The notes under the pieces are model-generated. The model was given only the letters and a program-made list of their open reading frames with translations. It made no database searches and was not told where the DNA came from. From an uncultured Sulfolobales archaeon (GTDB lineage Archaea > Thermoproteota > Thermoprotei_A > Sulfolobales > NBVN01): a stretch of 58,337 nt of DNA. Made by a program: the position numbers and the translations under genes. Positions 1-58,337 of the stretch are shown here, in pieces. The stretch covers positions 1-58,337 of the forward strand of contig CALKCU010000037.1 in assembly GCA_938083005.1 (NCBI GenBank), written 5' to 3'. Each line of letters begins with the position of its first letter. The stretch's first letter is position 1.

Positions 1-5
1 CGCCG

Positions 6-17
6 TTAATATTTATG
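6..17 (+). promoter_or_regulatory. TATA box upstream of the YHS/copA pair
   Basis: An AT-rich stretch (TTAATATTTATG) in GC-rich surroundings lies about 25 nt before the GTG starts at 33 and 37. That spacing predicts a leaderless or nearly leaderless transcript for the YHS protein and the overlapping P-ATPase. The window edge hides any BRE or operator further upstream. Confidence 0.6.
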
Positions 18-36
18 TCAGCGCGCATCTAGGTGG

Positions 37-249
37 GTGGGAAGGACGACCGGCGCGTCTCTCGAGGTGGACCCCGTCTGCGGGATGCGGGTGGACCCGA
101 CAAAGGCCGTCTACAAGACGCTGTACAGGGGGAGGGTGTACTACTTCTGCAGCAGGCGCTGCAGGGACCTATTCGAGAGGAACCCCGAGCTCTACCTCGA
201 GCGCGGTCCCGAGGGCATGCCCGGTGGTCGTGCTGAGGGAGAGGGTTAG
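37..249 (+). CDS. YHS/TRASH-type metal-binding small protein
   Basis: This 70-residue protein carries the DPVCGM signature of YHS domains at about residues 12-17, followed by FCSRRC. The cysteines fall as C-x22-C-x3-C, the spacing of the TRASH metal-binding motif. YHS domains often sit beside or inside copper P-ATPases and are thought to bind Cu or another soft metal for delivery or sensing. The gene overlaps the following P-ATPase by 26 nt, so the two are almost certainly co-transcribed and functionally linked. GTG at 37 fits a TATA box about 25 nt upstream. The GTG at 33 is in another frame and gives no recognisable protein. The family call is firm; the exact role, chaperone versus sensor, is inference. 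Confidence 0.8.
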   Translation: MGRTTGASLEVDPVCGMRVDPTKAVYKTLYRGRVYYFCSRRCRDLFERNPELYLERGPEGMPGGRAEGEG

Positions 250-2635
250 GATAGTAGGCGTAGACTGCCCGACCTGCGTCTACTCGATCCAGAAAAGCCT
301 GGGGAAGCTGAGGGGCTTCCGCGGCATCGAGGTGGACCCGAGCTCGGGAGAGGCCGTCGTAGAGTACGAGAGCGGAGAGTGCGATCTGAGGGACGTCTAC
401 AGGGCCGTGAGGGAGGCCGGGTACGACCTCCTCAAGGAGAGGGTCCTGCTATCGCTCCGAGGACTGGGCGAGAGCGGAGCGAGCGCTCTCGAGTCCAGGA
501 TCTCCGGGATCCCCGGGGTCTTCGAGTGCCGAGTTTCGCCGGTGACGGGGCTCGCGAGCGTCGTGTACAACCCCCTATCCACCAGCGCCAGCGAGGTCGT
601 CGGGAGGATCAGGGAGCTCGGAGTGGAGGTGTCCGAGCTCTCGGAAGAGGTCCCGGGGGAGGAGCCCCGCGAGGGCTTCCTGCTCCTGAGGAGGCTCGCG
701 GCCTTCTCGATCGGGCTCTTCGCGGTGGTCTACGCTATGGTTGGCATGTACTACGAGCTGCTCCCGCATCGTGAGAGCGAGCTCCTGCTAGCGTCCCTGG
801 CCGCGGCGGCCGTGGCCGCGGGCTTCGACATAGTCTCCAGGGGGCTCAGGTCCCTGGCCCGGCTCTCCCCGACTATGGACTCCCTGGTGGCTTTGTCCGT
901 CCTGACCACCTTGGCGGCCGGCGGAGCGGGGGTCCTCGGTCTCGTGGAGTGGCGGATCGGCCTCCACAGCGCCTCCTTCTTCGAGGCCTCCGCCGGCGTC
1001 ATAGGCTTCGTGGGGCTCGGCAGGTACCTCGAGGAGAGGCTCAGGAGGAGGGCCTTCAGGTCCCTCGAGGACCTGGCCAGGACCCTCTACGGGAGGGCCA
1101 GAGTGGTCGAGGGCGGGACCGTGCGCGAGAAGAGCGTACCGAGCATCGAGCCCGGGGAGGTCGTGGAGGTCAAGGCGGGGGAGATAGTGCCGGTCGACGG
1201 AGTGGTCGTCGAGGGGTGGGGCTACGTCGACGAGTCGAGCTTCACGGGAGAGCCCGTCCCGAGGCTCAAGAGGTCCGAGACCAGGGACCCGGTGCTGGCG
1301 GGCAGCGTCCTGACTAGCGGCTACCTGAGGGTGCGAGTGACGAGGGCCTCCAGGGACACCGTCCTCTACCACATCGTCGAGACGGTCAGGGAGGCCCAGT
1401 TCTACAAGCCGAGGGCCGTGAGGGTGGCAGACAGGATCGTTGGGCTCCTGACGTGGACCGTCGTGGCCGTGGCCGTCCTCACTCTCGCCTACTGGTGGCT
1501 GGTGGCTGGAGAGCCCGCCCTCGCTCTAACGTTCTCGGCAGCGGTCCTTGCAGTAGCTTGCCCGTGCGCTCTCGGGATAGCCGTCCCGATGGTGGTCTCG
1601 ATAGCCGTCCTGAGGGCGGCTAGGAGCGGCGTGCTAGTGAGGAGGGGAGACGCCTTCGAGAGAGCGACCGAGGCCGGTGTAGTGCTGTTCGACAAGACGG
1701 GGACCCTGACCCTCGGGAGGCCCTCAGTCAGGGGAGTGTACGTCGTCGACGGGTCTGCCGACGAGGGGCTGGTTCTCAGGTACGCCTGCAGCGTCGAGTC
1801 CAGGAGCGAGCACCCGATCTCGAGGGCCCTGCTGGAGTACTGCGCGGAGAGGGGGGTCGAGCTCGGGGAGCCGTCAGAGTTCGTCCACATGCCCGGGATG
1901 GGGGTAGCGGGCCTCGTCGACGGGACGGTGGTCGCCGTCGGGAACCTGGAGCTAGCGGAGAGGTCCGGAGCGAGCTACGACGACAGGGTAGCGGAGCTCG
2001 TAGAGGAGATCGGGAGCAGGGGCTCCACGGCGGTGCTCGTGACCGTGGGAGGCAGGGTAGCGGCCGTCCTCGAGGTCGGGGACGCTCTCAGACCGGAGGC
2101 CAGAGAGGTCGTCGAGAAGCTGAAGTCGCGCGGTCTGAGGACGGGCCTCGCGAGCGGGGACACCGAGGCCAGCGTGAGGTACTACTCGAAGGTCCTGGGT
2201 CTGGACCTCGCGTTCCCGGAGCTCAGGCCCGACGAGAAGGCCGAGCTGGTGAAGGAGATGCAGGACAGGGGGCTCAGGGTCGTGTTCGTCGGGGACGGGG
2301 TCAACGACGCGCCGGCCATATCGTCCTCCTTCCTCGGAGTGGCCATGGGCAGCGGCTCCGAGGTCTCGAGGGAGTCCGGTGACGTCGTCCTGACCAGGAG
2401 CAGGCTGGCGGACCTCCTCTCGTTCTTCGAGCTGAGCAGGGCGGTGAGGAGGAAGTCCGCCGAGAACATCGCGTGGGCGTTCGTCTACAACGCCGCTCTC
2501 ATCCCGATCGCGGCGGGCCTGCTCTACGCGAGCCACGGCGTGTTCATCAGGCCCGAGATGGCCGCTCTAGCCATGGTGCTAAGCGACGTGAGCGTTGTAC
2601 TGAACGCCATGACCCTGCTCGCGAGGAGGGTCTAG
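224..2635 (+). CDS. copA: Copper-translocating P1B-type ATPase
   Basis: This is a heavy-metal ATPase of about 800 residues that would pump Cu+ out of the cytoplasm. An N-terminal HMA domain has the metal site CPTC at residues 15-18. A second HMA-like region, about residues 75-140, has lost its cysteines. Membrane helices follow, then the actuator TGE at 341-343, the transmembrane CPC at 446-448, the phosphorylation motif DKTGT starting at D490, the nucleotide-domain His-Pro at 530-531 and the hinge GDGVNDAPA from 690. The C-terminal helices keep YN and a MxxS-type motif (MVLSDVSVVLN), matching Cu+ rather than Zn2+/Cd2+ pumps. The start overlaps the YHS gene by 26 nt; GTG 230 is an alternative start. 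No adjacent copper regulator is visible. Confidence 0.93.
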   Translation: MVVLRERVRIVGVDCPTCVYSIQKSLGKLRGFRGIEVDPSSGEAVVEYESGECDLRDVYRAVREAGYDLLKERVLLSLRGLGESGASALESRISGIPGVFECRVSPVTGLASVVYNPLSTSASEVVGRIRELGVEVSELSEEVPGEEPREGFLLLRRLAAFSIGLFAVVYAMVGMYYELLPHRESELLLASLAAAAVAAGFDIVSRGLRSLARLSPTMDSLVALSVLTTLAAGGAGVLGLVEWRIGLHSASFFEASAGVIGFVGLGRYLEERLRRRAFRSLEDLARTLYGRARVVEGGTVREKSVPSIEPGEVVEVKAGEIVPVDGVVVEGWGYVDESSFTGEPVPRLKRSETRDPVLAGSVLTSGYLRVRVTRASRDTVLYHIVETVREAQFYKPRAVRVADRIVGLLTWTVVAVAVLTLAYWWLVAGEPALALTFSAAVLAVACPCALGIAVPMVVSIAVLRAARSGVLVRRGDAFERATEAGVVLFDKTGTLTLGRPSVRGVYVVDGSADEGLVLRYACSVESRSEHPISRALLEYCAERGVELGEPSEFVHMPGMGVAGLVDGTVVAVGNLELAERSGASYDDRVAELVEEIGSRGSTAVLVTVGGRVAAVLEVGDALRPEAREVVEKLKSRGLRTGLASGDTEASVRYYSKVLGLDLAFPELRPDEKAELVKEMQDRGLRVVFVGDGVNDAPAISSSFLGVAMGSGSEVSRESGDVVLTRSRLADLLSFFELSRAVRRKSAENIAWAFVYNAALIPIAAGLLYASHGVFIRPEMAALAMVLSDVSVVLNAMTLLARRV

Positions 2636-2648
2636 CCCCCGAGACCCT

Positions 2649-4142
2649 CTAGACCAGGGCCGGGACCATCGGTGCGCAGACCAGGACTGCCAGAGCCACC
2701 GCCAGTGGTATAAGCAGCAGCCCCGCCTTGGCCATCTCGTAGTTCTTGAAGTAGCCGAAGGAGTATGCTACCGCGTTCGGCGGCGTGCTCGCCGGGAGCA
2801 CGAACGCCAGCGCTGAGGCCACGCCAGCGACCACCCCGGCGACCCTCGGGTCAAGGCCCAGAGCGGACGCTATCCCCAGGACCACCGGGACCATGGCTGA
2901 GGCGGTTGCCGTTATGCTGCAGAACACTGTCGTGCTCAGCGCGGTTATCGCCGCCAGGACGGTCAGTGCCGCGTAGGGGTTCGCACCGCTTAGGCGCGCC
3001 GCCACGACTCTGCTCAGGTACGGTATGACCCCGGTCTCGCGTAGACCCTCCCCGAGGGCCAGCCCGCCGGCCACCAGCAGGAGGACCCCCCAGTCGACCT
3101 CTCGGGAGAGCTCCCTCCAGCTGAGGACCCCCAGGACCGGTGCCGTGAAGAGTATCACGGCCAGGATCGAGACCACGTAGGTCCAGTCCGCCGCCCAGGG
3201 GGACCCCCGGAAGACCGATGAGACTAGGGGGTCTAGGAGCCACAAAAGAGCGACCAGGAGGAAGAGAGCGAGGGCCCTCCTCTGGACGCCGCTCATCCTC
3301 CCGAGGGCCTCCAGCTCCCTCCTGACCCTCTCCGATCCCCCGGCGACTACCCTGCGCTCGGGGGGGTAGAGGAGCAGGAGGAGCCTCCAGGCCGCGAGGG
3401 TCAGGGCGAGGGCTACGGGCACTCCCCAGGCCATCCACGCCGCGAACCCTATCCTGGTGCCCGAGACCCTCTCGACGTTGTCTATGGCTATCGGAACCGG
3501 GGGAGTGCCGACCGGAGTCCCGACGCCCCCTATCGTGGCCGCGTAGGCTACCCCTATCATCACGGCCTTGCCGAAGCTGCTCCTACCCCTCTCGGCTCCC
3601 GAGAGCCTCAGGATGCCCGCGGCCACGGGAGCCATCAGGGCCGCGGCCGCCGTGTTCGGTATCCACATGGAGAGGGCCATCGTGGCGAGCATGACTCCCA
3701 GCATCAGCATGTCGGCTCTGTCTCCGACCAGGGAGGCTATCTTAAGACCTATGAACCTGTCGAGGCGGTGCGCGGAGAGCCCCGCGGCTATCGCGAGCCC
3801 GGCCAGGACCAGCACGTTGACCTTGGACGCCACGAACGATATCGACCTGGCCAGGGGGAACACGCCGTAGAGGGTCAGGAGCAGCATCACGACCAGCCCG
3901 GTAACGGGTATGGGGACGCACTCCGTCGCCCAGAAGACTATAGCGACGAAGGTTACTCCGACCATGGTCATGGCCTTCTGGTCCAGACCCTCCGGCGGGG
4001 GCAGGACCGATATCGCGTAAGCCGCGGCTAGCGCGGCGAGGGCCACGATAGCCTTGGACCAGGCGAACCCCGCTCCCTCCACGCTGGCTCGCCCCCGACC
4101 CGGCGCCCCGCTCGAGGCCTCCCTCGTCGTCGCCGTGAGCAT
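2649..4142 (-). CDS. DASS/SLC13 family anion transporter
   Basis: This is a polytopic membrane protein of about 497 residues belonging to the divalent anion:Na+ symporter (CitT/SLC13) family, whose members import dicarboxylates, citrate, sulfate or phosphate. Family hallmarks are the WATECVPIPVTG stretch near the N-terminus, an NTAA motif in the first half and a STPPNA motif in the second, corresponding to the two substrate/sodium hairpins. The open frame extends upstream to 4484, but that part is antisense to the divergent ABC gene. I take ATG 4142, which has GGGAG just upstream and lies about 50 nt below a TATA box. The substrate is not decidable from sequence. The gene is convergent with copA. 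Confidence 0.88.
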   Translation of the reverse strand: MLTATTREASSGAPGRGRASVEGAGFAWSKAIVALAALAAAYAISVLPPPEGLDQKAMTMVGVTFVAIVFWATECVPIPVTGLVVMLLLTLYGVFPLARSISFVASKVNVLVLAGLAIAAGLSAHRLDRFIGLKIASLVGDRADMLMLGVMLATMALSMWIPNTAAAALMAPVAAGILRLSGAERGRSSFGKAVMIGVAYAATIGGVGTPVGTPPVPIAIDNVERVSGTRIGFAAWMAWGVPVALALTLAAWRLLLLLYPPERRVVAGGSERVRRELEALGRMSGVQRRALALFLLVALLWLLDPLVSSVFRGSPWAADWTYVVSILAVILFTAPVLGVLSWRELSREVDWGVLLLVAGGLALGEGLRETGVIPYLSRVVAARLSGANPYAALTVLAAITALSTTVFCSITATASAMVPVVLGIASALGLDPRVAGVVAGVASALAFVLPASTPPNAVAYSFGYFKNYEMAKAGLLLIPLAVALAVLVCAPMVPALV

Positions 4143-4188
4143 CTCCCAGCCCGGAGAGCGCTTCTGGAAAAAGGCGCGCTCGTCCTCG

Positions 4189-4197
4189 CTTATATTC
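4189..4197. promoter_or_regulatory. Shared TATA region for divergent genes
   Basis: CTTATATTC reads as a TATA box on both strands. On the plus strand it sits about 30 nt before GTG 4225 (ABC ATPase, nearly leaderless). On the minus strand it is about 50 nt before ATG 4142 (DASS transporter, with a short leader and a Shine-Dalgarno-like GGGAG). Confidence 0.55.
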
Positions 4198-4224
4198 GCT
4201 GAGCGCGCGGCTAGGCTAGAGTAG

Positions 4225-4962
4225 GTGGACTTCGTGATACTGGTAGAGGGGGTCTCCAAGTCCTTCGGGAGCCTGAGAGCCCTCGACAACGTCTCCTTCG
4301 AGGTCAGGAACGGGGAGGTCGTAGGCTTCGTGGGGCTCAACGGGGCCGGCAAGACGACGACGATAAGGATAGCCGTCGGAGTCCTTCCGCCCGACTCGGG
4401 AGACGTCCTGATAGACGGGTACTCGGTGAGGAGGGACAAGAGGAGAGCGTCGGAGAGGGTCGGGTGGCTTCCCGAGATACCCATGTTCGAGAAAGACTTC
4501 AGGGCTCTCGACTACTTCGCCTACGTGGCGGGCTTCTACGGGTTCTCGAGGAGCGAGGCCCTCGAGCTCGGGAGGGAGCTCATGACCAGGTTCGGCCTCG
4601 GGGACGCTATGCGCAGGAAGCTCGGGGAGTACTCCCTGGGGATGAGGAAGAGGTTCGCGCTCGCGCTCAGCATGGTGAACGACCCGCCGAACTTCATCTT
4701 CGACGAGGTGCTGAACGGTCTCGACCCTCAGGGGATAGCGTTCTTCAGGCAGCTGGCGACGGAGTTCAGGAGGGAGGGCAAGGCCGTCCTCTTCTCCTCG
4801 CACATACTGTCCGAGGTGGAGGGAGTAGCCGACAGGGTCGTCTTCATACACAGAGGGAGGATAGTAGCGAACATGAGCATCGACGAGATAAGGAGCAGAG
4901 TCGGCCGGGACCAGAGGGCTCTTGAGGAGTTCTTCTTCAAGCTCGTGGGTGTCGAGCGGTGA
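4225..4962 (+). CDS. ABC transporter ATP-binding protein (ABC-2 type)
   Basis: This 245-residue nucleotide-binding subunit has Walker A GLNGAGKTTT (K43), signature YSLGMRKR (about 136-143), Walker B ending in D160-E161 and the switch histidine H193 in SSHILSE. The SLGMR signature and the GLDP D-loop are typical of the DrrA/NatA/CcmA-like branch that pairs with ABC-2 permeases and usually exports lipids, drugs, peptides or ions. The Pro that commonly follows the catalytic Glu is Val (DEVLNGLDP). The gene ends in a GTGA overlap with the next gene, so the two form one translationally coupled unit. The substrate is unknown. Confidence 0.93.
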   Translation: MDFVILVEGVSKSFGSLRALDNVSFEVRNGEVVGFVGLNGAGKTTTIRIAVGVLPPDSGDVLIDGYSVRRDKRRASERVGWLPEIPMFEKDFRALDYFAYVAGFYGFSRSEALELGRELMTRFGLGDAMRRKLGEYSLGMRKRFALALSMVNDPPNFIFDEVLNGLDPQGIAFFRQLATEFRREGKAVLFSSHILSEVEGVADRVVFIHRGRIVANMSIDEIRSRVGRDQRALEEFFFKLVGVER

Positions 4963-6584
4963 GGACGGGTCCCGTGCTCTACGACCTCAGGAGGTCCGTG
5001 CTGAGGATCTCGACGCTGGTCCTCCTGGCGCTGGCGATACTGGCCGGAGTGGGGATGACGTACCTGTTCAGCGTGGCGTTCCTCCAGGGCGGCGTAGCGC
5101 TGGAGGACGTGAACTTCATGGGAGCCCTCGCCGCGAGAGGGGGTAGGGCCTACCTGATCGGGGTCTCCTTCGATAGCGAGGGGAGACCTATCGAGGGGCT
5201 CAGGGTCGAGCTCCTCCTAGGGGGGAGAGTGGTAGCGGAGGCCTCGTCGAACAGAGAGGGGCTAGTCGTGTCGGAGCTCGGCGTCGAGGAGCTGCTGAAG
5301 GCGGTCGCGACGGTCCCCGGCGTCCCAGCTCCCGCGCAGCCCGCGGCTCTGCCCGTGCCCACTCTGCGCCTAGTTAAGGGCTCCGTGAACCTGACGGTCG
5401 GCGGGACCCCCGAGCGGTGGGAGCTCCCGGGCCCCAGCGGCGTGGTTTCGTACAAGAGGGTGAGCGCGTACGTGCTCGACCTGGGGATCCGCCCGAAGGT
5501 TTACCAGCAGAGCCGGGGAGGTCCCTCCCTGATCTACGTGGACTCGACCGTCCTGAAGATGGGGGGCGGGAGGGTCTCGGCCGTGGTCTTCGGGTTCTCG
5601 CTCGACGGCGAAGGTCCGAGAGCTATCGAGGACCCGATATGCTACAACGCGACCCGGACCGCCGTCTCCGTCCAGCTGCTGTTCATGGCGGGCGGAGTCC
5701 CCGTCGAGGCGTACGGACCCCTCTCGGTCCCGGCGAACGGCACGATGGTGTACTACGGAAGCCTGGGGGGCTTCTGGAGCAAGCTCGACCTGAGGATCCC
5801 GGAGGAGCTCGCGAGGGGCGCCGGCGCGCGTCTCCTGGTCGTTGGCGTCAACGCCTCCTCTAGGGGGTACGAGTACTACTCGGGGTCCCTGTTCACGTGG
5901 GCCTCGAGGGCCCTGCGGACGGTGGCTCTCTCCGCGACCGGCTCGATAAACATAGTGCTCCAAGTGTTCGTCATAGCCGCGATCTACCTCTCCAACCAGC
6001 TGATGGCGAAGCCGAGGTCCTCCGGGGAGCTGGAGTTCGTGCTCTCGGGACCGGTGACGAGAGCCGACCTCTTTATCAACAGGTACGTGGCCCAGCTTAT
6101 GGCCTTCGCGGTGATGGCCGCGACGTTCGTTCTAGCCCTCCAGGTCTCGAGCAGCGCGTGGCTCAGCTTCTCCCTCGACGCGGGATCCGCGACCTACGTG
6201 TTCGCCGCCGCCTTCCTAACCATGGTGGCGTTTCTGTCTCTCTCCTACTCGATAGCCTCGTCTCTCAGGCCTGGCCTCTACATGGCCGCCGCGGTAGCGG
6301 CCTACGTGGTGTTCATGCTGTTCTGGGACACTCTCATGTACGCTCTGGGCTTCTCCCTCGGTCTGAGGAGCTACCAGGAGATCTCGGAGTTCGCCTCGAG
6401 GAGCGTCTACTTCAACCCGAGGATCGCGGGAGCCTTCTTCGTGGAGCAGCTCCAGAGCAGCATCCTGGGAACCAGGGGGACCCTAGATCCCCTCTACGCG
6501 ACGCTGTCGATCGTCGCGTGGGTAGCCGTCCCACCGATCCTAGCCTACCTGAGGTTCAGGAGGATCCCTCTGTACTCCCTGTAG
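4959..6584 (+). CDS. ABC-2-like permease with large extracytoplasmic domain
   Basis: This membrane protein of 541 residues starts by a 4-nt overlap with the ATPase gene, making it the likely permease partner. One hydrophobic helix lies near residues 15-40. A hydrophilic, glycine- and proline-containing segment of about 290 residues with N-glycosylation-type sequons (for example NLT, NAS, NGT) follows and is presumably outside the cell. At least five further helices fill the C-terminal 230 residues. That layout, TM1, large loop, then a TM bundle, matches the ABC-2/DUF-type permeases of NatB/GldG-like exporters. No specific family or substrate is recognised. It is convergent with the NamZ-like gene, with one base between the stops. 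Confidence 0.75.
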   Translation: MRTGPVLYDLRRSVLRISTLVLLALAILAGVGMTYLFSVAFLQGGVALEDVNFMGALAARGGRAYLIGVSFDSEGRPIEGLRVELLLGGRVVAEASSNREGLVVSELGVEELLKAVATVPGVPAPAQPAALPVPTLRLVKGSVNLTVGGTPERWELPGPSGVVSYKRVSAYVLDLGIRPKVYQQSRGGPSLIYVDSTVLKMGGGRVSAVVFGFSLDGEGPRAIEDPICYNATRTAVSVQLLFMAGGVPVEAYGPLSVPANGTMVYYGSLGGFWSKLDLRIPEELARGAGARLLVVGVNASSRGYEYYSGSLFTWASRALRTVALSATGSINIVLQVFVIAAIYLSNQLMAKPRSSGELEFVLSGPVTRADLFINRYVAQLMAFAVMAATFVLALQVSSSAWLSFSLDAGSATYVFAAAFLTMVAFLSLSYSIASSLRPGLYMAAAVAAYVVFMLFWDTLMYALGFSLGLRSYQEISEFASRSVYFNPRIAGAFFVEQLQSSILGTRGTLDPLYATLSIVAWVAVPPILAYLRFRRIPLYSL

Positions 6585-6585
6585 G

Positions 6586-7797
6586 CTAGGGCCTCAGCTC
6601 GCCCTCGTACAGAAGGACCCTCCTCGCTCTCTCCGCGTAGACCTCCCTCTGCCTCCTCCACTCCTCCTCGACCTCCTCGACGTCTCTCAGACCCTCGACG
6701 CACTCCCTGACGCTCGCCGCTCCGGCCAGGTAGTCTATCGCGTAGCGGCTGGCCTTCGTGGACCAGCGCAGGTAGTCCTTCAGGTACTCGACCCGCCCCT
6801 CGTCCTCTCCGGTCAGCAGGGAGAAGCGATCGCCGTAGAGCTCCTTCACTACCCTGAGGACCCTGACGAACGTAGAGAACGGCCTGAAGGAGGTCCTGTC
6901 GGTCACGTGGACGTAGACCCCGCTAACCTCGGTCCCCCTGTACTTGCTCGCCCACGGGACGAACTTGACGGGCCTGAAGATTACTCCCGGCATCTTCAGG
7001 CTGTTCAGGGCCTCCGCGAGCTCCCTGGCCCTGATCCACGGAGCTCCTATCTGGAGGAAGGGGGAGGCTGTCCCCCTCCCCTCGGAGAGGTTCGTCGCCT
7101 CTACGAGGCAGGAGCCGGCGTAGACGAGGGCCGTCTCCAGGTTCGGGATGTTGGGGGAGGGGGGAACCCACGGGAGACCCGTCTCGTCGAACCACATCTC
7201 CCTCCTCCACCCGCCGAGCCTAGCCACCAGCACCTCTCCCCCCAGCCCCTCCACTCTCGAGTAGAAGAGGGCCAGCTCCCCCGGGGTCAGACCGTAGCGA
7301 GCCGGCAAGCTGGCGATCCCGGTGAACGAGCGGAGCGAGGGGTCGAGGACGGGCCCCTCGGTCACGGCGCCAGTCAGGGGGTTCGGCCTGTCGAGGACGA
7401 GGAGGGGGGTCCCCGCTTTCGAGCAGGCCGCGACGGTGTAGTAGAGGGTCGATGCGTAGGTGTACCAGCGGAGACCGAGGTCCTGGACGTCGTAGACGAC
7501 GAGATCGAGCTTCTGGACCTCCTCGACGGGAGGCTCGAGGGTCTCGCCGTACAGGCTGTAGACCCTCACTCCGTACTCCGAGTCGAGCCCTCCGCTCACG
7601 AGCTCTCCGGCCGCCGCGTGGCCCCAGAGGCCGTGCTCGGGCGTGAAGACGACCTCGACGCGTCCCAGCCTCCCGGCTATCTCGACGAGGTGCTCCATAG
7701 CTGGCGAGACGCCGGTGTGGTTGGTGACGAGGCCCAGCCTCCTCCCCGCCAACAGCCCGGGCAGCTCCCGGCTCTCGATCCCGGCCCTGACCCTCAA
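6586..7797 (-). CDS. DUF1343/NamZ-like exo-N-acetylmuramidase family protein
   Basis: This 403-residue protein shows the DUF1343 hallmarks in order: GLVTNHTGV (about 22-30), FTPEHGLWG (51-59, with E54 in the position expected for the catalytic acid), VYDVQDLGLRWYTY, and LDRPNPL. The characterised family member NamZ (YbbC of Bacillus subtilis) releases N-acetylmuramic acid from non-reducing ends of peptidoglycan fragments. There is no signal peptide here, so the protein should act in the cytoplasm on imported material. It is translationally coupled (TTGA overlap, TTG start) to a BadF/BadG-type sugar kinase and follows a beta-lactamase-fold hydrolase. The family assignment is firm. The actual glycan in an archaeon, which has no murein of its own, is an open question. 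Confidence 0.85.
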   Translation of the reverse strand: MRVRAGIESRELPGLLAGRRLGLVTNHTGVSPAMEHLVEIAGRLGRVEVVFTPEHGLWGHAAAGELVSGGLDSEYGVRVYSLYGETLEPPVEEVQKLDLVVYDVQDLGLRWYTYASTLYYTVAACSKAGTPLLVLDRPNPLTGAVTEGPVLDPSLRSFTGIASLPARYGLTPGELALFYSRVEGLGGEVLVARLGGWRREMWFDETGLPWVPPSPNIPNLETALVYAGSCLVEATNLSEGRGTASPFLQIGAPWIRARELAEALNSLKMPGVIFRPVKFVPWASKYRGTEVSGVYVHVTDRTSFRPFSTFVRVLRVVKELYGDRFSLLTGEDEGRVEYLKDYLRWSTKASRYAIDYLAGAASVRECVEGLRDVEEVEEEWRRQREVYAERARRVLLYEGELRP

Positions 7798-8789
7798 GGT
7801 CTCGACCTCCGAGGATCTCCCCCCGGTCCGGGACTCTGGAGCCCCTCCTCCGGGAGCCCGACCTTCTCGAGACTCTCGACGTCGTACCCCTCGATCGAGC
7901 TCATGTAGTAGAGCACGCAGCCGAGGAGAGGTGGCGCTCGCCTCACCTCGAACCTCCTCCCCCTCCTCGACTCTACCTCGAACCTGAGGGCGTCGGACAG
8001 GGGTCTGCAGCCGAGGACGGCGCTGCCGGTCCCGTAGACCACGGCGCCCTCTTCGAACCCTAGCTTCCTCTCCACCGCCGAGACCATTCTCTCGAGCTCC
8101 CGGGCCGCGTCCCCCATCAGCTCCAGGGCCAGCTCGCAGCCCAGCTCGGCGGCCCTGCAGGCGAGCTTAGCGAGCTCGGCCACTCTGCTCGGCGCTGCGT
8201 ACTCTCTGTAGAGCCTGCCCAGGGCGTCGCTGACCCCCGCCGCACCCAGCTCCTCTAGGAGGAGCCTCAGGGACGTATCGCCGACTCCGAGCCTGCCGTC
8301 GTAGCGCATCAGGGACCTGCGGACGAACTCCCTGCCGATCCAGTAAGCGCTCCCCTCGTCGCCGAAGAGGTAGCCCCAGCCGCCGGCTCTGGCCTCCGCT
8401 CTCCCCCTGCGGCCGTAGGCGAAGGAGCCGGTCCCCGAGGACACCAGGATAGCGTCTCGACCTCGCGCAGCGGCCGCGTACGCCGCCTCGATGTCTGTGA
8501 GAACCCACAGCTCGACCGGGCCGATCTCCCTCCTCAGAAGCTCCTCCACCTCCCTCCTGTACGCGGAGATCCCGGCTAGGCTGAAGACGTACCCGCCGAC
8601 GTCTTTCCCGAACTCTCTGAGGACGGGGCCAAGCAGAGACCTGAGGTTTTCCAGGAAGGCGGTGGGGCCGAGGACCGCGTAGTTGAGGGGAGGGCCCTCG
8701 AAGAGAGCCAGGGCCCGGCCCCTCCTCTCGAAGACTAGGGCTCTCGAACCGCTGCCTCCCCCGTCTACGGCTACCAGTATGGACGTCAC
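7794..8789 (-). CDS. BadF/BadG/BcrA/BcrD-family kinase, probable N-acetylhexosamine kinase
   Basis: This is an ASKHA-fold ATPase of about 331 residues. VDGGGSGSRALV near the N-terminus is the phosphate-1 loop. SSGTGSFAYG, then GGWGYLFGDEGSAYWIG, are the motifs of N-acetylglucosamine/N-acetylmuramate kinases (NagK/MurK-like) rather than of benzoyl-CoA reductase subunits, which also carry iron-sulfur ligands absent here. GTG 8789 is chosen because a TATA box lies 26 nt upstream; the longer open frame to 8972 runs into the neighbouring gene. The stop overlaps the NamZ-like start by 4 nt. Together they could free and phosphorylate an amino sugar. Its exact substrate (GlcNAc, MurNAc or GlcN) cannot be read from sequence. 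Confidence 0.82.
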   Translation of the reverse strand: MTSILVAVDGGGSGSRALVFERRGRALALFEGPPLNYAVLGPTAFLENLRSLLGPVLREFGKDVGGYVFSLAGISAYRREVEELLRREIGPVELWVLTDIEAAYAAAARGRDAILVSSGTGSFAYGRRGRAEARAGGWGYLFGDEGSAYWIGREFVRRSLMRYDGRLGVGDTSLRLLLEELGAAGVSDALGRLYREYAAPSRVAELAKLACRAAELGCELALELMGDAARELERMVSAVERKLGFEEGAVVYGTGSAVLGCRPLSDALRFEVESRRGRRFEVRRAPPLLGCVLYYMSSIEGYDVESLEKVGLPEEGLQSPGPGGDPRRSRP

Positions 8790-8810
8790 GAAACGGAAGC
8801 CGCTCACAGC

Positions 8811-8818
8811 AATATATA
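8811..8818 (-). promoter_or_regulatory. TATA box for the sugar kinase / NamZ-like pair
   Basis: The minus-strand sequence TATATATT is centred 26 nt upstream of GTG 8789, predicting a leaderless transcript. This gives the kinase and the NamZ-like gene their own promoter in addition to any read-through from the serine hydrolase gene. Confidence 0.65.
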
Positions 8819-8845
8819 CCGCGGGAGCCCGCTCGGGAGACCGCA

Positions 8846-9928
8846 CTAGAGGCAGGAGACGACTAGGTTGTGGAAGACGGGTCTGAAGCCGGCTATCCTG
8901 GTGTTCTCCCTGCTCGGGTGGACCCTGTTGCTCAGGAGGACGGCGACGAGCCTCAGCTCGACGTCTACGCATATCGAGGTACCGGTGAAGCCCGTGTGGC
9001 AGAAGGCCCTCCCGTCCGTGAGAAGGTCTCCGAAGAGTCTGCTGATGCCCTTCCTATAGACCTGCCACCCGAGCCCGTAGGGGTTCTCGCCGTCAGCCCA
9101 CGGTCTGAGCACGGTAGCGGCCGTGGCCCTCTTGAGGAGGCGGTCGCTCCTGCCCAGGTACGCTTGGAGGAGCTCGCTCCCCATCAGTGCGACCTCTGCG
9201 GCTGTCGAGAAGAGCCCCGCGTGACCCGAGACGCCCCCCAGCGCTCTGGCGTTCTCGTCGTGAACCACTCCCCTTAGGGGGAGGCCGGTCTCGGGATCGA
9301 GCTCCGTCGATGCCACCTGGTCCTCGGTGAAGCCGTGCTCTAGGGGGTTGTAGACGGTCCTCCTCAGACCCAGAGGTCTCGCGACGAGCTTCTCGAAGAG
9401 CCTATCGATCCTCTCACCGGAGACCCTCTCCACCAGCGCTGTGAGGACTATGTAGCCGACGTCGCTGTAGACCGCTCTCGATCCAGGCGGACAGCAGATG
9501 AAGGACCTCGCAGCCTCCTCCAGCAGCTCGGCCCTATCCCTCCTGCCGAATCTGTAGAGGGGCAGCGAAGGTGGGAGGCCGGCCGCGTGGGAGAGCAGCA
9601 TCCACACCTCGGTTCTGCTCTTGAGCTCGTCATGCCCGGCTCGGGTCCTCGAGTACTCGGGCAGGATCTCCGAGACCCTCTGCTTCAGGTAGAGGAGCCC
9701 CTCCTCCACCAGCCTGGCGACTATGAGCGACGCGGCGAGGGGCTTCGTCAGGGAGGCGAGGTCGTAGAGGGTCTCCGCGGTCGTGCTCCTCCTGGTGGGA
9801 ACGAGTTCCGCGTAGCCGAGAGCCTCTTCGTATACGGGCTCGCCGTCCTTGTAGACCGCCACGGACGCCCCAGGAAAGACGTCGCCGACGGCGCGGGCGA
9901 GGGCTGCCCTCAGCTTGCCGAAGTCCAC
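8846..9928 (-). CDS. Beta-lactamase-fold (class C/AmpC-like) serine hydrolase
   Basis: This 360-residue protein of the serine beta-lactamase/DD-peptidase superfamily has SLTK at 59-62 (nucleophile S59 and K62), a YSD in the position of the Tyr-x-Asn motif (YSDVGY), and a C-terminal HTG triad replacing KTG. It has no signal peptide or lipobox, so it is predicted to be cytoplasmic. Archaeal relatives include peptidases and esterases. The bacterial NamZ neighbourhood also encodes such a protein (YbbE), which makes hydrolysis of a D-amino-acid or lactyl-peptide bond attractive but unproven. GTG 9928 follows a purine-rich GAGGGAGGG. It lies upstream of and on the same strand as the kinase and NamZ-like genes. 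Confidence 0.85.
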   Translation of the reverse strand: MDFGKLRAALARAVGDVFPGASVAVYKDGEPVYEEALGYAELVPTRRSTTAETLYDLASLTKPLAASLIVARLVEEGLLYLKQRVSEILPEYSRTRAGHDELKSRTEVWMLLSHAAGLPPSLPLYRFGRRDRAELLEEAARSFICCPPGSRAVYSDVGYIVLTALVERVSGERIDRLFEKLVARPLGLRRTVYNPLEHGFTEDQVASTELDPETGLPLRGVVHDENARALGGVSGHAGLFSTAAEVALMGSELLQAYLGRSDRLLKRATAATVLRPWADGENPYGLGWQVYRKGISRLFGDLLTDGRAFCHTGFTGTSICVDVELRLVAVLLSNRVHPSRENTRIAGFRPVFHNLVVSCL

Positions 9929-10221
9929 GGACCCTCCCTCAAGCTCTAGATCGCTCCTCCCTTATGTACTCTAGCACGAACGCGTCCCGGACCTCCAGGA
10001 GTTCTCTCGACGGAGGCGTCGGGACGGGGGTTCCGCGCCGCTCAGTCTAACGACCGCAGACGGATGCCTCCAGCTGTAGCAGAGACCGGAGAGCGTTGAC
10101 CGGCCGTCAGTGCGTGAGCGCTCGCAAGTAATAAGTGCCCCCGGCGACTCCTCTTGGTAGAACCAGTTGGACTTCCCGAAGTCTCCTCACTCGCGCTCGC
10201 GGAGAGAGGTGATGCTGCGGG
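9929..10221. other. Intergenic region between divergent genes
   Basis: About 290 bases lie between the serine hydrolase (minus) and the DNA methyltransferase (plus). A minus-strand TATA-like GTACATAAGG lies at 9960-9969, 37 nt above the hydrolase start. AAGTAATAAGT at 10126-10136 could serve the methyltransferase with a long leader. GGAGAGAGGTG at 10201-10211 is a strong Shine-Dalgarno sequence for GTG 10222. I see no RNA gene. Confidence 0.4.
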
Positions 10222-13110
10222 GTGAGCCTCGAGGTGGAGCAAGCTGAGGAGTCCACGCTCGCCGCTAGGATCGCGAGTTCCCTTGGCGAGCTGCTCGGCG
10301 CTCGCTGCCAGATCGCTGGAGATTCGAGCATCAGGTGCTACCGCGGCGGGATCAGGATAGCCGCGGCGCTCTCGAGCGCCGCGGACGACGTGGAGGAGAG
10401 AATGGCTGAGATGCTCGAGAAGGGTCTAGCTGACCTGGCTCTGCTAGTGAGGCCTCTCGGAGGACCGTCGGGGGAGCTCAGGTTTAGCGCTAGGCTGAGG
10501 ACTTCCGGGGGACCCGGGGAAATCCTCGAGGGAGTAGAGCTGGAGACCCTCGCGAGCGCGATCGAGAGAGCTATCGAGGACCTCGTCTCGGGATCCGAGG
10601 TCGGGGGAGAGCTTGAGAGAGTGAGGAGAGCCGTGGAGCGGTTCGTCGAGGTGGCTACCCGCGGTGGGGTCCCGGGGATCCCCCGCTCCCGGCTAGTCGG
10701 AGCGCTCGGAGGTCCCTACGGCTCCGGCGCCTCCGAGAGTGAGGTGGTCCTGGTCCAAGAGGCCCTGGCGCTGTTCCTCTCAGCAGTCCTCTACGAGCGC
10801 TCGAGAAAGTCCCTCGGCCTCCCACCGCTGGACAGCTACTTGGAGTCCCTCGGGGCCCTTCGAGGGCTCGAGAGGGCCCTGTCGAACCTCCTGGAGACCC
10901 GCCGAGAGCCCCTAGTCGAGCTCGCGCTGGAAGCTCTGAGGAGCCTCCCCCCGGAGCTCGAGGGGCCCGTCCGGAGCCTAGCCGGGGTAGCCCTCGACGT
11001 AGCGGGGAGACCCCACCTACTGCTCAGGGACGTCGCCGGCAGGATATACCACAGAGTCGCCGGGGACGTAGCCCTGAAGAAGGGGCTCGCCACGTTCTAC
11101 ACGGAGGTCCCGGCCGCCTACCTGCTCGCGGACCTGGCTCTGAGGAGAGCGCTGAACACCGGCGCAGGAGCGGGAGCCTCCCGGGAGACGGCTGGGGGGC
11201 TCGCGAGGAGAGTCGCGGAGCTGAAGATAGCGGACTTCGCGTGCGGTAGCGGGACCCTGCTCGCGGCGACGCTTTACTGCGCCTCCAGGATAGCCAAAGC
11301 GGCCTGCTTCCTGAGCGGCGTCGAATGCCCGGGCGTCGAGAAGACCCTCGTCGAGAGGGGGCTCTACGGCTTGGAGGCGATGGAGTACGCCGCGGCCGTT
11401 GCTAGAGCGGGCCTCGCGATCATGTCCCCGGAGGTAGCAGCCGGGGTCGGCGTGTACGCGGTCCGCCTGGGCTCGGGTCCCGGGGGGAGAGCGAGCCTAG
11501 GGTCCCTGGAGCTCCTGGAGGTCGAGACCCTCGGCAGCTCGGTCTGGGTCGAGACCGTCGGCGGTAAGGTGGAGATCCCCGGCTCCTACGACGTGGTCAT
11601 CATGAACCCGCCGTTCACCAGACCAACCGGCAGGACCCGGGAGAGGTTCGGGGAGGCGGGGAGGGGATTCTTCGGCTTCGTGGCCGACCCGCGGATCAGA
11701 GAGACCCTCGTAGCTAAGTACCGAAGGATACGCGAGAGGGTTAGGAGGGACATGCTCGAGGTCGCTAGGAGGCTCTTCTCCTCAGAGCCTACGCTCTCCA
11801 GGGCCCTCGCGCGGCTGAGCAGCTACGAGACGGCGAGGTCTCGCGGGCTCGGCCAGTACTTCAGCGTGGGGCAGGCCGGCGAGGGGCTCCTCTTCCTCTA
11901 CCTCGCCTACAGGTACGTGAAGCCCGGCGGAGTAGTGGCCTTCGTGCTCCCGAGAAACCTCCTGTCCGGGGTCTCCTGGTTCCTGGCGAGGGCTCTGCTG
12001 GCCGAGGGCTTCCACCTCAGGTACGTGATCGTGAGCAGCGACAGCGAGAGCGGGTACAACTTCTCGGAGAACACGAGCCTCAGTGAGTGCTTGGTGGTCG
12101 CGGAGAGGGTCTCGGAGCACGACCCGAGCGAGGAGACTCTCTTCGTCGACCTCCTCAAAAAGCCCGGGAGCGTCCTCGGCTCTCTGCTCCTCTCCGAGGC
12201 CCTGGCGGCCGGCGCCGTAGAGCTCCCGCGCAGCGCGAAGTGTCTCGTCCGGAGGGTCCGGAGGGTAGAGCTACTCGAGAACCTCGACAACCTGAACAGG
12301 TTCGTGGCCCTCCCGGAGCCCGGAGTGGTCGACGCGGGTCTCAGGCTCCTCAGGCTGGGCGACCTGGGAGTCGCTGGGCTCAGAGTCCCGCTGGCCAGGC
12401 TCGGGGACCTCATCGCTTCGATAGGGATAGACTCGCCCCAGTTCCACGAGCACTTCAGGCCCACCCGCGCCAGGACCCCGTACCCGATACTGTTCGGAGG
12501 AGGGGAGCCGGCGAGGTCCGGGATCCTGGTGAGGCCCAACGCCTACGCCGAGCCCAAGACCCAGAGAGCCGCCGAGATCTACCGGAGGTTCTCCGGGAGG
12601 GTCGTGGTCCCGGATAGAATATGGATGGACACGGCGCACGTGATCTCGGCGTACTCCGAGACCCCGGTGGTCTCCAACGTCTTCTACATCGCTAGGCTCA
12701 GGGAGCCCTCGGAGCGCTTGGAGAAGGCCCTCGTCTACTGGCTGAACACCACGTGGGGAGTGCTGGCGGTCCTCATGAACAGGGAGGAAACCAGGGGCAG
12801 GTGGGTTAGGCTGAAGAAGGCTCAGTGGAGGCTCCTACCGGTGCCGGACTTCGGGAGGTTAGGACGGGACGCCGTGGCTAGGCTGGCCGAGCTCTTCGAC
12901 GAGATCTCCAGGTTCGAGCCCCGGAGGATACCGGACCAGTACTCCGAGGACCCGCGGGACGCCGACCCCCTGAGGCTCGAGATAGACCTCGGGCTCCTCA
13001 GAGCGCTGAACACAAGCGTGGACGCCGGGGAGGCTGAGGGGCAGCTGCGGACGCTGTACAAGGGGATGGCGGTGGCCCTGAGGCGCTGGATCGGTCGCTC
13101 TACGCCCTGA
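10222..13110 (+). CDS. Large N-6 adenine-type DNA methyltransferase, solitary
   Basis: This 962-residue protein has SAM-binding motif I, DFACGSGTLL, starting at D338, and catalytic motif IV NPPF at 462-465. The order and spacing match gamma/Eco57I-like adenine-N6 DNA methyltransferases. The N-terminal 330 residues are helical and hydrophilic. The region after about residue 700 should hold the target-recognition part (for example LGDLIASIGID). I see no PD-(D/E)xK or HNH nuclease motif and no restriction, helicase or BREX/DISARM gene beside it, so it looks like an orphan methyltransferase or a type IIG relative without a cleavage domain. GTG 10222 follows a clear GGAGAGAGGTG. RNA methylation is less likely given the size and architecture. 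Confidence 0.8.
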   Translation: MSLEVEQAEESTLAARIASSLGELLGARCQIAGDSSIRCYRGGIRIAAALSSAADDVEERMAEMLEKGLADLALLVRPLGGPSGELRFSARLRTSGGPGEILEGVELETLASAIERAIEDLVSGSEVGGELERVRRAVERFVEVATRGGVPGIPRSRLVGALGGPYGSGASESEVVLVQEALALFLSAVLYERSRKSLGLPPLDSYLESLGALRGLERALSNLLETRREPLVELALEALRSLPPELEGPVRSLAGVALDVAGRPHLLLRDVAGRIYHRVAGDVALKKGLATFYTEVPAAYLLADLALRRALNTGAGAGASRETAGGLARRVAELKIADFACGSGTLLAATLYCASRIAKAACFLSGVECPGVEKTLVERGLYGLEAMEYAAAVARAGLAIMSPEVAAGVGVYAVRLGSGPGGRASLGSLELLEVETLGSSVWVETVGGKVEIPGSYDVVIMNPPFTRPTGRTRERFGEAGRGFFGFVADPRIRETLVAKYRRIRERVRRDMLEVARRLFSSEPTLSRALARLSSYETARSRGLGQYFSVGQAGEGLLFLYLAYRYVKPGGVVAFVLPRNLLSGVSWFLARALLAEGFHLRYVIVSSDSESGYNFSENTSLSECLVVAERVSEHDPSEETLFVDLLKKPGSVLGSLLLSEALAAGAVELPRSAKCLVRRVRRVELLENLDNLNRFVALPEPGVVDAGLRLLRLGDLGVAGLRVPLARLGDLIASIGIDSPQFHEHFRPTRARTPYPILFGGGEPARSGILVRPNAYAEPKTQRAAEIYRRFSGRVVVPDRIWMDTAHVISAYSETPVVSNVFYIARLREPSERLEKALVYWLNTTWGVLAVLMNREETRGRWVRLKKAQWRLLPVPDFGRLGRDAVARLAELFDEISRFEPRRIPDQYSEDPRDADPLRLEIDLGLLRALNTSVDAGEAEGQLRTLYKGMAVALRRWIGRSTP

Positions 13111-13723
13111 ACCCGTACCTCCCGACCAGGGGTACGAAGACGCAGGGGAGGACCTCCTCGACCTTGAACCTCCCCCTCTCCTTTACGATCACCTTCAGTA
13201 TCTGGATCCACCTGCTCCCAACCGGGATGACAAGCCTCCCCCCCTCCCTGAGCTGCTCGAGGAGGGGCTCCGGCACGTCCGGCGCAGCCGCGGTGACCAT
13301 TATCCCGTCGAACGGTGCGGCGGGCGGGAACCCCTCGCTCCCGTCTCCCACGACGATCGTCACGCGGTCCAGGTAGCCGGTCCTCGAGAGGTTGGAGAGA
13401 GCGAACTCCGCGAGCCCCGGGATCCTCTCCACGGTCCAGACGTGGCCTCTCGGTCCCACCATCTCGGCTAGGACTGCCGCCTGGTAGCCGCTCCCGGTCC
13501 CCACCTCCAGGACCCTGTGGCCCGGCGCCGGTGACAGCCTCTCGGTCATGATCGCGACCATGTGGGGAGCGCTTATCGTCTGCCCGTAGCCTATCGGCAG
13601 GGGGCTGTCGTAGTAGCTGAGCCTCCTGTACTCGGGCGGCACGAACTCCTCCCTGGGGACCCTCAGCATCGCGTCGATGACGCGCTCGTCGCTTAGATAG
13701 CCCTCGGCTACCAGGGACCTCAC
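13100..13723 (-). CDS. pcm: Protein-L-isoaspartate O-methyltransferase
   Basis: This 207-residue enzyme methylates isoaspartyl residues formed by Asn deamidation and Asp isomerisation, a repair step valuable at high temperature. Recognisable parts are VPREEFVPPEYR near residue 22, PIGYGQTISAPHMVA (about 43-57) and SAM motif I VLEVGTGSGY at 71-80. The length is normal for the family. GTG 13723 has GAGGAGGG a few bases upstream and a TATA-like GTATTTT about 27 nt away. The 3' end overlaps the convergent methyltransferase gene by 11 nt. It is divergent from the DUF371 gene. Confidence 0.93.
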   Translation of the reverse strand: MRSLVAEGYLSDERVIDAMLRVPREEFVPPEYRRLSYYDSPLPIGYGQTISAPHMVAIMTERLSPAPGHRVLEVGTGSGYQAAVLAEMVGPRGHVWTVERIPGLAEFALSNLSRTGYLDRVTIVVGDGSEGFPPAAPFDGIMVTAAAPDVPEPLLEQLREGGRLVIPVGSRWIQILKVIVKERGRFKVEEVLPCVFVPLVGRYGFRA

Positions 13724-13781
13724 TACCCTCCTCCTCTCCTCCTCGAAAATACCCGCACCCAGATTTACTCGGGTTTGCGGA

Positions 13782-14294
13782 GTGATAAGCCACTCCCCGC
13801 AGCTGAAAGCTGTGGAGCCCGCGGAGTACTGCGTAGACGTCGTAACCTTCGAGGGTCACGAGAACGTGAGGGCTACCCACTCGACCACTCTAGAGGTGAC
13901 GAAGGACGGCTACCTGACCCCGAGGGGGGACTGCATCATAGGGATCTCGAGCAGCAAGGGAGCGTCCGACCTCAGCCAGTGCGTCAAGGACATCCTGAGG
14001 AGTGGCGGGCTCCTGATAGCCGTGGTTCTGACGAGCGGAGGCTCGTTCGACTACCTCGTGGCCGAGGGGTCCGAGGGTCTTACGTTCGAGGACCCGAGGA
14101 GGATGATAATAAGGAGGTCCAGCTACGTGGACGGCTCGACCGTGGGGATCAGGTCAAGCAAGGCGGCAAGGGATGTAAGCAGGGGGGTGGTCGAGGAGCT
14201 GAGGAGGGGAGAAAAGGGGGTCCTAGTGCTCGTGGCCCTCAGAAGACCTCCGGGGCCCTCCACACTCCCCAAACCTCCCTCAGGACGCCGCTGA
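13782..14294 (+). CDS. DUF371 family archaeal protein
   Basis: This 170-residue protein contains the conserved DUF371 block: a GHENVRATHSTTLEVTKD-like segment followed by LTPRGDCIIGI, then two SSKxAxD repeats. DUF371 is an archaeal family of unknown function, about 140 residues long. GTG 13782 is the first start of the frame; GTG 13812 is also possible and would still include the whole domain. The last 18 codons or so (PGPSTLPKPPSGRR tail) overlap the 3' end of the methylmalonyl-CoA mutase gene on the other strand by 56 nt, so the tail may not be conserved. No function can be assigned. Confidence 0.8.
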   Translation: MISHSPQLKAVEPAEYCVDVVTFEGHENVRATHSTTLEVTKDGYLTPRGDCIIGISSSKGASDLSQCVKDILRSGGLLIAVVLTSGGSFDYLVAEGSEGLTFEDPRRMIIRRSSYVDGSTVGIRSSKAARDVSRGVVEELRRGEKGVLVLVALRRPPGPSTLPKPPSGRR

Positions 14295-15915
14295 TCTCGC
14301 CGAGCGTGGCCCTCGCTCTCACGGCCTCGTATATGGGCTCGAATATGTTGACCTCCTCCACCTCCGCAGCCCTCCTCAGGTTGTCGAGAGCCGTCCCCAC
14401 CTTCACCTGGTCCCTGCTCTCCCTAAGCTGCCTCAGCCTGCCGACGACCCTCTCCCTGGCCGCGGGGTCCACCTTCAGGACCTTTATCCTCGGCACCTCG
14501 GGCTCGGCGAAGACGTTGACCCCGATTATCGGCACCTCGCCCTTCTCGACCTTGAGCTGCCACTCGTAGGCTGCCCTGGCTATCTCGCGCTGCGGGTAGC
14601 CGAGCTTTATCGCTCTCAGCATCCCGCCCATCCTCTCGATCTCGTCGAGGTACTTCCAGGCCCTCTCCTCTATCTGGTCGGTCAGCCACTCCACGTAGTA
14701 GGAGCCGCCGAGGGGGTCCACGGTGTCGACGACGCCGGACTCGTAGAGCAGGACCTGCTGGACTCTGATGGAGAGCTTGACGGACTCCTCGGTCGGCAGG
14801 GACAGCGCCTCGTCGTAGGAGTTCACGTGCAGGGACTGCGTCCCCCCTAGAACGGCGGCTAGGGCTTGGAGCGTGGTCCTTATTATGTTGACCATCGGCT
14901 GCTGGGCTGTCAGCAGGACCCCAGCGGTCTGAGTGTGGAACCTGAGGATCATGGACCTCGGGTCCTTCGCTCCGAACCAGTCCCTCATTATCTTGGCCCA
15001 CATCCTCCTGGCCGCTCTGAACTTCGCTACCTGCTCGAAGAGGTTGGTCCTCGAGGCGAAGAAGAAGGTCAGCTTCGGTGCGAACGCGTCTACGTCGAGC
15101 CTCCCCCTCTCCTTGGTCCACCTAACGTACTCGACCGCGTCGGCGAACGTGAACGCTATCTCCATGGCCGGGGTCGCGCCGGCCTCCTCCATGTGGTAGC
15201 CGCTGATGCTTATAGCGTTCCACTTGGGCATCTCCTTGGCGGCGTAGAGTATCAGGTCTACGGAGTACCTCATCGAGGGCTCGGGCGGGTATATGTAGTT
15301 GTTCCTGGCTATGTACTCCTTCAGTATGTCGTTCTGGGTTGTCCCGTCGAGGACGGCCCTCGGAACGCCCCTACTCTCGGCTACGAGGACGTACATCGAC
15401 AGCACTTCTATCGCCGTCGCGTTTATGGTCATCGAGGTCGTTATCTTGTCCATCGGTATGTCTCTGAAGACTATGTCCATCTCGGTCACGGCGGGCATCG
15501 AGACCCCCACCTTCCCGACCTCGTACCAGGCCAGCGAGTGGTCCGGGTCGTAGCCGAGCTGGGTCGGCAGGTCGAACGCCATGCTGAGGCCCGTCTGCCC
15601 TATGCTTAGGAGGTACCTGTACCTCTCGTTCGTGTCCTCGGCGGAGCCGTAGCCCGCGTACTGCCTGATGGTCCAGGGCCTCCCCCTGTACATCGTCGCG
15701 TATATGCCTCTCGTGAACGGGTAGGTCCCCGGGAGGCCCAGCTTCTCGAGGTAGTCCCACCCCTCCAGGTCCAGCGGTGTGTAGAGCCTCTTTACCTCGA
15801 TCCCCTCCTCCGTCGTGAACAAGCTCTTCCTCTCGGGGAACCTCTTGAGGAGGGGAGCGACAACCTCCCTCTCCCACTCCTCGAGCCTCCGCTTCAGCCT
15901 CTCCGACTCGCTCAC
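14239..15915 (-). CDS. mcmA1: Methylmalonyl-CoA mutase, catalytic (large) subunit
   Basis: This 558-residue TIM-barrel subunit of adenosylcobalamin-dependent methylmalonyl-CoA mutase interconverts (R)-methylmalonyl-CoA and succinyl-CoA. The N-terminal GTYPFTRGIYATMY and IRQYAGYGSAEDTN, then SMAFDLPTQLGYDPDH, are the canonical CoA-tunnel and substrate residues. The C-terminal B12 domain of the fused bacterial enzyme is absent and encoded separately two genes upstream, the usual archaeal arrangement. GTG 15915 begins 3 nt after the epimerase stop. It is the last gene of the mcmA2-mce-mcmA1 operon. The pathway could be propionate or branched-chain residue degradation, or part of a hydroxypropionate-type carbon cycle. 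Confidence 0.95.
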   Translation of the reverse strand: MSESERLKRRLEEWEREVVAPLLKRFPERKSLFTTEEGIEVKRLYTPLDLEGWDYLEKLGLPGTYPFTRGIYATMYRGRPWTIRQYAGYGSAEDTNERYRYLLSIGQTGLSMAFDLPTQLGYDPDHSLAWYEVGKVGVSMPAVTEMDIVFRDIPMDKITTSMTINATAIEVLSMYVLVAESRGVPRAVLDGTTQNDILKEYIARNNYIYPPEPSMRYSVDLILYAAKEMPKWNAISISGYHMEEAGATPAMEIAFTFADAVEYVRWTKERGRLDVDAFAPKLTFFFASRTNLFEQVAKFRAARRMWAKIMRDWFGAKDPRSMILRFHTQTAGVLLTAQQPMVNIIRTTLQALAAVLGGTQSLHVNSYDEALSLPTEESVKLSIRVQQVLLYESGVVDTVDPLGGSYYVEWLTDQIEERAWKYLDEIERMGGMLRAIKLGYPQREIARAAYEWQLKVEKGEVPIIGVNVFAEPEVPRIKVLKVDPAARERVVGRLRQLRESRDQVKVGTALDNLRRAAEVEEVNIFEPIYEAVRARATLGEISGVLREVWGVWRAPEVF

Positions 15916-15918
15916 GGC

Positions 15919-16320
15919 TCACTCCCTCCTGGTCATTATCTCGAGGAGGACCCCGAACGCGCTCTTGGGGTGTACGAAGTTTATCCTCCTCTCACCGTGG
16001 GACACGTCCCTGGGCTTGTCGTAGACGAGCGCCACGCCCCTGGACTTCAGCTCCTCGGTCTTCGCGTCGACGTCGTCCACGTGTATGGCTATGTGGTGTA
16101 CCCCCTCTCCTCTCTTCTCGATGAACTTGCTGACCGCCGACTCCGGGTCGGTCCCCTGCAGGAGCTCTACGTAAGCGTTGCCGACCCTGAACATCGCTAT
16201 CCTCACTCTCTCCTCCGGCACCTCCTCGATCTTGACGAGCTCCAGCCCCAGGACGTCCCTGTAGAACCTGACCGCCTCGTCGAGGTTCCTCACGGCTATG
16301 CCTATGTGGTCTACCCTCAT
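15919..16320 (-). CDS. mce: Methylmalonyl-CoA epimerase
   Basis: This is a vicinal-oxygen-chelate protein of 133 residues that converts (S)- to (R)-methylmalonyl-CoA, feeding the mutase. It starts with the metal-binding VDHIGIAVRNL and contains a second HHIAIHVDDVD metal half-site and E residues near the C-terminus (VLLEIM). The length is typical. ATG 16320 overlaps the upstream stop as TGATG; TTG 16323 would give a 4-nt overlap. It sits between the two mutase subunits, which makes the substrate assignment secure. Confidence 0.93.
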   Translation of the reverse strand: MRVDHIGIAVRNLDEAVRFYRDVLGLELVKIEEVPEERVRIAMFRVGNAYVELLQGTDPESAVSKFIEKRGEGVHHIAIHVDDVDAKTEELKSRGVALVYDKPRDVSHGERRINFVHPKSAFGVLLEIMTRRE

Positions 16321-16727
16321 CAAGTCTCACCCAGGGCCTTCTTGAATACCTCTACCACCTTCGCCAGCGGCGTGCCCGGGAGTAGGACCTCGAAGACTCC
16401 CATGTCCTTCAGCCTCTGGACGTCCTCGGGCGGTATCACTCCTCCCACTATCACCGGCACGCTGAGCCCCCTCTCTCTAGCTAGCCTGACCAGGTCGGAG
16501 ACTAGCTCCTCGTGGCTGCCGGAGAGTATTGAGACCCCCACGGCCTCGACGTCCTCCTCGAGAGCAGCCCTCACGAGGTCCTCGGGGGACTGGTGAACCC
16601 CGAGGTAGACCACCCTGAAGCCGGCGTCCCTCAAGGCCATAGTGATGACCTTGGCCCCCCTGTCGTGACCGTCGAGCCCGAGCTTGGCTATCAGCACTTT
16701 TCGCCTAGCGGGCTCCATCTGGCTCAT
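16320..16727 (-). CDS. mcmA2: Methylmalonyl-CoA mutase, cobalamin-binding small subunit
   Basis: This 135-residue B12-binding Rossmann domain carries D19-x-H21-x-x-G24 (DGHDRG), where the histidine ligates cobalt, then VSILSGSHEEL and VIVGGVIPPED for the cofactor tail. It corresponds to the C-terminal domain of bacterial MutB. It is the first gene of the operon, with ATG 16727 about 35 nt after a TATA box. No MeaB/ArgK chaperone gene is present in the window. Confidence 0.95.
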   Translation of the reverse strand: MSQMEPARRKVLIAKLGLDGHDRGAKVITMALRDAGFRVVYLGVHQSPEDLVRAALEEDVEAVGVSILSGSHEELVSDLVRLARERGLSVPVIVGGVIPPEDVQRLKDMGVFEVLLPGTPLAKVVEVFKKALGET

Positions 16728-16757
16728 CGTCTTTACCGAGGAGTAATACCGTGTGAA

Positions 16758-16766
16758 CTTATAAAG
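16758..16766 (-). promoter_or_regulatory. TATA box of the methylmalonyl-CoA mutase operon
   Basis: Minus-strand CTTTATAAG is centred about 35 nt upstream of ATG 16727, predicting a leader of roughly 8-10 nt. Confidence 0.7.
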
Positions 16767-16777
16767 AGCTCCTCGAG

Positions 16778-16802
16778 CCTCTTCCCCTGCTCTTTGAAGA
16801 GG
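16778..16802 (-). terminator. Possible hairpin downstream of valS
   Basis: CCTCTTC at 16778-16784 pairs with GAAGAGG at 16796-16802 around an 11-nt loop, about 35 nt beyond the valS stop and just before the mutase promoter. There is no strong T tract after it on the minus strand, so a terminator role is tentative. Confidence 0.3.
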
Positions 16803-16835
16803 AACGCGGTGGAGGGGTCACGAGCTCCCGGAGTC

Positions 16836-19259
16836 TTAGCTAAGCTTCAGGTGCACGCCAGGTCCCATCTCGAAGTCCCAGGTCTCCGGCTTGCCAACAA
16901 CCACCTCCCGGATGTTGTGGAAGTGCTTGACGTCCTCGATCACGTCCCTGAGCTCCTCCGGCAGGTAGAGGACCCCCTCTATCCTCTCGCTCAGTCTCAT
17001 CCCCCTCTCCTTCTTCCACTTCCAGACGGCTGAGTTGAGCTCGACGACCCTCTCCATCAGCCTCGGGTCTCCCCCCTCGTCCCCCAGGTCCTCCTCGGTG
17101 AGCCTCCCCCTCGCTACGGGTCCCCCCTCTACGGACCTCCACACGTAGTCGCAGACGAACGGCATTATCGGGGAGAGGAGCTTGAGCGAGAGCCTGAGGA
17201 CCCTGTACAGAGTGTGGACCGCGCCCGCTACCTCGGCATCTTTGAAACCGGCTCTCCTGTAGACCCTCGGCTTCACCATCTCGACGTAGCTCGAGGCGAA
17301 GACGTCCCAGACGAGGTGGTAGAGCTTCAGTGTGGGTTCGTAAACGTCGAGCCTCCCGTAGGCCTCCGCCACCTCCCTCGCCACTCTCGCGGCGTAGGCT
17401 ATCATGGCTCTGTCGAGGGGTCTGAGCGATATCCCGCTCCTCGGCTCCTCGAATGAGGTGACGAACCTGGCTATGTTGACTATCTTGGTAGCGAACAGGA
17501 GCCCCGACCTCACGGTGGCCTCGGACCACCTGTAGTCACTCCCCAGCTTGCTGGCCACGGCCGACCAGAACCTGAACGCGTCGGCCCCGTACCGCTCCAG
17601 GTAGGGCTCCGGGTATATCACGTTGCCCAGGGACTTGTGCATAGCCCTCCCCTTCTCGTCCAACCCCATGCCGGTTATCCTGACCCACCTGAAGGGGGCT
17701 CTGCCGGTCAGCAGCCAGGTCCTCAGGGTCGTGTAGTAGAGCCAGGTCCTGATTATGTCGTAGCCCTGGGGTCTCACGGCCTTGGAGAGGGCCTTGATCG
17801 CCACGTCGGGCTTCTCGAGCCAGTTCACCACGTAGAGCACCGTCACGGAGGAGTCGAACCACGTATCGAAGACCCTGGACTCGCCGACTATCGCGTCCCT
17901 CGGTGCTCCGCAGGACGGGCAGGAGTCCACTGGAGGCAGCTCTTTCCACGGTCTTACGTACCTTCCGGGCTCCGGGAGTATCGCGTGGCCACACCTGGCG
18001 CACGTCCATATCGGGAGCTCTGTTCCGTAGTACCTGGTCCTCGAGATGGGCCAATCCATGGCCAGGGACCTGACCCAGAGGTCCAACTTCTCCTTGTGCT
18101 CGACTGGGTAGAACTCCATGGAGTCGGCTACTCTCAACACGTCGTCCTTGAAGTCCAGCTGCCTCAGGAAGTACTCCTCGACGTGGATTATCTCGACCGG
18201 GGTCTTGCACCTCCAGCAGACCGGGACCTCGTGAACTACCTCCTCCTCCTTGACTAGGAGGCCCTCTCCCCTAAGCATCTCCGCGATCCTCTGCCTGGCC
18301 TCGGCCACCCTGAGCCCCCTCAGGGGCCCCGCGAGCTCGCTCATGGTCCCGCCCTTCTCCACGACTACCCTGGGCTGTATGCCCTGCTCCTTGAAGAATA
18401 TGAGGTCCCTGACGTCCCCGTAGGAGCACATCATGGCGAGCCCGGTCCCGTACTCCGGCCTAGCCATCTCGTGGGCCAGTATCGGGACGGCGTGCCCGTA
18501 TACCGGGACGACCGCGTGTTTGCCCTCTAGGTGCTTGTAGCGCTCGTCCCTCGGGTTGTAGATAACCGCACCGCACGCGGCGAGGAGCTCCGGCCTCGTC
18601 GTGGCTATCACTATATCCTCACCGGTCTCGAGAACCCTGAACTTTACGTAGTAGAGCCTCCCCTCCTCCTTCACGAAGTCTATCTCAGCCTCAGCTAGGG
18701 AGGTCCTACACCTGGGGCACCACTGAACAGGCTTGACGTCTCTGTAGACCAGCCCGCGCTTCCACATCTCTATGAAGGTCGCTTGGGTCATCGCTCTGTA
18801 CCTAGGCGAGTCCGTGCCCTCGCGCCAGTAGTCGAAGAGGCAGCCGAGCCTTTTCCACACTCTCACCAGGGCTTCCTCGTTCTCGTCGAGGAGCTTGGAG
18901 ACGAGCTTCAGGAAGGCCTCTCGACCCTCGGGGGTCCTCGCCATCTCGTGAGCCACTATGCTGTAGGCCTTCTCGGCCGCCACCTCGGCCGGGAGGCCGT
19001 TCCTGTCCGCGTAGAACGGGACCAGGACCTTGTAACCGAGCAGCCTGAGCGCCCTCGCCACCATGTCTATCTGAGCGTAGTGAGCCGCTTGGGCTACCCC
19101 CCAGGGGCCCGAGGGGTACGGCGGGGGCGTGTCTATTACCACGTAGTCCTCGTCTAACGCGAGGTCGACCTCCTCCCTGTACAGCCCCTCCCTCTCCCAC
19201 AGCTCTAGGAGCTCTAGCTCGTACTCAGGCCTCCACCTGATGATCTCGACCCTGCCCAT
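16836..19259 (-). CDS. valS: Valyl-tRNA synthetase
   Basis: This class Ia synthetase of 807 residues is typical in length for archaeal ValRS. It has DTPPPYPSG near residue 43, a zinc-type CPRCRTSLAEAEI in the editing-domain linker, a CP1 editing segment (IATTRPELLAACGAV), CWRCKTPVE and a second CARCGH...CPSCGAP pair. Both class I signatures are divergent: the HIGH region reads GPWGVAQAAH (about 51-60) and the KMSKS loop reads MHKSLGN (from 540). ATG 19259 has GGGGGAGAGG just upstream and a TATA box about 36 nt away, so the 11-codon longer frame is rejected. LeuRS and IleRS are less likely from overall sequence, but no alignment was run. Confidence 0.88.
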   Translation of the reverse strand: MGRVEIIRWRPEYELELLELWEREGLYREEVDLALDEDYVVIDTPPPYPSGPWGVAQAAHYAQIDMVARALRLLGYKVLVPFYADRNGLPAEVAAEKAYSIVAHEMARTPEGREAFLKLVSKLLDENEEALVRVWKRLGCLFDYWREGTDSPRYRAMTQATFIEMWKRGLVYRDVKPVQWCPRCRTSLAEAEIDFVKEEGRLYYVKFRVLETGEDIVIATTRPELLAACGAVIYNPRDERYKHLEGKHAVVPVYGHAVPILAHEMARPEYGTGLAMMCSYGDVRDLIFFKEQGIQPRVVVEKGGTMSELAGPLRGLRVAEARQRIAEMLRGEGLLVKEEEVVHEVPVCWRCKTPVEIIHVEEYFLRQLDFKDDVLRVADSMEFYPVEHKEKLDLWVRSLAMDWPISRTRYYGTELPIWTCARCGHAILPEPGRYVRPWKELPPVDSCPSCGAPRDAIVGESRVFDTWFDSSVTVLYVVNWLEKPDVAIKALSKAVRPQGYDIIRTWLYYTTLRTWLLTGRAPFRWVRITGMGLDEKGRAMHKSLGNVIYPEPYLERYGADAFRFWSAVASKLGSDYRWSEATVRSGLLFATKIVNIARFVTSFEEPRSGISLRPLDRAMIAYAARVAREVAEAYGRLDVYEPTLKLYHLVWDVFASSYVEMVKPRVYRRAGFKDAEVAGAVHTLYRVLRLSLKLLSPIMPFVCDYVWRSVEGGPVARGRLTEEDLGDEGGDPRLMERVVELNSAVWKWKKERGMRLSERIEGVLYLPEELRDVIEDVKHFHNIREVVVGKPETWDFEMGPGVHLKLS

Positions 19260-19288
19260 GCCTCTCCCCCGAGGAGCACCAGGTCGTA

Positions 19289-19298
19289 GCATATAAAC
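19289..19298 (-). promoter_or_regulatory. TATA box of valS
   Basis: Minus-strand GTTTATATGC is centred about 36 nt upstream of ATG 19259, leaving room for a roughly 10-nt leader carrying the GGGGGAGAGG ribosome-binding site. Confidence 0.65.
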
Positions 19299-19340
19299 AT
19301 GCCCCGGCGAGCGGAGCCGGGGAGACCCCGAGGGGGTCTC

Positions 19341-19625
19341 TCAGATGAGCGTCCTCGTAACGTACTCCACGTCTACGGAGCTAACCCCCTCTACGCTGCT
19401 CAGGATGTTCTCTAGCTCGTAGGTCCCTCCCTCGTAGTCCTCGGGCATCGCCAGGTAGAGCCTCAGGCCGTAGAGCCCGAAGGCTATGTAGAACCTCTCG
19501 CTCCTCAGTATCTCGTAGTGGGGCGGCAGGGACGCCTTGATCCTCTCGAGGAGCTCGTCGAGGTCCACCTCACTGCCCTCCGGGTTGACCCTGACCGCCA
19601 GGACGACCCTGCCCACTCCCACCAC
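19341..19625 (-). CDS. ef1b: Translation elongation factor aEF-1 beta
   Basis: This 94-residue protein matches the archaeal EF-1 beta guanine-exchange domain in size and pattern: a beta-alpha-beta-beta-alpha-beta fold with VGRVVLAVRVNPEG at the start, YIAFGLYGLRLY in the middle and the terminal VEGVSSVDVEYVTR. It reloads aEF-1 alpha with GTP. It begins directly after the stop of the zinc-ribbon gene upstream with no intergenic base. The next gene downstream is valS, but that has its own promoter. Confidence 0.93.
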   Translation of the reverse strand: MVGVGRVVLAVRVNPEGSEVDLDELLERIKASLPPHYEILRSERFYIAFGLYGLRLYLAMPEDYEGGTYELENILSSVEGVSSVDVEYVTRTLI

Positions 19626-19835
19626 CTAGGGACCCTCGAACCCGCAGGACGGGCACCTATAGGGAGCGCCGAGCTTTCTGCACTTCTCGCAGCGCCATAC
19701 GAGGACCCTCCCGCAGTTCGGGCAGTAGAACCTGGTGGCTCTCGAGTAAGGCTCTATCAGCTTTCCACAGCTGCTGCACGCGGGGGGGTTGCACGCGTCT
19801 ACCACTGCCGGCGCCCTCTCGGTCACGGTCCCCAT
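19626..19835 (-). CDS. COG2888 zinc-ribbon protein (translation-associated)
   Basis: This 69-residue protein has four Cys pairs, CSSC, CPNC, CEKC and CPSC, enough for two zinc sites. It matches the archaeal family of predicted RNA-binding zinc ribbons (COG2888; HVO_2753-like) that commonly sits immediately upstream of aEF-1 beta, as here. ATG 19835 is preceded by GGGGACGGAG and a TATA box 33 nt upstream. A role in translation is inferred from the conserved pairing; its molecular target is unknown. Confidence 0.88.
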
Positions 19836-19863
19836 CTCCGTCCCCTAGACCAGCTACCGCGAG

Positions 19864-19872
19864 CATATAAGC
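19864..19872 (-). promoter_or_regulatory. TATA box of the zinc-ribbon/aEF-1 beta operon
   Basis: Minus-strand GCTTATATG lies 33 nt upstream of ATG 19835 and ends 2 nt after the stop of the TatD-like gene, so this promoter separates the two operons. Confidence 0.65.
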
Positions 19873-19873
19873 G

Positions 19874-20722
19874 CTAGGTGACGACTCCGTAGAACGTCGA
19901 CGGGTTCTCCAGGAGTACCTTCTCCGAGCACCTACTCGCGAGGCGCCCCTCCTCGACGGCCCTCAGAACCTCGCGCCCTATCTCCCACGGGTACATGACG
20001 ACCCCGGGCCTCCTCGGGTCGTCCAGGTAGTCGCTCTCGACCAGCACGTTGGAGCACTCGGAGCCGAGCTCTCCGACGACCCGCGACCTCCCCACGACAC
20101 TCACGTAGAACCCCTCCTCCGCGTAGAGGCGGGCTTGGGAGGGGGGTACGTGGTGAGCCAGCACTCTCCAGCGCGGTATCCCCGCTCTGTCCGTGAAGAG
20201 CTTCAGGCCGCCGAGGGTCAGAAGCCCGGCGTTCTCGCTATGCACGTGGACCACTCCGCCCACGTCCTTGGCTACCTCCAGCGCCCTCACGAGCAGGAGC
20301 TCGTTAGCGGCCCAGGACTCGGGCACCGTTGGGAAGTGAGGCCTCCCGAATTCGCCGAGCCCGTCCAGGAGCCCCTCCCTTAGGAGGCTCTCGAGCCTCC
20401 TCATATACCCCTTCTCGAGCTCCCGGTAGACCGTGGCCGGGTCTCTCGAGGACCTGAGGAGCTTGTCGACAGTCGCTGGGTGGAGCCCGCCCAGGCATAG
20501 GACTCCGCCGTACTCCCTCCTGACCCTGTCGCACAGGTTGGCGTGGGCCTCCAGGGACCTAGCGACCCCCTCCAGGCTGTCGCTCAGACCGTAGCTGCCC
20601 GGGCTGAGCTGCACGAGTGCTATGAGCCCCCCGCCGGCCGCTCTGAACCTCCTGACGACCTCGCCGTAGCCTAGACCGACCACTGACGCGTGGGCATGCG
20701 CGTCCGCGAACCGGTCGACCAC
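19874..20722 (-). CDS. TatD-like metal-dependent hydrolase (COG1099)
   Basis: This 282-residue TIM-barrel hydrolase has the first metal pair in DAHAH (about 7-11), a histidine in GLHPAT, VHVHSENAG, LAHHV, and the acid in LVESDYLDDPRRPG. The combination fits the archaeal COG1099 branch of the amidohydrolase/TatD superfamily rather than classical TatD DNases. GTG 20722 lies 17 nt after the pyrG stop, so it is probably in a pyrG operon. The substrate is unknown: nuclease or phosphoesterase activity would be the family expectation. Confidence 0.83.
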   Translation of the reverse strand: MVDRFADAHAHASVVGLGYGEVVRRFRAAGGGLIALVQLSPGSYGLSDSLEGVARSLEAHANLCDRVRREYGGVLCLGGLHPATVDKLLRSSRDPATVYRELEKGYMRRLESLLREGLLDGLGEFGRPHFPTVPESWAANELLLVRALEVAKDVGGVVHVHSENAGLLTLGGLKLFTDRAGIPRWRVLAHHVPPSQARLYAEEGFYVSVVGRSRVVGELGSECSNVLVESDYLDDPRRPGVVMYPWEIGREVLRAVEEGRLASRCSEKVLLENPSTFYGVVT

Positions 20723-20739
20723 GCCGTCCCACCGGGGCC

Positions 20740-22338
20740 CTAGCTCCGCGCGAGAGACCTCAGGAACTCGACGAAGACCGGGGACGGCCTGAGGGGCCTG
20801 CTCTTGAACTCCGGGTGGGCCTGGGTACCGTAGTAGAACCGGTGGCCCACCAGCTCCATGATCTCTACGTAGCCCTCGGGGCTCGCACCGCTTACCCTAT
20901 AGCCCGATGCCTCGAACTTGTCGAGATAGCGCGGATTGACGTGGTACCTGTGTCTATGGCGCTCGTAGACGAGGTCGGTGCCGTATATCCTGTGGGCCAG
21001 AGTCCCCCTGACGATCCTTATCGGTAGAGCCCCCAACCTCATAGATCCCCCCTTGACCTCCAGGAGCTTCTGCTCCTCCAGTAGGTCCACGACCGGGTGA
21101 GGAGTGTTCGGGTCGACCTCGGTAGTGTTAGCCTTGTCTAGACCTAGGACACTTCTCGCGAACTCCACGAGCATTAGCTGAAGCCCGAAGCATATGCCTA
21201 GCACGGGCTTCCCCCTCTCCCTCAGGGCCCTGATCGCCTCGATCTTGCCCCCTACCCCCCTTGCTCCGAAACCGGGGAGTATCACGGCACCGTCGGCAGA
21301 GTCCGCGACGCTCTCGACGTCCAGCTTGCCCAGCTCCACGTCCGTCGACTCTACCCACACGAGCTCGGGTCTGAGCCCCAGATGGGCCCCGGCGTGCTTC
21401 AGGGCCTCGATTATAGAGAGATAGCTGTCGCGGAGACTCGTATACTTCCCGACCATCGCTATCTTCACGGTCTTCGAGGCGCTCCTGTACCTCTCGACGA
21501 ACTCCAGCCACTCACCCAGGTCTGGGGACCTGTACTCCAGCCCAAGCTTCCGAGCGAGGACCCTATCGAGCCCCTGCTCCATGAGCACTCTGGGCACGTC
21601 GTATACCGGGTCGACGTCGTAGCTGTTCACGATCTCGTCGATCCTGACGTTGCCGAAGAGGGCCAGCTTCCTCCTAGCCTCGGGACCGATAGGCTTCTCG
21701 GACCTGGCCACTATAATGTCGGGCTGGATACCGATCCTCCTGAGCTCCTGGAAGCTGTGCTGAGCCGGCTTGGTCTTAAGCTCCCCGGTCGTCGAGAGCC
21801 TCGGTACCAGGACCACGTGGACGAAAACGACGTTCGCGGGCCCCTCCTCCAGCCTCATCTGCCTGGCCGCCTCCAGGAAGGGGAGGCCCTCTATGTCGCC
21901 AACGGTACCCCCTATCTCGACGAGAACCACGTCGGCCGAGGTCCTCTTCGCTATCTCCGCTATCTCGGCCTTTATCTCGTCGGTCACGTGAGGGATTATC
22001 TGGACGGTCTGGCCCAGGTACTCGCCCCTCCTCTCCTTGGTTATGACCCTCAGATACACCTTGCCCGTCGTCATGTTGTGGTCCTTGCTAAGGTCGACAT
22101 CGAGGAACCTCTCGTAGTGACCGAGGTCGAGGTCCGTCTCGCCCCCGTCTTCGGTAACGAAGACCTCTCCGTGCATGTAGGGATTCATGGTCCCCGCGTC
22201 CACGTTCACGTAGGGGTCTATCTTCACAGCGGTCACGGAGTTGCCCATACCCTTGAGCAGCAGCCCTATCGAGGCGGTGGTGATCCCCTTGCCTAGCCCT
22301 GAGAGAACGCCACCGGTCACGAAGACGTACTTGGTCAC
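20740..22338 (-). CDS. pyrG: CTP synthase
   Basis: This 532-residue enzyme makes CTP from UTP using glutamine and ATP. The synthase domain starts with [14 protein letters not shown] (6-19) and contains [13 protein letters not shown] and the [10 protein letters not shown] loop (141-150). The class I glutaminase domain has the nucleophile C383 in GICFGLQL and the His-Glu pair in AHPEFKS near the C-terminus. The length is normal and no residue is missing. It starts at GTG 22338, about 34 nt from a TATA box shared with the divergent unknown gene. Confidence 0.97.
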
Positions 22339-22365
22339 TCGCCCGCGCTAGACTCTACGTAGGAC

Positions 22366-22377
22366 AAACTTAAAAGC
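22366..22377. promoter_or_regulatory. Shared TATA region between pyrG and an unknown gene
   Basis: AAACTTAAAAGC can serve as a TATA box on either strand: it is about 34 nt from GTG 22338 (minus) and about 39 nt from GTG 22411 (plus). The plus-strand gene also has GGAGG directly before its start. Confidence 0.5.
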
Positions 22378-22410
22378 ACTTGCCCACCGGTACCTGCCGG
22401 TGGGTCGGAG

Positions 22411-22929
22411 GTGAGCTTCAGGAACGCGCTAGAGGCCGTCGAGCGCCGCGTCGAGCGCTTTGGCGAGCTCAGGGATAGGACCGCGGGGAGTCTGCCCAAG
22501 AGCAGAGCCGCGGTCTTCGACTCGGTGCACGAGCTACTCAGCAAGGTCGCTCTGATTCTCAGAGTGTTGTCGCTACTGGAGTCCTCCCCGGGCCAGGACG
22601 CGGTATACGGGAGGCTCTGCGGCGGCGTGATCGCGAGGGCGAGCGGCGAGGTCGCGTTCGTGAAGCTCAGACCCCTCAGGGCCGTATCATACTCTCACGA
22701 GCGCGGCGTCGTCAGGCTATCCTACGGGAACGTCTCGGTCGAGGTAGGGGGTGACGAGATCAAGGTCTCGCTCGGGAGGCTGAGCCGGGGCTTCCGCTAC
22801 ACCGACCCCGCCGACCTAGCCAACAATGCGGCAGTGTACGGAGCCCTCCTGAGTAAGGTGATCGTGGTACCCGACGAGCTCCTGAGGACCCTGGTCCCGT
22901 GCGCCAAGTCTGTCGGTGTAAAGCTGTGA
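22411..22929 (+). CDS. Hypothetical protein, no recognised family
   Basis: This 172-residue protein is one I do not recognise. The first 60 residues are charged and helical (AVERRVERFGELRDR), likely a coiled-coil or helical bundle. The remainder looks alpha/beta, with RLSYGNVSVEVGGDEIKVSL suggesting a small beta-sheet. There is no signal peptide or membrane segment, and two cysteines. GGAGG sits right before GTG 22411, and purine-rich codon use matches neighbouring real genes, supporting expression. It lies between pyrG (divergent) and rps7 (same strand, own promoter), which suggests a cytoplasmic housekeeping role without proving it. Confidence 0.7.
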   Translation: MSFRNALEAVERRVERFGELRDRTAGSLPKSRAAVFDSVHELLSKVALILRVLSLLESSPGQDAVYGRLCGGVIARASGEVAFVKLRPLRAVSYSHERGVVRLSYGNVSVEVGGDEIKVSLGRLSRGFRYTDPADLANNAAVYGALLSKVIVVPDELLRTLVPCAKSVGVKL

Positions 22930-22930
22930 A

Positions 22931-22940
22931 GCTTAAAAGC
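22931..22940 (+). promoter_or_regulatory. TATA box of rps7
   Basis: GCTTAAAAGC begins one base after the upstream stop and lies about 34 nt before ATG 22970. This indicates that rps7 has its own promoter. Confidence 0.65.
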
Positions 22941-22969
22941 CGCATCGCCTCTAGCGGTGAGGCAGCGGC

Positions 22970-23563
22970 ATGAGCGGGGAAAAGGCCGTCGTAGTCCCGG
23001 CCGAGATAAAGCTGTTCGGCAAGTGGAGCTACACGAACGTCCAGACTAGGGACCCGAGCCTAAAGAAGTACATATGCCTTAAGCCCTACTACGTCCCCCA
23101 CACGAGCGGGAGGCACGAGCATAGGAGGTTCGGGAAGGCCGAGGTCCCCATAGTCGAGAGGCTTATGAACAAGCTGATGAGGCCCGGGAGGAACACCGGC
23201 AAGAAGCACCTGGCCTACAACATCGTGAAGCTAGCGTTCGACCTGGTGTACGAGAGGACGGGCGAGAACCCGATCCAGGTGCTGGTCAGGGCCGTGGAGA
23301 ATAGCGCACCGAGGGAGGAAACGACGCGGATAATGTACGGAGGGATAATATACCACGTCGCGGTGGACGTGTCCCCGCTCAGGAGGATAGATCTGGCCCT
23401 CAGGTTCATAACCGAGGGGGCCAGAGCGGCCGCCTTTAGGTCCGCGAAGCACATAGCGGAGTGCCTCGCTGACGAGATAATAATGGCAGCTAAGGGCGAC
23501 CCTAGGAGCTACGCCATTTCTAGGAAGGAGGAGATAGAGAGGATAGCGCTGAGCTCTAGGTAA
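22970..23563 (+). CDS. rps7: 30S ribosomal protein S7
   Basis: This 197-residue S7 organises the 3' major domain of 16S rRNA and contacts the E-site tRNA. Conserved features are [48 protein letters not shown], and the C-terminal [16 protein letters not shown]. Residues past 185 form the basic tail. The length is typical of archaeal S7. It is not next to S12 or EF-2/EF-1 alpha as in the classical str operon; here it stands alone behind its own TATA box. Confidence 0.96.
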
Positions 23564-23753
23564 GCTCCGGCCTCTTCCGCTCGATACCCGGCCCCTCTCC
23601 TGGGTAGGAGGTGTGGGAGTCGTCGCGCAGTCAGCGGACCCCCCGCTCGTACGCCGACCCCGCGCCGGGGCCGTCTCTTTCGGGCTTATACTCTTTCAAG
23701 CCTCAGCGGGCTGAGCTTTTTAGTTTAGTCCCGAGTACAGCCGGGAATCTCGC
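23564..23753. other. Intergenic region with por operon promoter
   Basis: These 190 bases follow rps7. GCTTTTTAGTTT at 23715-23726 is a good TATA box, about 33 nt before ATG 23754. GCTTATACTCTTTC at about 23686-23699 is a second AT-rich element. I see no tRNA, box C/D or other RNA signature in the rest. Confidence 0.5.
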
Positions 23754-24302
23754 ATGCTGACGGAGATCAGATGGCATGGGAGAGGGGGGCTGGGCGTTGT
23801 AACGGCTGCCGAGCTCGTCGCCTACGCATCCATACTGAAGGGTTACTACGCCCTAGCGTTTCCCGAGTTCGGTGCCGAGAGGAGGGGCGCTCCGGTAACA
23901 GCCTACAATAGGATCTCCGACAGGGTTCTCTCCGACAGGTCGCCCGTTCTCGAGCCGGACATCGTGGTCGTGCTGGACCCCACCATGGTGAGGCGCGAGA
24001 CTCTACGCGGCCTTAAGAGGGGGGGCCTCGTTGTAGCTAACGCGACCAAGAAGCCCCGGGAGCTCGCCGAACTCCTGGGACCCGAGTACAGGTATGCCAC
24101 GGTCGACGCGACGAGGATAGCCCTGGAGATCTTCAGACTACCCATAGTGAACACGGTCATGACCGCGGCCCTGGCGACGGCCGCGGGGATCGTAGACGTA
24201 GACCACCTCCTGGAAGCCGTCAGGGCCAGGTTCAGCGAGAGGGTGGCGAAGCTAAACGAGCTGGCTATAAGGAGAGCGTACGAATCCGTGGAGGTGGCTT
24301 AG
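23754..24302 (+). CDS. porG: 2-oxoacid:ferredoxin oxidoreductase, gamma subunit
   Basis: This 182-residue gamma subunit of a four-subunit pyruvate (or related 2-oxoacid) ferredoxin oxidoreductase has the signature WHGRGGLGVVTAAELVA at the start, then FPEFGAERRGAPV (about 38-50), which binds CoA and contacts the other subunits. It is the first gene of the porGDAB operon and abuts porD with no gap (stop at 24302, GTG at 24303). Pyruvate is the most common substrate for this gene order, but 2-oxoisovalerate cannot be excluded. Confidence 0.92.
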   Translation: MLTEIRWHGRGGLGVVTAAELVAYASILKGYYALAFPEFGAERRGAPVTAYNRISDRVLSDRSPVLEPDIVVVLDPTMVRRETLRGLKRGGLVVANATKKPRELAELLGPEYRYATVDATRIALEIFRLPIVNTVMTAALATAAGIVDVDHLLEAVRARFSERVAKLNELAIRRAYESVEVA

Positions 24303-24620
24303 GTGGCGTCGCTGCCGGGCTGGAGGACCCTACCCCCCGGGGCTGTCATACTGGAGCCCGGCTCCTCGGTCAGGTACAAGACTGCCGACTGGAGGACCCT
24401 GAGGCCGGTCATAGACCAGGAGAAGTGCGTGAGGTGTAGGATATGCTGGACCTACTGCCCGGAGCCCGCGATACTGGAGCTCGAGAAGCCCTACACCGCG
24501 AAGTCGGGCAGGACGTACAGGGTCACGTACGAGATAGACTACGACTACTGCAAGGGCTGCGGTATCTGCGCTGAGGAGTGCCCGGTCAAGGCCATAACCA
24601 TGGTCGAGGAGGTGAGGTGA
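24303..24620 (+). CDS. porD: 2-oxoacid:ferredoxin oxidoreductase, delta (ferredoxin) subunit
   Basis: This 105-residue electron-transfer subunit has two [4Fe-4S] clusters: C42, C45, C48 with C52 in CVRCRICWTYCPE, and C83, C86, C89 with C93 in CKGCGICAEECPV. It passes electrons from the thiamine-bound intermediate to soluble ferredoxin. It directly follows porG. The 3' end GTGAGGTGA runs into the alpha gene, where the expected coupled start codon is problematic (see porA). Confidence 0.95.
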   Translation: MASLPGWRTLPPGAVILEPGSSVRYKTADWRTLRPVIDQEKCVRCRICWTYCPEPAILELEKPYTAKSGRTYRVTYEIDYDYCKGCGICAEECPVKAITMVEEVR

Positions 24621-25809
24621 GACGGGCAAGCTCATCCCCCTGTCGGGCAACTACGCAGTAGCGTACGCGGCCAAGGCCGCAGACGTTGACGTCGTCGCGG
24701 CTTATCCGATAACGCCGCAGACCACCGTGGTGGAGAAGCTGGCGGAGTTCGTGGCCAACGGGGAGCTCGACGCGGAGTTCATCCACGTGGAGTCCGAGCA
24801 CTCGGCCCTCTCGGCCGTGGTCGGAGCCTCGGCCGCTGGCGCCAGGGTCTTCACGGCGACCTCGTCCCAGGGGCTGCTCTTGATGTACGAGATAATGCAC
24901 ATAGCGTCCTCGATAAGGTTGCCCGTAGTCATGAGCATCGCCACCAGAGCCATATCGGCTCCCATAAACATATGGTGCGACCACAGCGACTTCATGGCCG
25001 CCTCGGACTCGGGCTGGATAATGCTCATGGGCATGAACGCTCAGGAGGCGCACGACCTAGTGATAGCAGCCTACAGGATAGCCGAGGACCCGAGAGTGCT
25101 CCTGCCGGTGGCCGTAGGATACGACGGCTTCTGGATATCGCACACCGTAGAGCCCGTATACGTCCTCGAGAAAGAGGAGGCTCTGAGGTACGCTCCCAAG
25201 AGAGTGACCTGGCGCGCGCTCGACCCGGAGAAGCCCGTGACGATGGGTCCGCTGGCTTCCCCGGAGTGGTACTTCGAGTTCAGGGTCCAGCTCCAGAAGG
25301 CTATCGAGGGCTCGAGGGGGGCGATCTCCGAGGCCCTCCGCGAGTTCGGGCAGCACTTCGGGAGGGAGTACAGGGAGGTCGACGGGTTCTACACCGACGA
25401 TGCCGACGTCGTCTTGGTCGCGATGGGGAGCGTCACCGGCACAGCGATACCCTTCGCTGAGGAAGCCAGGAAGGCCGGGCTGAGGGTTGGAGTCGTGAAT
25501 GTCAGGCTCTTCAGACCCTTCCCTGAAGAGGAAGTGTTCAAGCACCTCGAGAACGCAAAGGTCGTCGCGGTGGTGGACAGGGCCATCAACCCCGGGTCAC
25601 CGTTCGTGGGCCCCCTGTACTCGGACGTGGCAGTCACCGCGTTCAAGAGAGGTCTAGACATACCGGTACTCAACTACGTGACCGGGCTGGGCGGCAGGGC
25701 TGTGCTGAGGAGTCACCTGGAGGCCATGGTCAAGCACGCCTACGGGTTCGTCGGGAAGAGAATGCGCGACGTCGAGACGCACTACGGGTTCGTCGGGGTG
25801 AGAGAGTGA
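24619..25809 (+). CDS. porA: 2-oxoacid:ferredoxin oxidoreductase, alpha subunit
   Basis: This is the alpha subunit, with VVAAYPITPQTTVVEKL near its N-terminus and the FIHVESEHSALSAVVGASAAGAR segment typical of PorA. The coordinates mark the open frame, not a start codon: between the in-frame stop at 24613 and GTG 24727 there is no ATG, GTG or TTG, yet this stretch encodes the expected GKLIPLSGNYAVAYAAK and YPITPQT. A GTG at 24617, overlapping the porD stop as GTGA, is in another frame and would join if one base were added in the GGG at about 24623-24625. CTG 24640 is another option. The conventional GTG 24727 would delete the YPITPQT motif. The 3' end overlaps porB by 4 nt. Confidence 0.88.
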   Translation, partial: ETGKLIPLSGNYAVAYAAKAADVDVVAAYPITPQTTVVEKLAEFVANGELDAEFIHVESEHSALSAVVGASAAGARVFTATSSQGLLLMYEIMHIASSIRLPVVMSIATRAISAPINIWCDHSDFMAASDSGWIMLMGMNAQEAHDLVIAAYRIAEDPRVLLPVAVGYDGFWISHTVEPVYVLEKEEALRYAPKRVTWRALDPEKPVTMGPLASPEWYFEFRVQLQKAIEGSRGAISEALREFGQHFGREYREVDGFYTDDADVVLVAMGSVTGTAIPFAEEARKAGLRVGVVNVRLFRPFPEEEVFKHLENAKVVAVVDRAINPGSPFVGPLYSDVAVTAFKRGLDIPVLNYVTGLGGRAVLRSHLEAMVKHAYGFVGKRMRDVETHYGFVGVRE

Positions 25810-26753
25810 GCTCGTTCACCATAGCCTCGATACCGCGCGAGGAGCTCCTGGCACCGGGCCATAGGATGTGTCAGGGCTGCGGAGCAGCCATAGTGATGAG
25901 GCACCTACTGAAAGCCTTGGGCAAGGACGTGATCATAGCCCACGCGACCGGCTGCGTCGAGGTCACGACGTCCCTATACCCCGAGACGGCCTGGAGAGTT
26001 CCTTGGATACACGTAGCGTTTGAGAACGCTGCCGCTGTCGCTTCGGGTATCGAAGCCGCGGTGAAGGCCATGAAGAGGAAGGGGCTCTTGAGCAAGGAGA
26101 AGAGGGTGAAGGCCGTGGCTATAGGTGGCGACGGGGGTACGTACGACATAGGTCTCCAGGCCCTCTCCGGGATGCTCGAGAGGGGTCACGACGTCCTCTA
26201 CGTCCTCTACGACAACGAGGCCTACATGAACACCGGGATCCAGAGGAGTGGGGGCACACCGCTCTACGCGTGGACCACGACCACTCCCGTGGGCAAGCTG
26301 TGGCGTGGTGAGTGGAGGAGGAAGAAGGACATAATTGGGATAGTAAGGGCTCACGGCGTGTCCTACGCGGCCGCGGTTAACTTCGCCTACATAACCGACT
26401 TCTACGCGAAGGTCAAGAAGGCTGCCGAGATCGAGGGGCCGGCCTTCATACACGCCTACTCTCCCTGCGTCCCCGGGTGGAGGCACGAGCCTCACCTAAC
26501 CGTCAAGATCGCTAAGCTAGCTGTGCAGACGGGCACATGGGTGAACTACGAGATCGAGCGGGGGACCTTCAGGGTGACCACGCCGGTGCCGAAGCGCCTC
26601 CCGGTGGAGGAGTACCTGAGGCTGCAGGGGAGGTTCGCTCACCTAACCAAGGAGGAGGTCGACACCGTGCAGAGAATGGTCGACGAGGACGTGGAGTACA
26701 TAAACAGGCTAGCCGGGACCGTCGTGATAGGTCCCGTCGAGAGGAAGAGTTAG
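25806..26753 (+). CDS. porB: 2-oxoacid:ferredoxin oxidoreductase, beta subunit
   Basis: This 315-residue thiamine-diphosphate subunit has CQGCGAA near residue 22, with further conserved cysteines (ATGCVEV and a late CVPGW) that ligate the proximal [4Fe-4S] cluster. The TPP/Mg2+ motif is GGDGGTYDIGLQALSG followed by DNEAYMNTG. It completes the porGDAB operon, with a GTGA overlap. The reaction is oxidative decarboxylation of a 2-oxoacid to acyl-CoA with ferredoxin reduction. Coupled to the ADP-forming acyl-CoA synthetase beta gene at 53.0-53.7 kb it could yield ATP. Confidence 0.95.
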   Translation: MSSFTIASIPREELLAPGHRMCQGCGAAIVMRHLLKALGKDVIIAHATGCVEVTTSLYPETAWRVPWIHVAFENAAAVASGIEAAVKAMKRKGLLSKEKRVKAVAIGGDGGTYDIGLQALSGMLERGHDVLYVLYDNEAYMNTGIQRSGGTPLYAWTTTTPVGKLWRGEWRRKKDIIGIVRAHGVSYAAAVNFAYITDFYAKVKKAAEIEGPAFIHAYSPCVPGWRHEPHLTVKIAKLAVQTGTWVNYEIERGTFRVTTPVPKRLPVEEYLRLQGRFAHLTKEEVDTVQRMVDEDVEYINRLAGTVVIGPVERKS

Positions 26754-26755
26754 CC

Positions 26756-27544
26756 CTAGGAGGAGAACTCCCGCAGGCTGTTCAGGGCTCTTATCGTTTT
26801 TGCGTAGTAGCTCCGCACGACCTCGCTCCGAGGCCTCTCAACGCGGTCTCCGGACAGCTGTATCTCCAGCACCTCGGGACGGGAGTCTTCCGCCACGTCC
26901 GCGAGGGAGCCGTCCCTCTTCACGACGACCGTTGGGGTGGAGTACTCCCTGGAGTAGCCGCCGACTACCACCACGCTCGCGGAGTTCTCGTAGGCCCTCA
27001 TGCGGGCGGCCAGGATCACGAGGTCGGGGTCGAGCTCGGCTACCGGGGGGACGACGCCGATCAGGGTCGAGCAGCCAGACTCCGCGCAATACCTCGAGAC
27101 CTCCGGGTAGAACAGGTCGTCGAGGAGGAGGAAGCACACGCTCACGCCGCGCACGTCCACGACCGGGGACCTAGGCACGTAGCCCTTGAACTCCGGGCCG
27201 AACTTCACGAACTTCCTAGACACCTCGCTCCTCGATACTGCCTCGACTACGGAGAGGAACGTATTCCTACCGTACCTCATCGCCGCCGGACCGACGTATA
27301 CTCGCTCGGAGCCCACTACCGCGGACACTCTATCAGTCAGGCTATTGACCACTCTCCTGTACGAGCTGTAGTCCTTCCTACCGGCCAGGAGGTCTCTCAG
27401 GGGCTTTGCGGGTAGGGGAACCACGGAAGCGACCGACGGACCCGCCTCGGCGGCGAGCCTGTAGACTTCCTTGGCGAACTCCTTAGCCCCGACCCCCAGG
27501 TCCAGCCTGTAAACCGCTAGAGTTACCGCCTTCCTGGACCCCAA
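26756..27544 (-). CDS. Nitrilase-superfamily-like protein with degenerate active site
   Basis: This protein of about 262 residues faintly resembles carbon-nitrogen hydrolases. SRKFVKFGPEFKGY matches the catalytic-Lys region, VCFLLLDDLFYPEVSRYCAESGC resembles the catalytic-Cys block but with two extra residues before the YPE, and AARMRAYENSA matches the terminal RAxEN motif. The N-terminal FPE glutamate seems missing (VVPLPAKPLRD), so hydrolytic activity is doubtful. TTG 27544 is 1 nt past the reverse gyrase stop, with GGTGTGAG before it, so the two are translationally coupled. The open frame continues upstream to 27643 inside reverse gyrase, but that part looks like a shadow. Confidence 0.6.
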   Translation of the reverse strand: MGSRKAVTLAVYRLDLGVGAKEFAKEVYRLAAEAGPSVASVVPLPAKPLRDLLAGRKDYSSYRRVVNSLTDRVSAVVGSERVYVGPAAMRYGRNTFLSVVEAVSRSEVSRKFVKFGPEFKGYVPRSPVVDVRGVSVCFLLLDDLFYPEVSRYCAESGCSTLIGVVPPVAELDPDLVILAARMRAYENSASVVVVGGYSREYSTPTVVVKRDGSLADVAEDSRPEVLEIQLSGDRVERPRSEVVRSYYAKTIRALNSLREFSS

Positions 27545-27545
27545 C

Positions 27546-30500
27546 TCACACCAACCCCATATTCTCCAGATCGCTGTAGAGTATCGACAGCACCTCCTCG
27601 TAATCTTCCTGACCCCGCTCCACCATATCCATCCTCCTCTCAAGGTCCCTGGTTCTCTCCTCGCTGACGAGGTTCCCGAACCTCTTCACCAGGTAGTCGT
27701 AGACTCTCTCCCCGAGGAGCGTCGGATCCATGAAGCCCGCACTCCCGATCTTGAGAGCGTAGCCCCTCCTCAGGATGGTCTCCACGATCTTGGAGTACGT
27801 GCTGGGCCTACCTATACCCGCTCTCTTCATCTCGCGTACAAGGGACGCCTCCGTGTGAGGGAGGTGCCTGCTCCTGCTAAGCAGACTAAAACTGGACGCT
27901 AAGTAGGTGCCCGGCGCGATCGGCTTCCTGACGCGGATCGTCCTATCGTACTTGAGGAAGCCCTCTTTAACTACGGACGTGTATATCTCGAGGTACTTCC
28001 TGGGCTTTGCGACGATCTCACGGCCCTTCTTGAGCCTCATCACCATTCTGTACTTAAACCTGGAGACGACGACCTTGGCCCGAGCCGACTGGGACGCTAT
28101 GAACCTCCTGAAGATCGCGTCGTAGACCATGTAGTGCTCCCTCCGTAGCCTGATAACCGGCTCGATCACGCCCTCCTCTACGAGTCTCCGCAGGGTCTCC
28201 GCGTCGATGGGCCTCGTGGGCCTTATGGCCTCGTGAGCGCCCCCCTCACCCCACCTTCTGGGTCTGAAGATCTTCTTGTACCCCCTTCCTTCCACCTGTC
28301 TTAAATAGTCCTCGGCTACCCTGATCCCGGCATCCGAGACCCTGGTGCTATCAGTCCTGTGGTAGGTTATGAGACCTACCTCGAAGAGGTCTTGAAGTAT
28401 CTCCATGACCCTCGCGGCGGGCATTCTGTACCTACTGCATAGCTCGGAGAGAGCGGAGTCGGTGGTGAACGGAGGCGGTGCTTTGAGCAGCTTTCTCAGC
28501 TCTCCTCTCCTCGGGACTTCTACTATCACCTCGACCGAGGCTATGCTGGTGGCGCGCCGGATCTTCCTGTCGTATTCCTTCGGGAGTTCGTAGGTGAACT
28601 CTACGTCGCCCAGACCCTCGACGGTCGCGACCAAGACCCTCCTCCTAGTCGCCCTGTACCTCTTTTCGGCATCTATTACCCAGCCCAGGACCGGGGTCTG
28701 CACTCTACCCGCTGAGAGGTTCCTGTATACCCTTGGGTTCTTCTCGCAGAGGCTTCTGTACCGCTGTTGGGTCACCTCGCGGCAGAAGCCGATCCAGAAG
28801 TTCCCCTGGAGCTCCCTAGAGAGGGAGAAGCCTATCCACCTATCCTCGATACGCCTCACGAGCTGAGCCTTGACGAGCTTCGTATCAACGTCCCTGGGGT
28901 TAGCGATGGCGTTGAGTAGGGCTCTCCTCGTCACTTCGTGGAACTCTATCCTCCTAATGTTGCCGTTCATCGGGGCGACGAGGCTGACCAGGTCGTAGGC
29001 TATCTTCTCGCCCTCGGTATCCGGGTCCGTTCCGACCAGCACCTCGTCTACCTCCATCGCGACGTCTCTGATCGCCGAGACGAAGTCCCACGAGTTCACT
29101 ACGCGCTTCGAGCCGCAGTAGGGACAGGCGTCTTCTGCTGGCTCGTTCGTAAACTGTCTACCGCACGACTGACACCTCTTTATGGGAGCGTAGATGGGAA
29201 CGTACTTCAGGGGTCTGGGGTTCCCGCTCTTAATAGCTACCCCGAAGAGTATCCTCCACTCGCTGAAGTGAGTGGGCTCCGCGAGGTCCGTGATCAGATC
29301 GTAGACGTGACCTCCGGACGACGTTACGAGCAGGGTCTGATTGCCGAGGCTAACCTCGTATACGCGAAGCCTCCCGTAGACCCTAGTGCTCGGCCTCCCG
29401 AAGAACCTCGCCATGGTCCTCGCCTTGTTCGGGGACTCGACGACCAGGAGGGAGGTCTTGAACTCGAGCCCCCTCAGCTTCTTCAGCTCCTCCTCGGGCA
29501 CTGTGCCCTCGCGGATCCTCCTTATAAGCTCCCTGTCCCCATCGACCTCCTTCATGATCTCCTCAGGGTGGATCTCCGAGTACTTCACGAACTTGAAGTC
29601 GTCCATGACGAAGGAGAGCCTCCTCTCGAGCCCCCTCAGGAGCCTCTTGTCATCAACTATGGTTATCGAGATACCCCTGCTTATGCCCCCAAGGTAGAGC
29701 CTCGACGTCCTACCGCTCGCCTGGATGTAAGTCGGGGCGTCCGGGATGAGTACGTAGCGCTCCCCATTCTCACTCACGACAGCGACCTCGGGGTTTCGGA
29801 CTATGGAGTCTAGGACCCTGGGGTCCTTGATCAAGTCCTCGACGAGCTTGAGGGCTTCCACGAAGACCCTCTCGACAGAGGTCTCCGGCTCTCTAGCCCT
29901 CCTCATAACCTCCCTAAACCTCTCGATCGCGAAGGCCCCGGCCCTCCGCACGGTCCTCGCCAGCCTCGCGTAGCACCTCTCCAGCTTCTCGCGTACCTCA
30001 TCGGACTCGACGGAGCTTATCAGGATGGGCAGGAGCCTGAGGACGTCCGCCGCGTCGAGCCTCTCCACTCTTAGCGCGACCTTGTGCCTCGGGACGCCGA
30101 CGAAGACCGCATACCTTACGTGCTCGGGAAGGTCTATGCCCCTGACGAGCACTCCGTAGTACGTCGCTACCCCGACAAGCACGTCTACCTCTCCGGAGAC
30201 GAAGAGCTGCAGCGTACCGGTCTTCTTACTGTGGAGGGCCTCGGCTCTCACCCCCGAGGCTCTCAGGTGCTCCGCTAGGTGGTTAGCGTACTCTATACCC
30301 CGGTCGGTAGGTACGTAAACCAGCCCCCCCTTCCCCAAGCTCTTCACAAGCTCAGCCGCGGTCTCCTCGAGACTCTTGGAGGGAAGGATGTAGGCGTCGA
30401 CTACGTTCCTTATGAGCTCGGGACGCGCGCCGATGTCGAACCCTAGCAGCTCCCTGAAGAGCCTGGACCTGATGCCCCTGGGCGAGCCGGTGGCTGAGGA

Positions 30501-31397
30501 TATCACGAGCACGGACTTCACTCTCCTCGCTCTCTCCCTCAAGAGGCTCTCTCGCTCCGCCAGCTCCTTCTCCACGTCCTCCCGGGGACCGCGGTACGCT
30601 ACCTCCCTCCTCAGCTTTATGAGCTCCATGCCAGCGGCGATGTCCTCCTCGGAGAACCCCATCAGTTGCAGGATGAGCTCTATGGCTCTGGACCCGCGCA
30701 TGATAGCGTCTACGTCATCTACAAACACGTACCCGAATCTACGGCTCTCCTGCTCGTCGGAGTTCTTCATCTTGATCTTGTCGAAGTTCTTCATGAGGTA
30801 CCTGGATGTGGTGATGAGTATGTCGAAGTCCCACTTTTGTACCGCCTCCTCCCTCTTGAGCCTCTCGGACTTGCTCAGCCTGGAGTGTATCGAGACCACC
30901 AGGGCCGTAAGGCCTAGCCTGTCGAGGAACCTCCTCACTATCCTCTCGGCCTGATCCACCAGGATCGTCGTCGGCACTATGACGTAGCTCTTGCGCCCCT
31001 TCATAGCGAAGTAGATAGCGGCCAGGAGACCCGCGGTGGTCTTGCCGACGCCGGTGGGCGCCAGCATCGCGAACGATATCCCCTTGCTCAGCCGCTTGAG
31101 CCAGAGCTTCTGGACGCCCCAGGGCTCACTCCCCACGGCCCTCCTGAAGAGGTCCAGGAGCTCCCCGTAGACCCTCTCTACCTCCTCCAGCTCTCCGTAG
31201 AGCTTTATGGTGCCCCTCTCCCTCATCGCGCGGAACAAGGACTCCCTGTCGGCGATCACTTCACTGGACGGGAGGCACCTGACGCACGGAAGGCCGGCGA
31301 GGAGCCTCTTGTCGCTAATAGCACCTCCGCAGTTGGGACATGCCCTGAGGTACACAGCTAGCGACGCTTCATCAAGCTCCTCCCTAACTACTACCAC
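27546..31397 (-). CDS. rgy: Reverse gyrase
   Basis: This 1283-residue fusion of an SF2 helicase-like domain and a type IA topoisomerase introduces positive supercoils using ATP, and it is a hallmark of hyperthermophiles. An N-terminal zinc finger has C20, C23, C38 and C41. Walker A is APTGVGKTTAGL (K119), and the Walker B is VDDVD. The TOPRIM domain begins VVESPNKARTMARFFG with E654. A second zinc finger, CQSCGRQF...CPYCGSK, lies inside it. The catalytic tyrosine is Y1012 in ITYHRTDST. All domains are intact and unsplit. GTG 31397 directly follows an in-frame TAA, has GAGGG upstream, and a TATA box about 48 nt away. Confidence 0.97.
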   Translation of the reverse strand: MVVVREELDEASLAVYLRACPNCGGAISDKRLLAGLPCVRCLPSSEVIADRESLFRAMRERGTIKLYGELEEVERVYGELLDLFRRAVGSEPWGVQKLWLKRLSKGISFAMLAPTGVGKTTAGLLAAIYFAMKGRKSYVIVPTTILVDQAERIVRRFLDRLGLTALVVSIHSRLSKSERLKREEAVQKWDFDILITTSRYLMKNFDKIKMKNSDEQESRRFGYVFVDDVDAIMRGSRAIELILQLMGFSEEDIAAGMELIKLRREVAYRGPREDVEKELAERESLLRERARRVKSVLVISSATGSPRGIRSRLFRELLGFDIGARPELIRNVVDAYILPSKSLEETAAELVKSLGKGGLVYVPTDRGIEYANHLAEHLRASGVRAEALHSKKTGTLQLFVSGEVDVLVGVATYYGVLVRGIDLPEHVRYAVFVGVPRHKVALRVERLDAADVLRLLPILISSVESDEVREKLERCYARLARTVRRAGAFAIERFREVMRRAREPETSVERVFVEALKLVEDLIKDPRVLDSIVRNPEVAVVSENGERYVLIPDAPTYIQASGRTSRLYLGGISRGISITIVDDKRLLRGLERRLSFVMDDFKFVKYSEIHPEEIMKEVDGDRELIRRIREGTVPEEELKKLRGLEFKTSLLVVESPNKARTMARFFGRPSTRVYGRLRVYEVSLGNQTLLVTSSGGHVYDLITDLAEPTHFSEWRILFGVAIKSGNPRPLKYVPIYAPIKRCQSCGRQFTNEPAEDACPYCGSKRVVNSWDFVSAIRDVAMEVDEVLVGTDPDTEGEKIAYDLVSLVAPMNGNIRRIEFHEVTRRALLNAIANPRDVDTKLVKAQLVRRIEDRWIGFSLSRELQGNFWIGFCREVTQQRYRSLCEKNPRVYRNLSAGRVQTPVLGWVIDAEKRYRATRRRVLVATVEGLGDVEFTYELPKEYDRKIRRATSIASVEVIVEVPRRGELRKLLKAPPPFTTDSALSELCSRYRMPAARVMEILQDLFEVGLITYHRTDSTRVSDAGIRVAEDYLRQVEGRGYKKIFRPRRWGEGGAHEAIRPTRPIDAETLRRLVEEGVIEPVIRLRREHYMVYDAIFRRFIASQSARAKVVVSRFKYRMVMRLKKGREIVAKPRKYLEIYTSVVKEGFLKYDRTIRVRKPIAPGTYLASSFSLLSRSRHLPHTEASLVREMKRAGIGRPSTYSKIVETILRRGYALKIGSAGFMDPTLLGERVYDYLVKRFGNLVSEERTRDLERRMDMVERGQEDYEEVLSILYSDLENMGLV

Positions 31398-31440
31398 TTA
31401 TTCCCTCGCCCTTCCACTTAACCCTCTAGCCGTAGGGCTG

Positions 31441-31449
31441 CTTAAAAAC
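31441..31449 (-). promoter_or_regulatory. Probable TATA box of reverse gyrase
   Basis: Minus-strand GTTTTTAAG is centred about 48 nt upstream of GTG 31397, implying a leader near 20 nt that contains GAGGG before the start. Confidence 0.5.
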
Positions 31450-31523
31450 CTTAGCTTGCTCGAACGGGTCTTCGACGATCTCCGCGGCTTGCCAAGATAC
31501 TGCCGTAATACTGGGGAGGGGGT

Positions 31524-32462
31524 TCACACCAGCGTGTCGACTAGGTACGCTGCCAGCAGCGGGAGCAGTACCGTCGCATCGCCGTAGACCGTGACGTGCT
31601 TGCCCCTCGCACTGATCTTGCCCCAGGAAACAGCCTCCCTCGTCCTAGCTCCACTGAGGGAGCCGTCCCACTCGACTGCCGTGGTTATGTAGACCGCGTA
31701 GTCCAGGCCTCCCCTGAACTGGTTCCACCAGATGGTGTGGTGCTTGCTTATCCCCCCACCCAGCACCAGGGCCAGGCTCTTCCTGGAGGCGAAGACTATG
31801 TCGGACAGCTCCCTAGCGTCCCCGAATAGATCCAGCCGCACCTCCCGGAACTGCGAAAAGACGAAGAGACTAGTCCCGAAGGCTCCGTCCATTATGCCCG
31901 GCACGTAAACCCGGGCGCCGGACCTGTAGGCGGCCCCGAGGATGGAGTTCTGGTCGTCTCTAAGGTCTCTCCCGACCTCGTGGAGAAGCTCTCTCACGCT
32001 CCACGACTGCTTAACGCTCGAGAGCCTCTCGACTAGGTGCTTAACGTAGGACTCGATCAGGGGTCCGTAGCTGTCCCTGGGGACGAGGACGTTTCCCAGC
32101 CTGTGGATCCCTCTCTCGTACAGCTCCGCGTCGTCCATGTCGAAGCTCCCCCTGTAGTACTTGCTCCCCAGACTCCTGGCGACGTCGTGGTCGACAGCCC
32201 CGCAGGTCGTGATGATGACGTTGAAGAGGCCCAGCTCCGCGAGCTGCGCTATCAACCCCCTCAGGCCGGTCGCCACGAGGTTGCCGGTGAACGCCAGGAA
32301 CCTAGTGTCGGACTCCCTGACCCCCTCGCGCAGGATCTCCGCCGCTAACCAGAGAGGGCCGGCTGTGAAGCCGTGCACCCTCCCGTAGGCCTCCACGAGC
32401 TCCCAGACCCTCATCCCCTTCCTGACCCTCACGTCCTCTACCGGAGCGTACTCTCCGCACAC
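31524..32462 (-). CDS. dys: Deoxyhypusine synthase
   Basis: This 312-residue enzyme transfers the aminobutyl group of spermidine to a lysine of aIF5A, the first step of hypusine formation. The catalytic lysine is K240 in GGGISKHHTIWWNQFRGG. Other NAD- and spermidine-binding segments are FTGNLVATGLRG, TTCGAVDHD and VYITTAVEWDGSLSGA. The length is normal. GTG 32462 starts the frame. It follows hisS on the same strand after about 90 nt, so it may be the last gene of an endonuclease-subunit/hisS/dys set. Confidence 0.95.
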   Translation of the reverse strand: MCGEYAPVEDVRVRKGMRVWELVEAYGRVHGFTAGPLWLAAEILREGVRESDTRFLAFTGNLVATGLRGLIAQLAELGLFNVIITTCGAVDHDVARSLGSKYYRGSFDMDDAELYERGIHRLGNVLVPRDSYGPLIESYVKHLVERLSSVKQSWSVRELLHEVGRDLRDDQNSILGAAYRSGARVYVPGIMDGAFGTSLFVFSQFREVRLDLFGDARELSDIVFASRKSLALVLGGGISKHHTIWWNQFRGGLDYAVYITTAVEWDGSLSGARTREAVSWGKISARGKHVTVYGDATVLLPLLAAYLVDTLV

Positions 32463-32554
32463 GGCAGGCTGTCACCGCGGAATAGTCTCCCCGCGGGTTT
32501 TGAGAGCTACATCGCGGTTATCGGGAGAACGCCCGGGTCTCCTGCGGCCCCTCT

Positions 32555-33841
32555 CTAGTACAGCTCTCTCGGGTCCCCGAGGGATTCCGCGCTCACGGTC
32601 CTCTGGGTCCCGGTCTTCAAGCACTTCACGGTGACCCTCCCGTCCCTCAGCTCAGCCTCGCCCACTATCGCCACGTAGTCGTACCCCATCCTCGCGGCCT
32701 GGCCCACAAGGTCGGAGAGTCTGTGCTTCTGAGCGTACCTCACGTCCACGACTACTCCGCTCCCCCGCATCCTGCTGGCTACTCTATCCACGAAGACTAC
32801 GTCGCTCACCAAGGATATCAGCATGGTCCTGGGTCTGGGCTTCACAAGGTCTTTGAGAACCCCCTCGGACTCCAGCGCGAGTAGAGTCCTCTCGACGCCC
32901 AGGGAGAACCCGACGGCGGGGACCTCGGCTCCTCCCAGTATCCGGGAGAGGGTGTCGTACCTGCCTCCGCCCCCGATGCTGAGGTTGAAGCCGGGGATGG
33001 AGATCTCGAAGATGGTCCCGGTGTAGTAGGCCAACCCTCTGACGAGCCTGAAGTCCACGTACACTCTGAGGCCGAGGTTCAGGAGGGCCTCGAAGATCTC
33101 GAGGAGCCTGCTCACCCCAGTCGAGAGCAGCTCTTGAGGTAGCCCGAGCCTCCCCACCTCGGTTCTGAGCTCCTCGGGCGACTCTGCCCTGACCCCCAGC
33201 AAACTCTCGAGTAGCGAGGCCTCCGGGCCGGCGTAGCCCCCCACCACCTCAAGGGCCCTACCGATTTCGCCTCTGTCGACCAGGTGGAGGACCTCGTCCT
33301 GGACTTCCTCCGGGATTCTCCATCTCGTTAGGAGCCCCCTCGCTATAGATATATCGTTTATCCTGAAGGCGTAGCCCGACAGCCCTATAGCCTCGTAGTA
33401 GTCCCTTATCAGCTGGAAGAGCTCTATGTCGGCGTAAACCCGGGGCTCCCCGATGTACTCCGCACCGACCTGGTAGAACTCTCTGTACCTGCCCAGCTGG
33501 GGCTCCTCGTACCTGAAGACCTGTCCGTAGTAGTACAGCTTGACGGGCTTTGGTCTAGCGGTCAGGTGCCTCAGGTACGCTCTGACCACGCTGGCCGTGA
33601 ACTCTGGCCTCAGGCAGATGGTCCTGCCGGCCTTGTCTTGGAACACGTACATGCTCTTGCTTATCCCGGGACCCGACTTCGCCTCGTAGATCTCGAAGTG
33701 CTCTATCGTGGGGATTATCGTCAGCCTGTAGCCGTAGAGCTCAGCTATCTCCGAGAACTTCGATACGAGCTGCTGGTAGTACTCGGACACCGGGGGGAGT
33801 ATGTCCCTAGTCCCCCTCGCCGGATCCAGAGGGACCCTCAT
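32555..33841 (-). CDS. hisS: Histidyl-tRNA synthetase
   Basis: This class II synthetase is 428 residues long. The start LDPARGTRDILPP is the family N-terminus, motif 2 lies in RYREFYQVGAEYIG, and the histidine-specific GLAYYTGTIFEI follows. The C-terminal anticodon-binding domain includes DVRYAQKHRLSDLVGQAARMGYD. ATG 33841 overlaps the 3' end of the upstream endonuclease-like gene by 35 nt; the longer frame to 33901 adds an unrelated, Cys/Arg-rich stretch and is rejected. No residue of the catalytic core appears missing. Confidence 0.96.
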   Translation of the reverse strand: MRVPLDPARGTRDILPPVSEYYQQLVSKFSEIAELYGYRLTIIPTIEHFEIYEAKSGPGISKSMYVFQDKAGRTICLRPEFTASVVRAYLRHLTARPKPVKLYYYGQVFRYEEPQLGRYREFYQVGAEYIGEPRVYADIELFQLIRDYYEAIGLSGYAFRINDISIARGLLTRWRIPEEVQDEVLHLVDRGEIGRALEVVGGYAGPEASLLESLLGVRAESPEELRTEVGRLGLPQELLSTGVSRLLEIFEALLNLGLRVYVDFRLVRGLAYYTGTIFEISIPGFNLSIGGGGRYDTLSRILGGAEVPAVGFSLGVERTLLALESEGVLKDLVKPRPRTMLISLVSDVVFVDRVASRMRGSGVVVDVRYAQKHRLSDLVGQAARMGYDYVAIVGEAELRDGRVTVKCLKTGTQRTVSAESLGDPRELY

Positions 33842-34379
33842 CCAGGTACACCCTGCCGAGGTCCTGCGCACGGGACAGGCTGGCCGAGTAGTAAGTAACA
33901 TCCCCGTGCGCGTCCACTACGGCTATCACGGGGGAGAACTCGCGCATTATCGCGGACCTCACCCACTCGGCTATCTCCGACGCCTCGACCAGAGCGTTCT
34001 CTTCGAGGACTAAGACGAGGATTCTCTGGCTGCCCTTGGTGTAGAACAGCTCCCTGGGGGAGAAGCCCGACTTGGCTTTCCTCCCCCTCTCCCTCAGGTC
34101 CAGGAGCACGACGAACTTGGACCAGGCGTAGTCCATCGAGGGTAGGTAGGAGTAGAGGGAGGCTAGGTCGAACTTCTCGTTCCCCACGTACACGTCGCAG
34201 AGGCCCTTGTACACGAGGTATGTTATCTCGGCCACGTCGAGAAAATACTTACCCCCGCCGGCGGGCCACCCTAGGTCCAGCTTATCCGCTATCCCGCTCT
34301 CGTCGAGGACTACCACTCTCCAGTCCTCGACGCCCACCACCCTGACCGAGGGTCTCTCGGACGTGCGTACCGATACCAC
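33807..34379 (-). CDS. tRNA-splicing endonuclease, structural (non-catalytic) subunit
   Basis: This 190-residue protein matches the EndA fold: YLVYKGLCDVYVG, then FVVLLDLRERGRKAKSGFS, then VIAVVDAHGDVTYY, the C-terminal dimer strand. In catalytic subunits a His precedes the last helix and a Lys follows in the R-x-V-K-K region. Here those segments read KGSQRILVLVL and VRSAIMREF, with neither residue, while one Tyr is kept (LFYTKG). It is therefore best read as the structural partner of a heteromeric crenarchaeal-type enzyme, with the catalytic subunit encoded elsewhere. It is the first gene before hisS, which it overlaps by 35 nt, and has a TATA box 32 nt upstream. Confidence 0.75.
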   Translation of the reverse strand: MVSVRTSERPSVRVVGVEDWRVVVLDESGIADKLDLGWPAGGGKYFLDVAEITYLVYKGLCDVYVGNEKFDLASLYSYLPSMDYAWSKFVVLLDLRERGRKAKSGFSPRELFYTKGSQRILVLVLEENALVEASEIAEWVRSAIMREFSPVIAVVDAHGDVTYYSASLSRAQDLGRVYLDEGPSGSGEGD

Positions 34380-34404
34380 CTCTAAATCCTCCTCACGCTA
34401 TGGT

Positions 34405-34417
34405 ACAATTTAAATCG
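34405..34417 (-). promoter_or_regulatory. TATA box of the endonuclease-subunit/hisS operon
   Basis: ACAATTTAAATCG, whose core ATTTAAAT is palindromic, lies about 32 nt upstream of the minus-strand start at 34379. Confidence 0.6.
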
Positions 34418-34499
34418 GCGTCCTCCGGACCTCCACTCGGACTCGGCATCGTCGGGCTCTAGCTCCACGTCTCTCTGTACTGCGATCCTCCGAGGAAAG

Positions 34500-34510
34500 G
34501 TTTTTATATT
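34500..34510 (+). promoter_or_regulatory. TATA-like element at the NhaC gene start
   Basis: GTTTTTATATT is a strong TATA match but ends only 4 nt before ATG 34514. If it is the real TATA box, transcription would begin near 34530, downstream of that ATG. Confidence 0.5.
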
Positions 34511-34513
34511 CCA

Positions 34514-36313
34514 ATGGGAATGCTGTGGAGGTGGTATCTTACGAAACGGGGGGCTTTCGTTAAAGCTATCGTAATAATCGTCGTTCTGGCTGTAGGCTTA
34601 CTCCTGCTGGCTCCACCGAACGCCGAGTACATGCCCGAGGAGAAGAGGTTTCCCTACTACACGTTTCCACTACTCCCACCGCTCCTAGCGATAACCCTCT
34701 GTATACTCACGGGACAGGTACTGCCAGCGCTCTTCCTGGGGATCTGGGTCGGCGCCCTGATGGTATCGGCGTACAACCCCCTGGCTGCCACTACTCAAAC
34801 CCTCGGCTGGCTCGTCGAGAACGCGACCGACCCCTGGAACGCCACTATACTCCTCTTCGACTTCGTCATAGGAGCCTTCGTCGGCCTGCTCTACGTATCG
34901 GGGTCCATGCACAGCCTGGCCGAGTCCCTGTCGAGAAGAGTCAGGACGTCTCGGGGAGCGGGCCTGGCTACGGCCGCTCTGGGGACCATAGCCTTCTTCG
35001 ACGACTACGCCAACACCGTGATCGTGGGGAACGCCATGAGGCCCCTGACCGACAGGCTTAGAGTGAGCAGGGAGCTCCTGAGCTACATAGTCGACTCGAC
35101 GGCCGCGCCCGTGGCCGGCATCTTCCTAGTCTCGACCTGGATCGGTTACGAGGTAGGGCTGATAAGAGGAGCCATCGAGACTCTCCAGGAGGAGGTGGCG
35201 GCCGGGAAGCTGCCCGCGGCGCCCACGGTAGGTCCCTACGCTATGTGGCTCTCCGCACTCCCGTACCACTTCTACTCCATCCTAGCTCTGCTGCTGGTCT
35301 ACCTGGTCATAGCGTTCAGGAGGCACTTCGGCCCCATGCTGGCGGCCGAGAGGAGGGTATACAGCGAGGGCAAGGTCCTTAGGGACGGAGCAGTGCCCCT
35401 AATGCCGACCGAGACGATACTCGGGGAGCCGGTCAAGGAGAGGAGAGCCTCTCCCCTGCTGTTCGTGGTCTCCATCGTGGTGCTGATAGCGGTAACCCTC
35501 CTGGGCATATGGTACACGGGAGCCCAGGCCATCATAGAGTCCTACGCGGAGGAGGGGATAGTCTACGCGGAGCCTTGGTGGACGATACCGTTCTCCGAGG
35601 CGCTGCTGGAGTCGGACGCGGCCACGGCACTGCTCTGGGGGAGCTTCGCCGGGTACCTGGTGGCCCTGGCCGGCGTCCTCCTCGGGAGAGTGGTGAGCTT
35701 CTCTAAGGCGATGGAGTACACGGTCAAGGGCATGTACACAATGCTCTACGCCAACGCTATACTCCTGCACGCCTGGAGCATCAAGACCGCCACCGACGCG
35801 CTAGGCACGGCCGACTACGTGGTGGGACACGCCGTGGCGGTAGGGATCCCGGCTCTCGCCGCTCCACTGCTGATATTCCTGGTCTGCATGTTCATATCCT
35901 ACACCACGGGGACCAGCTGGGGCACGTTCGGGGTAATGATGCCCATAGCGGTGCCTCTCGCCTGGAAGCTGGCGCTGATACAGTTCGGGGACCCGGCTCT
36001 CGCTCACGTCCTCGCTGCGGCCTCCATAGGCGCGGTCTTCGGCGGGGGGATCTACGGGGACCACGTCTCACCGATAAGCGACACGACCATAATGTCCTCG
36101 ATGTTCAGCGGCTGCGACCACATAGACCACGTGAAGACTCAGCTGCCTTACGGCACTCTGGCGGCCGCCGTGAGCGTGGTGCTCTACCTGCTGATGCTAG
36201 CCGGGGTGACCAGCCCGCTGGTGCTTCTGCCGCTCGGCATAGTCCTACTCGTCCTGGTGTACCTGGCTATAACGAGGAAGACGCCCCCGGTACCCAACTT
36301 TAGGACGCTCTGA
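34514..36313 (+). CDS. nhaC: NhaC-family Na+/H+ antiporter
   Basis: This polytopic protein of up to 599 residues has many hydrophobic helices and the family blocks FFDDYANTVIVGNAMRPLTD (about 156-175), SCMFISYTTGTSWGTFG-like text and FGGGIYGDHVSPISDTTIMSS, which line the ion path in NhaC/NhaD-like carriers. It would exchange Na+ for H+, or carry an organic solute as some NhaC paralogues do. ATG 34514 and the in-frame ATG 34520 both lie before the transcription start predicted from the TATA-like element; the next in-frame ATG is 34631 and would drop the first hydrophobic segment. A T5 run follows the stop. It is a single-gene unit. Confidence 0.87.
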   Translation: MGMLWRWYLTKRGAFVKAIVIIVVLAVGLLLLAPPNAEYMPEEKRFPYYTFPLLPPLLAITLCILTGQVLPALFLGIWVGALMVSAYNPLAATTQTLGWLVENATDPWNATILLFDFVIGAFVGLLYVSGSMHSLAESLSRRVRTSRGAGLATAALGTIAFFDDYANTVIVGNAMRPLTDRLRVSRELLSYIVDSTAAPVAGIFLVSTWIGYEVGLIRGAIETLQEEVAAGKLPAAPTVGPYAMWLSALPYHFYSILALLLVYLVIAFRRHFGPMLAAERRVYSEGKVLRDGAVPLMPTETILGEPVKERRASPLLFVVSIVVLIAVTLLGIWYTGAQAIIESYAEEGIVYAEPWWTIPFSEALLESDAATALLWGSFAGYLVALAGVLLGRVVSFSKAMEYTVKGMYTMLYANAILLHAWSIKTATDALGTADYVVGHAVAVGIPALAAPLLIFLVCMFISYTTGTSWGTFGVMMPIAVPLAWKLALIQFGDPALAHVLAAASIGAVFGGGIYGDHVSPISDTTIMSSMFSGCDHIDHVKTQLPYGTLAAAVSVVLYLLMLAGVTSPLVLLPLGIVLLVLVYLAITRKTPPVPNFRTL

Positions 36314-36328
36314 GGGCGTTCAAGGCTC

Positions 36329-36333
36329 TTTTT
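36329..36333 (+). terminator. T-tract terminator after the NhaC gene
   Basis: A run of five T begins 16 nt past the stop in a GC-rich setting, consistent with archaeal intrinsic termination. It lies between two convergent genes. Confidence 0.4.
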
Positions 36334-36353
36334 CCCCGCGAGTTCGCTCGACG

Positions 36354-36914
36354 TTACGGGATTTTTACCTGCCTTAGGTAGTCGACGACCCTTACGACCG
36401 TGAACCTAGGCCCGCACTCCCGCTCGCTCGTAGCGCAGATGAACGTGACCAGGGCCCCCTCCTCTCCCCCCAGCACCCTCAGCTCCACCACCCTACCCTC
36501 GGACCTCTCCACAACCCTGGGCCTCAGGCACTCCAGCAGGTACGCGGCCACGGTCTCGGGGAAGCCCCTGGGGAGGGTCCCAGGGACTATGACCAGCTCC
36601 AGCATTCCGAGCGGGAGCTGGGAGCCGGGCAGCTCCCCGAGCAGGCTGACCCTCCCCAACTTGAGGAGGAACTCCCTCCTGGGCCTCGACCCTTCCACTC
36701 TCAGGAAGGAGAGGGCTGAGGGGTTGCCCCTCTTCTCCATAGCGACCAGGACTCCGTAAGCACCGAGAGAGGAAGCCTTGACGGCTAGCTCCCCGTACGT
36801 GGCCTTGCCCCTGGTCACTCTCACCGAGTGGGGGAGGACCCTGCTAAGGTCCTTGACGAAGCTGCGGGTCCTCCTTGAGGGCTCCCTAGACGTAGTTATC
36901 AGAAGCCTGCTCAT
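36354..36914 (-). CDS. Brix-domain ribosome biogenesis protein
   Basis: This 186-residue protein starts LLITTSREPSRRTRSFVKDL, the characteristic opening of archaeal Brix/Imp4-like proteins. It continues with a region matching the sigma70-like RNA-binding motif (GRVSLLGELPGSQLPLGMLELV). Such proteins assist rRNA maturation and ribosome assembly. Its ATG overlaps the stop of rpl37ae by 4 nt, a ribosomal protein/assembly factor pairing that supports the assignment. Confidence 0.85.
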   Translation of the reverse strand: MSRLLITTSREPSRRTRSFVKDLSRVLPHSVRVTRGKATYGELAVKASSLGAYGVLVAMEKRGNPSALSFLRVEGSRPRREFLLKLGRVSLLGELPGSQLPLGMLELVIVPGTLPRGFPETVAAYLLECLRPRVVERSEGRVVELRVLGGEEGALVTFICATSERECGPRFTVVRVVDYLRQVKIP

Positions 36915-37207
36915 TGAGAGCTAGACCTTTCCTGCGGGCGCGCCCTCTCTCCAGCCACGGTTATCGCTCTGCCCACCTCCGTGTAGGGCTGGTAGGCGCC
37001 CCCGGCAAAGACCCTCCCGCACTTGGGGCACCTCCAGAGACCGACCGAGAGCCTCTCGAAGACGGTCTTGGTACCGCAGAGCGGGCACACGTACACCGAG
37101 TACCTGCGCTCCACGACCTCCCTCCACTTCTTCCTGAGCGACGATCCGTACCTGGCGCCGAACCTGCCAGCTACGCCGACTACCCTGGTCCTGCCCGTCC
37201 CCGGCAC
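36911..37207 (-). CDS. rpl37ae: 50S ribosomal protein L37Ae
   Basis: This 98-residue zinc-ribbon ribosomal protein has the core VAGRFGARYGSSLRKKWREV, then CPLCGTKTVFERLSVGLWRCPKCG with two CxxC knuckles and FAGGAYQPYT. GTG 37207 is chosen because the TATA box is 27 nt upstream (leaderless). The frame runs on to 37318, but that N-terminal part is low-complexity and not part of the family. The C-terminal tail after ITVAGERA is variable. The downstream Brix gene overlaps by 4 nt. Confidence 0.93.
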   Translation of the reverse strand: MPGTGRTRVVGVAGRFGARYGSSLRKKWREVVERRYSVYVCPLCGTKTVFERLSVGLWRCPKCGRVFAGGAYQPYTEVGRAITVAGERARPQERSSSQ

Positions 37208-37227
37208 CTCGAAATGTGGAACCGCCG

Positions 37228-37240
37228 AACTTAAAAAGCT
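37228..37240 (-). promoter_or_regulatory. TATA box of rpl37ae
   Basis: Minus-strand AGCTTTTTAAGTT is centred about 27 nt upstream of GTG 37207. This spacing decides the start codon and predicts a leaderless mRNA. Confidence 0.7.
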
Positions 37241-37269
37241 TGAGGTAGACCGCCCCTCAAAACGGCGGA

Positions 37270-37285
37270 TCTCGGGGCCCCGAGA
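37270..37285. repeat. 16-bp perfect palindrome
   Basis: TCTCGGGGCCCCGAGA reads identically on both strands. It lies between the back-to-back promoters of rpl37ae and the btuF-like gene, about 30 nt outside the rpl37ae TATA box. It could be a protein-binding site; GC-rich palindromes also arise by chance. Confidence 0.45.
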
Positions 37286-37355
37286 ACCTGGAGGGCTCGG
37301 TGGAAGGAGGGTCGGCATAGCGGAGGGCCCGGCTCGTGGGATCGGGAATCGAAAA

Positions 37356-37365
37356 GCTTATATTG
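37356..37365 (+). promoter_or_regulatory. TATA box of the btuFCD-like operon
   Basis: GCTTATATTG lies about 37 nt before GTG 37398 and predicts transcription from about 37387, inside the inverted repeat that follows. Confidence 0.65.
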
Positions 37366-37375
37366 TCGACCCGAC

Positions 37376-37396
37376 GTTTGGATAGGGTGTCCAAAC
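37376..37396 (+). promoter_or_regulatory. Perfect inverted repeat, putative operator, before btuF
   Basis: GTTTGGA (37376-37382) and TCCAAAC (37390-37396) are exact inverted copies separated by 7 nt. The element covers the predicted transcription start and ends 1 nt before the GTG. Half-site length and centre spacing of 14 nt fit a dimeric winged-helix repressor; a 5' hairpin in the RNA is the alternative if transcription starts further upstream. Confidence 0.6.
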
Positions 37397-37397
37397 G

Positions 37398-38591
37398 GTG
37401 ATAACCCCGGGAGGCTCTTCGAGGAGGACCGCGCTCACGGTCGCTATAGCTCTCGCAATGCTCACCGCCGGTGCTGCCCTCGGCGCGCTAGCAGCGGGCG
37501 GTGCGGGCACGGTCAGGACCGTGGTTACCACGGAGAGAGTGGCGGAGACCATCACGGTCCCCGCTATCGAGGAGAGGACGGTAGTCGTCACGGAGAGGGT
37601 GACCATTCCCGTCATCAGGGAGAGAGTAAGCATCATAGACGCTCTCGGAAGGAGGGTGGAGTTCGAGCATCCGCCCAGGAGGGTAGTCTCCCTGGCTCCG
37701 TCTATAACCGAGACCCTGTTCGCTCTCGGCCTCGGAGGGAGAGTGGTCGGCGTTACGAGTCACTGCAACTACCCGCCTGAGGTCCCCGAGCTCGTCAGGG
37801 AGGGGGAGATCGAGATAGTGGGTGGGTTCTGGACGCCGGACCTCGAGAAGATACTCGCTCTCGAACCGGACTTGGTGATAGGCTCCGCCGGCACACCTCC
37901 CCACCTCAGGCTCAGGGAGTCGCTGGAGCACGCCGGGGTGAGGGTGGTCTACGTCCACGGGACCGCCGCGATCGACAAGCACCAGGTGTACGCCGACATG
38001 AGGACCCTTGCTAGGATATTCGGTGCCGATGCGGTAGCCGAGGACCTGATAGCGAGGATCGAGGGCGAGGTGAGCGGAGTAGAGGCCGCCGTCCCGAGGG
38101 AGGGTCGGCCGAAGGTTCTGGTACTCCTGGGTCCGCCCGCCTGGGGCCTCTGGAGCGCGGGGGACAACACCTTCATAGGCTGGGCGCTGAGGACGGCCGG
38201 GGGCGTGAACGTAGCTGAGAGGTTCTCCGGCTGGCCCCTGCTGGACTACGAGTTCGTGCTGTCCCAGGATCCCGACGTCATAATAGTGAGCGCCATGGGT
38301 GCGGACTACACGGCCCTGATAGAGGAGATCCGCTCGACCCCTCTGGCCGAGACCAAAGCGTTTAGGAGCGGTAGAATATACGTAGTCGACCTGGAGGCGA
38401 ACGACGTCTTGGTCAGGCCGGGACCCAGGCTAGGGCTAGCCGTCAGGCTCCTGGCAGCCATACTGTACCCGGAGCTCTTCGGCCCCGTAGACATCCCCGT
38501 GGTCTACAAGATGGGCGAGGGGACCCTGAGCCCGGGCGCTCTCGCCTGGTCCGGAGCGCTAACCCATCGCTACGGCATAGTGGGAACCTGA
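37398..38591 (+). CDS. btuF: ABC importer substrate-binding protein (BtuF/FepB-like)
   Basis: This 397-residue secreted or membrane-anchored binding protein has an N-terminal hydrophobic segment (about 13-33), then a Thr/Val/Glu-rich stalk with repeated TxxERV units, then the BtuF/TroA-type domain beginning RVVSLAPSITETLFALGLGGRVVGV. This clan binds cobalamin, haem or ferric siderophores. The order binding protein, permease, ATPase matches btuFCD. The methylmalonyl-CoA mutase genes in this window need B12, so cobalamin is the favoured substrate, but an iron complex is equally compatible with the sequence. It is the first gene of the operon and lies directly behind the inverted repeat. Confidence 0.85.
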   Translation: MITPGGSSRRTALTVAIALAMLTAGAALGALAAGGAGTVRTVVTTERVAETITVPAIEERTVVVTERVTIPVIRERVSIIDALGRRVEFEHPPRRVVSLAPSITETLFALGLGGRVVGVTSHCNYPPEVPELVREGEIEIVGGFWTPDLEKILALEPDLVIGSAGTPPHLRLRESLEHAGVRVVYVHGTAAIDKHQVYADMRTLARIFGADAVAEDLIARIEGEVSGVEAAVPREGRPKVLVLLGPPAWGLWSAGDNTFIGWALRTAGGVNVAERFSGWPLLDYEFVLSQDPDVIIVSAMGADYTALIEEIRSTPLAETKAFRSGRIYVVDLEANDVLVRPGPRLGLAVRLLAAILYPELFGPVDIPVVYKMGEGTLSPGALAWSGALTHRYGIVGT

Positions 38592-38601
38592 GGTTGCGAG
38601 G

Positions 38602-39636
38602 ATGGCTTACCGCATCGTAAAAGCTGGCAGGTTCAGGCTTTTCCTCCTAGCCCTGTCCTTGGTGCTCACCCTCGCGGTGCTCACCGCGTTCTCCCTCTCC
38701 GTAGGCTCCTCGATGATCTCGCTGCCGGAGATCCTCTCCTGCGCGATCGTGGGCGAGTGTGACAGAGCGACCCGCCTCGTGCTAGGCCTGAGGCTCACGC
38801 GCACGATGGCCGCGGCCCTCACCGGGGGCGTGCTAGCCGTGGCCGGAGCCCTGATGCAGGGGATATCGAGGAACCCGCTCGCGGACCCCTTCATCCTCGG
38901 GTCGTCGTCAACAGCTCTAGCCGCGCTCTCAGCGGCCCTGCTGCTCGACGTCGGGATCCTCGCGTACCGCCAGCTGACGATCTCGATAGCCTTCGCCGGG
39001 GCTATGCTGGGCTACCTCCTGGCCGTCTCCATCAGTTTGCTAGCTGGGGGGACCGGGCTCTCATTGATACTCTCGGGCGTCGCGGTCTCGGCCCTCTTCT
39101 CTGGCGTATCCCACGCGCTCCTCCACGTGCTGCAGGACAGGCTCAGGACCCCATACGTTTACCTGCTGGTGGGCTCTACCAGCGGGGTTCTCGAGCGAGA
39201 CCCCCCCTACCTAGCGGTACTGCTGGCGCTGTCCCTGGTCGCGCTGCTCGCGCTCGGGATCCCGAAGGCCCTCAACGCGTACCTCTTTGGGGATTCGTAC
39301 GCGGCCCAGCTGGGGTACAGGGTCAAGTTCGTCACCATGGCTTCGGCGTTCGTCGCCTGCCTGCTGACTGGAGCTTCGGTCGCAGTAGTCGGGGTAGTGG
39401 GGTTCGTGGGTCTAGCCGCTCCCCACATCTCCCGGATGCTCCTGGGGACCTCGGACTACAGAGCAGCGCTGATCCTCTCCATGCTCTCCGGCTCTTCGCT
39501 GACTGTGCTCTCGGATACCGTGGCCAGGGCCTTCAGCCTGTTCCTGGCTAGGGGAGAGCTACCCCTGGGCGTCGTAACGAGCATCATCGGGGCCCCCTTC
39601 CTCGCTTATCTCATCGTCACGAGCGGGAGAAGGTGA
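38602..39636 (+). CDS. btuC: ABC importer permease (BtuC/FecCD family)
   Basis: This 344-residue permease has about ten predicted membrane helices. The FecCD/BtuC signature stretches are RLTRTMAAALTGGVLAVAGA, MQGISRNPLADPFILG and, near the end, VGVVGFVGLAAPHISRMLLG followed by ARGELPLGVVTSIIGAPFLAYL. The last is the coupling region that contacts the ATPase. ATG 38602 lies 10 nt after the btuF stop with GCGAGG upstream. It moves cobalamin or a siderophore-type ligand. Confidence 0.93.
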   Translation: MAYRIVKAGRFRLFLLALSLVLTLAVLTAFSLSVGSSMISLPEILSCAIVGECDRATRLVLGLRLTRTMAAALTGGVLAVAGALMQGISRNPLADPFILGSSSTALAALSAALLLDVGILAYRQLTISIAFAGAMLGYLLAVSISLLAGGTGLSLILSGVAVSALFSGVSHALLHVLQDRLRTPYVYLLVGSTSGVLERDPPYLAVLLALSLVALLALGIPKALNAYLFGDSYAAQLGYRVKFVTMASAFVACLLTGASVAVVGVVGFVGLAAPHISRMLLGTSDYRAALILSMLSGSSLTVLSDTVARAFSLFLARGELPLGVVTSIIGAPFLAYLIVTSGRR

Positions 39637-39642
39637 GAGCTG

Positions 39643-40605
39643 GTGAAGCGGTGGGGTAGGTGGGTGAGCTTTGGCTGCGGCGGGGGGAGGATGCCGGCGG
39701 TGCGGATCACGCAGCGCAGCTCGGCTGGTGCCCGCGAGGAGCCTCCCCTACTCCGGGAAGGTGCTAGCGATCCCCCGCGGACTCGCGCGAGACCGGTGAC
39801 CGAGGGGGAGCGGAGAGCGTCCGTGAAGCTCGAGGCCGCGCGCTACAGCTACGACACCGTTAGAGCAGTCGACGGAGTGACCCTCGAGATCGAGGGTGGG
39901 AGGATCGTGTGCCTGGTAGGACCGAACGGGTCGGGCAAGACCACGCTCCTAAAGCTCATAGCGTCTCTCATCAGACCGTCGAGCGGGCTCGTGTACATCG
40001 ACGGTAAGGACGCTAGGCTCTACAGCCCCAGCGAAATCGCTAGGACCGTCTCCTTCTCCGACCCCCACCTCCCGAGGACCCTCCCGATGCGCGTCGTAGA
40101 CTTCATACTCACTTCCAGGTACCCGTTCCAGAGGACCCTCCAGTACTTCGAGAGCGAGGACGACCTGAGGGCGGTGGACTCCGTAATCGAGGAGCTCGGG
40201 ATAGCACACCTGCTGGAGAGGAGGCTGGACCAGCTCAGCAGCGGCGAGCTGCAGAGGGTAGTGATAGCCGCAGCGCTCGCCAAGAGGCCCAGGGTCCTGC
40301 TCCTCGACGAGCCCTCAGCGTTTCTCGACGTGCGCAGCCGCTTCGAGATAATGGACGTAGTAAGGAGGTATACGAGGGAGCGGAGAGCCGCCACCGTCGT
40401 GGCTCTCCACGACCTCTACATGGCGTCCCTCTACTGCGACTCTATAGCCCTCTTGAGTAGGGGCAGAATAGCGGCCCTCGGAGCACCGGCCGAGGTGTTC
40501 TCTTCGAGGGTGGTGGAGGAAGTCTATGGAGTGGGGGTTAAGACCGTCCGAGTGGACGGCACGTCCCTCGTCGCAATACCCCTTCCCCCGCGCTCGGGAA
40601 ACTAG
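39643..40605 (+). CDS. btuD: ABC importer ATPase (BtuD/FecE family)
   Basis: This ATPase has Walker A VGPNGSGKT (K99 in the long form), signature LSSGELQRVVIAAALAKRPRV, Walker B LLLDEPSAFLDV and a switch His in VVALHDLYMA. It matches FecE/BtuD-type importers. The frame starts at GTG 39643, 6 nt past btuC, but the first 60 residues are Arg/Pro/Gly-rich and unlike the family. GTG 39823 would give the normal N-terminus (KLEAARYSYDTVRAV) and has GGGGGAG about 20 nt upstream; GTG 39796 also exists. I list the long form because it is coupled to btuC, but the start is uncertain. Confidence 0.88.
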   Translation: MKRWGRWVSFGCGGGRMPAVRITQRSSAGAREEPPLLREGASDPPRTRARPVTEGERRASVKLEAARYSYDTVRAVDGVTLEIEGGRIVCLVGPNGSGKTTLLKLIASLIRPSSGLVYIDGKDARLYSPSEIARTVSFSDPHLPRTLPMRVVDFILTSRYPFQRTLQYFESEDDLRAVDSVIEELGIAHLLERRLDQLSSGELQRVVIAAALAKRPRVLLLDEPSAFLDVRSRFEIMDVVRRYTRERRAATVVALHDLYMASLYCDSIALLSRGRIAALGAPAEVFSSRVVEEVYGVGVKTVRVDGTSLVAIPLPPRSGN

Positions 40606-40670
40606 CAAGCCTCCCCGGAGCGCGAGGACCTTCCCCAGGCCCTCCCGGGATGCTCCCAGCCGACCCGGTA

Positions 40671-40680
40671 GCTTTTAATG
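40671..40680 (+). promoter_or_regulatory. TATA box of the PAC2-HAD-S2P operon
   Basis: GCTTTTAATG is centred about 34 nt before ATG 40710. Confidence 0.6.
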
Positions 40681-40709
40681 ACGTGGGTGCTTAGCATTCT
40701 GGGCCGCGT

Positions 40710-41462
40710 ATGGGAGTGTACGTGAGGCTGGGGAAGGGCTCCCTAAAGGATAAGGTGCTCGTGGTGGGGCTGCCGGGCATGGGTAGAGTGGGTTATACTA
40801 CCGCCAACTACTTAGTAGAGAAGCTCGACGGCGTCCTCATAGGGGAGGTTTATTCTACTCACTTCCCGTCCCTGCTTGAGGTGAACGGTGAGGGGCTCGG
40901 TGCTCTCTACACGGGCAGGATATACGACGTCGGGAAAGCCGTGGTCTTCACTGCCGACGTCCAACCTCAGAGTCACGAGGGTCAGAATCTTCTGTGCAAG
41001 AAGCTCATCGAGGCCTTGGCTAAGAGGGGCATAAGGTTCGTGGTAGCCGCGGCCGCCTACGTAGTGCCCAGCGTGGACCTAATGAGGAGGGTCTACGTGG
41101 TCGGGACAGACTCGGAAGCTGTAGAGGCTTTCACCTCGATCGGGGCTCTGAGGCTCCGGGGCGGTACGATAAGTGGGATGAACGGTGTGATAATCGGCTG
41201 GGGCAAGTACTTCGGGATCCCCGGAGCAGTTCTCCTCGGAGAGACGTGGGCGCCCCTAGTCGAAGCGAACGAGGCCGACTTTAGGGCAGCCAAACACGTA
41301 ATCCAGGTCCTAGCTAGGTTCCTGGGCGTCGAGATAGAGCTCGAGGAGCTGGACGCCTACGCGACGCACGTGGAGCAGAGAGTGGCCGCCGTCATAGCTA
41401 AGATTATCGGACGCAGGGAAGAGGAGGAGAGACCGAAGTACACGGATCGCGAGGTAATGTAG
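40710..41462 (+). CDS. PAC2 family protein (proteasome assembly chaperone-like)
   Basis: This 250-residue protein with the archaeal PAC2 domain has KVLVVGLPGMGRVGYTTANYLVEKL at the start, PQSHEGQNLLCKKLIEALAKRG in the middle and GGTISGMNGVIIGWGKYFGIPGAVLLGETW. Eukaryotic PAC2 helps assemble the 20S proteasome; archaeal homologues (PbaA/PbaB-like) are related, but their client may differ. The C-terminal region after residue 205 is helical and charged. It is the first gene of a three-gene unit with a HAD phosphatase (10 nt gap) and a site-2 protease. Confidence 0.88.
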   Translation: MGVYVRLGKGSLKDKVLVVGLPGMGRVGYTTANYLVEKLDGVLIGEVYSTHFPSLLEVNGEGLGALYTGRIYDVGKAVVFTADVQPQSHEGQNLLCKKLIEALAKRGIRFVVAAAAYVVPSVDLMRRVYVVGTDSEAVEAFTSIGALRLRGGTISGMNGVIIGWGKYFGIPGAVLLGETWAPLVEANEADFRAAKHVIQVLARFLGVEIELEELDAYATHVEQRVAAVIAKIIGRREEEERPKYTDREVM

Positions 41463-41471
41463 GGAGAGGGC

Positions 41472-42113
41472 TTGGCGATAAGGCTAGTGGTCTTCGACCT
41501 AGACGGGACCCTCATCGACAGCGTCCGAGCGCACGCTGAGGGCTGGGCTTTCGCTGTCAAGAGCCTCGGACTAGCCGACGTAGACGCGGGCGAGGTCGCC
41601 GACCTGATAGGCCTCCCGGGGGATGTCATAGTCGGGAGGATCGCGGGGGAGGAGGGGCTCAGATACTACGCGAGCATCAGGAGGCTAAAGGACAAGCACT
41701 TCCTCTCGCAGGTGGTCAACGGCGGAGTGAGGCCCTTCCCGGACGCGATACCCTGCCTAAGCTACCTGAAGGGACGCGGCTACCTCCTGGGTCTAGCGTC
41801 GTCGACCCCCAACTACATGCTAATACCCGTCCTGGAGAGGCTAGGTCTCCTCGACTTCTTCGACTACACCGTTGGCGGAGACGAAGTACTAAGGGGCAAG
41901 CCCGACCCGGACATATTCGTTAGGGTGGCGGAGAAGGCCCGCGTGGGCCTTCGGGAGGTAGCAGTCGTGGGTGACACGGAGTACGACACTGTCCCGGCTA
42001 GGAGTGTCGGGATGCTCTCCGTTCTCGTCGCCAGGGGGAGGAGAGTCAGAGCCCGCGGTCTCGTAGCTGACGTGGTCGTCAGTAGCCTCGCGGACCTACG
42101 CTTCCTGCTGTAG
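41472..42113 (+). CDS. HAD-superfamily hydrolase (phosphoglycolate phosphatase-like)
   Basis: This 213-residue HAD phosphatase has motif I VVFDLDGTLIDS (D9 and D11), motif II around GLASSTPNYM, a conserved Lys in RGKPDPDIF and motif III VVGDTEYDTVPA. A helical cap (about residues 17-85) is inserted after motif I, as in subclass I phosphoglycolate/beta-phosphoglucomutase types. The TTG 41472 start is supported by GGGAGAGGG just before it. Substrates of such enzymes cannot be predicted reliably. It lies between the PAC2 and site-2 protease genes with short gaps on both sides. Confidence 0.88.
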   Translation: MAIRLVVFDLDGTLIDSVRAHAEGWAFAVKSLGLADVDAGEVADLIGLPGDVIVGRIAGEEGLRYYASIRRLKDKHFLSQVVNGGVRPFPDAIPCLSYLKGRGYLLGLASSTPNYMLIPVLERLGLLDFFDYTVGGDEVLRGKPDPDIFVRVAEKARVGLREVAVVGDTEYDTVPARSVGMLSVLVARGRRVRARGLVADVVVSSLADLRFLL

Positions 42114-42122
42114 GGGGGTCGC

Positions 42123-43331
42123 ATGTCGAGGGAGGTCCCCTTAGTGCTCATGGCTTCCCTGGTCGCCGCCGAGCTGCTCATCTACTGGCTCTCCAGAACT
42201 TCCCGGAGCTTCGGGGAGAGACTATCCAGGCTCGGGCTGAGCTCCCAGCCCGGCGTCCTGCTTTTCGACGTGGGCGGGAGGGTAAGCCCCAGGGTCGCTG
42301 GCAAGCCCGCGAAGTACCTCCTCCTGGTACTCTCGATCGGAAGCCTCGCCTTCTCTGCCTACCTCTTCTACAGCATCCTGCTTGGCTATATGGCGGAGCT
42401 GCTCTCCTCCCTTATTAGGGGCACCGAGGCCCCCCAGTCCCCCCTCGTACCCGTGGTCCCCGGTATAACCCTGGGGCTCGACATTCTTCCGCCTCTCCTC
42501 GTAGCCGTGGGCGTGGGACTAGTGGTCCACGAGCTGTCCCACATGCTCGTAGCGGTGGTGAACGGGGTCCCCGTGGAGAGCTGGGGCGTGGGCGTAGCGC
42601 TGATATTTCCGGTCGCTTACGTGAGAACGAGCGAGGAGGCCTTCGCCGGCTCCGGGCTCTCGGTCAAGGCGTCGGTGCTGGGCGCCGGGGTCGCGGCTAA
42701 CCTGGTCCTGGGGCTTCTGTCACTAGCCTTAGTGGGAGCGGTGTCCCAGCCCCTGCTGACGTACCTAGAGGGGCCGCACGTTCTGGTAGCGGGAGTGGAG
42801 CAGGACATGCCAGCCGGCCGCTCCGGTCTGAAGTGGCCGGCCCTGCTCGAGCAGATCAACGGCACCGCGATAGACTCTCTGGAAAGACTCAGGAGCGTCC
42901 TGAGCACCGGCTTGGAGGGGACCGCGGTCTTCGTGTTCAGGGTGAGGCCCCTGGTCAGGGTCGGGTTCTGCGGCTACTACACATCCTCTGACGAGGTTGA
43001 GGAGTACTTAGTGGTCAGGACCGAGGAGGACGTGAGGAGGTACGGCCACAGAGTCGGGATAGCCGTCGCGCCCGCAGCCTTCGTCTTCTCGAGCAAGACC
43101 CCCCGGTACCTGCTGTACGCCGACTGCCAGCTCCGGCTACTCTACATAGTAAACGTCTCCCTGGCCGTGGTGAACTCGGCCCCCCTGCTGGTGACGGACG
43201 GTGGCAGGCTCCTCTCGGAGCTGCTCAGGAGGGTCCGAGCGCAGAGGCTCGACAGAGCGGTTCAGTGGGCCACGCTAGCGCTGACGGCGCTCGTGGTAGG
43301 AATAGGGTTCGCGCAGTCCCTCCTGAGATAG
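42123..43331 (+). CDS. Site-2 protease (M50 family intramembrane metalloprotease)
   Basis: This 402-residue polytopic protease has the zinc site HELSH at 136-140 within a membrane helix, and the third ligand D359 in NSAPLLVTDGGR. Between them is a PDZ-like domain (about 215-275; VAGVEQDMPAGRSGLKWP followed by INGTAID). This is the class that cuts transmembrane segments to release membrane-tethered regulators or clear signal peptides. Helices flank the core at residues 5-22, 64-92 and 380-398. It ends 4 nt from the convergent gene for a membrane-anchored winged-helix protein, a possible substrate. Confidence 0.92.
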   Translation: MSREVPLVLMASLVAAELLIYWLSRTSRSFGERLSRLGLSSQPGVLLFDVGGRVSPRVAGKPAKYLLLVLSIGSLAFSAYLFYSILLGYMAELLSSLIRGTEAPQSPLVPVVPGITLGLDILPPLLVAVGVGLVVHELSHMLVAVVNGVPVESWGVGVALIFPVAYVRTSEEAFAGSGLSVKASVLGAGVAANLVLGLLSLALVGAVSQPLLTYLEGPHVLVAGVEQDMPAGRSGLKWPALLEQINGTAIDSLERLRSVLSTGLEGTAVFVFRVRPLVRVGFCGYYTSSDEVEEYLVVRTEEDVRRYGHRVGIAVAPAAFVFSSKTPRYLLYADCQLRLLYIVNVSLAVVNSAPLLVTDGGRLLSELLRRVRAQRLDRAVQWATLALTALVVGIGFAQSLLR

Positions 43332-43335
43332 GACG

Positions 43336-44127
43336 CTAACCGCGCTCCCTCAATCTGTAGTAGACTTTGCCCTCCTTCTTCACCTGCTCCACGTACCCCG
43401 CGGATACCAGCCTCTTTATCCTCCTATAGAAGGTCGCCTTGGACATGTCGGTGGCCGATATCAGCTCCTGAGGGGTCTTCGGACCAGACTTCAGGGCCTC
43501 AATTATGGCCCTGTCCCTCTCGTCCATCGCCTCGAGTTCTCTAGCTCTCCTCCACCTGGAGAACAGAGCGTACCCCATCGCTGCCGCTCCAGCGATGACC
43601 CCCGCCGCGACGCTCGCCCAGACCCAGCCAGCCACCCTGGCGCCCTCCGTCCGGACCTCCACCAGAGCGTAGGACAGCCTCGCGCGGCCCTCGGGGAACT
43701 CGAGCTCGTAGTAGTCCCCAACCCTCCGAAAGCGGGTTAGGTTGGAGACCTCTAGGATCACGGCGTTGAGCGGCAGGTAGACCAGGAGGACCCTGTAAGG
43801 GTTGTAGAGAGACGCGGTATAGACCCCTCCCTCCTGCTCGAAGAGCTCGGTGAGGTACGTCACGGTGACGTTGAGAGGCGGGTCGGGGACCAGGACCTCT
43901 ATGCGGTCCCCCAGGTGGCTGACGTATGCCCCCCTGGAGACGTTCACTACGGCCAGGACGCTGCCCAGCGCCGGGAGCTCGGCGTACTCGGAGGTCGCGT
44001 AGAAGCTCACCGAGACTACAGCTAGGGAGCCCTGGACGTAGCACGCCGCGACGATCGGTCCGCCGGAGATCGGGGTCGGTAAGGTGGAGAGCAGGGCGAG
44101 CGCCGAGAGCAGGGCCAAAGCCTTCAA
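43336..44127 (-). CDS. Membrane-anchored winged-helix regulator with extracytoplasmic domain
   Basis: This protein of about 263 residues has four parts: a hydrophobic N-terminal signal-like segment (LKALALLSALALLS), an extracytoplasmic beta-rich domain of about 140 residues containing Asn-linked sequons, one membrane helix (WVWASVAAGVIAGAAAMGYAL) followed by RWRRAR, and a C-terminal cytoplasmic winged helix: RDRAIIEALKSGPKTPQEL, then MSKATFYRRIKRLVSAGYVEQ and a wing KEGKVYYRL. Positive residues after the helix put the DNA-binding domain inside. It may transmit an external cue directly to promoters. TTG 44127 is selected from a TATA box about 36 nt upstream; the frame continues to 44211 without family support. 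It lies beside the S2P gene. Confidence 0.75.
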   Translation of the reverse strand: MKALALLSALALLSTLPTPISGGPIVAACYVQGSLAVVSVSFYATSEYAELPALGSVLAVVNVSRGAYVSHLGDRIEVLVPDPPLNVTVTYLTELFEQEGGVYTASLYNPYRVLLVYLPLNAVILEVSNLTRFRRVGDYYELEFPEGRARLSYALVEVRTEGARVAGWVWASVAAGVIAGAAAMGYALFSRWRRARELEAMDERDRAIIEALKSGPKTPQELISATDMSKATFYRRIKRLVSAGYVEQVKKEGKVYYRLRERG

Positions 44128-44155
44128 GCAGGTCCCGAAGCCTCTGCCCGGGCTC

Positions 44156-44170
44156 GATATAAAAAAAGTT
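44156..44170 (-). promoter_or_regulatory. TATA box of the membrane-anchored regulator
   Basis: Minus-strand AACTTTTTTTATATC is centred about 36 nt upstream of TTG 44127. Its T-rich part could also terminate transcription of the tRNA-binding protein gene that ends at 44205. Confidence 0.6.
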
Positions 44171-44204
44171 ACTTGGTTGGGCTGAGCGCGGGGCTCCGAG
44201 AGCC

Positions 44205-44552
44205 TTAGCATATCTTCGAGCCGGGCTCCGCGGGCTCCGACACCGTCACCAGGACTGGCTTAGACCCCTCCTCACACGTCGCCAGTATCATCCCTCGCGA
44301 CGTGTAGCCCATGATCCTCCTCGGCTTTAGGTTCGCCACCACGACGACGTACTTGCCCACGAGCTCCTCGGGCTTGTACCACTCGGCTATCCCGGCTACG
44401 ACCTCCCTCTCCCCTCCCATCGCTCCCAGGTCGACCGTCAGCCTCAGTAGCTTCTTGGAGCCGGGGATCCTCTCGGCCCTCCTGACCACGCCGACCCTCA
44501 TGTCGATCTTCGAGAACTCCTCGAACGTTACCTCCGAGCTGCTCCCGCTCAC
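44205..44552 (-). CDS. tRNA-binding domain protein (MetRS beta subunit / Trbp111-like)
   Basis: This 115-residue OB-fold protein has FSKIDMRVGVVRRAERIPGSKKLLRLTVDLG, VVAGIAEWYKPEELVGKYVVVVANLKPRRIMGYTSRGMILAT, the tRNA-binding EMAPII/Trbp111 domain that in many archaea is a separate beta subunit of methionyl-tRNA synthetase. GTG 44552 overlaps the upstream M42 peptidase stop as GTGA, so the two are co-translated. No metG is seen in the window. Confidence 0.9.
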   Translation of the reverse strand: MSGSSSEVTFEEFSKIDMRVGVVRRAERIPGSKKLLRLTVDLGAMGGEREVVAGIAEWYKPEELVGKYVVVVANLKPRRIMGYTSRGMILATCEEGSKPVLVTVSEPAEPGSKIC

Positions 44553-45658
44553 TTGACGACCCTCCTGGATATGGAGAGGACCCATTCCGACGTCGTCTTG
44601 GACGAGAACAGAGCTGTCAGCTTGGAGGCGTTGACGAGGTCGACGAGGTGCACTACCTCGACGGGGGAGTGTATGTACCTGGACGGTATCGATACGGTCG
44701 CCGCCGGGACCCCCTCCTTGTTCAGGGCGATTATGGAAGCGTCGGTGGTGCCCCCCGGCGCTACCTCGACCTGGTGCGGTATACCGTACTGCCTGGCTAT
44801 CTCTATCAGCTTATCCCTGACGGCCGGGTGAGCGATGAGCCCGCTCGCGGCCCTACCGTCGACAACCTTGATGGCGGGCCCCTTCCCGAGCTGGGTTATC
44901 CACTCCTGCTCGGGAACGCCGGCCACGTCGCTCGCTATCGTGACGTCCAGAGCCACCGCTACGTCCGGGGTTATGGCGTACGCCGCCACCCTGGCGCCCT
45001 TGAGGCCCACCTCCTCCTGGACTGTGGCGACGGCGTAGACGTCCACCTCGTTCCCCTCGATCGCTTTAAAGCCCTCTACGAGCGCCACGACTCCGACCCT
45101 ATCGTCCAGGGCCTTCCCGGTCACTACGTCCGATCCGCCGAGGACTGCGAGGTCCCTCTCGAACACCGCTATGGACCCGACGGTCACTCCGAGCTTCTCC
45201 GCCTCCTCTCTGCTCGAGACGCCTATGTCGATGTACATGTCCTTAATCTCCGGGACCTGCTTTAGCTCCTCCGGCTTCATTATGTGCGGAGGCTTGCTCC
45301 CTATAACCCCCCTGACTACACCTCCCTCGCGCGTCTTGATCAGCACTCTCTGTCCCAGCAGGACCCTCTCGGACACTCCACCGATGGGCTGGAACCTTAC
45401 GAACCCCCTCTGGTCTATGTGGCTTACGATCAGCCCTATCTCGTCCATGTGGCCAGCTAGCATGAGCTTTCCGGCCCCCCTGGAGCCCCTCTTGACGGCT
45501 ATCACGTTTCCGAGGGTGTCGACCCAGAGGGAGTCCGCGTAGGGCTTCAGCTCCTCGACTACCGCGTCCCGGACCGAGTCCTCGAAGCCCGAGGGGCCCG
45601 CGGTCTCCGAGAGCCTTTTGAGCAGCTGGAGGACCCCCTCCCTCGTTATCTCGTACAT
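44549..45658 (-). CDS. M42 family metallo-aminopeptidase (TET-type)
   Basis: This 369-residue dinuclear metallopeptidase has ligands visible in the expected order: AGHMDEIG (His and Asp), KALDDRVG (bridging Asp), VQEEVGLKG (general base Glu-Glu), ALDVTIASD and a late YIHSPVE histidine. Members form dodecameric tetrahedral (TET) particles that trim peptides released by proteasome-like machines; some are annotated as endoglucanase or deblocking aminopeptidase. ATG 45658 lies about 36 nt from a TATA box shared with the divergent UPF0282 gene. It precedes the tRNA-binding protein gene in the operon. Confidence 0.93.
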   Translation of the reverse strand: MYEITREGVLQLLKRLSETAGPSGFEDSVRDAVVEELKPYADSLWVDTLGNVIAVKRGSRGAGKLMLAGHMDEIGLIVSHIDQRGFVRFQPIGGVSERVLLGQRVLIKTREGGVVRGVIGSKPPHIMKPEELKQVPEIKDMYIDIGVSSREEAEKLGVTVGSIAVFERDLAVLGGSDVVTGKALDDRVGVVALVEGFKAIEGNEVDVYAVATVQEEVGLKGARVAAYAITPDVAVALDVTIASDVAGVPEQEWITQLGKGPAIKVVDGRAASGLIAHPAVRDKLIEIARQYGIPHQVEVAPGGTTDASIIALNKEGVPAATVSIPSRYIHSPVEVVHLVDLVNASKLTALFSSKTTSEWVLSISRRVVK

Positions 45659-45687
45659 GGCTTGACCCCGCTAGCTAGACCGTCCTT

Positions 45688-45698
45688 GGATTAAAAGG
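45688..45698. promoter_or_regulatory. Shared TATA region for M42 peptidase and UPF0282 gene
   Basis: GGATTAAAAGG lies about 36 nt from ATG 45658 on the minus strand (as CCTTTTAATCC). On the plus strand it predicts transcription near 45719, matching an N-terminus upstream of ATG 45783. Confidence 0.55.
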
Positions 45699-45725
45699 TC
45701 GCCGCCAGCTAAGCTGGGAGGAGCT

Positions 45726-46595
45726 CTGCGCGGAGACATCGAGGTAGTCCCGATAGCCTTCGACAGCACCGGGGTCAGGTCCATGGCGACCCTGATAGTG
45801 ACCCGCGACGCCAGGATATTCGTCGACCCCTCCGCCGCTCTAGCCCCTGTCAGGTACGGTCTGCCCCCCCACCGGCTGGAACTGGATGCCCTAGAGGACT
45901 CCATCCATAGGGTAGAGTCCGAGCTGAAGGACGCGGACATCGTGGTGGTTACGCACTATCACTACGACCACCACGACCCGGGGTTCAAGATCCCCGCGGA
46001 GAGGTACTCGTCGAAGCTGGTACTGGTCAAGGACCCCCTGAGGAACATCAACGTCTCTCAGAGGATCAGGGCCTCGAGGTTCCTGAGAGTGCTGAGGGCC
46101 GCCGGAGCCAGAGTCCAGGTTGCTGATGGCCAGAAAGTCCGGGTCGGGAGAACCGAAGTGACCTTCTCCGTGCCGATCCCCCACGGCAACACCACCAAGC
46201 TCGGGTACGTCCTCATGCTCAGGGTCGAGGAGGGGGGAGACTCTGTCGGCTACTCTTCGGACGTCGAGGGGCCGCTGGACGGCCGCGTCGTCGACTTCTT
46301 GTGCGGCTCTAGGATAACCATAGTCGACGGCCCCCCCACGTACCTGGTCGGGAGGGCATACACTCGAGAGGACGTGGACAGAGCCGTCGATAACCTAGCG
46401 AGGCTGTCGAGGTGCGTCGAGGTCCTCGTGGTGGATCACCACCTGATGAGGGACCTGAACTACCCAGCTCTCTTCGTGAGGGTATCGGAGCTCTCCGGGA
46501 GGCAGCCGATCTCGGCAGCCGAGCTCCTGGGTCGGCAGCCGAGTCTGCTCGAGGCCAGGCGAAGGGAGCTCTACGGAGTCCTCGAGGAGGAGTAG
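45726..46595 (+). CDS. UPF0282 family metallo-beta-lactamase-fold hydrolase
   Basis: This is a metallohydrolase with the zinc motif THYHYDHHD, later histidines in PIPHGN and DHHLMRD, and an aspartate in YSSDVEG. The pattern matches the archaeal UPF0282/COG2248 family, of unknown substrate. The start is unresolved. Family members begin with a strand resembling IEVVPIAFDSTGVRSMAT, which here is encoded from about 45738, but the first ATG/GTG/TTG in frame is ATG 45783, in the middle of that motif. In-frame CTG 45726 lies a few bases after the transcription start predicted from the TATA box and is given as a provisional start. No disruption is seen downstream. Confidence 0.82.
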   Translation: MRGDIEVVPIAFDSTGVRSMATLIVTRDARIFVDPSAALAPVRYGLPPHRLELDALEDSIHRVESELKDADIVVVTHYHYDHHDPGFKIPAERYSSKLVLVKDPLRNINVSQRIRASRFLRVLRAAGARVQVADGQKVRVGRTEVTFSVPIPHGNTTKLGYVLMLRVEEGGDSVGYSSDVEGPLDGRVVDFLCGSRITIVDGPPTYLVGRAYTREDVDRAVDNLARLSRCVEVLVVDHHLMRDLNYPALFVRVSELSGRQPISAAELLGRQPSLLEARRRELYGVLEEE

Positions 46596-46769
46596 AGGGT
46601 CGCGGGATTCTGGTCGGTGCCGGGAGTCAGAAACACGAGCCCACATCAGCTCTCAGACGGCAGTTTGTCTTCATCCCGAGAGTCTGTTTCTTCAGAGCTA
46701 TTAACCGCGCAGGGCGCTCGGCGCTCTCCGAGGTACTTCGCGATAAGGAAGCTCGGGGAGCGCGAAGCC
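46596..46769. other. Intergenic region between convergent genes
   Basis: These 174 bases are less purine-biased than the surrounding genes. They contain several TCTTC/TTTGTC tracts that might terminate the UPF0282 transcript. No RNA motif or credible small ORF is recognised. Confidence 0.35.
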
Positions 46770-47942
46770 TCAGCAGCTCCGCCTCTTGACCAGCTTGGCT
46801 ATGAAGTAGCCCGGGGTGCCGTGCTCGTGCGGGTGGAAGCGAGCGAAAAGCTCGCGGTAGCGCCCGTATACCCCCCTGGAGGCCCTGCCCACTCGCACCT
46901 CGTCGACCTCCAAGCACTCGACCTCCTCTAGTATCCTCTCGATAACCTCCTCGTTCTCCTCCACGGTCACCGTGCACGTGGAGTAAATGACGACTCCTCC
47001 GGGTTTCACCATCCTGGAGGCCGCTCTCAGGAACTGGAGCTGGTAGTTCACTAGTGCCAGGACGCTCCCGTAGGTCTTGCGGTCTTCCAGCTTGGGCCTC
47101 ACTCCGAGGGCCGAGCACGGCGGGTCGACTACGACCTCGTCCGGCTTCAGCCAGGAAAAGTCTTCGTGCGCGTACCTGGAGTCCGCGACCCAGGCCTCCA
47201 CGAAGGGTAGGTGACCCAGCCTAGAGAGCTCCTCCCGCATCCTCTCGACCTTGCCCCTGGACCTGTCGAAAGCTATCACCCTGACCCTGCCGCCCGAGAG
47301 CTCGATGGCGTGGCCGGTCTTCCCCCCGGGCGCTGCGCAGAGGTCGACGACGAGCTCGCCCGGCTCGAGCTTCAGCTGCCTGGCCACGTACATGGCCGGC
47401 AGGCTCTGCGGGTATATGAGCCCCTCAGCGAACTCCGGCAGCTCCCTTACCCTCACGGTCTCGTAGAGGGACCTGTAGACCTCGACCACCAGCCCCCGGC
47501 GGCTCCCCGGGACCTCGCGGCAGTCCCTCGCGGCGACCCCCTCCCCCACCGGCAGCCCCGATCTCGTGACCACCGTCACCTCGTCGCCCCTCCTGACGTC
47601 GCCGGGGCACTTTACGACTCCGGGAGCGTAGAGGTTCGCTCCCAGAGCCACGGACTCCGCAGCCTCCTTGGACGCCACTACCACTCTATCCTTGAGCTCC
47701 ACGCGGAAGGGCCCCCTGACCCTGAAGTATATAGCCTCGGGCAGCTCCTCGTCCCGGAGCGCCTCGACCCCCCTCTCGGCCAGCCTGTCCAGCAGTACGC
47801 CGGGCTCTACCCTGAGGGTGTTCACTCTAGCGTACAGCCTCTCGCCCGGGGTTCCGATGCTTTCGATGAACAGACCGAGTCTCTGCCCGTATACTCTCCG
47901 GAGGGCCTCGAGGAGCGGCGCGTCGTAGTCGAGGTTCCCCAT
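46770..47942 (-). CDS. NOL1/NOP2/Sun family RNA m5C methyltransferase with PUA-like insert
   Basis: This 390-residue protein has motif I VDLCAAPGGKTGHAIEL, motif IV VVDPPCSALGVRP with one catalytic Cys and motif VI STCTVTVEENE with the other; the two-cysteine arrangement is specific to RNA 5-methylcytosine transferases. The N-terminal part (about 90-165; FRVELKDRVVVASKEAAESVALGANLYAPGV) resembles a PUA domain, which binds RNA. The target may be tRNA or rRNA. ATG 47942 has GAGAGGGGG immediately upstream and a TATA-like element about 38 nt away; the frame extends further to 48017 without support. Confidence 0.93.
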   Translation of the reverse strand: MGNLDYDAPLLEALRRVYGQRLGLFIESIGTPGERLYARVNTLRVEPGVLLDRLAERGVEALRDEELPEAIYFRVRGPFRVELKDRVVVASKEAAESVALGANLYAPGVVKCPGDVRRGDEVTVVTRSGLPVGEGVAARDCREVPGSRRGLVVEVYRSLYETVRVRELPEFAEGLIYPQSLPAMYVARQLKLEPGELVVDLCAAPGGKTGHAIELSGGRVRVIAFDRSRGKVERMREELSRLGHLPFVEAWVADSRYAHEDFSWLKPDEVVVDPPCSALGVRPKLEDRKTYGSVLALVNYQLQFLRAASRMVKPGGVVIYSTCTVTVEENEEVIERILEEVECLEVDEVRVGRASRGVYGRYRELFARFHPHEHGTPGYFIAKLVKRRSC

Positions 47943-47975
47943 GCCCCCCTCTCTGACAAGAATCCCCGCAGGTGG

Positions 47976-47985
47976 GTAATATCGC
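47976..47985 (-). promoter_or_regulatory. TATA-like element of the RNA methyltransferase gene
   Basis: Minus-strand GCGATATTAC lies about 38 nt upstream of ATG 47942, leaving a short leader with GAGAGGGGG. Confidence 0.45.
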
Positions 47986-48096
47986 CAAGTCGAGAGCGCG
48001 GTCGGGGACCGCGTCACCGGCGGCTGGGGTATCGACTGCTCGGAAAGCCCGCGGTGGCTTGGCTGCGGACCCGGAGCCGCGAAGAGCTCCTGGGAC

Positions 48097-48107
48097 CCTT
48101 ATAATCC
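48097..48107 (+). promoter_or_regulatory. TATA box of the unknown gene/GTPase operon
   Basis: CCTTATAATCC is centred about 38 nt before ATG 48140. It shows that the longer open frame beginning at 47972 is not translated from its start. Confidence 0.65.
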
Positions 48108-48139
48108 GCTGTAGTGATACGAGTGGAGGAGTGGGGGTC

Positions 48140-48463
48140 ATGAGTGTCGAGGTGCGGAGAGTGATCAAGACCCACGACGGCAAGTACGATGCTCTTCTAT
48201 CCGTCGTACTGGGGGATAGGAGGTTCTGCATGATAGTGACGGGCCTAGCCAGGTCCCCCAAGGCGGCCAGGGTTCAGGAGGCTGGGGACCTCATCAGGCT
48301 GGAGCTGCTGGATCAGTTCGAGCACGGGTTCCTCACGTGCGTACTGGACCGCAGGTACTTCGAAGAAGAGTTCGCCAGCCTCAGATGCGCTCCCGGGAGC
48401 GCGTGGATAGTGAGCGAGGAGACTTTGCTGAGGCATAGGAAGAGCGCTGGAGCCCCCGTCTAG
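48140..48463 (+). CDS. Small hypothetical protein, no recognised family
   Basis: This 107-residue protein begins MSVEVRRVIKTHDGKYDALLSVVLGDRRF and is predicted to be a compact alpha/beta fold. It has three cysteines and no membrane segment or signal. The ATG is supported by a TATA box and GTGGAGG upstream. The stop is 12 nt before the start of a permuted GTPase gene, so the two are probably co-expressed; a link to ribosome assembly would be inference only. I do not recognise the family. Confidence 0.7.
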   Translation: MSVEVRRVIKTHDGKYDALLSVVLGDRRFCMIVTGLARSPKAARVQEAGDLIRLELLDQFEHGFLTCVLDRRYFEEEFASLRCAPGSAWIVSEETLLRHRKSAGAPV

Positions 48464-48475
48464 GTAGGCCCCTCC

Positions 48476-49303
48476 ATGAGGTTCGCCAGCTGGAGGCTCG
48501 TCGAGGAGCTCCTGAGGCTGTCCGACGTAGTTCTCGAGCTCACGGACTCCAGGGACCCTCTGAACACGAGGAGCGCTAAGCTCGAGAGGATGGCATCCAG
48601 AGCCGGGAGGCCCCTCATAGTAGTGATAAACAAGGCCGACCTCGTGCCCCGGAGTGTATGCGAGGAGTGGAAGAGCTTCTTCAGGAACAGACTCGGCCTC
48701 GAGGCCGTGTACGTATCGGCACGTGAGAGACTCGGGACCAGGGTCCTGAGGCAGACTATCAAGAGGGTAGTCCTCGAGTCCGGTGCGAGTAGGAGGAGGA
48801 TAGTCGTGTCCATCTTCGGTTTGCCCAAGGTCGGTAAGTCTACCTTGGTGAACACTCTCAAGGGGAGGCGCTCCGTCCCGACATCCCCCTATCCCGGGTC
48901 TCCCGGCTACACAGTCAAGGCCAGGCTCCTCAGGATAGGCGGAGGCATATACCTTATCGATACTCCGGGCATACTGCCGCCCGAGGGGAGAGACGTCGAG
49001 GCCGTCATAAGGTCGAGGCCCGTGGACGAGATCCCGAATCCAGAGAGGGTCGCAGCGGACCTGATCCGGAAGGTCCTGAAGTACAACAGGAGGGCCTTCC
49101 TCGACGCGTATGGGCTCGAGGCGGAGGACCCGAGCGAGATAATCGCTGGGGTCGCGAGGATCAGGGGTTGGATGAGAGGGGGAGAGCCCAATACGTACGA
49201 GGCATCGAAGGCGATAATCAGGGACTACCTCGACGGCAAGATAGTCTACTACTACAGCCCTCCCGCAGATCCCGGTGCGGCTCCCCGAGGGGGTCAGCCC
49301 TAG
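48476..49303 (+). CDS. Circularly permuted GTPase (YlqF/RbgA/MTG1-like)
   Basis: This 275-residue GTPase has G motifs in permuted order: G4 NKAD (about 50-55, IVVINKADLV), G5-like SARE, then G1 FGLPKVGKST (about 113-122), G2 region PYPGSPG, and G3 DTPG (about 162-165). This order defines the YlqF/YawG (COG1161) family, whose members act in large-subunit ribosome assembly. The C-terminal helical domain (YNRRAFLDAYGLEAED onward) probably binds rRNA. It is co-directional with the small unknown gene 12 nt upstream and overlaps the convergent rpiA by 4 nt. Confidence 0.93.
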   Translation: MRFASWRLVEELLRLSDVVLELTDSRDPLNTRSAKLERMASRAGRPLIVVINKADLVPRSVCEEWKSFFRNRLGLEAVYVSARERLGTRVLRQTIKRVVLESGASRRRIVVSIFGLPKVGKSTLVNTLKGRRSVPTSPYPGSPGYTVKARLLRIGGGIYLIDTPGILPPEGRDVEAVIRSRPVDEIPNPERVAADLIRKVLKYNRRAFLDAYGLEAEDPSEIIAGVARIRGWMRGGEPNTYEASKAIIRDYLDGKIVYYYSPPADPGAAPRGGQP

Positions 49304-50019
49304 GGGCTCCGGCCTACTCTCTCCTCCCGTAGCCTCTTGTAGGAGACCACCTCCGCTCTCCCGCTGCTCCTGCCTATCACCAGCACGTCCGCGTAGCCTA
49401 TGAAGATACCGTGACCGATCACTCCGGGTAGCCCGTCCAGGAGGTCAGCCGCGCGCTCGGGCTCCATGTGCTTGGGGGGTACCACGTCGACTATGGCACC
49501 GCCTATGTCGGTGATCACCGGTAACATCTTGCCCTGGGGGACTCTGAGGCGGCACTCGAAGCCCGCCTCCTCTAGTCTCCTCTTTACTATACTCACGGCC
49601 TGGGGGATAACCTCGACCGGTACGGGTCTGCTGTGGGGGACTCTCGGGACGACCTTCAGCTCGTCGACTATAAATACCCTCAGATCGGCCGCCGACGCCA
49701 GCACCTTCTCCATGGTCATAGCGCCCCCTCCCCCCTTCACCATCCTACCCAGGGGGTCCACCTCGTCGGCTGAGTCCACGTAGACGTCCAGGCGCTCGAC
49801 AGCTATCGGGTCGCTCAGGCTTAGACCGAGGGACTTGGCCAGTAGCGCCGTGTCTATGGACGAGGCTACGAGGGTCTTGCCTATCAGCTTATCGTAGGCC
49901 GTCTCCAGGAATACCTTAACGGTCGACCCCGTGCCCAGGCCCACGACTCTAGCGGCGTCGAGGTACTCCAGGGCCCTGAGGGCGGCCGCCCTCCTAGCTA
50001 TCTCCAGGCCCTCGCTCAC
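49300..50019 (-). CDS. rpiA: Ribose-5-phosphate isomerase A
   Basis: This enzyme of about 239 residues interconverts ribose-5-phosphate and ribulose-5-phosphate. It shows GLGTGSTVKVFLE near the N-terminus, SSIDTALLAKSLG, DVYVDSADEVDP, the KGGGGAMTMEK loop with catalytic residues, and a late LDGLPGVIGHGIF. GTG 50019 is preferred because GGGAGGA sits a few bases upstream; TTG 50031 is in frame, but that start would put the Shine-Dalgarno inside the gene. A TATA box lies 34 nt upstream. Confidence 0.95.
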   Translation of the reverse strand: MSEGLEIARRAAALRALEYLDAARVVGLGTGSTVKVFLETAYDKLIGKTLVASSIDTALLAKSLGLSLSDPIAVERLDVYVDSADEVDPLGRMVKGGGGAMTMEKVLASAADLRVFIVDELKVVPRVPHSRPVPVEVIPQAVSIVKRRLEEAGFECRLRVPQGKMLPVITDIGGAIVDVVPPKHMEPERAADLLDGLPGVIGHGIFIGYADVLVIGRSSGRAEVVSYKRLREERVGRSP

Positions 50020-50048
50020 CCATCCTCCCAACGCTAGAGCCTCCCGGT

Positions 50049-50057
50049 GAATAAATC
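50049..50057 (-). promoter_or_regulatory. TATA box of rpiA
   Basis: Minus-strand GATTTATTC is centred about 34 nt upstream of GTG 50019. Confidence 0.6.
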
Positions 50058-50077
50058 TCGGAGCAGCGGAGTAGAAC

Positions 50078-50087
50078 GTTTATAACC
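50078..50087 (+). promoter_or_regulatory. TATA box of the COG1395 regulator
   Basis: GTTTATAACC ends 3 nt before ATG 50091 and is centred 32 nt before GTG 50115. The usual archaeal spacing places transcription near 50108 and so favours GTG 50115 as the start. Confidence 0.6.
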
Positions 50088-50114
50088 TTCATGGGAGATA
50101 GTATTTGGACGAGC

Positions 50115-51083
50115 GTGAGCTCGGCCTCTAAGAGAGTTCGGGAGGTGTTGAGGGAGGTAGCAGAGAGGGTAGTCGAGCTGAGCTACCCGGCGAACTACAG
50201 GGAAAGGTCCATAGACTTTGTAGCGACCATCGCCAGGGAGAGAGCGCGCTCAGCGCAGCCCCCCGAGGGCGTGGTAATCAAGGTGGGACCTGGGAGGACC
50301 TCCGGGGTCAACCCCGAGACCGAGGAGGATCTCGCCAAGTTCGCTGACGCTATAGACGGTGTCCCGCTCGTCGTCGACGAGAGACTCTACGACGACATAG
50401 TCTTCGAGCGGGGGAGGGTCTTCGCGGTCAACGAGAGGACCCTGGAGAACCTTATTAAGGAGCGCGAGCTGATAGCTATCTACAGGCGAAACGAGCTCTA
50501 CGTAGCCCTGAACGTTGAGCTCATCGAGAGGGAGATCGCCAGGGGTAGCATCAGGCTATCCGAGATCTCGGACGTCCTCGGTCTCAGCAAGAAGAGCGTG
50601 GAGAGCTACCTGAGGGGTCCGGGACTGATAAGCGTAGAGAAGGCTGAGAGGCTGGTCGCGGAGTACGACGCCAGCGTGGTACTGCCCGTAGGCTATAGAG
50701 TCCTCAGAGAGGTCTTTAGGAGGAAGGAGAGAGCGCAGCCTAGCTTCGTTAGGGAGATGACGGGCGAGCCCCTAGTCTACAGCCTAAGCAAGACCACGGT
50801 AGACTTTGTCGTTAGGGAAGCGCCCTTCGAAGGCCACAAAGCCCTCAAATTTTACGTCGACTCCGAGAGGACTCGGTCCCTTAAGTACGTTAAAACGAAG
50901 GTGCTGAACGCTCTGAGGCTGGCCAGGGAGCTCGGTGCCGCTCTAGAGGTGACAGCATCCGAGGCCTCGTTCCTCGAGACTCTGAGGAGAGAGATCGAGG
51001 GTCAGGCCGGAAGGGACCTCGTCTCTCACGTTAGGTTCTCCTCGGCGGGCCCAGAGCGTACCTTTCAGCGTAGCTCAGTATGA
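50115..51083 (+). CDS. Archaeal HTH transcriptional regulator (COG1395)
   Basis: This protein of about 322 residues has three parts. The N-terminal domain contains GVVIKVG and LVVDERLYDDIVFERGRVFAVNERTL. A helix-turn-helix at about residues 160-195 is IRLSEISDVLGLSKKSVESYLRG. The C-terminal domain resembles the N-terminal one (EGHKALKFYVDS). It matches the widespread archaeal family of putative HTH-type regulators whose targets are mostly unknown. ATG 50091 is the first start but lies too close to the TATA box, so I favour GTG 50115. The 3' end overlaps the convergent DUF373 gene by 53 nt. Confidence 0.8.
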   Translation: MSSASKRVREVLREVAERVVELSYPANYRERSIDFVATIARERARSAQPPEGVVIKVGPGRTSGVNPETEEDLAKFADAIDGVPLVVDERLYDDIVFERGRVFAVNERTLENLIKERELIAIYRRNELYVALNVELIEREIARGSIRLSEISDVLGLSKKSVESYLRGPGLISVEKAERLVAEYDASVVLPVGYRVLREVFRRKERAQPSFVREMTGEPLVYSLSKTTVDFVVREAPFEGHKALKFYVDSERTRSLKYVKTKVLNALRLARELGAALEVTASEASFLETLRREIEGQAGRDLVSHVRFSSAGPERTFQRSSV

Positions 51084-52110
51084 CGTAGACCGTTACTAGG
51101 GACAGAGAGATCACCACGAACGTGTTGACCACTCCCAGGTCGTAGAGTATCGTGATGATGTCTAACCCGGGGTAGCTGGCTACCAGGTCAGCGACCCTGT
51201 TTACGTACACCGCTATCAGTATCGTGAAGACTACCGCGACGACGTCTCGCCACGCTCTCACGCTCCTCCTGAGGATCTTTGACGTGAGCCTCCCGCTGTA
51301 AAGCACCACGACGGATAGGGCCAGGAACGGGACGAAGGTCTTCATGTAGATGCCGAGAGACCTCGCGTCTGCCGAGAATCCCTGAGCTACTAGCGCGCCG
51401 ACGAGGAACGCCGCGCCGATGAGCGTGGACGCCAGCGAGATGACCGTGGTGACCCTGTAGATGGAGGACGCGTACCACTTCCTCATTATCAGCTCGGGTA
51501 TGTGGAAACCTCTTATGACCATGAAGGTCCCCAGGACGCCCAGGGTCACGGTCCACGCGTACTCGGCGTACGGCGAGCTGCTGACCAGGGCGTAGACTAT
51601 GAAGAGGAGCCCCGGGAGACCGAAGAACACCTTCGAGTACTTCGGGTCCTCTATGGCCTTCCTCAGGTACCTGCCCAGCAGGACGTAGGTCTCCTCGACC
51701 CCCCTGAGCTGCTCCACCACGACCCTCTCGATGGCCACTATGTTCGCTCGACCCTGCACTATAGGGATCACGAGCTCGTCCTCGACGCTGTCGAGGACCA
51801 GGATCACGTCGGTAACCCCCGTGGCGTCGATCACTCTGGACAGCTGCTCCATGAGCCTCCTGCCGGCCTCCACGTGGCTTTCGCTACTACCCGAGATGAG
51901 TGCCACTTCGGGCTCGTACTCCTTTGCTCTGAGCTCTTCGTAGAGATGTAGAGCGTGGAAGAGGACGTTGAGATCCGAGTCGTCGGGGAAGACCTCTCCG
52001 AACTTGAGCGCCGCGTCGACCAGGCGAGAACGCCCCAGCACGGGGGTCTCTACTCCGGCCTTGGAAACGTCGTCGTCGTAGTCCACCGCCAGGACTAGGA
52101 TCCTCCTCAT
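51031..52110 (-). CDS. DUF373 family membrane protein
   Basis: This 359-residue protein opens with a Rossmann-like soluble domain, ILVLAVDYDDDVSKAGVETPVLGR, and contains VALISGSSESHVEAGRRLMEQL and TDVILVLDSVEDELVIPIVQ. About six transmembrane helices follow from residue 175. This is the layout of DUF373, an archaeal family of unknown function. The ATG overlaps the coiled-coil gene stop by 4 nt, so the two are translated together. Its 3' end overlaps the COG1395 gene on the other strand by 53 nt. Confidence 0.88.
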   Translation of the reverse strand: MRRILVLAVDYDDDVSKAGVETPVLGRSRLVDAALKFGEVFPDDSDLNVLFHALHLYEELRAKEYEPEVALISGSSESHVEAGRRLMEQLSRVIDATGVTDVILVLDSVEDELVIPIVQGRANIVAIERVVVEQLRGVEETYVLLGRYLRKAIEDPKYSKVFFGLPGLLFIVYALVSSSPYAEYAWTVTLGVLGTFMVIRGFHIPELIMRKWYASSIYRVTTVISLASTLIGAAFLVGALVAQGFSADARSLGIYMKTFVPFLALSVVVLYSGRLTSKILRRSVRAWRDVVAVVFTILIAVYVNRVADLVASYPGLDIITILYDLGVVNTFVVISLSLVTVYVILSYAERYALGPPRRT

Positions 52111-53003
52111 CTCTCGTCTTCAACAGCATCTTCGTATGTGCCGTATAATACCTGTGCGTCGATGAAGCTCAGCCTGGCTCCCCTCCTCGCCTTCTCCTCA
52201 GCCTCCCTCCTCTTTCTGTCGAGTATCTCGAGAGCCCTCTGGCGCGCTCTGCTCTCCCTAACCGCTTTGAGCTCCTCGATGCTTCTCCCGAGCTCGTTAC
52301 CCAGAGTCTGCAACTCCCTCTTGATCTCTAGGAGTCTGTTCACATACGAGCCTAGCTCCGCCACCAGCTGATCCAGGGTCCTCTTCTGCTCCTCGATCTT
52401 CGACCTGAGCTCCCCGGCCCTAGACTCGTGCCTCGCTATCTCCTGGGTCAGCTGGTCTATCTTTCTCCCGAGGTCCTCCAAGTTTATCCTGATCGCGGTT
52501 ATCTCGGCCCTGAGCTCGCTCGCCTCGCTGGACTTCCTGAGGCTCTCGTAGATCCTCCCGAGCTCCGCCTCGAGCTCTGCTATCTCCTTGACCAGCCTGC
52601 TCTCCTCTTCGAGGCTTAGGGACTCGGTGATGATCTTCCACTCGAGCCTCTCCACGCGCGCCCTTATGGCGTCCGACCTCGACCTCAGCTTGTCCGCGTC
52701 CCTAACGTCGAGCCTCGAGGTGAGCTCGCGGAGCCTCTCCCTCTTTTCCCTGAGCTCTGCGATCAGCCTCCGCCTCTCCTCGATCAGCCTCCTGCGCTCC
52801 TCCACCAGGGACCTCACACTGTCCCTGGTCGCGAGGTACTCGCTCTTCAGGTCCCTAATCCTGCTCCTGACCGCGGCCATCCTGCTCTTCAGGTCCCTGA
52901 TGATGCCGACAAGTCTATCGCGCTCCAGCTTGAGCTCCGCTATCCTCTCTCTGAGCTTCTCGATGCTCGAAAGCAGTTCCTCCTCGGATCGAGGGTGAGC
53001 CAA
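52107..53003 (-). CDS. Long coiled-coil protein (COG1340-like)
   Basis: This 298-residue protein is almost wholly predicted coiled coil: from residue 6 to about 255 it consists of heptad-rich, Arg/Glu/Leu-rich helices such as LRERIAELKLERDRLVGII, with only one brief break near residue 105. The C-terminal 40 residues (RRGARLSFIDAQVLYGTYED) are likely a short capping element. It resembles COG1340, uncharacterised archaeal coiled-coil proteins. It lies between acdB (upstream, 3 nt gap) and DUF373 (4-nt overlap), which makes a three-gene operon. Confidence 0.85.
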   Translation of the reverse strand: MAHPRSEEELLSSIEKLRERIAELKLERDRLVGIIRDLKSRMAAVRSRIRDLKSEYLATRDSVRSLVEERRRLIEERRRLIAELREKRERLRELTSRLDVRDADKLRSRSDAIRARVERLEWKIITESLSLEEESRLVKEIAELEAELGRIYESLRKSSEASELRAEITAIRINLEDLGRKIDQLTQEIARHESRAGELRSKIEEQKRTLDQLVAELGSYVNRLLEIKRELQTLGNELGRSIEELKAVRESRARQRALEILDRKRREAEEKARRGARLSFIDAQVLYGTYEDAVEDER

Positions 53004-53006
53004 AAA

Positions 53007-53717
53007 TCACACTCTCCTGACTAGGATTCTCGCGTCTGCTATCTTGGCTCCCCTGCCCTCGGGGAAGACCATTATCGGGTTCAGGTCTATATCCGTGACC
53101 TCGGGGACTTCGTCCATGAGCTTTCCGACCTTGAGTATTATATCCACTATCGCTCTCCTGTCCCTAGGGGGCATCCCCCTATAGCCACGTAGTATGCTCG
53201 CGGACTTTATCTCCTCGAGCATCTCCTCGGCATCGTACTCGGTGATTGGCGTTATCCTTAGGGAGACGTCTCTGAGGACCTCGACGAAGATCCCGCCCAG
53301 CCCGAACATGACCACGGGACCGAAGACCTTGTCCCTGATCCCGCCGACGATCACCTCTAGGTCTCGCTCGACCATGCCCTGAACTAGGACCCCGACGATC
53401 CTGCTCCCGGGAGCCTTGGCCGAGACGTTGGTCACTATGCTCCTGTAAGCCTTCCCAACGTCCTCCGGTGTTCTGAGCTCGAGGACGACTCCACCGACGT
53501 CGCTTTTGTGGCTGATATCGGGACTGACTACCTTTAGGACTACCGGGAACCCTATGTCTTGAGCCAGCTTGACGGCTCCCTCTTCGCTCGTTGCTAGCCC
53601 GTAGCTGGGAACCGGAAGCCCGTAGAGCTCGCAGAGCCGTAGGGCTTCGTGCTCGAGTAACTTGCTCCTCCCCTCAGATCTGGCCCCCTCTACTATACGG
53701 CGGGCCTCGTCCAACAT
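53007..53717 (-). CDS. acdB: ADP-forming acetyl/acyl-CoA synthetase, beta subunit
   Basis: This 236-residue ATP-grasp subunit makes ATP from acyl-CoA with the alpha subunit. The conserved phosphohistidine region is VSPDISHKSDVGGV, with H70 matching the family His. GLGGIFVEVLRDVSLRITP and the final DIDLNPIMVF complete the grasp fold. The alpha subunit is not in this window. The enzyme is typical of archaeal peptide or sugar fermenters and would take the acyl-CoA produced by the POR complex. ATG 53717 has a TATA box about 31 nt upstream. Confidence 0.94.
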   Translation of the reverse strand: MLDEARRIVEGARSEGRSKLLEHEALRLCELYGLPVPSYGLATSEEGAVKLAQDIGFPVVLKVVSPDISHKSDVGGVVLELRTPEDVGKAYRSIVTNVSAKAPGSRIVGVLVQGMVERDLEVIVGGIRDKVFGPVVMFGLGGIFVEVLRDVSLRITPITEYDAEEMLEEIKSASILRGYRGMPPRDRRAIVDIILKVGKLMDEVPEVTDIDLNPIMVFPEGRGAKIADARILVRRV

Positions 53718-53742
53718 CGCTCCCGCGCTAGGGAGACGCTCC

Positions 53743-53753
53743 AGTTAAAAAGC
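53743..53753 (-). promoter_or_regulatory. TATA box of the acdB operon
   Basis: Minus-strand GCTTTTTAACT is centred about 31 nt upstream of ATG 53717. Confidence 0.65.
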
Positions 53754-53780
53754 CGCCGTCTCAGCAATTTACTATCAAAA

Positions 53781-53814
53781 CTGTTTTTACAGAAGGCGCG
53801 GGCTCCGCGGAGCC
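53781..53814 (-). terminator. Hairpin pair between the surface-protein gene and acdB
   Basis: On the minus strand, after the surface-protein stop, the 14-bp palindrome GGCTCCGCGGAGCC (53801-53814) is followed by CTGT-AAAA-ACAG (53781-53792) and then TTTT. This may terminate that transcript before the acdB promoter. No protein-coding gene is seen in the 142-base gap. Confidence 0.4.
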
Positions 53815-53859
53815 GAGAAATCCTCGAAAAATGAGTTTTGCCCTTGGCTCAGCTCGAGC

Positions 53860-55044
53860 TTACTTGAGGAACCTAACGAGGGCTACGGCTAGTAGTAGCA
53901 TCAGAGCTACTACTATCAGTCCCACCTGGAGAGTGAACGAGATGTCGGTCACCCTGGAGGCGAGATCCCTCTGCGACTCAGACAGCTTGGCAACGTTCTC
54001 GTCAAGAGTCTTCACCTTGCCGGCCAGCTCCCTGAGCGCGGATTCTGTGGTCTTCTCGTAGCCCTCCGCCAGAGACTTCAGGGCGCTGTCGACGGAGCTC
54101 GCGAGCTTCGTGAGACTCTCGTCTACCTTCTTCGAGTAGTCCTCGAATTGCTTGGCTAGGGTCGAGATGGCGTCCGCGGACCATTTGGCAACCTTCTCCA
54201 CCTCTCCCCTTAGGTCGCCGACCGACTTGGCCAGGTCCTTGGAGAGAGCCTCCACGCTCTCCACGGTCCGGTCTAGAGAGGCCTCCAGGGAGGATACCCT
54301 GCTCTCCAGCGCTCCATGCCTCGCCGCGAGAGTGCTTATCACCTTAGCCTCTAGCAAGGCCAGCGAGGAGGTAGCCTCCCTGTAGAGCGCGAGCGCCTCG
54401 TCCACCTCACCGTAGATCTCCAGCCTTTCCGTGGCCCAGGCTATCGTGCTCTCTATGGTCGATAGCTCCTCAACGTACTCCGTTACGTCTATTCCCAGGG
54501 CTGAAGCAACAGTGATGACGGCCCGCACCCTCTCTAGGGCCGCTTGGACTTCGGTCTTAGCGGTTAGGATGGGTCTGTGGTCGGCTATCTCCAGGATTAA
54601 GTCCTTCGTGTAGCTGAAGGAGACCTTGAGCGCAGGCACGTCACCGGCTATCTCTATCCTCAACACACCCTTACCCGTGTAGGCAGCCTCGGGTACGTAG
54701 ACCCTCACGAGCACCAGCTCTTGGACTAAGTACTCTACATCGTCAACGACGACTACTGTGGGAGCCATGAGCCGCACACTGACCATCGGTAGCCCTATCA
54801 CTATTCCAGCCGTGAGGGTGGCCGTAGCCTTCGTTATTCTAACCTCTGGCACGTAGTCGTCAATCACGCCCGTGTATATGTAGGCTACTACCTCGACCCA
54901 CTGGTAGCCTCTGTAGACCGTGGTCCTGCTCACGTCGAGCTTTATCACTCCTACCTGTCCCTGCGCTGAGGTGGGCAGAGTTAGCGCAGAGAAGGCCACT
55001 AGCGCTAGAGCTAGGCATGCCAGGTACCTATTCAAAGTCGCCAC
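53860..55044 (-). CDS. Surface protein with coiled-coil stalk and C-terminal anchor (SlaB-like layout)
   Basis: This 394-residue protein has a signal peptide (residues 1-28, cut likely after TSAQG), a beta-rich domain of about 130 residues (VIKLDVSRTTVYRGYQWVEV), and a long helical region from about 150 to 365 with heptads such as LESRVSSLEASLDRTVESVEAL. A single hydrophobic helix (LQVGLIVVALMLLLAVALV) at the very C-terminus is followed by RFLK. The layout is that of crenarchaeal S-layer stalk proteins (SlaB). No SlaA-like large protein is nearby, so a sensor or a bacterial-type stalk are alternatives. GTG 55044 sits 26 nt after a TATA box. Confidence 0.7.
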   Translation of the reverse strand: MATLNRYLACLALALVAFSALTLPTSAQGQVGVIKLDVSRTTVYRGYQWVEVVAYIYTGVIDDYVPEVRITKATATLTAGIVIGLPMVSVRLMAPTVVVVDDVEYLVQELVLVRVYVPEAAYTGKGVLRIEIAGDVPALKVSFSYTKDLILEIADHRPILTAKTEVQAALERVRAVITVASALGIDVTEYVEELSTIESTIAWATERLEIYGEVDEALALYREATSSLALLEAKVISTLAARHGALESRVSSLEASLDRTVESVEALSKDLAKSVGDLRGEVEKVAKWSADAISTLAKQFEDYSKKVDESLTKLASSVDSALKSLAEGYEKTTESALRELAGKVKTLDENVAKLSESQRDLASRVTDISFTLQVGLIVVALMLLLAVALVRFLK

Positions 55045-55064
55045 CAGCCCTATCTCTAGCTGGA

Positions 55065-55076
55065 GTTTATAAATTT
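55065..55076 (-). promoter_or_regulatory. TATA box of the surface-protein gene
   Basis: Minus-strand AAATTTATAAAC is centred 26 nt upstream of GTG 55044, indicating a leaderless mRNA. Confidence 0.7.
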
Positions 55077-55131
55077 GCGAGCCTTGCGACCAGGGAGCGC
55101 GTAGTAGGACCGACGTGAGAATCGGGGGCTC

Positions 55132-56292
55132 TTATCTACGGAGAAAAGCGTATCTCGGGTCCTCGCCGAGGGGCTTCTTCAGCATCCACGCCGGGAGCCT
55201 CCTTGGCTCCACCGGTATTCCCAGCTCGTCCAGCTTCTCGTATAGGCTAGCTAGAGCCTCCTCCTCGCTCCTAGCAGGCTCCGGCGGGTGCTTGAAGTAG
55301 AACGAGGACGCCCAACCCGGGCTTCCGCGAACCCCCCTCTCCACGAGCGCCTTGGCCAACCTCACGACGTCTACTAGCACCGCTGAGGCCATGGCCTTGT
55401 CGTCAACGGTCAGCTTCAGGTCTATCACCACTGGCAACCCCATGAACCCCAAAGCCTTTATGTATATGTAGGAGACCTTGGTGTTCCCGAGGAACGGTAC
55501 GTAGCCGCTGGGTCCCGCGAATATCCTGTCCACCGCCCTCTCCGGGGCGGGCTGCGTAGTGGCCACCGCCACGGTCTTGCTCACTCTCTTGCTATAGAGC
55601 CTCAGCTGGTCGAGCATGTTCTTGAAGTCCGTGTTGCCCCCCACGTTGAGCTGGTAGGACTCTACCACCTCCCCGCCCCTCATCGCTATCAGGCTCGCGA
55701 GAGCCCTGTGAACGGCGGTCGAGCCCAGCTGACCCTTGATGTCGTCGCCGAGTAGGAGGCTCCCGCTCTCCTCAAACAGTCTCGAGTAGCGGGGATCGCT
55801 AGCCACGAACTCGGGGATCGCGTTCACGAAGGCCACCCCAGCACTCGCGGCGACCTCGGCGTAAAACCTGGTGGCCTCCCTGCTCCCCACCGGCAACAGA
55901 TTGACGAGTACGTCGACGGAGTAGCTCCTGAGCTCGTCAGCGAGCTCTTCGAGAGTAGGCTGTCTCTCGTCCGAAGGAGCGAAGTCCTCAACCATGTGCT
56001 CGGCGACCCCGTCGAGGACCCTGCCCATCCTCACGATGACCCCCGTCTCGGGTAGCTCGATAAGCCTGGGCACGCGGTTGGGCTTCGCGAATACGGCCTC
56101 GCTTAGGTCCCTGCCGACCTTGTGCCTGGACACGTCTATCGCGTAGACCACCTTGATGTCCCCGATTCCGTAGCCGCCTACGTTGGTGTGTATAAGCCCT
56201 ACGGGTTCGCCGGGAGACCTTCTGTAGAGCTCCACGCTCTGCACGAACATGGAAGCTACGTTCCCGACGCCCACGATCCCTACTCTAATCAC
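55132..56292 (-). CDS. ino1: myo-Inositol-1-phosphate synthase
   Basis: This 386-residue NAD-dependent enzyme converts glucose-6-phosphate to L-myo-inositol-1-phosphate. It has the Rossmann GIVGVGNVASMFVQSVE at the start, VNLLPVGS, FVNAIPEFVASDP, GDDIKGQLGSTAVHRALA and NVGGNTDFKNM. The later YIYIKALGFMGLPVVIDLKLTVDDK holds the conserved catalytic lysines. The product feeds archaetidylinositol lipids and, in hyperthermophiles, the thermolyte di-myo-inositol phosphate. GTG 56292 lies within about 10 nt of the transcription start predicted from the AT-rich region at 56303-56334. Confidence 0.94.
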   Translation of the reverse strand: MIRVGIVGVGNVASMFVQSVELYRRSPGEPVGLIHTNVGGYGIGDIKVVYAIDVSRHKVGRDLSEAVFAKPNRVPRLIELPETGVIVRMGRVLDGVAEHMVEDFAPSDERQPTLEELADELRSYSVDVLVNLLPVGSREATRFYAEVAASAGVAFVNAIPEFVASDPRYSRLFEESGSLLLGDDIKGQLGSTAVHRALASLIAMRGGEVVESYQLNVGGNTDFKNMLDQLRLYSKRVSKTVAVATTQPAPERAVDRIFAGPSGYVPFLGNTKVSYIYIKALGFMGLPVVIDLKLTVDDKAMASAVLVDVVRLAKALVERGVRGSPGWASSFYFKHPPEPARSEEEALASLYEKLDELGIPVEPRRLPAWMLKKPLGEDPRYAFLRR

Positions 56293-56302
56293 TTTCGCGC
56301 TC

Positions 56303-56335
56303 CCAAATATTTTTGGTCAGAAATATAAATTCGAA
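56303..56335. promoter_or_regulatory. Divergent promoter with inverted repeat between ino1 and PadR-like gene
   Basis: CCAAA (56303-56307) and TTTGG (56312-56316) form a perfect inverted repeat with a 4-nt AT spacer. AAATATAAATT at 56321-56331 can act as a TATA box in both directions: about 35 nt from GTG 56292 and about 37 nt from GTG 56363. The repeat lies between the TATA box and the ino1 start, a repressor-like position for ino1. Confidence 0.55.
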
Positions 56336-56362
56336 TAAATAGCTGCTCGCGCACGCTCCTCG

Positions 56363-56689
56363 GTGAGCGCTGTGGCGAGGGGTAAAGCCTACGAGCGCCT
56401 AGTTAGGAAGCTTACGGTTGAAGTGCTCTGGCTCTACGTAGCGAGGGTTCTCATGGGTTCGGAGCCTCTCAAGGCTTACGAGATAAGGAAGAGGATTGCT
56501 GAGACTTTCGGGATAAAACCGAGGACCATAACTACCTACAGCGTGGTCTACAGAATGTCCAGGGAGGGGCTGCTGAAGCCGTTGAGGCTCGACGGAGACG
56601 TAGTCTACGCGCTGACGGAGGAGGGGGCGAAGGAATTCGGGGAGGCCGTAAAGTTCCTCGAGAGGGTGCTGGAATACCTGAAGGGCTAG
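56363..56689 (+). CDS. PadR-like winged-helix transcriptional regulator
   Basis: This 108-residue protein has the PadR-type pattern: VLWLYVARVLMGSEPLKAYEIRKRI (helices 1-2), KPRTITTYSVVYRMSREGLLKPL (recognition helix and wing start), VVYALTEEGAKEFGEAVKFL (wing and dimer helix). The dimerisation helix is short, as in the small archaeal members. It is divergent from ino1, with an inverted repeat between them, so it may regulate ino1 and itself. GTG 56363 is the first start; GTG 56372 would also work. Confidence 0.85.
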   Translation: MSAVARGKAYERLVRKLTVEVLWLYVARVLMGSEPLKAYEIRKRIAETFGIKPRTITTYSVVYRMSREGLLKPLRLDGDVVYALTEEGAKEFGEAVKFLERVLEYLKG

Positions 56690-56725
56690 TAGCCGAGCGT
56701 CCCCTCCACTCTCGGCAGCTCCAGC

Positions 56726-56735
56726 CTATTTAACT
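56726..56735 (+). promoter_or_regulatory. TATA box of the DUF2153 gene
   Basis: CTATTTAACT is centred about 26 nt before GTG 56754/56757, predicting a leaderless transcript. Confidence 0.65.
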
Positions 56736-56753
56736 CGCGGTGCCGTAGTATGA

Positions 56754-57191
56754 GTGGTGCCGGAGATGGCCTCCGACGTCTCCAGGCTGGTCGCTCAGCT
56801 GAACTCGCTGAGCGAGTGGATCGAAATGCAGAAGGCCGCCATCGAGACCTTCAGAGAGATCAACAGTAGCGTCGAGGAGGCCGATAGGCTGACCCTGGTT
56901 CTGCTGATAAGGAAGGCGTTCGACCACATTATGAAGACCGTCCGCGAGTTCGACAAGTGGCTCGAGAACCCGCTAGTCCTCAGCTACATAGACAGGGAGA
57001 TGCTCAAGGAGGTCTGGAGCTCCGTCTTCAGGCTGCTCATAGAGCTGCTGGAGCTGGACGTCAAGCACACGGCGATGGTTAGGGACAACGCCATAAAGAT
57101 GCTGAAGGCTGGGAAGATACCGCCGGTGATAATGGAGCTGAGGAGGACGAGGATGGAGGAGGAGGCGAGGGAGGGCCTCAGGAGGCTCTAG
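56754..57191 (+). CDS. DUF2153 family protein
   Basis: This 145-residue, largely helical protein matches the crenarchaeal DUF2153 family as I recall it: LSEWIEMQKAAIETFREI, then LTLVLLIRKAFDHIMKTVREFDKWLENPLV, and LLELDVKHTAMV. The function is unknown; predicted cytoplasmic, no signal, no cysteine. GTG 56754 fits the TATA spacing; GTG 56757 or ATG 56766 are alternatives. It lies 25 nt upstream of the radical SAM gene on the same strand. Its presence supports a crenarchaeal-type host. Confidence 0.75.
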   Translation: MVPEMASDVSRLVAQLNSLSEWIEMQKAAIETFREINSSVEEADRLTLVLLIRKAFDHIMKTVREFDKWLENPLVLSYIDREMLKEVWSSVFRLLIELLELDVKHTAMVRDNAIKMLKAGKIPPVIMELRRTRMEEEAREGLRRL

Positions 57192-57216
57192 ACCCCGACC
57201 CCTCTTAGGGATTCCG

Positions 57217-58047
57217 GTGAGCGCGGTACTAGCGTTCGTGCCTGGGAGAAAGTTCGTAAGCATTTCCATCACAGGCTCTTGGTGCGGCCTCGGATGCTCC
57301 TTCTGTGGAGGCAAGTACCTTAGCTCGATGGACTCCGCAGAGTCCGTCGGGAAGCTCCGAGACCTCATGCACTATTACTACAGAACGGGTACTAGGGGCT
57401 TCCTGATTAGTGGAGGCTTCACCAAGGAGGGGTACCTGCCCGTAACCGGGCAGATCCTCGACTTCTTGGAGGAGTTCAGGAGGGGCAGGGACGTCTTCCT
57501 CTCCGCTCACCTAGGGCTAGCACCGAGAGACCTGACCGACAGGGCCTTGGGAGTGTTCGACATGGTGGACTACGAGGTCCCCCCGAGCAATGAGTACGTG
57601 AGGTTCGGCAGGGGGCTGAACGCGTCGCTCGAGGACTACCTGGAGATGCTGGAGTACGTGAGCTCGGAGTACGGCGAGGACAGGATAGCCCCGCACGTGG
57701 TCCTGGGCAGCCCGCTCGCTTCGGGGCAGCAGGAGCTGGAGGTGGTGAGCAGAATCGGTCTTATCCACAGGAGGATCCTGACCCTGCTCCTCTACGTAGG
57801 CGGGGAGGTCCTCGAAGAGCCTAGAGTGCTCAGCGCGGCCCGGCTTTCCAGAAGGCTCTTCAGCGAAGTATCTCTGGGGTGCATGAGGCCAAGAAGCCGG
57901 ACCGCGGCGCTTGTAGGGGAACTAGTCGACCGGGGGTACCTGGATAGAGTGACCAACCCGGGCAACGATATCGTTAAGAAGTTCAACATGCGCGTGATCC
58001 GCGCGTGCTGCGGTATCCCCAAGAGCGCGTTCGGGCTTTTCGAGTGA
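57217..58047 (+). CDS. Radical SAM protein
   Basis: This 276-residue radical SAM enzyme has the [4Fe-4S] motif C23-x3-C27-x2-C30 (CGLGCSFC). The SAM-binding region is followed by FLISGGFTKEGYLPV, a variant of the GGE motif, and a TIM-barrel pattern through residue 220. A cluster of later cysteines (SLGCMRPRS and RACCGIPKS) may bind an auxiliary cluster or substrate. Size and extra C-terminal cysteines recall the archaeal two-protein lipoyl synthase (LipS1/LipS2), but I cannot confirm this; other small archaeal radical SAM families are possible. GTG 57217 follows a weak GGGATTCCG. The next gene starts 240 nt downstream. Confidence 0.8.
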   Translation: MSAVLAFVPGRKFVSISITGSWCGLGCSFCGGKYLSSMDSAESVGKLRDLMHYYYRTGTRGFLISGGFTKEGYLPVTGQILDFLEEFRRGRDVFLSAHLGLAPRDLTDRALGVFDMVDYEVPPSNEYVRFGRGLNASLEDYLEMLEYVSSEYGEDRIAPHVVLGSPLASGQQELEVVSRIGLIHRRILTLLLYVGGEVLEEPRVLSAARLSRRLFSEVSLGCMRPRSRTAALVGELVDRGYLDRVTNPGNDIVKKFNMRVIRACCGIPKSAFGLFE

Positions 58048-58286
58048 AGGCCCGGGGGGTCGTTGGCCCTACCTCGAATCCGGCATCCTCGCGGAGCTGG
58101 GTTCCAGAGCCTCGCGCAAATATCGGGTCCGGAGCTCCGTTCTGCCGGCTCCGACCAGGGGCTGGGCAGCGCTCTGCAGATCTGGGGGGAGAGAGTCCTG
58201 CCCGGGAACGGATTGGGCTCCCATCGCGGGGTTCGGGCGTGGTGTTTTTATTAGTCCATTAGGTCAGACAGCTCTGGTGTTGGTAG
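58048..58286. other. Intergenic region at the right edge
   Basis: These 239 bases are GC-rich and lack the purine bias of the coding strands. I see no tRNA T-arm, SRP, RNase P or box C/D core, and no likely short gene. It ends in a promoter at 58244-58253. Confidence 0.35.
58244..58253 (+). promoter_or_regulatory. TATA box of the edge gene
   Basis: GTTTTTATTA lies about 38 nt before GTG 58287. Confidence 0.6.
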
Positions 58287-58337
58287 GTGAGCGTGTCCTT
58301 CGGGTCCGCGAGGCTACTGCGGTACATCATCGCCTCG
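58287..58337 (+). CDS. Partial CDS entering the right edge, unidentified
   Basis: An open frame beginning GTG (58287) encodes MSVSFGSARLLRYIIAS up to the window end, with GGTAGGTGA at the start as a Shine-Dalgarno-like sequence and a TATA box upstream. A second GTG at 58293 is in frame. Seventeen residues are too few to identify the gene. Confidence 0.5.
   Translation, partial: MSVSFGSARLLRYIIAS

Follow-up and report, generated by a model that had tools for sequence, protein, structure and literature searches.

A predicted cytosolic gene set for bacterial-type murein salvage in Thermoproteota, and a version without MurQ in a Sulfolobales lineage

The window, which is the whole stretch of 58,337 nucleotides analysed here, is contig 37 of a 1.33-Mb genome of an uncultured Sulfolobales archaeon (MAG 83% complete, 63% GC). 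Its minus strand carries a set of three genes, for a serine hydrolase (8846-9928), a BadF-family kinase (7794-8789) and NamZ (6586-7797). A previous sequence-only reading had placed three same-strand genes here, and both their positions and the proposed families were borne out, the HMM searches with PF07075, PF01869 and PF00144 scoring far above cut-off. The 4-nt coupling of kinase and NamZ that it described is the overlap TTGA at 7797-7794, and its remark that signal peptides are missing holds for all three proteins, in which no hydrophobic leader was found. The features of the locus are as follows.

8846..9928, minus strand: AmiE/PBP4B(YfeW)-like serine hydrolase of 360 aa, predicted to be a cytosolic N-acetylmuramoyl-L-alanine amidase
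8811..8818, minus strand: TATA-like box tatatatt, putative promoter of kinase and NamZ, called from the sequence and from conservation in L065
7794..8789, minus strand: BadF/BadG-family amino-sugar kinase of the MurK type, 331 aa, GTG start
7794..7816, minus strand: junction of kinase and NamZ, the place of murQ in relatives
6586..7797, minus strand: NamZ (GH171) exo-beta-N-acetylmuramidase of 403 aa, TTG start, predicted from PF07075 and PF20732

The GTG at 8789 is the start of the kinase, rather than the ATG at 8972 that comes first in the frame. The TATA-like box lies about 25 nt upstream of this GTG and the motif recurs at an almost identical distance in L065, an independent genome of an uncultured Sulfolobales archaeon that retains all three genes with 80-88% identity. 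Conservation of the box makes it probable that kinase and NamZ are transcribed from their own leaderless promoter, apart from the hydrolase gene. RNA families and tRNAs were searched for and none were found.

Both Pfam domains of NamZ, NamZ_N (PF07075, 227.1 bits) and NamZ_C (PF20732, 154.3 bits), score over cut-off in the window protein, and its closest solved structure by sequence is PDB 4k05 (2.6e-63); a single-sequence structure model was of low confidence (pLDDT 39). The nearest NamZ of named origin is that of L065, 88-89% identical. By a crude hydropathy test leaders were found in 0 archaeal NamZ in the set versus 31 of 78 bacterial NamZ, and lacking a signal peptide the archaeal NamZ would be cytosolic. 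The hydrolase belongs to the class C beta-lactamase fold family (PF00144, 200 bits) and has all the serine-hydrolase motifs SxxK, YxN/D and HTG, present as the previously noted SLTK, YSD and HTG at residues 59, 154 and 311. PBP4B is its best NCBIfam model (3e-55), and since the score of 187.6 bits is under the equivalog cut-off of 385 the protein is labelled AmiE-like and not PBP4B. It is 83.6% identical to its L065 counterpart and 34% identical to E. coli YfeW, the gene of which lies in a murQ-murP-yfeW cluster. The AmiE amidase of B. subtilis is of the same family.

The kinase scores 94 bits with PF01869, and among solved structures MurK (PDB 8zo3) is closest to it in sequence. An AlphaFold model (pLDDT 87) matched the folds of MurK and of S. 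tokodaii hexokinase to a similar extent. In the tree the kinase of the window falls within the MurQ-linked archaeal kinases; the phylogeny proposed as a check in the sequence-only reading thus makes it their orthologue and not an unrelated kinase. In T. forsythia MurK, structures link acceptance of MurNAc to a Thr just ahead of the catalytic Asp together with a small loop, and other kinases have Asn or His at this Thr position (PMC10465942). The rule applied here for room for the lactyl group was accordingly a small residue preceding the catalytic Asp and nothing bulky in the 133-135 loop (PMC10465942). The window kinase has T98 before the catalytic D99 and a GGW loop; in the remaining MurQ-linked kinases of archaea the residue before this Asp is Thr, Ser, Pro or Gly. 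C. acetobutylicum MurK takes both MurNAc and GlcNAc and yet breaks the rule with an Asn, and the Thr of the window kinase is therefore support for, and not proof of, MurNAc specificity.

The distribution of these genes was investigated in 398 evenly drawn Thermoproteota genomes. NamZ is present in 31 of these and in 16 of 164 genera; the three genomes sampled from the family to which the window belongs lack it. A MurQ above the equivalog cut-off of TIGR00274 is present in 25 genomes, and AnmK, which phosphorylates anhydro-MurNAc, in 22 with one weak fragment in addition. Co-occurrence with NamZ across the 398 genomes was strong for MurQ (Fisher p = 2.5e-28) and for AnmK (Fisher p = 2e-19), both computed with phylogeny ignored. 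In the closest relatives murQ sits precisely between the kinase and NamZ genes (L043, L046, L051, L058 and L061), and it is nearby at most other NamZ loci. This linked gene encodes a genuine MurQ, mostly 40-48% identical to that of E. coli, and the equivalents of E. coli Glu83 and Glu114, its catalytic residues, are invariant in the alignment. The archaeal MurQ form one group (support 96/98) in a tree in which the bacterial rows are long branches. Often found near archaeal NamZ loci are also AmiE, AnmK, diaminopimelate (DAP) decarboxylase, a PIG-L deacetylase or a peptide-type ABC importer. A single island in L043 holds AmiE, an M28 peptidase, AnmK, the kinase, MurQ, NamZ, a DAP decarboxylase over the lysA cut-off and an Opp-type importer, and LysA is also in the L061 and L042 islands. 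The bacterial counterpart is an Opp-NamZ-AmiE-AnmK-MurK-MurQ operon in an Anaerolineae bacterium (L117).

The set thus recurs in conserved gene neighbourhoods in many families of Thermoproteota, mostly accompanied by a true MurQ, and the unrelated kinase without synteny elsewhere that would have spoken against peptidoglycan salvage is not what was found. Conserved synteny, the linkage to MurQ, AnmK and AmiE and the orthology of the kinase all support that earlier interpretation. With NamZ and kinase beside a genuine MurQ and the strong co-occurrence of NamZ and MurQ, the archaeal gene set is, as judged from gene content and order, a bacterial-type murein-salvage pathway. That the three genes of the window are the retained core of such a pathway, cytosolic and old in Thermoproteota, is the reading we favour and consider rather likely. 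A quick tree of 109 NamZ sequences with SH-aLRT support only clusters the archaeal NamZ together with just one long-branched bacterial row among them. Within this cluster the window and L065 sequences branch from inside a different family (f33, plus f60), a placement that points to transfer of NamZ between archaeal lineages. Like the kinase, the window NamZ falls within the MurQ-linked archaeal clade.

In the proposed pathway, the AmiE-like hydrolase would take the peptide off imported wall fragments, NamZ would free the MurNAc at the non-reducing end of MurNAc-GlcNAc and the MurK-type kinase would produce the 6-phosphates. GlcNAc-6-P would then be processed by NagA, encoded elsewhere in the genome, and in the relatives MurQ would convert MurNAc-6-P to GlcNAc-6-P and D-lactate. 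For the window's Sulfolobales lineage, in which MurQ appears to be lost, either a SIS protein of the UPF0309 family would take that step or just the GlcNAc half would be used.

MurQ is absent from the window, as previously remarked, and searches of the 83%-complete genome with TIGR00274 and an archaeal MurQ gave nothing beyond SIS-domain noise of 19-30 bits. A hidden MurQ elsewhere in this genome was rejected, the matches being short SIS-domain stretches inside frames of about 200 and about 615 aa that are probably PHI-like and GlmS-like. There is no MurQ in the L065 genome either, where kinase and NamZ are adjacent without murQ, and by this comparison the absence is a lineage-level loss common to the two Sulfolobales genomes. 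In G236 (L049) both kinase and MurQ are gone at the locus, apparently independently of the Sulfolobales loss. An out-of-frame GGRDLEG before the window NamZ resembles GGRVEG at the C-terminal end of MurQ and might just possibly be a scar of the murQ deletion, which is given little weight because it consists of seven residues and is not evident in L065. AnmK had no match in the window's genome, LD-carboxypeptidase S66 is likewise not in it and was found only in genus g63 and two genomes lacking NamZ, and a canonical NagB as last step was not over cut-off in any of the 15 genomes tested, including this one. Without MurQ, NagB, AnmK and LD-carboxypeptidase the route in the window's genome is incomplete as known.

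NagA was found in both Sulfolobales genomes, the window's and L065 (314 and 292 bits), directly followed in each by a SIS protein of 252-253 aa, UPF0309/PRK02947, which scores 258-262 bits (258 in the window's genome) against the NF002805 cut-off of 135. Its closest solved relatives are 3cvj and SCO4393, the latter being the MurQ-related GlcNAc-6-P dehydratase NagS, which eliminates at C3 of GlcNAc-6-P by C2-C3 elimination chemistry (PMC12680351). The NagS residues His53, Ser54, Arg64, Glu94, Ser119 and Ser121, which include the His, Ser, Arg and Glu of the active site, are fully or almost fully conserved in the archaeal proteins, and Asn228 is kept in most alignment rows. The missing MurQ step would thereby narrow to one candidate gene, that of the SIS protein beside NagA.

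Two readings of this protein compete. In the first, the module after the loss of MurQ harvests GlcNAc only: the kinase mainly makes GlcNAc-6-P, NamZ and AmiE strip the fragments, NagA and the SIS protein, as GlcN-6-P deaminase/isomerase, finish the route, and MurNAc or MurNAc-6-P leads nowhere or leaves the cell. The presence of NagA without NagB in the window's genome and the MurQ loss common to two genomes fit this reading, and so do the 23 genomes that carry the SIS protein without NamZ, often beside NagA and twice beside a kinase. Together with the lack of NagB in the 15 genomes tested these suggest that the SIS protein beside NagA may serve GlcNAc catabolism. Accumulating MurNAc-6-P would however be a drain, and the window kinase has the small residue of MurQ-linked kinases before the catalytic Asp, whereas the two archaeal kinases linked to NagA and SIS carry Asn. 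Genus g63, moreover, has AnmK and lacks MurQ, and its SIS gene comes immediately upstream of NamZ. Harvest of GlcNAc only is a serious possibility, if not a probable one.

In the second reading the SIS protein is a non-orthologous MurNAc-6-P etherase and the pathway in the window's organism would be complete. Six of the seven genomes with NamZ and without MurQ carry the SIS family versus none of the 24 with both (p = 1e-5, from only about two independent lineages), and none of the 28 MurQ-containing genomes carries it. In one genus the gene adjoins NamZ in five genomes, and the family's relation to MurQ, the elimination chemistry of NagS and the conserved NagS active-site residues suit an etherase. 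The exclusion of SIS and MurQ rests however on those same few lineages, the 23 genomes with SIS and no NamZ speak against a dedicated etherase, and it is missing from G236, which also lacks MurQ. In addition, distant NagS homologues lacked GlcNAc-6-P dehydratase activity, which the NagS study restricts to Streptomycetaceae (PMC12680351). A complete pathway by this means we regard as rather unlikely, and the etherase assignment of the SIS protein itself remains doubtful to about the same degree. It is similarly tentative that UPF0309 SIS proteins outside Streptomycetaceae include a second, non-orthologous MurNAc-6-phosphate etherase family, replacing MurQ in wall-salvaging archaea and sharing the C2-C3 elimination chemistry of NagS.

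Activity on an archaeal glycan of S-layer or N-glycan type instead of murein would fit the apparently cytosolic location of all three proteins and the fact that MurNAc synthesis is not known in archaea of this order, and is nevertheless improbable, as MurQ and AnmK, whose known substrates derive from MurNAc, accompany the set in relatives, either in its cluster or in its genome. Bacterial contamination or a mis-binned contig was rejected and has next to no likelihood in spite of the mainly bacterial gene families, given the clearly archaeal genes of the window (e.g. a reverse gyrase-like gene at 27546-31397, read from sequence), the same locus in an independent Sulfolobales assembly and the grouping of archaeal NamZ and MurQ apart from the bacterial ones.

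The predicted murein salvage in archaea resembles bacterial murein recycling (NamZ-NagZ-AmiE-MurQ of B. subtilis, murTKQ of T. forsythia, MurK of C. acetobutylicum) in its NamZ, AmiE-family hydrolase and BadF-type kinase, and in the archaeal relatives also in similar clusters that contain MurQ, AnmK and an importer of the Opp type. It differs in being archaeal with a NamZ without signal peptide, and in the window lineage by lacking MurQ and ending in NagA and the UPF0309 SIS protein. The pathway is known from bacteria, and what would be new is the archaeal, cytosolic and, in the window lineage, MurQ-less version; no earlier report of MurNAc catabolism in archaea was found in the open-access papers searched. 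Murein synthesis is not known in archaea of this group, and a catabolic route for MurNAc would therefore mean feeding on bacterial wall debris. Archaeal peptidoglycan hydrolases have been shown to kill bacteria, and the 2025 study left open whether killing or scavenging is their role (PMC12352652). Those are likewise archaeal enzymes acting on the bacterial wall, and the window set would be the intracellular catabolic arm that uses the fragments, which makes the scavenging role directly testable. The MurQ gap singles out one specific uncharacterised protein, the SIS protein, which is of the same UPF0309 family as NagS of Streptomyces (PMC12680351) and is linked to NagA or NamZ in archaea. Lysine, too, may come from the wall peptide, as the linked DAP decarboxylase of relatives hints.

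In the window the locus has no linked import system, and the neighbouring ABC pair was rejected as importer since it is of the ABC-2 type, an exporter-like class. The two Opp-like operons of the genome adjoin LamB/YcsF (5-oxoprolinase-type) genes, as read from sequence. The genome also carries two LysA and a GH84 NAGidase.

The UPF0309 SIS gene lies immediately upstream of NamZ in five genomes of the archaeal genus g63 (loci L045, L047, L050, L057 and L060), one of them a single-contig genome; AnmK was found within all five and MurQ was absent from each. At the NamZ locus of another archaeal relative, L049 (genome G236), the NamZ and AmiE-like genes are retained while the kinase and MurQ are both missing, apparently a second and independent reduction. 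NamZ is adjoined by a PIG-L family deacetylase gene in many archaea (L034, L035, L036, L046, L049 and L051), and since no NagA scored over the cut-off among the genomes of family f33 tested, the PIG-L family protein may be their deacetylation step.

In the window, this gene is located between the salvage genes and the conserved upstream genes:

10222-13110, + strand, 962-aa protein with a DNA-methylase-like NPPF sequence motif

The protein had no Pfam match, and because no counterpart was found in L065, an independent Sulfolobales genome with the same three salvage genes, its gene is likely a lineage-specific insertion.

Elsewhere in the window's own genome, stretch L166 (G000:C2) encodes:

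1311-2711, GH84-type beta-N-acetylglucosaminidase (PF07555, 290 bits)

This predicted enzyme could take the role of NagZ in GlcNAc removal, and the second diaminopimelate decarboxylase gene of the genome lies approximately 5.6 kb from it. In stretch L165 (G000:C8), three genes judged GH130-like by reading their sequence stand in a row near a diaminopimelate decarboxylase gene.
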